Origin: Deltaproteobacteria bacterium RIFOXYA12_FULL_61_11
Lineage (GTDB): Bacteria; Bdellovibrionota_F; JAHFAK01; YA12-FULL-61-11
Direction: 5' to 3'
NCBI GenBank assembly: GCA_001799195.1
Contig: MGSU01000006.1
Span: 1 to 13,543, forward strand
DNA length: 13,543 bases
Positions 1 to 13,543 of this stretch are shown one piece after another. Position 1 is the stretch's first letter; every line of letters starts with the position of its first letter. The position numbers were made by a program, and so were the translations under genes. Below the pieces are notes generated by a model. That model was not told the origin of the DNA. It saw nothing but the letters and a program-made list of their open reading frames with translations, and did no database searches.

Positions 1-461
1 TCATCTACGACAACAGGTACGGGTCCCGGCTCAGCTTGGGGTTCGGGCTCCGGGTTCCCAGACACCTGTTCGGGCCCGGCAGGGTTTGCCGGAAGGGTAC
101 TCGGTGCCAGGAAGGGATCCGCCTCCACACGCAGCGAACCCGCACCGTCCGGTCCGTCTCCAAAAGCACCGTTCCCGGTGTCAGGAACACTCTGGGGAGT
201 TTGCACCTCGGTGACCTCAGAGCCACCTCCCTTCGGAGCGGTCGAGGACGACTCTACCGTCGACTCGGTTTGTTCGAACGTAGAGCCGACATGCTCGAGG
301 AGCGGCGTGTTCGAGGTCTGGAGAGCCGGCGTGCCCGAACCCACGGGAGCATTGTCCCGTGGTCCTCCGGGGCTACCTACAGTACTTGGGGAGTCCATTC
401 CGCAGCCTCCTCCGAACCAGGTGAGGAGCAACCCAAAAGCAACAACCGCGGTCAGGTTCAT
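1..461 (-). CDS. Putative Pro/Gly/Glu-rich lipoprotein, C-terminus outside window
   Basis: An open frame of 153 codons runs without a stop from an ATG at 459-461 to the left edge, so the gene is partial. It begins MNLTAVVAFGLLLTWFGGGC, a short hydrophobic signal ending in GGGC. That resembles a lipobox with Cys20 as the lipidated residue, but Gly at -3 is not classical, so an ordinary secreted protein is also possible. The rest is low-complexity and rich in Pro, Gly, Ser, Thr and Glu, ending at the edge with PEPEP and VPVVVD, as expected of an extended periplasmic linker. A GAGGGGG ribosome-binding sequence lies just upstream of the ATG. It is divergent from the acyl-CoA dehydrogenase gene. 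I recognise no catalytic domain in the visible part; one could lie beyond the edge. Confidence 0.72.
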   Translation of the reverse strand, partial: MNLTAVVAFGLLLTWFGGGCGMDSPSTVGSPGGPRDNAPVGSGTPALQTSNTPLLEHVGSTFEQTESTVESSSTAPKGGGSEVTEVQTPQSVPDTGNGAFGDGPDGAGSLRVEADPFLAPSTLPANPAGPEQVSGNPEPEPQAEPGPVPVVVD

Positions 462-601
462 AGAAGCACCCCCTCGAACTCCACCACCTCACGAAGGCTT
501 CCATCAAAGTGCCACACGGCCCCGTGCGATGCAAGACACCCACGTACCCTCACCTGGGTCCACTCGATCCTGAGGTCCTCCGACAACACTGGCTCTCCCA
601 C
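458..601 (-). CDS. Doubtful small ORF ending in ATGA overlap with the lipoprotein gene
   Basis: A 47-codon frame from a GTG at 599-601 ends in a TGA that overlaps the lipoprotein ATG (ATGA, 458-461). The same frame is open to a TTG at 692-694, giving 78 codons. The product would be soluble and mixed in composition, ending in EVVEFEGVLL, with no family I recognise. The only positive evidence is the overlap geometry, which is typical of translational coupling. In GC-rich DNA, open frames of this size are common by chance and the start is weak. It may simply be the leader of the lipoprotein mRNA. Confidence 0.18.
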   Translation of the reverse strand: MGEPVLSEDLRIEWTQVRVRGCLASHGAVWHFDGSLREVVEFEGVLL

Positions 602-631
602 CTTCGACCTTCGGTCCTCGATCTTCCCCGA

Positions 632-661
632 TTGACAAGCCGCGATCGAGGTCGTTCTATA
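632..661 (+). promoter_or_regulatory. Possible sigma70-type promoter for the acyl-CoA dehydrogenase gene
   Basis: A perfect TTGACA (632-637) is followed after 18 bases by TCTATA (656-661), a weak -10 match; TATAGG at 658-663 is the other choice but the spacer would be 20. It sits about 33 bases before the dehydrogenase ATG. The -35 is convincing and the -10 is not. Confidence 0.35.
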
Positions 662-693
662 GGTACTTCCTTCACGATCCAGGAGCACACTCA

Positions 694-1977
694 ATGGACG
701 ATTTCATGCTCGACGAGCAGGGCCGCACGGTTCGTGACGAGATGCGCTGCTTCGTGCGCGAGGAGATACCCGCCGATTACCTCCGCAGTATGGACCGCGA
801 TGAGGTTCGCTTCCCGACCGAGATCTATCGCCGTTTCGGTCACGCCAACCTCCTCGGTCTGCGCTTTCCTCGCGCCCTCGGCGGACGAGGCCTTTCCTGG
901 TTCCACGAATGCGCCGCCATGGAAGAGGTAGGTTGGGTAGGCACGGCTCTGGGCTGTGCCTTCGTAATGCCCTCGATCGTCGGAGAAGCCCTCTTTCGTT
1001 TCGGCACTCCCGAGCAACAACGCCGCTTCCTGACCCCGATGCTCGCCGGCGAGTTGGTCTCGGCCGAAGCCTTGACCGAACCGCGAGGTGGATCCGACTT
1101 CTTCGGAGCTGCCACGGTAGCAGAGGACCGGGGAGATCACTTTGTCCTGCGCGGGATGAAGCGCTTCATCGTCGGAGCCGAGGGCGCCGATTTCTTCCTC
1201 GTCTACGCCAAGACCAACAGCGATCCGAAAGCCGCTCCGACCGAACGGTTGAGTACCTTCCTGGTCGAACGTGGTCCGGGGGTCGAGGTCGACTATCTCT
1301 ATCGCTTATTGGGAACCCGGGGGGGTGGGACCGGACGCGTGATCTTCCGCGAGGTCAAGGTCCCCCGCGAACACCTGCTCGGCCCACTCCACGGAGGAGC
1401 GCAGGTGTTCAACCGAATGATGGTGGCCGAACGACTCTGCAGTGCCGCACCAATGCCCGGCGGTATGGCCGCCGCACTCCAGGTCGCGCTGCGCTATACC
1501 GACCGACGCAAAGCCTTCGGCCGACCTGTCCGCGCGTTCCAGGGCGTCAGTTTCCAGCTCGCCGAGGCCAATACTCTCCTCGACGCCAGCCGCGCGCTGA
1601 TCGCCCAGACCGCCCGGGCCGCCGACCTCGAACCTCCGCACCTGCGCCGCTTGGTCTCCGAATGCAAGAAATTCGTGACCGAAGCCGCCTGGCGAGTCGT
1701 TGATCTCGCCATGCAGACCTGCGGCGGCATTGCCTATACCGAGGTGTATCCTCTCGAACGCTTTTTACGCGATACCCGTATCGCTCAGATCTGGACCGGC
1801 ACCAGTGAGATCATGTCCGCGTTGATCCAGCACGAGCTATACGAAGAGTTGCACGCTGGGCCGCGAGGTGACTTCAGATCCGTGGAGGACGATGCCATGA
1901 CCGCCGACCTCTCGGAACGCATCCATGATGATGAGGAAATGTGGAACGTCTACCACGAGGGAGCAACGCGATCGTGA
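694..1977 (+). CDS. Acyl-CoA dehydrogenase
   Basis: A 427-residue FAD-dependent dehydrogenase that would introduce a trans-2 double bond into an acyl-CoA and pass electrons to an electron-transfer flavoprotein. It has the family order: helical N-terminal domain, beta-domain with the flavin/substrate motif EALTEPRGGSD (about 125-135), and C-terminal helical domain with RKAFGRPV (272-279) and YPLERFLRDTRI (352-363). At the place where medium-chain enzymes carry the catalytic Glu (YEGTS), this protein has IWTGTSE, i.e. Thr368. A Glu at 246 (VAERL) aligns with the alternative base used by isovaleryl- and long-chain acyl-CoA dehydrogenases. About 40 residues of acidic tail follow the normal end. 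AGGAG lies 8 bases before the ATG. Its stop overlaps the start of the regulator gene. Chain-length specificity cannot be read from the sequence. Confidence 0.95.
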   Translation: MDDFMLDEQGRTVRDEMRCFVREEIPADYLRSMDRDEVRFPTEIYRRFGHANLLGLRFPRALGGRGLSWFHECAAMEEVGWVGTALGCAFVMPSIVGEALFRFGTPEQQRRFLTPMLAGELVSAEALTEPRGGSDFFGAATVAEDRGDHFVLRGMKRFIVGAEGADFFLVYAKTNSDPKAAPTERLSTFLVERGPGVEVDYLYRLLGTRGGGTGRVIFREVKVPREHLLGPLHGGAQVFNRMMVAERLCSAAPMPGGMAAALQVALRYTDRRKAFGRPVRAFQGVSFQLAEANTLLDASRALIAQTARAADLEPPHLRRLVSECKKFVTEAAWRVVDLAMQTCGGIAYTEVYPLERFLRDTRIAQIWTGTSEIMSALIQHELYEELHAGPRGDFRSVEDDAMTADLSERIHDDEEMWNVYHEGATRS

Positions 1978-4229
1978 ACGCCCGGCTTGACCCCGCTATA
2001 CCTGGGGTCGTCACCACGGACCTCGCCATACGCTTTCTCGACCTCGTAGGAGAGATCCTGATAGGCCTGGATCTCGAGGGGCGTATCACCATGGTCAACC
2101 AACGGGCTTGCGACCTCCTCGGAGCACCTCGAGAACAACTCTTGGGCCTGGACTGGTTCACCACCTTCCTCTCTGCCGATCAGACCCCCGAAGTGCGTGC
2201 CGTCTTCGAAGCCATCCTCCGAGGGGATTTTCCCCCCGACGAGATCCACACCTACGAGAACTCCATCATCCGCAGCGACGGCTTAAAACTCAGGGTTGCC
2301 TGGCGCAACACCTACCTACGAGATATCGACGGTACTATCATCGGCACCCTCAGCAGCGGCCAGGACGTCACCACGACCAGGTTGAGCGAGGCTGAATGGA
2401 AGCTCAGCGAACGTCGTTTCCGCGTGCTCGTCGATACCTCCCCGGATCCCATTTTTCTCTTCTCGCCTCAGGGTCACCTCGAATGGGCCAATCATGCCGC
2501 CGAAGAACTATGGGGCATCCCCCTGGACGAACTGCAGGGTTGTCAGGCCCGTAGCTTGGCTTCTCTCGTGGACTCCAGTGAGCCAGCGGTTCTTCGCGAG
2601 CTCCTCGAAACCGGTTCTTGGAGAGGCGAACTCGAGACCTTCGACGCAGCCGGGCAACCCCGACGCTTGCTCGTGGTGGCCAGGCAATTCTGCAGCCATG
2701 ACGAAGCGATCCTCTCATACCTGGCCTTTGCGCATGACCTGACGGCCGTACGCACGGCAACCCTAAGCCTCGAACAGACCCTGGAGCTACAACATGGACT
2801 GTCCAATCTGACCAGTCTGATGATTCTCGGCCTCGAGCTGAGGTTCGGTGAATATGCCCGCTGGTCCGGACGGATCCTGCGAGCCGAGCAAGCCTGCTAC
2901 CTGGAAATGGGGGAGGGCCCGCTCGCAAGCCCGCGTTTACACCACGGGGACATCAGTGCTTCCCAAGCAGACGACTTGGCAGTAAGGATCCTCGCTCTCT
3001 TCGAGAAATCCTCGACAACTTCAATCCACGGTCAACCCATACTGGGTGGAGAGGGGGAACTCGGCTTGCCCGTCAATCTCGACGGACGCTGCCTTGGACT
3101 CCTGGGCCTCCGTTTTTCCTCCCGCGAAGCAGCCTACAAGGCAGGGGGTATGGAGGTCGCTACGACTATCACCGAATTAATGTCCGTCGCCCTCGCCAGG
3201 AAGAGGACAGAGGAAGAACTGACCTATCGTTTCCGCATCGAGCAGGCCATTTCCGAAATCTCCAAGCTCCTCATGACCGGTTCAACCTTTTCCAGCTCGA
3301 ACCTGCCGTGGCAAGAGGTCGTCCGCATCCTTGGAGAGGCCTTACAGGTGGGTGAATTCTTCCTCTGGGAGTTCGAGCCCGGCAGCACGAAGCTGCGAGC
3401 CTGCGTCAAACACCAGTTGCGCGAAGTACCGATCAAAGATACCCGACCGGAGACGAAGTTCAACTTCGAGCGGTGTACCTGGTGCTATGAGCGTCTGCGC
3501 AGCGGTAAAGACGTGGTATTGATCGGCTCGCTGAGTTTACCTGCTGAAGCCGTTGCCGAGCGCGAACTACTCCCGGTCGGCGGCTCGGGATCGTATCTCT
3601 TCCTTCCCATCAACCACCCCCCGGGTACGCTCTGGGGGGTTCTCGGCGGTTTCGAATCCCACTATTCAAGAAGCTGGAATCAATATGAAATCAATGCGTT
3701 GCACATCATTTGCGAGCAACTCAGCTCAACTCTCGTCCATACCACGAGCGAAGCCCGGCTCCGAGAATTGGAACATCTCTTACGCGCCGAGAAAAAAGTT
3801 CTCGAGGAGAAGAACATCACTCTCAAAGAAGTCCTGCGCAATATCGAAAGCGAAAAACAAGAAGACCTGGCGCGGGTTTCCAGGACAATATCTTTGAGCA
3901 TCCTCCCTCTACTCGAGAGACTCGGCACCATCGGCACCACCATGGAACGTCGCTACCTCGAAATCGTCAAGAACGCGCTCTCGGAACTGACCGTGGCCCC
4001 CTCGGATGCACAAGCCAACCTCTATCTCTCGCTCAGCCCCAAAGAGGCAGAGGTCTGCAACCTCATCGCCAATGGCATGGATGTCAAGGAGTGCGCCCAT
4101 TTACTGCACCTCTCGCCGGCAACGGTGGCTACACATCGACGCAAGATCCGGCATAAACTCGGTCTGGTCAATTCGAAGACCTCGCTGACCACCTTCTTGC
4201 GCCGTCACCTCGGAGAGGAGCAGAAATAA
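1974..4229 (+). CDS. PAS-PAS-GAF-GAF sensor with C-terminal LuxR-type HTH
   Basis: A 751-residue cytoplasmic transcription regulator. Reading along it: PAS 1 at about 17-135 (IGLDLEGRITMVNQRACDLL), PAS 2 at about 147-265 (IFLFSPQGHLEWANHAAEEL), a diverged GAF-like region at about 266-410, a second GAF at about 418-592, a helical coiled-coil connector at about 593-650, and a LuxR/GerE helix-turn-helix at about 688-735 (LSPKEAEVCNLIANG; SPATVATHRRKIRHKLGL). There is no kinase, receiver or membrane segment, so the signal is probably a small molecule, redox change or partner protein sensed by the PAS/GAF domains. The GAF 2 region has a CxxC (Cys501, Cys504). I chose the GTG at 1974 because it overlaps the previous stop (GTGA) and has GAGGGAG 10 bases upstream; a GTG at 1941 would add 11 residues. 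Promoter targets are unknown. Confidence 0.92.
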   Translation: MNARLDPAIPGVVTTDLAIRFLDLVGEILIGLDLEGRITMVNQRACDLLGAPREQLLGLDWFTTFLSADQTPEVRAVFEAILRGDFPPDEIHTYENSIIRSDGLKLRVAWRNTYLRDIDGTIIGTLSSGQDVTTTRLSEAEWKLSERRFRVLVDTSPDPIFLFSPQGHLEWANHAAEELWGIPLDELQGCQARSLASLVDSSEPAVLRELLETGSWRGELETFDAAGQPRRLLVVARQFCSHDEAILSYLAFAHDLTAVRTATLSLEQTLELQHGLSNLTSLMILGLELRFGEYARWSGRILRAEQACYLEMGEGPLASPRLHHGDISASQADDLAVRILALFEKSSTTSIHGQPILGGEGELGLPVNLDGRCLGLLGLRFSSREAAYKAGGMEVATTITELMSVALARKRTEEELTYRFRIEQAISEISKLLMTGSTFSSSNLPWQEVVRILGEALQVGEFFLWEFEPGSTKLRACVKHQLREVPIKDTRPETKFNFERCTWCYERLRSGKDVVLIGSLSLPAEAVAERELLPVGGSGSYLFLPINHPPGTLWGVLGGFESHYSRSWNQYEINALHIICEQLSSTLVHTTSEARLRELEHLLRAEKKVLEEKNITLKEVLRNIESEKQEDLARVSRTISLSILPLLERLGTIGTTMERRYLEIVKNALSELTVAPSDAQANLYLSLSPKEAEVCNLIANGMDVKECAHLLHLSPATVATHRRKIRHKLGLVNSKTSLTTFLRRHLGEEQK

Positions 4230-4232
4230 CAT

Positions 4233-4256
4233 ATCGGGTACTAATAGATACCCGAT
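4233..4256 (+). terminator. Inverted repeat just after the regulator gene, possible terminator
   Basis: A perfect 8-bp stem (ATCGGGTA / TACCCGAT) with an 8-nt loop begins three bases after the regulator stop codon. Only a short TTTAT follows, and the stem is just half GC, so it is a weak intrinsic terminator at best. It could also be a protein-binding palindrome or a 3'-end stabilising hairpin. Confidence 0.4.
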
Positions 4257-4306
4257 TTATAGTCGATAAATACCTCTTGCGCCCTGCAGTGCGATGGGGT
4301 ATCTCT

Positions 4307-4403
4307 ATAAGCACAGGGGAACTTTGCATCACATCTTCTTCATTAAACATCTCGTTTAAGACTTCGGTAAAGTCCTGAAGAGGCTCAAAGTTCCCCTCTT
4401 TAT
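4307..4403 (+). ncRNA. Candidate structured RNA element with three-way junction
   Basis: The gap between the regulator and receiver genes folds almost completely. P1 is a perfect 12-bp helix, AGGGGAACTTTG (4315-4326) with CAAAGTTCCCCT (4386-4397). P2 is 8 bp with one G-U pair (4335-4342 with 4376-4383). P2 closes a junction holding hairpin P3, TTAAAC/GTTTAA (4343-4348, 4354-4359), and hairpin P4, GACTT/AAGTC (4360-4364, 4370-4374). Only one base (4375) is unpaired in the junction. An outer ATAA/TTAT pairing (4307-4310, 4400-4403) may extend P1. The G-U pair would be an A/C mismatch on the other strand, which favours plus-strand transcription. A pyrimidine-rich stretch follows. It could be a leader of the receiver mRNA, a small RNA, an elaborate terminator, or a small palindromic repeat. 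I recognise no known RNA family in it. Confidence 0.45.
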
Positions 4404-4498
4404 CTCTTTCTCTCCGGCTCACCCCGATCGGTGGTCCGGTTTCGGTCGAAGAACCATGGTGCCAGCATCTCGGAGAACGTCCTCAACCCAGAGAAGTC

Positions 4499-4897
4499 AT
4501 GGATGAGACTCGCACAACCGACAATCCCACGATCCTCATCGTCGAGGACGACCTATTGCTCGCCCTCGACCTCGAGGACATGCTCAGGGCCCACGGTTTT
4601 CACGTCGTACGCGATGTCGTCTCGGGAGAGGAAGGAATTGCAGCCGCCTCGAACCTTGCTCCGCATTTGATTCTGATGGACATCCGTTTACGCGGAGGCA
4701 TCAACGGTCTCGCCGCTGCCCGTTTCATCAGACAAACCTCCCGAGTCCCGATCATTTTCCTCACCGCCTATGCCGACGAAGCCAGCAAACAAGCCGCTGA
4801 AGCGCTCGAGGCAGAAGGCTTCCTCATCAAGCCAATCCGCGAGGAAATCCTGCTCAGCACCATCCGCTCCGCTTTGAACTCTGCGCAGACGAATTGA
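4499..4897 (+). CDS. Stand-alone response-regulator receiver protein
   Basis: A 132-residue protein consisting of one CheY-like receiver domain and no output domain. The acidic pair is Asp17-Asp18 (after ILIVE), the phospho-accepting aspartate is Asp61 (LILMDIRL), and the switch residues are Thr89 (LTAYAD) and Lys111-Pro112 (LIKPI). All key residues for phosphorylation are present. It would act by protein-protein contact downstream of a histidine kinase. No kinase is encoded in the window, and the neighbouring PAS/GAF regulator has none, so the partner must lie elsewhere. The ATG at 4499 is preceded by a modest AGAGAAG. It lies 269 bases after the regulator gene, with the folded element between them, so it may have its own transcript. 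Confidence 0.92.
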   Translation: MDETRTTDNPTILIVEDDLLLALDLEDMLRAHGFHVVRDVVSGEEGIAAASNLAPHLILMDIRLRGGINGLAAARFIRQTSRVPIIFLTAYADEASKQAAEALEAEGFLIKPIREEILLSTIRSALNSAQTN

Positions 4898-4927
4898 TCC
4901 GACCGTTGCCACCCTAGCCTAGCTAGC

Positions 4928-4958
4928 AAAAAATGTAGATTGGTAACTCCATATCACC
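4928..4958 (-). terminator. Weak terminator-like hairpin after the small lipoprotein gene
   Basis: On the minus strand GGTGATATGGAGTTACC (4958 down to 4942) can form about 6 bp, two of them G-U, and a run of six T follows after 8 bases (4933-4928). The gap between stem and T-run is larger than in a good intrinsic terminator. It lies in the convergent gap between the receiver and lipoprotein genes. Confidence 0.25.
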
Positions 4959-5018
4959 GATGGGGAAGAACTTCTCGGAAGGAGAGGGGGATAGGCTCGA
5001 ACGGGGGAGAGGGAACAA

Positions 5019-5315
5019 TCACTCGGTAGTCGTACCTTGGTCGGCTGGTTGGGCTTCACTCGGGGCCGTCTCTTGGGCCGCGGCACCTTCCGGTTGGGCC
5101 TCGGGCTGCTGTGCTGCAGCCGGATCTGCCGACGGATCTACCGGGGCCTGATCGACCGGGGGTTGCTCAGCCACCACCGGAACCGGTTCCGGCTCCATCA
5201 CCTTGGGTTCCACGACCGCGGCAGGAGCCTCTTCGGTCGCTTGAGGTGCTTGTTCTTTGCGTGGACATCCGAGAATGACGGTCAGCGCGGCGAGCAGGAT
5301 GAAAAACCTGGTCAT
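5019..5315 (-). CDS. Small Pro/Ala/Glu-rich lipoprotein
   Basis: A 98-residue protein starting MTRFFILLAALTVILGC, a textbook lipoprotein signal: one Arg, a hydrophobic core and an ILGC lipobox, with Cys17 as the lipidated residue. The mature part is low-complexity Pro, Ala, Glu, Gln and Val with no predicted fold, including EPEPVPVV and PVDQAPVDPSADP. The start is fixed by AAGGAGG seven bases before the ATG at 5313-5315; the frame is open farther upstream but without support. It is 135 bases downstream of cysK on the same strand and could be its last transcript member or have its own promoter (TTGACT near 5368 on the minus strand, with no good -10). No function can be assigned; a periplasmic spacer or envelope-anchored tether is a guess from composition. 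Confidence 0.85.
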   Translation of the reverse strand: MTRFFILLAALTVILGCPRKEQAPQATEEAPAAVVEPKVMEPEPVPVVAEQPPVDQAPVDPSADPAAAQQPEAQPEGAAAQETAPSEAQPADQGTTTE

Positions 5316-5450
5316 AAAGACCTCCTTGATGATCGACCCGGGTGGATCTACGCCTTCGCTTCGAGAGAAGTCAAGTTGTAGGCTCTCGGAGTTCAATAAC
5401 ATTTTGTTTTCGATAGCAGGTAAGTGGTTATTACCGTGCGGAAGCCCCCT

Positions 5451-6383
5451 TCAGGCTCCCTGCTCGAACAAGGCTGTGCTGAGATAACGTTCGCCGGTAT
5501 CGGGGAGCAAGGTCACGATACGCTTGCCGGAGAACGATGGTCGGGCGGCGAGTTGCAGGGCAGCCCAGAAGGCGGCCCCGGAAGAAATGCCGCAGAGAAT
5601 ACCTTCGCGCCTGGCCAGCGCCCTAGCTGTCTCGAGGGCTTCCTCGTCCCGCACGGGTTGGATTTCATCGTACACAGAGCAATCGAGCACTTCGGGCACG
5701 AAACCGGCTCCGATGCCCTGGATCTTGTGGCTGCCAGCCTGACCACCGCTGAGTACTGGGGAACCAGCCGGCTCTACGGCAACTATCCATAACGAAGGGT
5801 TACGCCGCCGTAATTCCTGGCCCACGCCGGTGAGCGTCCCACCAGTCCCCACACCCGCGACAAATCCATCAACGCGACCGCCGCAGTCCTCCCAAATCTC
5901 CACTGCGGTCGTGCGCCGATGAATCTCCGGATTGGCCGCATTGGAGAACTGCATCGGCATAAAGGCCTTGGGGAACTGCAGGAGCAGTTCCTCGGCCCGC
6001 TCGATCGCCCCCCGCATCCCGCGATCTCCTGGGGTCAGCTCCAATTCTGCTCCGAGGTGCAACAGGAGGGCTCTCCGCTCCAGGCTCATGGTCTCGGGCA
6101 TGGTCAGGATCAAACGGTACCCCTTGGCCGCGGCGACAAAGGCGAGCGCGAGCCCGGTATTCCCGCTGGTCGGTTCAACGAGGACCGTGTCGGCATCTAA
6201 CAGACCCGCACCTTCAGCCACCTCGATCATCGCAGCGCCAATACGGTCTTTGACCGAGGACATGGGGTTGAAGCTCTCGAGCTTGACCAAGAGCTCGGCC
6301 CCTCCATCTGGGGCGAGCGCATTGATCCTGACAAGTGGAGTTCTGCCGATGGTATCGACAATGGACCGGTAGATTTTTTCCAC
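5451..6383 (-). CDS. cysK: Cysteine synthase (O-acetylserine sulfhydrylase)
   Basis: A 310-residue PLP enzyme that replaces the acetyl group of O-acetylserine with sulfide to give cysteine in the cytoplasm. Features along the chain: GRTPLVRI near the start, the PLP lysine Lys45 in [15 protein letters not shown] (72-77) for substrate binding, GTGGT (179-183) for the cofactor phosphate, [18 protein letters not shown], and [10 protein letters not shown] near the end. The length is normal. Two usually conserved loops differ: MQFSNAANP instead of QQFxNPANP, and TTAVEIW instead of TTGPEIW. CysK is favoured over CysM by [10 protein letters not shown] and overall similarity. The start is GTG (6381-6383) with TAGGAG seven bases upstream. 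It lies 14 bases after cysE, so the two are co-transcribed and their products act in sequence. Confidence 0.95.
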
Positions 6384-6397
6384 GCAAGGCTCCTAGG

Positions 6398-7366
6398 TCA
6401 ACGGAGGCCTTCGGCAGCACCACTTTTCGGCTCTGTCGAACGCGGTCCGGACCGCCGGGGACGAACGGTGAGGTCCATGGTGCCGAGGGTGACGGACATC
6501 TCGGGTTCGACCGACGTGGTCAGCCAGACATTGCCGCCGATGACCGCACCCTCGCCAATCACGGTATTCCCCCCGAGGATGGTAGCACCGGCGTAGATGG
6601 TGACGTTGTTGCCGATGGTCGGGTGCCGCTTTTCCCCGCGAATGGCCCTCCCCGTCGGGTCCTTGCGAATACTCAGGGCGCCGAGCGTGACCCCTTGATA
6701 GATCTTCGCGTTGTCGCCAATGGTCGTGGTCTCCCCGATGACAACCCCGGTGCCGTGATCGATGAAGAAGGCCCGCCCGATGGACGCACCGGGGTGGATG
6801 TCGATCCCGGTGAGGCAGTGCGCGTGCTCGTTGATGATCCTCGGGATCATGGGGACCTTGAGTTCGTATAGGATATGGGCAATGCGATGGGCGGTGATGG
6901 CGAGGACGAAGGGGTAGCTCATTACCACCTCTTCGGTGCTGGCCGCTGCGGGATCCCCTTCGAATGCGGCTCGAACATCTTCCGCCAGGAAGACGCGCAG
7001 CTCGGGCAGTTTACCGAGGAGTATTGCGGTGATCTCAACAGCCTTCTCCCGGCACGTCGCCTCGCTGCACTCTCCGGTTTGTCGTTCGCACGTGCAGCAC
7101 AAAGCCTTGAACACCTCATCGGACAGCATCCCCTCGATGGCGTCGAGGAGACCACCAACGTGGAAGTTCTCGTTCTGGCGCGTCACCCCCTGGGTCCCGA
7201 CGAAACCCGGGAAGAGGAGCTGTCTCAGAGCATCAAAAATCCGGACGATGCGATCCCTGCTCGGCAGGCTCTTCCCGTCGATGTGGTTGAGCACCCCATC
7301 CTGGCAGTACGTGGCGACGACTGCTTGTACTGTTTTTTGGAAAACCTCTCGGTTTTGGTACTGCAT
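6398..7366 (-). CDS. cysE: Serine O-acetyltransferase
   Basis: A 322-residue enzyme transferring acetyl from acetyl-CoA to serine, the committed step of cysteine synthesis. The N-terminal two-fifths are helical, followed by the SAT core ([21 protein letters not shown]), then a left-handed beta-helix of hexapeptide repeats. Catalytic residues are visible: Asp189 in GIDIHPGA, Asp203-His204 in FFIDHGTGV, and His248 in KRHPTIG. It is longer than the approximately 270-residue enteric CysE. A cysteine cluster in the N-terminal part (Cys90, 91, 93, 100, 105) suggests a metal site or redox control. The C-terminus ends GLR, without the terminal Ile that enteric CysE inserts into the CysK active site. 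The ATG follows GAGG by 10 bases and a sigma70-like promoter lies close upstream. Confidence 0.94.
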
Positions 7367-7411
7367 GGCTCTTCGACCTCACCCACGGGTTCCGGACAGA
7401 AACGGGTGTGA

Positions 7412-7439
7412 ACGATAGCAATTCCCATCCACTTGTCAA
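7412..7439 (-). promoter_or_regulatory. Sigma70-type promoter for cysE-cysK
   Basis: On the minus strand, a perfect TTGACA (7439-7434) is followed after 16 bases by TATCGT (7417-7412), matching four of six -10 positions. The predicted transcript would start about 40 bases before the cysE ATG. The rest of the gap after the upstream kinase gene (7440-7540) has GC-rich partial hairpins but no T-run, so no clear intrinsic terminator separates the two. Confidence 0.55.
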
Positions 7440-7540
7440 CGTAGCCCGCGCGCCCGGGTAACCCTGTTTTCCACGAGGGGCTGAGGTACCAGACCTGGGA
7501 CGCGCGCGATGCGAGGGTAGAGGAGTTTTCGTGCGCTGGA

Positions 7541-8218
7541 TCAGGACAACGCTCTTAGACCGAAGCGGAGCTCGGTCTGCTCGGGAACCTCGAAGGTCGT
7601 TTGCTCGAGGGATTCCCAGACCTGCTCGCACATCGAGGCAAAATCCTCGGGGTTGTTGACGAAATCGAGCCCGTCGGTGTCGATGGTCAACACTTTGCCG
7701 GGATAGGTCGCGACCCAGTCCTCGTAATGATTGGCAAGCTGCTGCAAATATTCCCGTTTGATGGAACGTTCGAACTCTCGGCCGCGCTGCGCGATGCGGT
7801 GGCACAGCGTCGGCACTGAAGCCCGCAGGTAGACCAAGAGGTCCGGGACTTCCAGGTTCTGCGCCATGTTCTCGAATAGCTCGAGGTAGCAGCGATAGTC
7901 GTTCTCGCTCATGTTTCCTTGCAAATACAAGTTCTTGGCGAAAACATAGGGATCTTCGTAGATGCTCCTGTCCTGAATGGTGGCCTCTCCGCTACGCTGG
8001 ATGCCGTAATGGTGAGCGAAGCGCTTGGAAAGGAAGAAGACCTGCAGATGGAAGGCCCAGCGCTTCATATCCTTGTAGAAGCCCGCCAAGTAAGGATTTT
8101 GCTCGACGACCTCGTAGAAGCGCTTGAACGAATAGCGCTCAGCAAACATTGTCGTGAAGGTCGACTTCCCCACCCCGATGTTCCCTGCCATCACGATGAA
8201 TGCGGGCTCCGTCCTCAT
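7541..8218 (-). CDS. Deoxynucleoside kinase, DRS-motif type
   Basis: A 225-residue kinase of the deoxyadenosine/deoxyguanosine/deoxycytidine kinase family, phosphorylating deoxynucleosides to monophosphates for salvage. The P-loop is GNIGVGKST (12-20), the substrate/catalytic region has Glu36 and the DRS motif (Asp83-Arg84-Ser85 in QDRSIYED), and the arginine-rich lid is RGREFER (145-151). DFVNNPEDF (185-193) is shared with the upstream kinase. The start is well supported: GAGGAGG lies about six bases before the ATG, inside the coding sequence of the preceding kinase gene, which overlaps this one by 80 bases in another frame. The DRS version resembles deoxyadenosine/deoxyguanosine kinases, but the preferred base cannot be read with confidence. 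It is the second member of a tandem pair. Confidence 0.92.
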   Translation of the reverse strand: MRTEPAFIVMAGNIGVGKSTFTTMFAERYSFKRFYEVVEQNPYLAGFYKDMKRWAFHLQVFFLSKRFAHHYGIQRSGEATIQDRSIYEDPYVFAKNLYLQGNMSENDYRCYLELFENMAQNLEVPDLLVYLRASVPTLCHRIAQRGREFERSIKREYLQQLANHYEDWVATYPGKVLTIDTDGLDFVNNPEDFASMCEQVWESLEQTTFEVPEQTELRFGLRALS

Positions 8219-8852
8219 GTGTAGCCTCCTCGAGCTTGCTGAAGATACATGTTTTGATCGCTTCGTAATCCGCGGGGTTGTTCACGAAATCGTACCGCTC
8301 GGCATCGAGGACCAACACGTTCCTCGGAGACTCGTCCCCCTGGGCGTACGCGGTAAAATACTCGTCGTAGTGGTCGATCAACTTCTGGATGTAGGCTTTA
8401 CTGATGTCCCGTTCGAACTCACGGTCGCGCAGGGCGATACGGTTCATGATCGTGCCGACCCCCGACTTCAGATACACCACGAGCTCGGGTTTCCGAACCT
8501 GCACCTGGAACGTTTTGAAACAATTGAGATACAATTGATAATCCTCGGCGTCGAGGTTGGCTTGGGCGAAGATCCGGTCCTTGTCGAAGAGATAGTCGGA
8601 GATGCTGAGGAACGAATTGCGCCGTTCCCAGACTTTTTGCAGTTCGCGCTGCTGACGGAACCTGGAGAGAAGGAAGAAGATCTGGGTCTCGAACCCATTG
8701 GCCGTGGGATTCTTGTAGAATCCACCGGTGAGGAACGGATTGTTCTCGAAGGTTTCGAGTATCGGTTTGATATTGGTGTCCCGGGCAAGATAGCGACACA
8801 AGGTGGTCTTACCTACCCCGATGACCCCCTCGATGACGAGATAACACCCCAT
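8139..8852 (-). CDS. Deoxynucleoside kinase, SDY-motif type
   Basis: A 237-residue paralogue of the downstream kinase. The P-loop is GVIGVGKTT (9-17), and the lid is LRDREFERD (141-149) with DFVNNPADY at 188-196. The family's D/ERS motif is replaced by SDY (Ser85-Asp86-Tyr87 in SISDYLFDKD), as in a separate group of bacterial deoxynucleoside kinases, so this is not a recent duplicate. The last roughly 26 residues (from THEDGA) are encoded within the 80-base overlap with the next gene; they are Arg/His/Asp/Glu-rich and unlike a normal kinase C-terminus, so their sequence is probably constrained by the other frame. The ATG at 8850-8852 has AGAGG about 7 bases upstream. A strong promoter lies just upstream. 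Substrate is unknown; pairing with the second kinase as a heterodimer is possible. Confidence 0.9.
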   Translation of the reverse strand: MGCYLVIEGVIGVGKTTLCRYLARDTNIKPILETFENNPFLTGGFYKNPTANGFETQIFFLLSRFRQQRELQKVWERRNSFLSISDYLFDKDRIFAQANLDAEDYQLYLNCFKTFQVQVRKPELVVYLKSGVGTIMNRIALRDREFERDISKAYIQKLIDHYDEYFTAYAQGDESPRNVLVLDAERYDFVNNPADYEAIKTCIFSKLEEATHEDGARIHRDGREHRGGEVDLHDNVC

Positions 8853-8859
8853 GGTATAC

Positions 8860-8874
8860 CTCTTTTCAGAAGAG
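8860..8874 (-). promoter_or_regulatory. Small hairpin covering the first kinase ribosome-binding site
   Basis: In the leader, CTCTT and AAGAG form a 5-bp stem with a 5-nt loop; the 3' arm is part of the AGAGG ribosome-binding site seven bases before the ATG. The stem is short and A/T-rich, so any effect on initiation would be mild and may be fortuitous. Confidence 0.22.
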
Positions 8875-8900
8875 CCCTTGTACTGACCGGAATGATATAC

Positions 8901-8929
8901 GTTATAGTGAGATGCCCTACATCTGTCAA
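8901..8929 (-). promoter_or_regulatory. Strong sigma70-type promoter for the kinase pair
   Basis: On the minus strand, TTGACA (8929-8924, perfect) and TATAAC (8906-8901, five of six) are separated by the optimal 17 bases. Transcription would start near 8894, about 40 bases before the first kinase ATG. The spacer holds a small inverted repeat (GATG, five bases, CATC; 8911-8923) that could be an operator half-site pair or coincidence. Confidence 0.7.
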
Positions 8930-9212
8930 CAATATTTCGCCCTACATGACGATAAATATCATTACTCGTTGACCTCAGGATACTTTCCCCATAATAATAA
9001 TTATCAATACAATTTCAATGTATTATATAACTCCATGATCATTTTAGAGCCGCTGTCGATCATGCCGCCATGTGTCACCCACACAAGCTCCACTTCGCGA
9101 GAGGATCGGCGAAAGTGATGGATTTCCGCCGCTATCTGGTCTATGGATCGAGATCCGGAGCGCTATCAGCTCCGCTCGACAAGAACAGTTCCTCAGGTTC
9201 GACGCGGCGATC
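8930..9212 (+). promoter_or_regulatory. AT-rich divergent region with likely mrdA-rodA promoter
   Basis: This stretch is far richer in A/T than the rest of the window and holds no credible gene. Best plus-strand promoter candidates: TTGACC (8969-8974) with AATAAT (8993-8998) at 18 bases, and a TATTATATAA segment near 9020-9030 as an alternative -10. An inverted repeat AATACA/TGTATT flanks 7 bases around 9006-9024. From 9048 the mrdA frame is open, with a GTG at 9072, but the extra residues do not look like PBP2. I therefore read 9072-9212 as untranslated leader. Confidence 0.4.
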
Positions 9213-11159
9213 ATGGCCATTTACAAGCACGCCGACCTCACCGACCTCAAGAAACGACTCACCCCTTTGGGGATTTTCATTGTCTTCTGCCTGGTAGTCC
9301 TCGTGGCCCGCCTGTTCTACCTGCAAATCGTCATGGGTAACGATTACCGGACCTGGTCCGATAGAAATCGCATTTCTAAACAATGGGTACCAGCCTTGCG
9401 CGGCAATATACTCGACCGTGAAGGGCGCCTCTTGGTCAGCAACAAACCCTCCTTCGACTTGCTGGTAACCCGAGCCTACCTCAAAACCGAGATCCTGGAC
9501 GCGGTCCGCTTCATCAATACCTTCCTCGATCTGGACCTCGAGGACCCAGAGGTCCTGGCGCGGAAAATTCAACGCAACAACCGTTTCAAACCATTGACTA
9601 TTCGCAGGGATCTCAGCAGAGAACAGCTCGCTTTGGTGGAGTCCCACAGACTCGACGACCGCCTCGACGGCTTTGACATCGAGGTCTCCCACATCCGCGA
9701 GTACCGACTCGGCGAGGCAGGAGCCCATCTCTGGGGTTATCTCGGGGAGATATCGGAACTCCAACTCGAACGCATGGATGTCGAAACAACCGTCGATGGA
9801 CGCAAGTACCGGTTGGGCAGCACCTTGGGTAAATTCGGCCTCGAGGCCATGTTGGAGAGCTATCTCAAGGGCGTAGACGGAACACTCCCGGTCGAGGTCG
9901 ATGCGCGTGGCAGAGTCCACGAAGAAATCCGCTTCGCTTCGATCCTGCCTTTCAACATGACCGAAGAACCCCAGCACGGCCTCGACGTCTTCACCACCAT
10001 CGATCTCGACCTCGAACTGACGGGTTATCAAACCTTCACCCCAGAAGAAACCGGCGCTCTCGTCGCCTTGCACGTACCCAGCGGCGATATCCTGGCCATG
10101 GTTAGCCGACCCAGCTTCGACCCCCATCAATTTTCCAAACCTCTCTCGAAGGCAGCTTGGAAGTACCTCAACGATGCCGCCCTCAAGCCGCTCACCGATC
10201 GTTGTGTCGCGGGCCTCTATTCTCCCGGTTCTACTTACAAACCGCTGGTTGCCTTGGCAGCGCTCGAAGCCGGCGTGATCGACGAGCACTTCTCCGTGGA
10301 CTGCAAAGGCGAGATCTATCTCGGAAATCACTCCTTCGGTTGTTGGAAGAAAGGTGGGCACGGGGTGGTGTCGCTGCACAATGCGATATGCCAATCCTGT
10401 GATGTCTGGTTCTACCGGGTCGGTGCGTTGCTCGGCGTCGATGCCCTCGCATCCTGGGCGAAACGGTTCGGTCTCGGTCAGCGCAGCCCTCTCAATCTGA
10501 ACCATGAACGCTCGGGCCTGGTACCGTCGAGCGCATGGAAGGAAAAAGCTCTAAAAATCCCCTGGCAGAAAGGCGAGACCCTGATCACTGCCATTGGTCA
10601 AGGCTTCACCTTGGTCTCACCGCTCCAACTCGCCCTGATGACTGCGACGATAGCCAACCGCGGGACCCTGATCCCGCCGCACCTGATCAAGAAAATCGTT
10701 TCCAATACAAACGGTTTCGAGATCAGCCCCCCTCGCAGCGAACCTCAGCGTATGAAACTTTCCGCACACAATCTCAACGTCGTCATCGAGGCGATGGGAG
10801 CCGTCGTCAATCAACCCGGAGGTACAGCCTATTGGTTCTGTCGTTTGCCCGACCTACCGATCGCCGGGAAAACCGGTACCGTACAAGTCGTGCGCAAAGC
10901 CATCCAGAAGGAATTTCCCAAAGAGCGGAAATACAAAGACCACGCACTGTTCATCGCCTTCGCCCCTGTCCACGATCCCGAGCTCGCGGTCGCGGTCGTC
11001 GTGGAACACGGTGAGCACGGTAGTTCAGGCGCATCCCCCAAAGCCAAGGCGGTCATAGAACGGTACTTTGCGAAACAACGAGATCGCTCCGGTGCTAGAG
11101 GGCCTGTTGATCCCGGACATCTCCCCGTCACGCTATCCATCCCCGGAGGTCAGCGGTGA
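9213..11159 (+). CDS. mrdA: Penicillin-binding protein 2, elongasome transpeptidase
   Basis: A 648-residue class B PBP that crosslinks peptidoglycan during cell elongation together with RodA. A short cytoplasmic N-terminus (MAIYKHADLTDLKKR) is followed by one membrane anchor (about 17-38), a dimerisation/pedestal domain that starts with the ALRGNILDREGRLL segment, and the transpeptidase domain. The active-site triad is complete: SxxK at Ser340-Lys343 (PGSTYKP), SxD at 395-397 (SCD), and KTG at 553-555 (AGKTGT). The length is typical for PBP2. I chose the ATG at 9213 because the family begins this close to the anchor, although no good ribosome-binding site precedes it; a GTG at 9072 would add 47 residues. 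The rodA start overlaps its stop by four bases. It is not accompanied by mreBCD here; divergent kinase genes lie upstream. Confidence 0.94.
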   Translation: MAIYKHADLTDLKKRLTPLGIFIVFCLVVLVARLFYLQIVMGNDYRTWSDRNRISKQWVPALRGNILDREGRLLVSNKPSFDLLVTRAYLKTEILDAVRFINTFLDLDLEDPEVLARKIQRNNRFKPLTIRRDLSREQLALVESHRLDDRLDGFDIEVSHIREYRLGEAGAHLWGYLGEISELQLERMDVETTVDGRKYRLGSTLGKFGLEAMLESYLKGVDGTLPVEVDARGRVHEEIRFASILPFNMTEEPQHGLDVFTTIDLDLELTGYQTFTPEETGALVALHVPSGDILAMVSRPSFDPHQFSKPLSKAAWKYLNDAALKPLTDRCVAGLYSPGSTYKPLVALAALEAGVIDEHFSVDCKGEIYLGNHSFGCWKKGGHGVVSLHNAICQSCDVWFYRVGALLGVDALASWAKRFGLGQRSPLNLNHERSGLVPSSAWKEKALKIPWQKGETLITAIGQGFTLVSPLQLALMTATIANRGTLIPPHLIKKIVSNTNGFEISPPRSEPQRMKLSAHNLNVVIEAMGAVVNQPGGTAYWFCRLPDLPIAGKTGTVQVVRKAIQKEFPKERKYKDHALFIAFAPVHDPELAVAVVVEHGEHGSSGASPKAKAVIERYFAKQRDRSGARGPVDPGHLPVTLSIPGGQR

Positions 11160-12277
11160 AGACCGGTTTCTTCGATCGCCGAGCGTTCGGCCAGATCCCC
11201 TGGGGATTACTCCTGGTCAACGCCATTATCATCCTCCTGGGCCTCTGCACCCTCTATAGCACGACCATGACCAGTGAACTCAAGCAGGGGCTCGATCACC
11301 ACTTCCGGCAGCAGGTACTCTGGGTTTTCCTCGGTTTGATCGTCCTGGTGGCTACGGTCATGCCCGACTACAAGCACGTAGCCCAATTGGCCTGGCCGAT
11401 CTATGTCCTGAACGTACTACTCCTGCTCTTCGTCCTCCTCGAGGGGAGAGCAATACTCGGGAGCCGTCGCTGGCTCAACCTCGGTCCCTTGACCATCCAA
11501 CCATCTGAGCTAATGAAGATTTCGATCATCTTCGTCCTTGCGAAGATGTTCAACCAGGACACACCCCGTACCGGTTATGGGCTCAAGGACCTCATCCTGC
11601 CGATGCTCGTGGTCCTCGGTCCGGCAATCCTGATCCTCAAAGAACCCGACCTCGGTACTACCCTGATGTTGGGGATGATGGTGGTCTTCATCTTCGTCTT
11701 CGTGGGGATGCACTGGCGGCTTCTGATTGGCTCGGCCGTAATCGTCCTGCTATCGGCGCCCTTGGCCTGGTTTTTCGTACTCAAGGACTACCAGAAGGGC
11801 CGTATCATGACTTTGATCGAACCAGGTCAGGACCCGCTGGGCAAGGGCTACCAGATCATGCAAGCCATCGTCACTACCGGCTCCGGCATGCTCTTCGGCA
11901 AAGGCTTCCTCCAAGGGACCCAGAACCAACTCGGTTTTATCCCAAAACCGCATACCGATTTCATTTTCTCAGCCTTTGCCGAGGAATGGGGGTTCGTAGG
12001 CAGTACGACCGTGCTCTTGTTCTACCTCCTCTACATACTCGCAGGGTTGGCCATCGCTTCGAAGGCTCGGGACCGCTTCGGAGCGGTCATCGCCATTGGC
12101 GTTGTGGCGATGTTCTTCTTCCAGGTCCTGGTCAATGTCGGCATGGAGATCGGACTGATGCCGGTGGTCGGGGTCACCCTACCATTCTTCAGTTACGGAG
12201 GCTCGGCCATGGTCCTGAATCTCTTCTGCACCGGCCTGCTGGTCAACATCGCCATGCATCGTCACCTCTTCAACTAG
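11156..12277 (+). CDS. rodA: RodA, SEDS peptidoglycan glycosyltransferase
   Basis: A 373-residue polytopic membrane protein with about ten hydrophobic segments, polymerising lipid II into glycan strands during elongation as partner of PBP2. SEDS signatures are plain: SRRWLNLGPLTIQPSELMK (103-121), KEPDLGTTL (162-170), PKPHTDFIFSAFAEEWGF (263-280) containing the essential Asp268, and LPFFSYGGS (342-350). The length is normal. The GTG start overlaps the mrdA stop (GTGA, 11156-11159), with GGAGG six bases upstream inside the mrdA coding sequence, so translation is probably coupled, matching the one-to-one complex the two proteins form. Confidence 0.97.
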   Translation: MKTGFFDRRAFGQIPWGLLLVNAIIILLGLCTLYSTTMTSELKQGLDHHFRQQVLWVFLGLIVLVATVMPDYKHVAQLAWPIYVLNVLLLLFVLLEGRAILGSRRWLNLGPLTIQPSELMKISIIFVLAKMFNQDTPRTGYGLKDLILPMLVVLGPAILILKEPDLGTTLMLGMMVVFIFVFVGMHWRLLIGSAVIVLLSAPLAWFFVLKDYQKGRIMTLIEPGQDPLGKGYQIMQAIVTTGSGMLFGKGFLQGTQNQLGFIPKPHTDFIFSAFAEEWGFVGSTTVLLFYLLYILAGLAIASKARDRFGAVIAIGVVAMFFFQVLVNVGMEIGLMPVVGVTLPFFSYGGSAMVLNLFCTGLLVNIAMHRHLFN

Positions 12278-12364
12278 CTCTCGTCGTATCCCTCGCGATC
12301 CTGCTGGTAATAATGAACCGTCTGGAGTAAGAGGTTCATGGTGTGTCCACAGCGTGGGGAAATC

Positions 12365-13543
12365 ATGGAAGCCCAAGAACTCATTGCCTTGAACGATAAT
12401 TTCGGCGCTCACAACTATCACCCATTGCCTGTGGTGCTGCGCGAGGGTGAGGGGGTGTGGGTGAAAGACGTGGAAGGCAAGACCTACCTGGACATGCTCA
12501 GTGCGTATTCCGCCCTGAATTTCGGCCATTGCCAACCGGACATCGTCGCAGCTCTGGTCCGCCAGGCGGCAAAACTGACCCTAACCTCTCGGGCTTTCCA
12601 CAATGAACTCCTCGGTCCCTTCTTGAAAGAGGTCTGCGAACTCACCGGCATGGAGATGGCTCTACCCATGAACACCGGCGCCGAAGCGGTCGAGACCGCG
12701 ATCAAGGCCGCGCGAAAATGGGGGTATCGGATAAAAGGAGTACCGGAGAACTGCGCGGAGATCGTGGTCTTCAGCGATAACTTCCACGGCCGGACCATCA
12801 CCATCATCAGTTTCTCCACTGAAGCGGCCTACCGCGACGGATTCGGTCCTTTCACCCCCGGCTTCCGCAAGGTCACCTTCGGCTATACAGACGAAATCGA
12901 AACCGCCCTCAACGACCGCACGGTCGCCGTGCTGATCGAACCCATCCAGGGAGAGGGTGGTATCATCGTGCCCGAGAACGCCTTCCTGCAGCGCACCCGG
13001 CAACTCTGCACCGAACGAAAGGTCCTCTTCATCGCTGACGAGATCCAGACCGGCCTCGGGCGTACGGGTCGGCTCTTCGCGTGCGAGCACAGCGGGATCA
13101 CCCCCGACATGTACATCCTCGGTAAAGCCCTCGGCGGTGGGCTCTATCCCGTATCGATAGTCACCTCGTCCCGCGAGGTCCTCGGCGTCTTCCGTCCCGG
13201 GGAACACGGGAGCACCTTCGGCGGCAACCCTCTCGCTTGTGCAGTGGGTCTGGCAGCCCTCGAGCAACTCCGTAAACCGGGGCTGTTCGAGCACGTAGAC
13301 AAGATCGGCTCCTACTTCATGGAACAACTGGCCACCCTCCGACATCCCGATATCGATCACGTACGTGGCCGCGGACTTCTCATCGGCTTGGTCCTCAAGA
13401 AAGCCTCGCGCGGCGCCCGCCCGTATTGCGAAGCCCTGGCCAACGAAGGCCTGCTCTGTAAAGAAACTCATGACCTCGTGATCCGTTTTGCGCCACCGCT
13501 GATCATCACCCGCGAGGAGATAGATTGGGCGATGGTTCGAATC
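12365..13543 (+). CDS. rocD: Ornithine aminotransferase, last few residues outside window
   Basis: An open frame of 393 codons reaches the right edge; comparison with the roughly 400-residue family suggests only a handful of residues are missing. The enzyme is a class III PLP aminotransferase interconverting ornithine and glutamate semialdehyde, linking arginine and proline metabolism. Diagnostic segments: GAHNYHPLPVV (14-24), MLSAYSALNFGH (44-55), TLTSRAFHN (72-80), PMNTGAEAVETA (101-112), IEPIQGEGG (191-199), ADEIQTGLGRTG (224-235) with the cofactor-binding Asp225, the PLP lysine Lys254 in ILGKALGGG, and STFGGNPLACAV. The ATG at 12365 follows GGGGA and matches the usual family N-terminus; an in-frame ATG at 12338, preceded by GGAG 10 bases away, would add nine residues. 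It lies 87 bases after rodA and may share its transcript, without a functional link. Confidence 0.95.
   Translation, partial: MEAQELIALNDNFGAHNYHPLPVVLREGEGVWVKDVEGKTYLDMLSAYSALNFGHCQPDIVAALVRQAAKLTLTSRAFHNELLGPFLKEVCELTGMEMALPMNTGAEAVETAIKAARKWGYRIKGVPENCAEIVVFSDNFHGRTITIISFSTEAAYRDGFGPFTPGFRKVTFGYTDEIETALNDRTVAVLIEPIQGEGGIIVPENAFLQRTRQLCTERKVLFIADEIQTGLGRTGRLFACEHSGITPDMYILGKALGGGLYPVSIVTSSREVLGVFRPGEHGSTFGGNPLACAVGLAALEQLRKPGLFEHVDKIGSYFMEQLATLRHPDIDHVRGRGLLIGLVLKKASRGARPYCEALANEGLLCKETHDLVIRFAPPLIITREEIDWAMVRI

Follow-up and report, generated by a model that had tools for sequence, protein, structure and literature searches.

A branched inverted-repeat structure, possibly terminator-like, downstream of a PAS-GAF-LuxR regulator gene

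Between a LuxR-type regulator gene and a receiver gene lies an 83-nt element that folds into a compact branched structure, in which a perfect 12-bp helix (A4315-T4397 to G4326-C4386) encloses an 8-bp helix and two abutting hairpins. Positions are those of the window, the whole 13,543-nt stretch of DNA that was analysed. The tentative reading, with a probability of roughly 0.38, is that it punctuates transcripts downstream of the LuxR gene in the manner of a terminator. The fold itself is computational; transcription and termination are suggested by its position, the tail that follows it, and a single analogue elsewhere in the genome. Most simply, the element can be read as the ordinary end structure of a transcript or as an inverted repeat that arose by chance, and not as a new kind of RNA.

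The element starts 85 nt past the stop codon of the LuxR gene and ends about 100 nt short of the receiver ATG, in a gap where no gene is called. The features of the locus, in order of position, are as follows.

1941-4229, plus strand: upstream gene, PAS-PAS-GAF-LuxR (GerE) regulator
4233-4256, plus strand: separate small hairpin (ATCGGGTA...TACCCGAT), starting 3 nt past the LuxR-gene stop codon
4277-4305, plus strand: weak promoter-like TTGCGC-17-TATCTC upstream of the capping helix
4315-4326, plus strand: 5' arm of the capping helix (AGGGGAACTTTG), found by sequence reading, inverted-repeat search, and folding
4335-4342, plus strand: 5' arm of the 8-bp helix that closes the three-way junction, found by folding
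4343-4359, plus strand: inner hairpin 1, 6 bp (4343-4348 with 4354-4359) and a 5-nt loop, found by folding
4360-4374, plus strand: inner hairpin 2, 5 bp (4360-4364 with 4370-4374) and a 5-nt loop, found by folding
4376-4383, plus strand: 3' arm of the 8-bp helix that closes the three-way junction, found by folding
4386-4397, plus strand: 3' arm of the capping helix (CAAAGTTCCCCT), found by sequence reading, inverted-repeat search, and folding
4398-4415, plus strand: C/U-rich tail 3' of the capping helix (CTTTATCTCTTTCTCTCC), with no clean U tract
4499-4897, plus strand: downstream gene, receiver-only response regulator of 132 aa

The region of the element is not obviously coding. The minus-strand open reading frame at 4168-4422 (84 aa) has no family match in PHROGs or NCBIfam, and a codon-usage gene finder does not predict it as a gene. 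As a separate observation, a small GGTA-n7/8-TACC palindrome stands immediately 3' of both LuxR-type genes, at 4233-4256 of the window and after the paralogue in L048; such palindromes might serve as an operator or as a weak terminator.

Refolding of 4280-4420 recovers every pairing of the original prediction: the 12-bp and 8-bp helices, the two hairpins, a single unpaired base at the junction (4375), and one G-U pair only (T4336-G4382). For the 83-nt element the minimum free energy structure is identical to the centroid structure, and pair probabilities are ~0.99 in the 12-bp helix and ~0.93 in the 8-bp helix in sequence contexts as long as 800 nt. The same fold stays stable across all contexts tried. 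Hardly a base of the core is left unpaired, and the 12-bp helix takes in both ends of the element.

The fold is considerably stronger than that of shuffled sequence. On the plus strand, the 83 nt reach −29.2 kcal/mol against −14.8 ± 2.9 for shuffles (z −4.94, with none of 200 shuffles as good), and on the minus strand z is −4.74, again with none of 200 as good. Extending the segment to 141 nt with its flanks gives z −3.60 on the plus strand and −1.62 on the minus strand, while the 49-nt core alone gives −2.09 (6 of 200 shuffles). The energy excess over shuffles is mostly due to the 12-bp helix. The G-U pair had been taken to favour the plus strand; the preference does point that way, and it is mild, since the inner 59 nt alone outfold shuffles with p = 0.018 on the plus strand and p = 0.154 on the minus strand.

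As a transcript end, the element would work through the order in which its parts emerge. Once RNA polymerase passes 4397, the 12-bp helix would close over two pre-formed hairpins, the C/U-rich tail would come next, and transcription of the LuxR operon would pause or end. The closed helix may also protect the 3' end of the LuxR operon transcript, and the receiver gene would thereby be uncoupled from that operon. By U-tract score, the tail sequence CTTTATCTCTTTCTC ranks among the top 2.6% of positions in the window, with the plus strand outscoring the minus strand, and CTTTATCT contains 5 T in 8, interrupted. In this genome, C/U-rich tracts also stand directly after tRNA-Asp, tRNA-Thr, tRNA-Gly, and one tRNA-Met. 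C/T tracts show no clear enrichment after stop codons, with densities in tandem gaps of 0.70 per kb in sense and 0.56 per kb in antisense. T-tailed hairpins are not clearly enriched after genes either, and capped stems that combine a large loop with a T-rich tail are no more frequent there in the sense orientation.

The terminator-like reading is favoured because a structure of matching architecture occurs in the same genome where a transcript should end. This closest analogue is a 64-nt capped stem located 11 nt 3' of tRNA-Leu (L144:2692-2755, minus strand), a position at which the end of a transcript is expected. Like the element, it has a perfect capping stem, here of 13 bp, around two adjacent inner hairpins, and it is followed by CTTTTCTCC. 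It differs in being shorter, of unrelated sequence, and higher in G+C, in lacking the intermediate 8-bp helix, and in following a tRNA and not a protein gene.

Comparison with known terminators gives a mixed picture. Terminator function has been proposed for clusters of adjacent hairpins that lack a U tract (PMC8355165). Like intrinsic (Rho-independent) terminators, including this proposed type, the element places a strong helix past a stop codon, contains adjacent hairpins, and has a pyrimidine-rich tail on the plus strand. The expected stable, G+C-containing hairpin downstream of the gene is present in the predicted transcript, with the helix length, energy, and z-score given above. Unlike intrinsic terminators, in which a short loop (about 3-9 nt) is combined with a U tract abutting the stem, the element has a branched loop of 59 nt, an interrupted U tract, and a distance of 85 nt to the stop codon. 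A consensus terminator scan does not call it. The scarcity of T-tailed hairpins in this genome also speaks against a terminator. If the element is terminator-like, it adds one branched, poorly U-tailed transcript end to a genome with few classical terminators.

Nearly as likely, and close behind the terminator-like reading, is that chance or templated mutation created the 12-bp complementarity, around an ordinary interior, in an intergenic stretch under low constraint. The frequency of such stems was gauged in a sample of 1.25 Mb of this genome, containing 122 kb of intergenic DNA. By chance, intergenic stems that reach 12 bp or more around a loop of 25 nt or longer are expected about 0.7 times per 122 kb, which amounts to a few per genome. 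The window itself carries another perfect 12-bp inverted repeat, within a RodA-like gene (11895-11906/11971-11982), so that two are present where 0.04 perfect 12-bp inverted repeats within 100 nt are expected per window. The element is also a single copy with no detected homologue. On the other side, long-loop stems in the intergenic sample exceed shuffles, with 3 seen against the 0.7 expected for stems of 12 bp and longer and 10 against 2.1 for those of 11 bp and longer, an excess for which repeats account in part, and the inner part of the element outfolds shuffles on the plus strand as well.

A z of −4 or below is found in about 1% of the intergenic 90-mers sampled from this genome; many intergenic and some coding 90-mers fold equally well or better, and several intergenic ones, among them a tRNA-linked terminator and repeats, fold much more strongly than the 83-nt element. 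The claim that the arrangement is unlikely by chance accordingly stands for local fold energy and loses force once stems of this kind are counted across the genome. The fold is genuine and improbable in its local setting, yet unexceptional within its genome. What the analysis usefully yields is a calibrated negative: elegant folds seen in one sequence, capped by a 12-bp helix, should turn up a few times in each genome. Within the window, the strongest 90-mer of the scan lies elsewhere, at 5835-5924 on the plus strand (z −5.97), antisense to a cysteine-synthase-like gene.

Rather unlikely is a lineage-specific small RNA or a 5' leader of the receiver gene, with a start near 4312-4318 and the whole 83-nt fold functional. 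The TTGCGC-17-TATCTC sequence would make transcription begin at about the point where the capping helix starts, and several tRNA genes here have, by eye, TTGAC-type −35 boxes at comparable spacing to a TA-rich hexamer. An almost fully paired core, a 12-bp helix holding both ends, and a C/U-rich tail 3' of that helix would also suit a discrete RNA. The promoter match, however, is a weak one, 6 of 12, picked out post hoc, and a consensus scan finds no promoter at 4277-4305. As a leader, the fold would lie about 100 nt from the start codon, across a spacer whose own fold is unremarkable (z +0.57).

Homology searches weigh against a small RNA or leader as well, with no Rfam match and no homologue in 290 genomes. 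By DNA search, arm pattern, and covariance model, the element occurs once in its genome, and DNA and covariance-model searches of its own genome and of others return only the self-match. The covariance model, built from a single sequence, has no match in the 290 genomes under strict filters that may lose weak matches. In Rfam 15 nothing matches at or above the gathering score of any family, and relaxed thresholds yield nothing credible. The best sub-threshold Rfam match, the microRNA family MIR9486 on the minus strand, scores 17.8 bits against a cut-off of 100 and is rejected.

The phylum comprises two genomes, the present one and another from the same class, and the LuxR protein is absent from the latter. 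Searched against GTDB genome contigs with short-peptide patterns, which would miss moderately diverged relatives, the LuxR-gene protein finds none, and against 386 genomes it finds, beyond its own paralogue, partial domain matches only. Nothing resembling the element lies in the 3' region of that paralogue (on C333), which by reading leads to adenylylsulfate-reductase-like genes. For the neighbouring deoxynucleoside kinase, the top match among genome contigs has 52% identity (Candidatus Chrysopegis kryptomonas); because even this best match is so distant, a close relative carrying the locus appears to be lacking. The minus strand at 7541-8852 holds two deoxynucleoside kinase genes that are in tandem, adjacent, and overlapping.

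Quite doubtful is a lineage-specific regulatory RNA of a poorly sampled phylum, either a small RNA or a leader of the receiver gene, in which a compact three-way junction capped by the 12-bp helix would couple the PAS-GAF-LuxR regulator to the stand-alone receiver. Such an RNA would be new and specific to its lineage.

A palindromic repeat or MITE-like mobile element is highly improbable. In its favour, 12-bp terminal inverted repeats flank 59 bp, and at least 40 copies of a palindromic repeat family are present in the genome. Against it, both DNA and covariance-model searches find the element only once; the sole other exact arm copy (C256) lies in a region covered by open frames, where no partner was seen for it; the ends carry no abutting direct repeat, TATCTCT coming closest at offsets of 8 and 3 nt; and viral contigs, phages, and plasmids yield no match to the arm-pair and core patterns. 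The suggestion of a small palindromic repeat is therefore set aside, given the single copy and the missing target-site duplication.

The true repeat family of this genome bears little likeness to the element. It is about 127 bp long, with 82-97% identity among the copies found by own-genome search (for example L195:11809-11935, with further copies in L227, L231, and L235), none of which is on the contig of the window. Its inverted terminal repeats reach TTCAGTCTTGGG/CCCAAGACTGAA, and several copies have, by eye, flanking direct repeats of ~8 bp, such as CAACGATT in L235, as expected of a MITE. Ends that start with GTAA or GTCA recall those of the IS66 type. The family shares with the element terminal inverted repeats around an internal hairpin, within its core of about 127 bp, and differs in being multi-copy, in its sequence, and in the flanking direct repeats of several copies. 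In an RNAalifold alignment of 20 copies, 2 of 34 pairs show two Watson-Crick types, and because there is almost no compensatory change, the family looks more like a DNA element than like a conserved RNA. Elsewhere in the genome, at L157:2390-2561 and L157:8524-8619, iterated TTAGCTGTTAGC and TTAGTTTTTAGT repeats stand in inverted orientation around about 65-80 bp.
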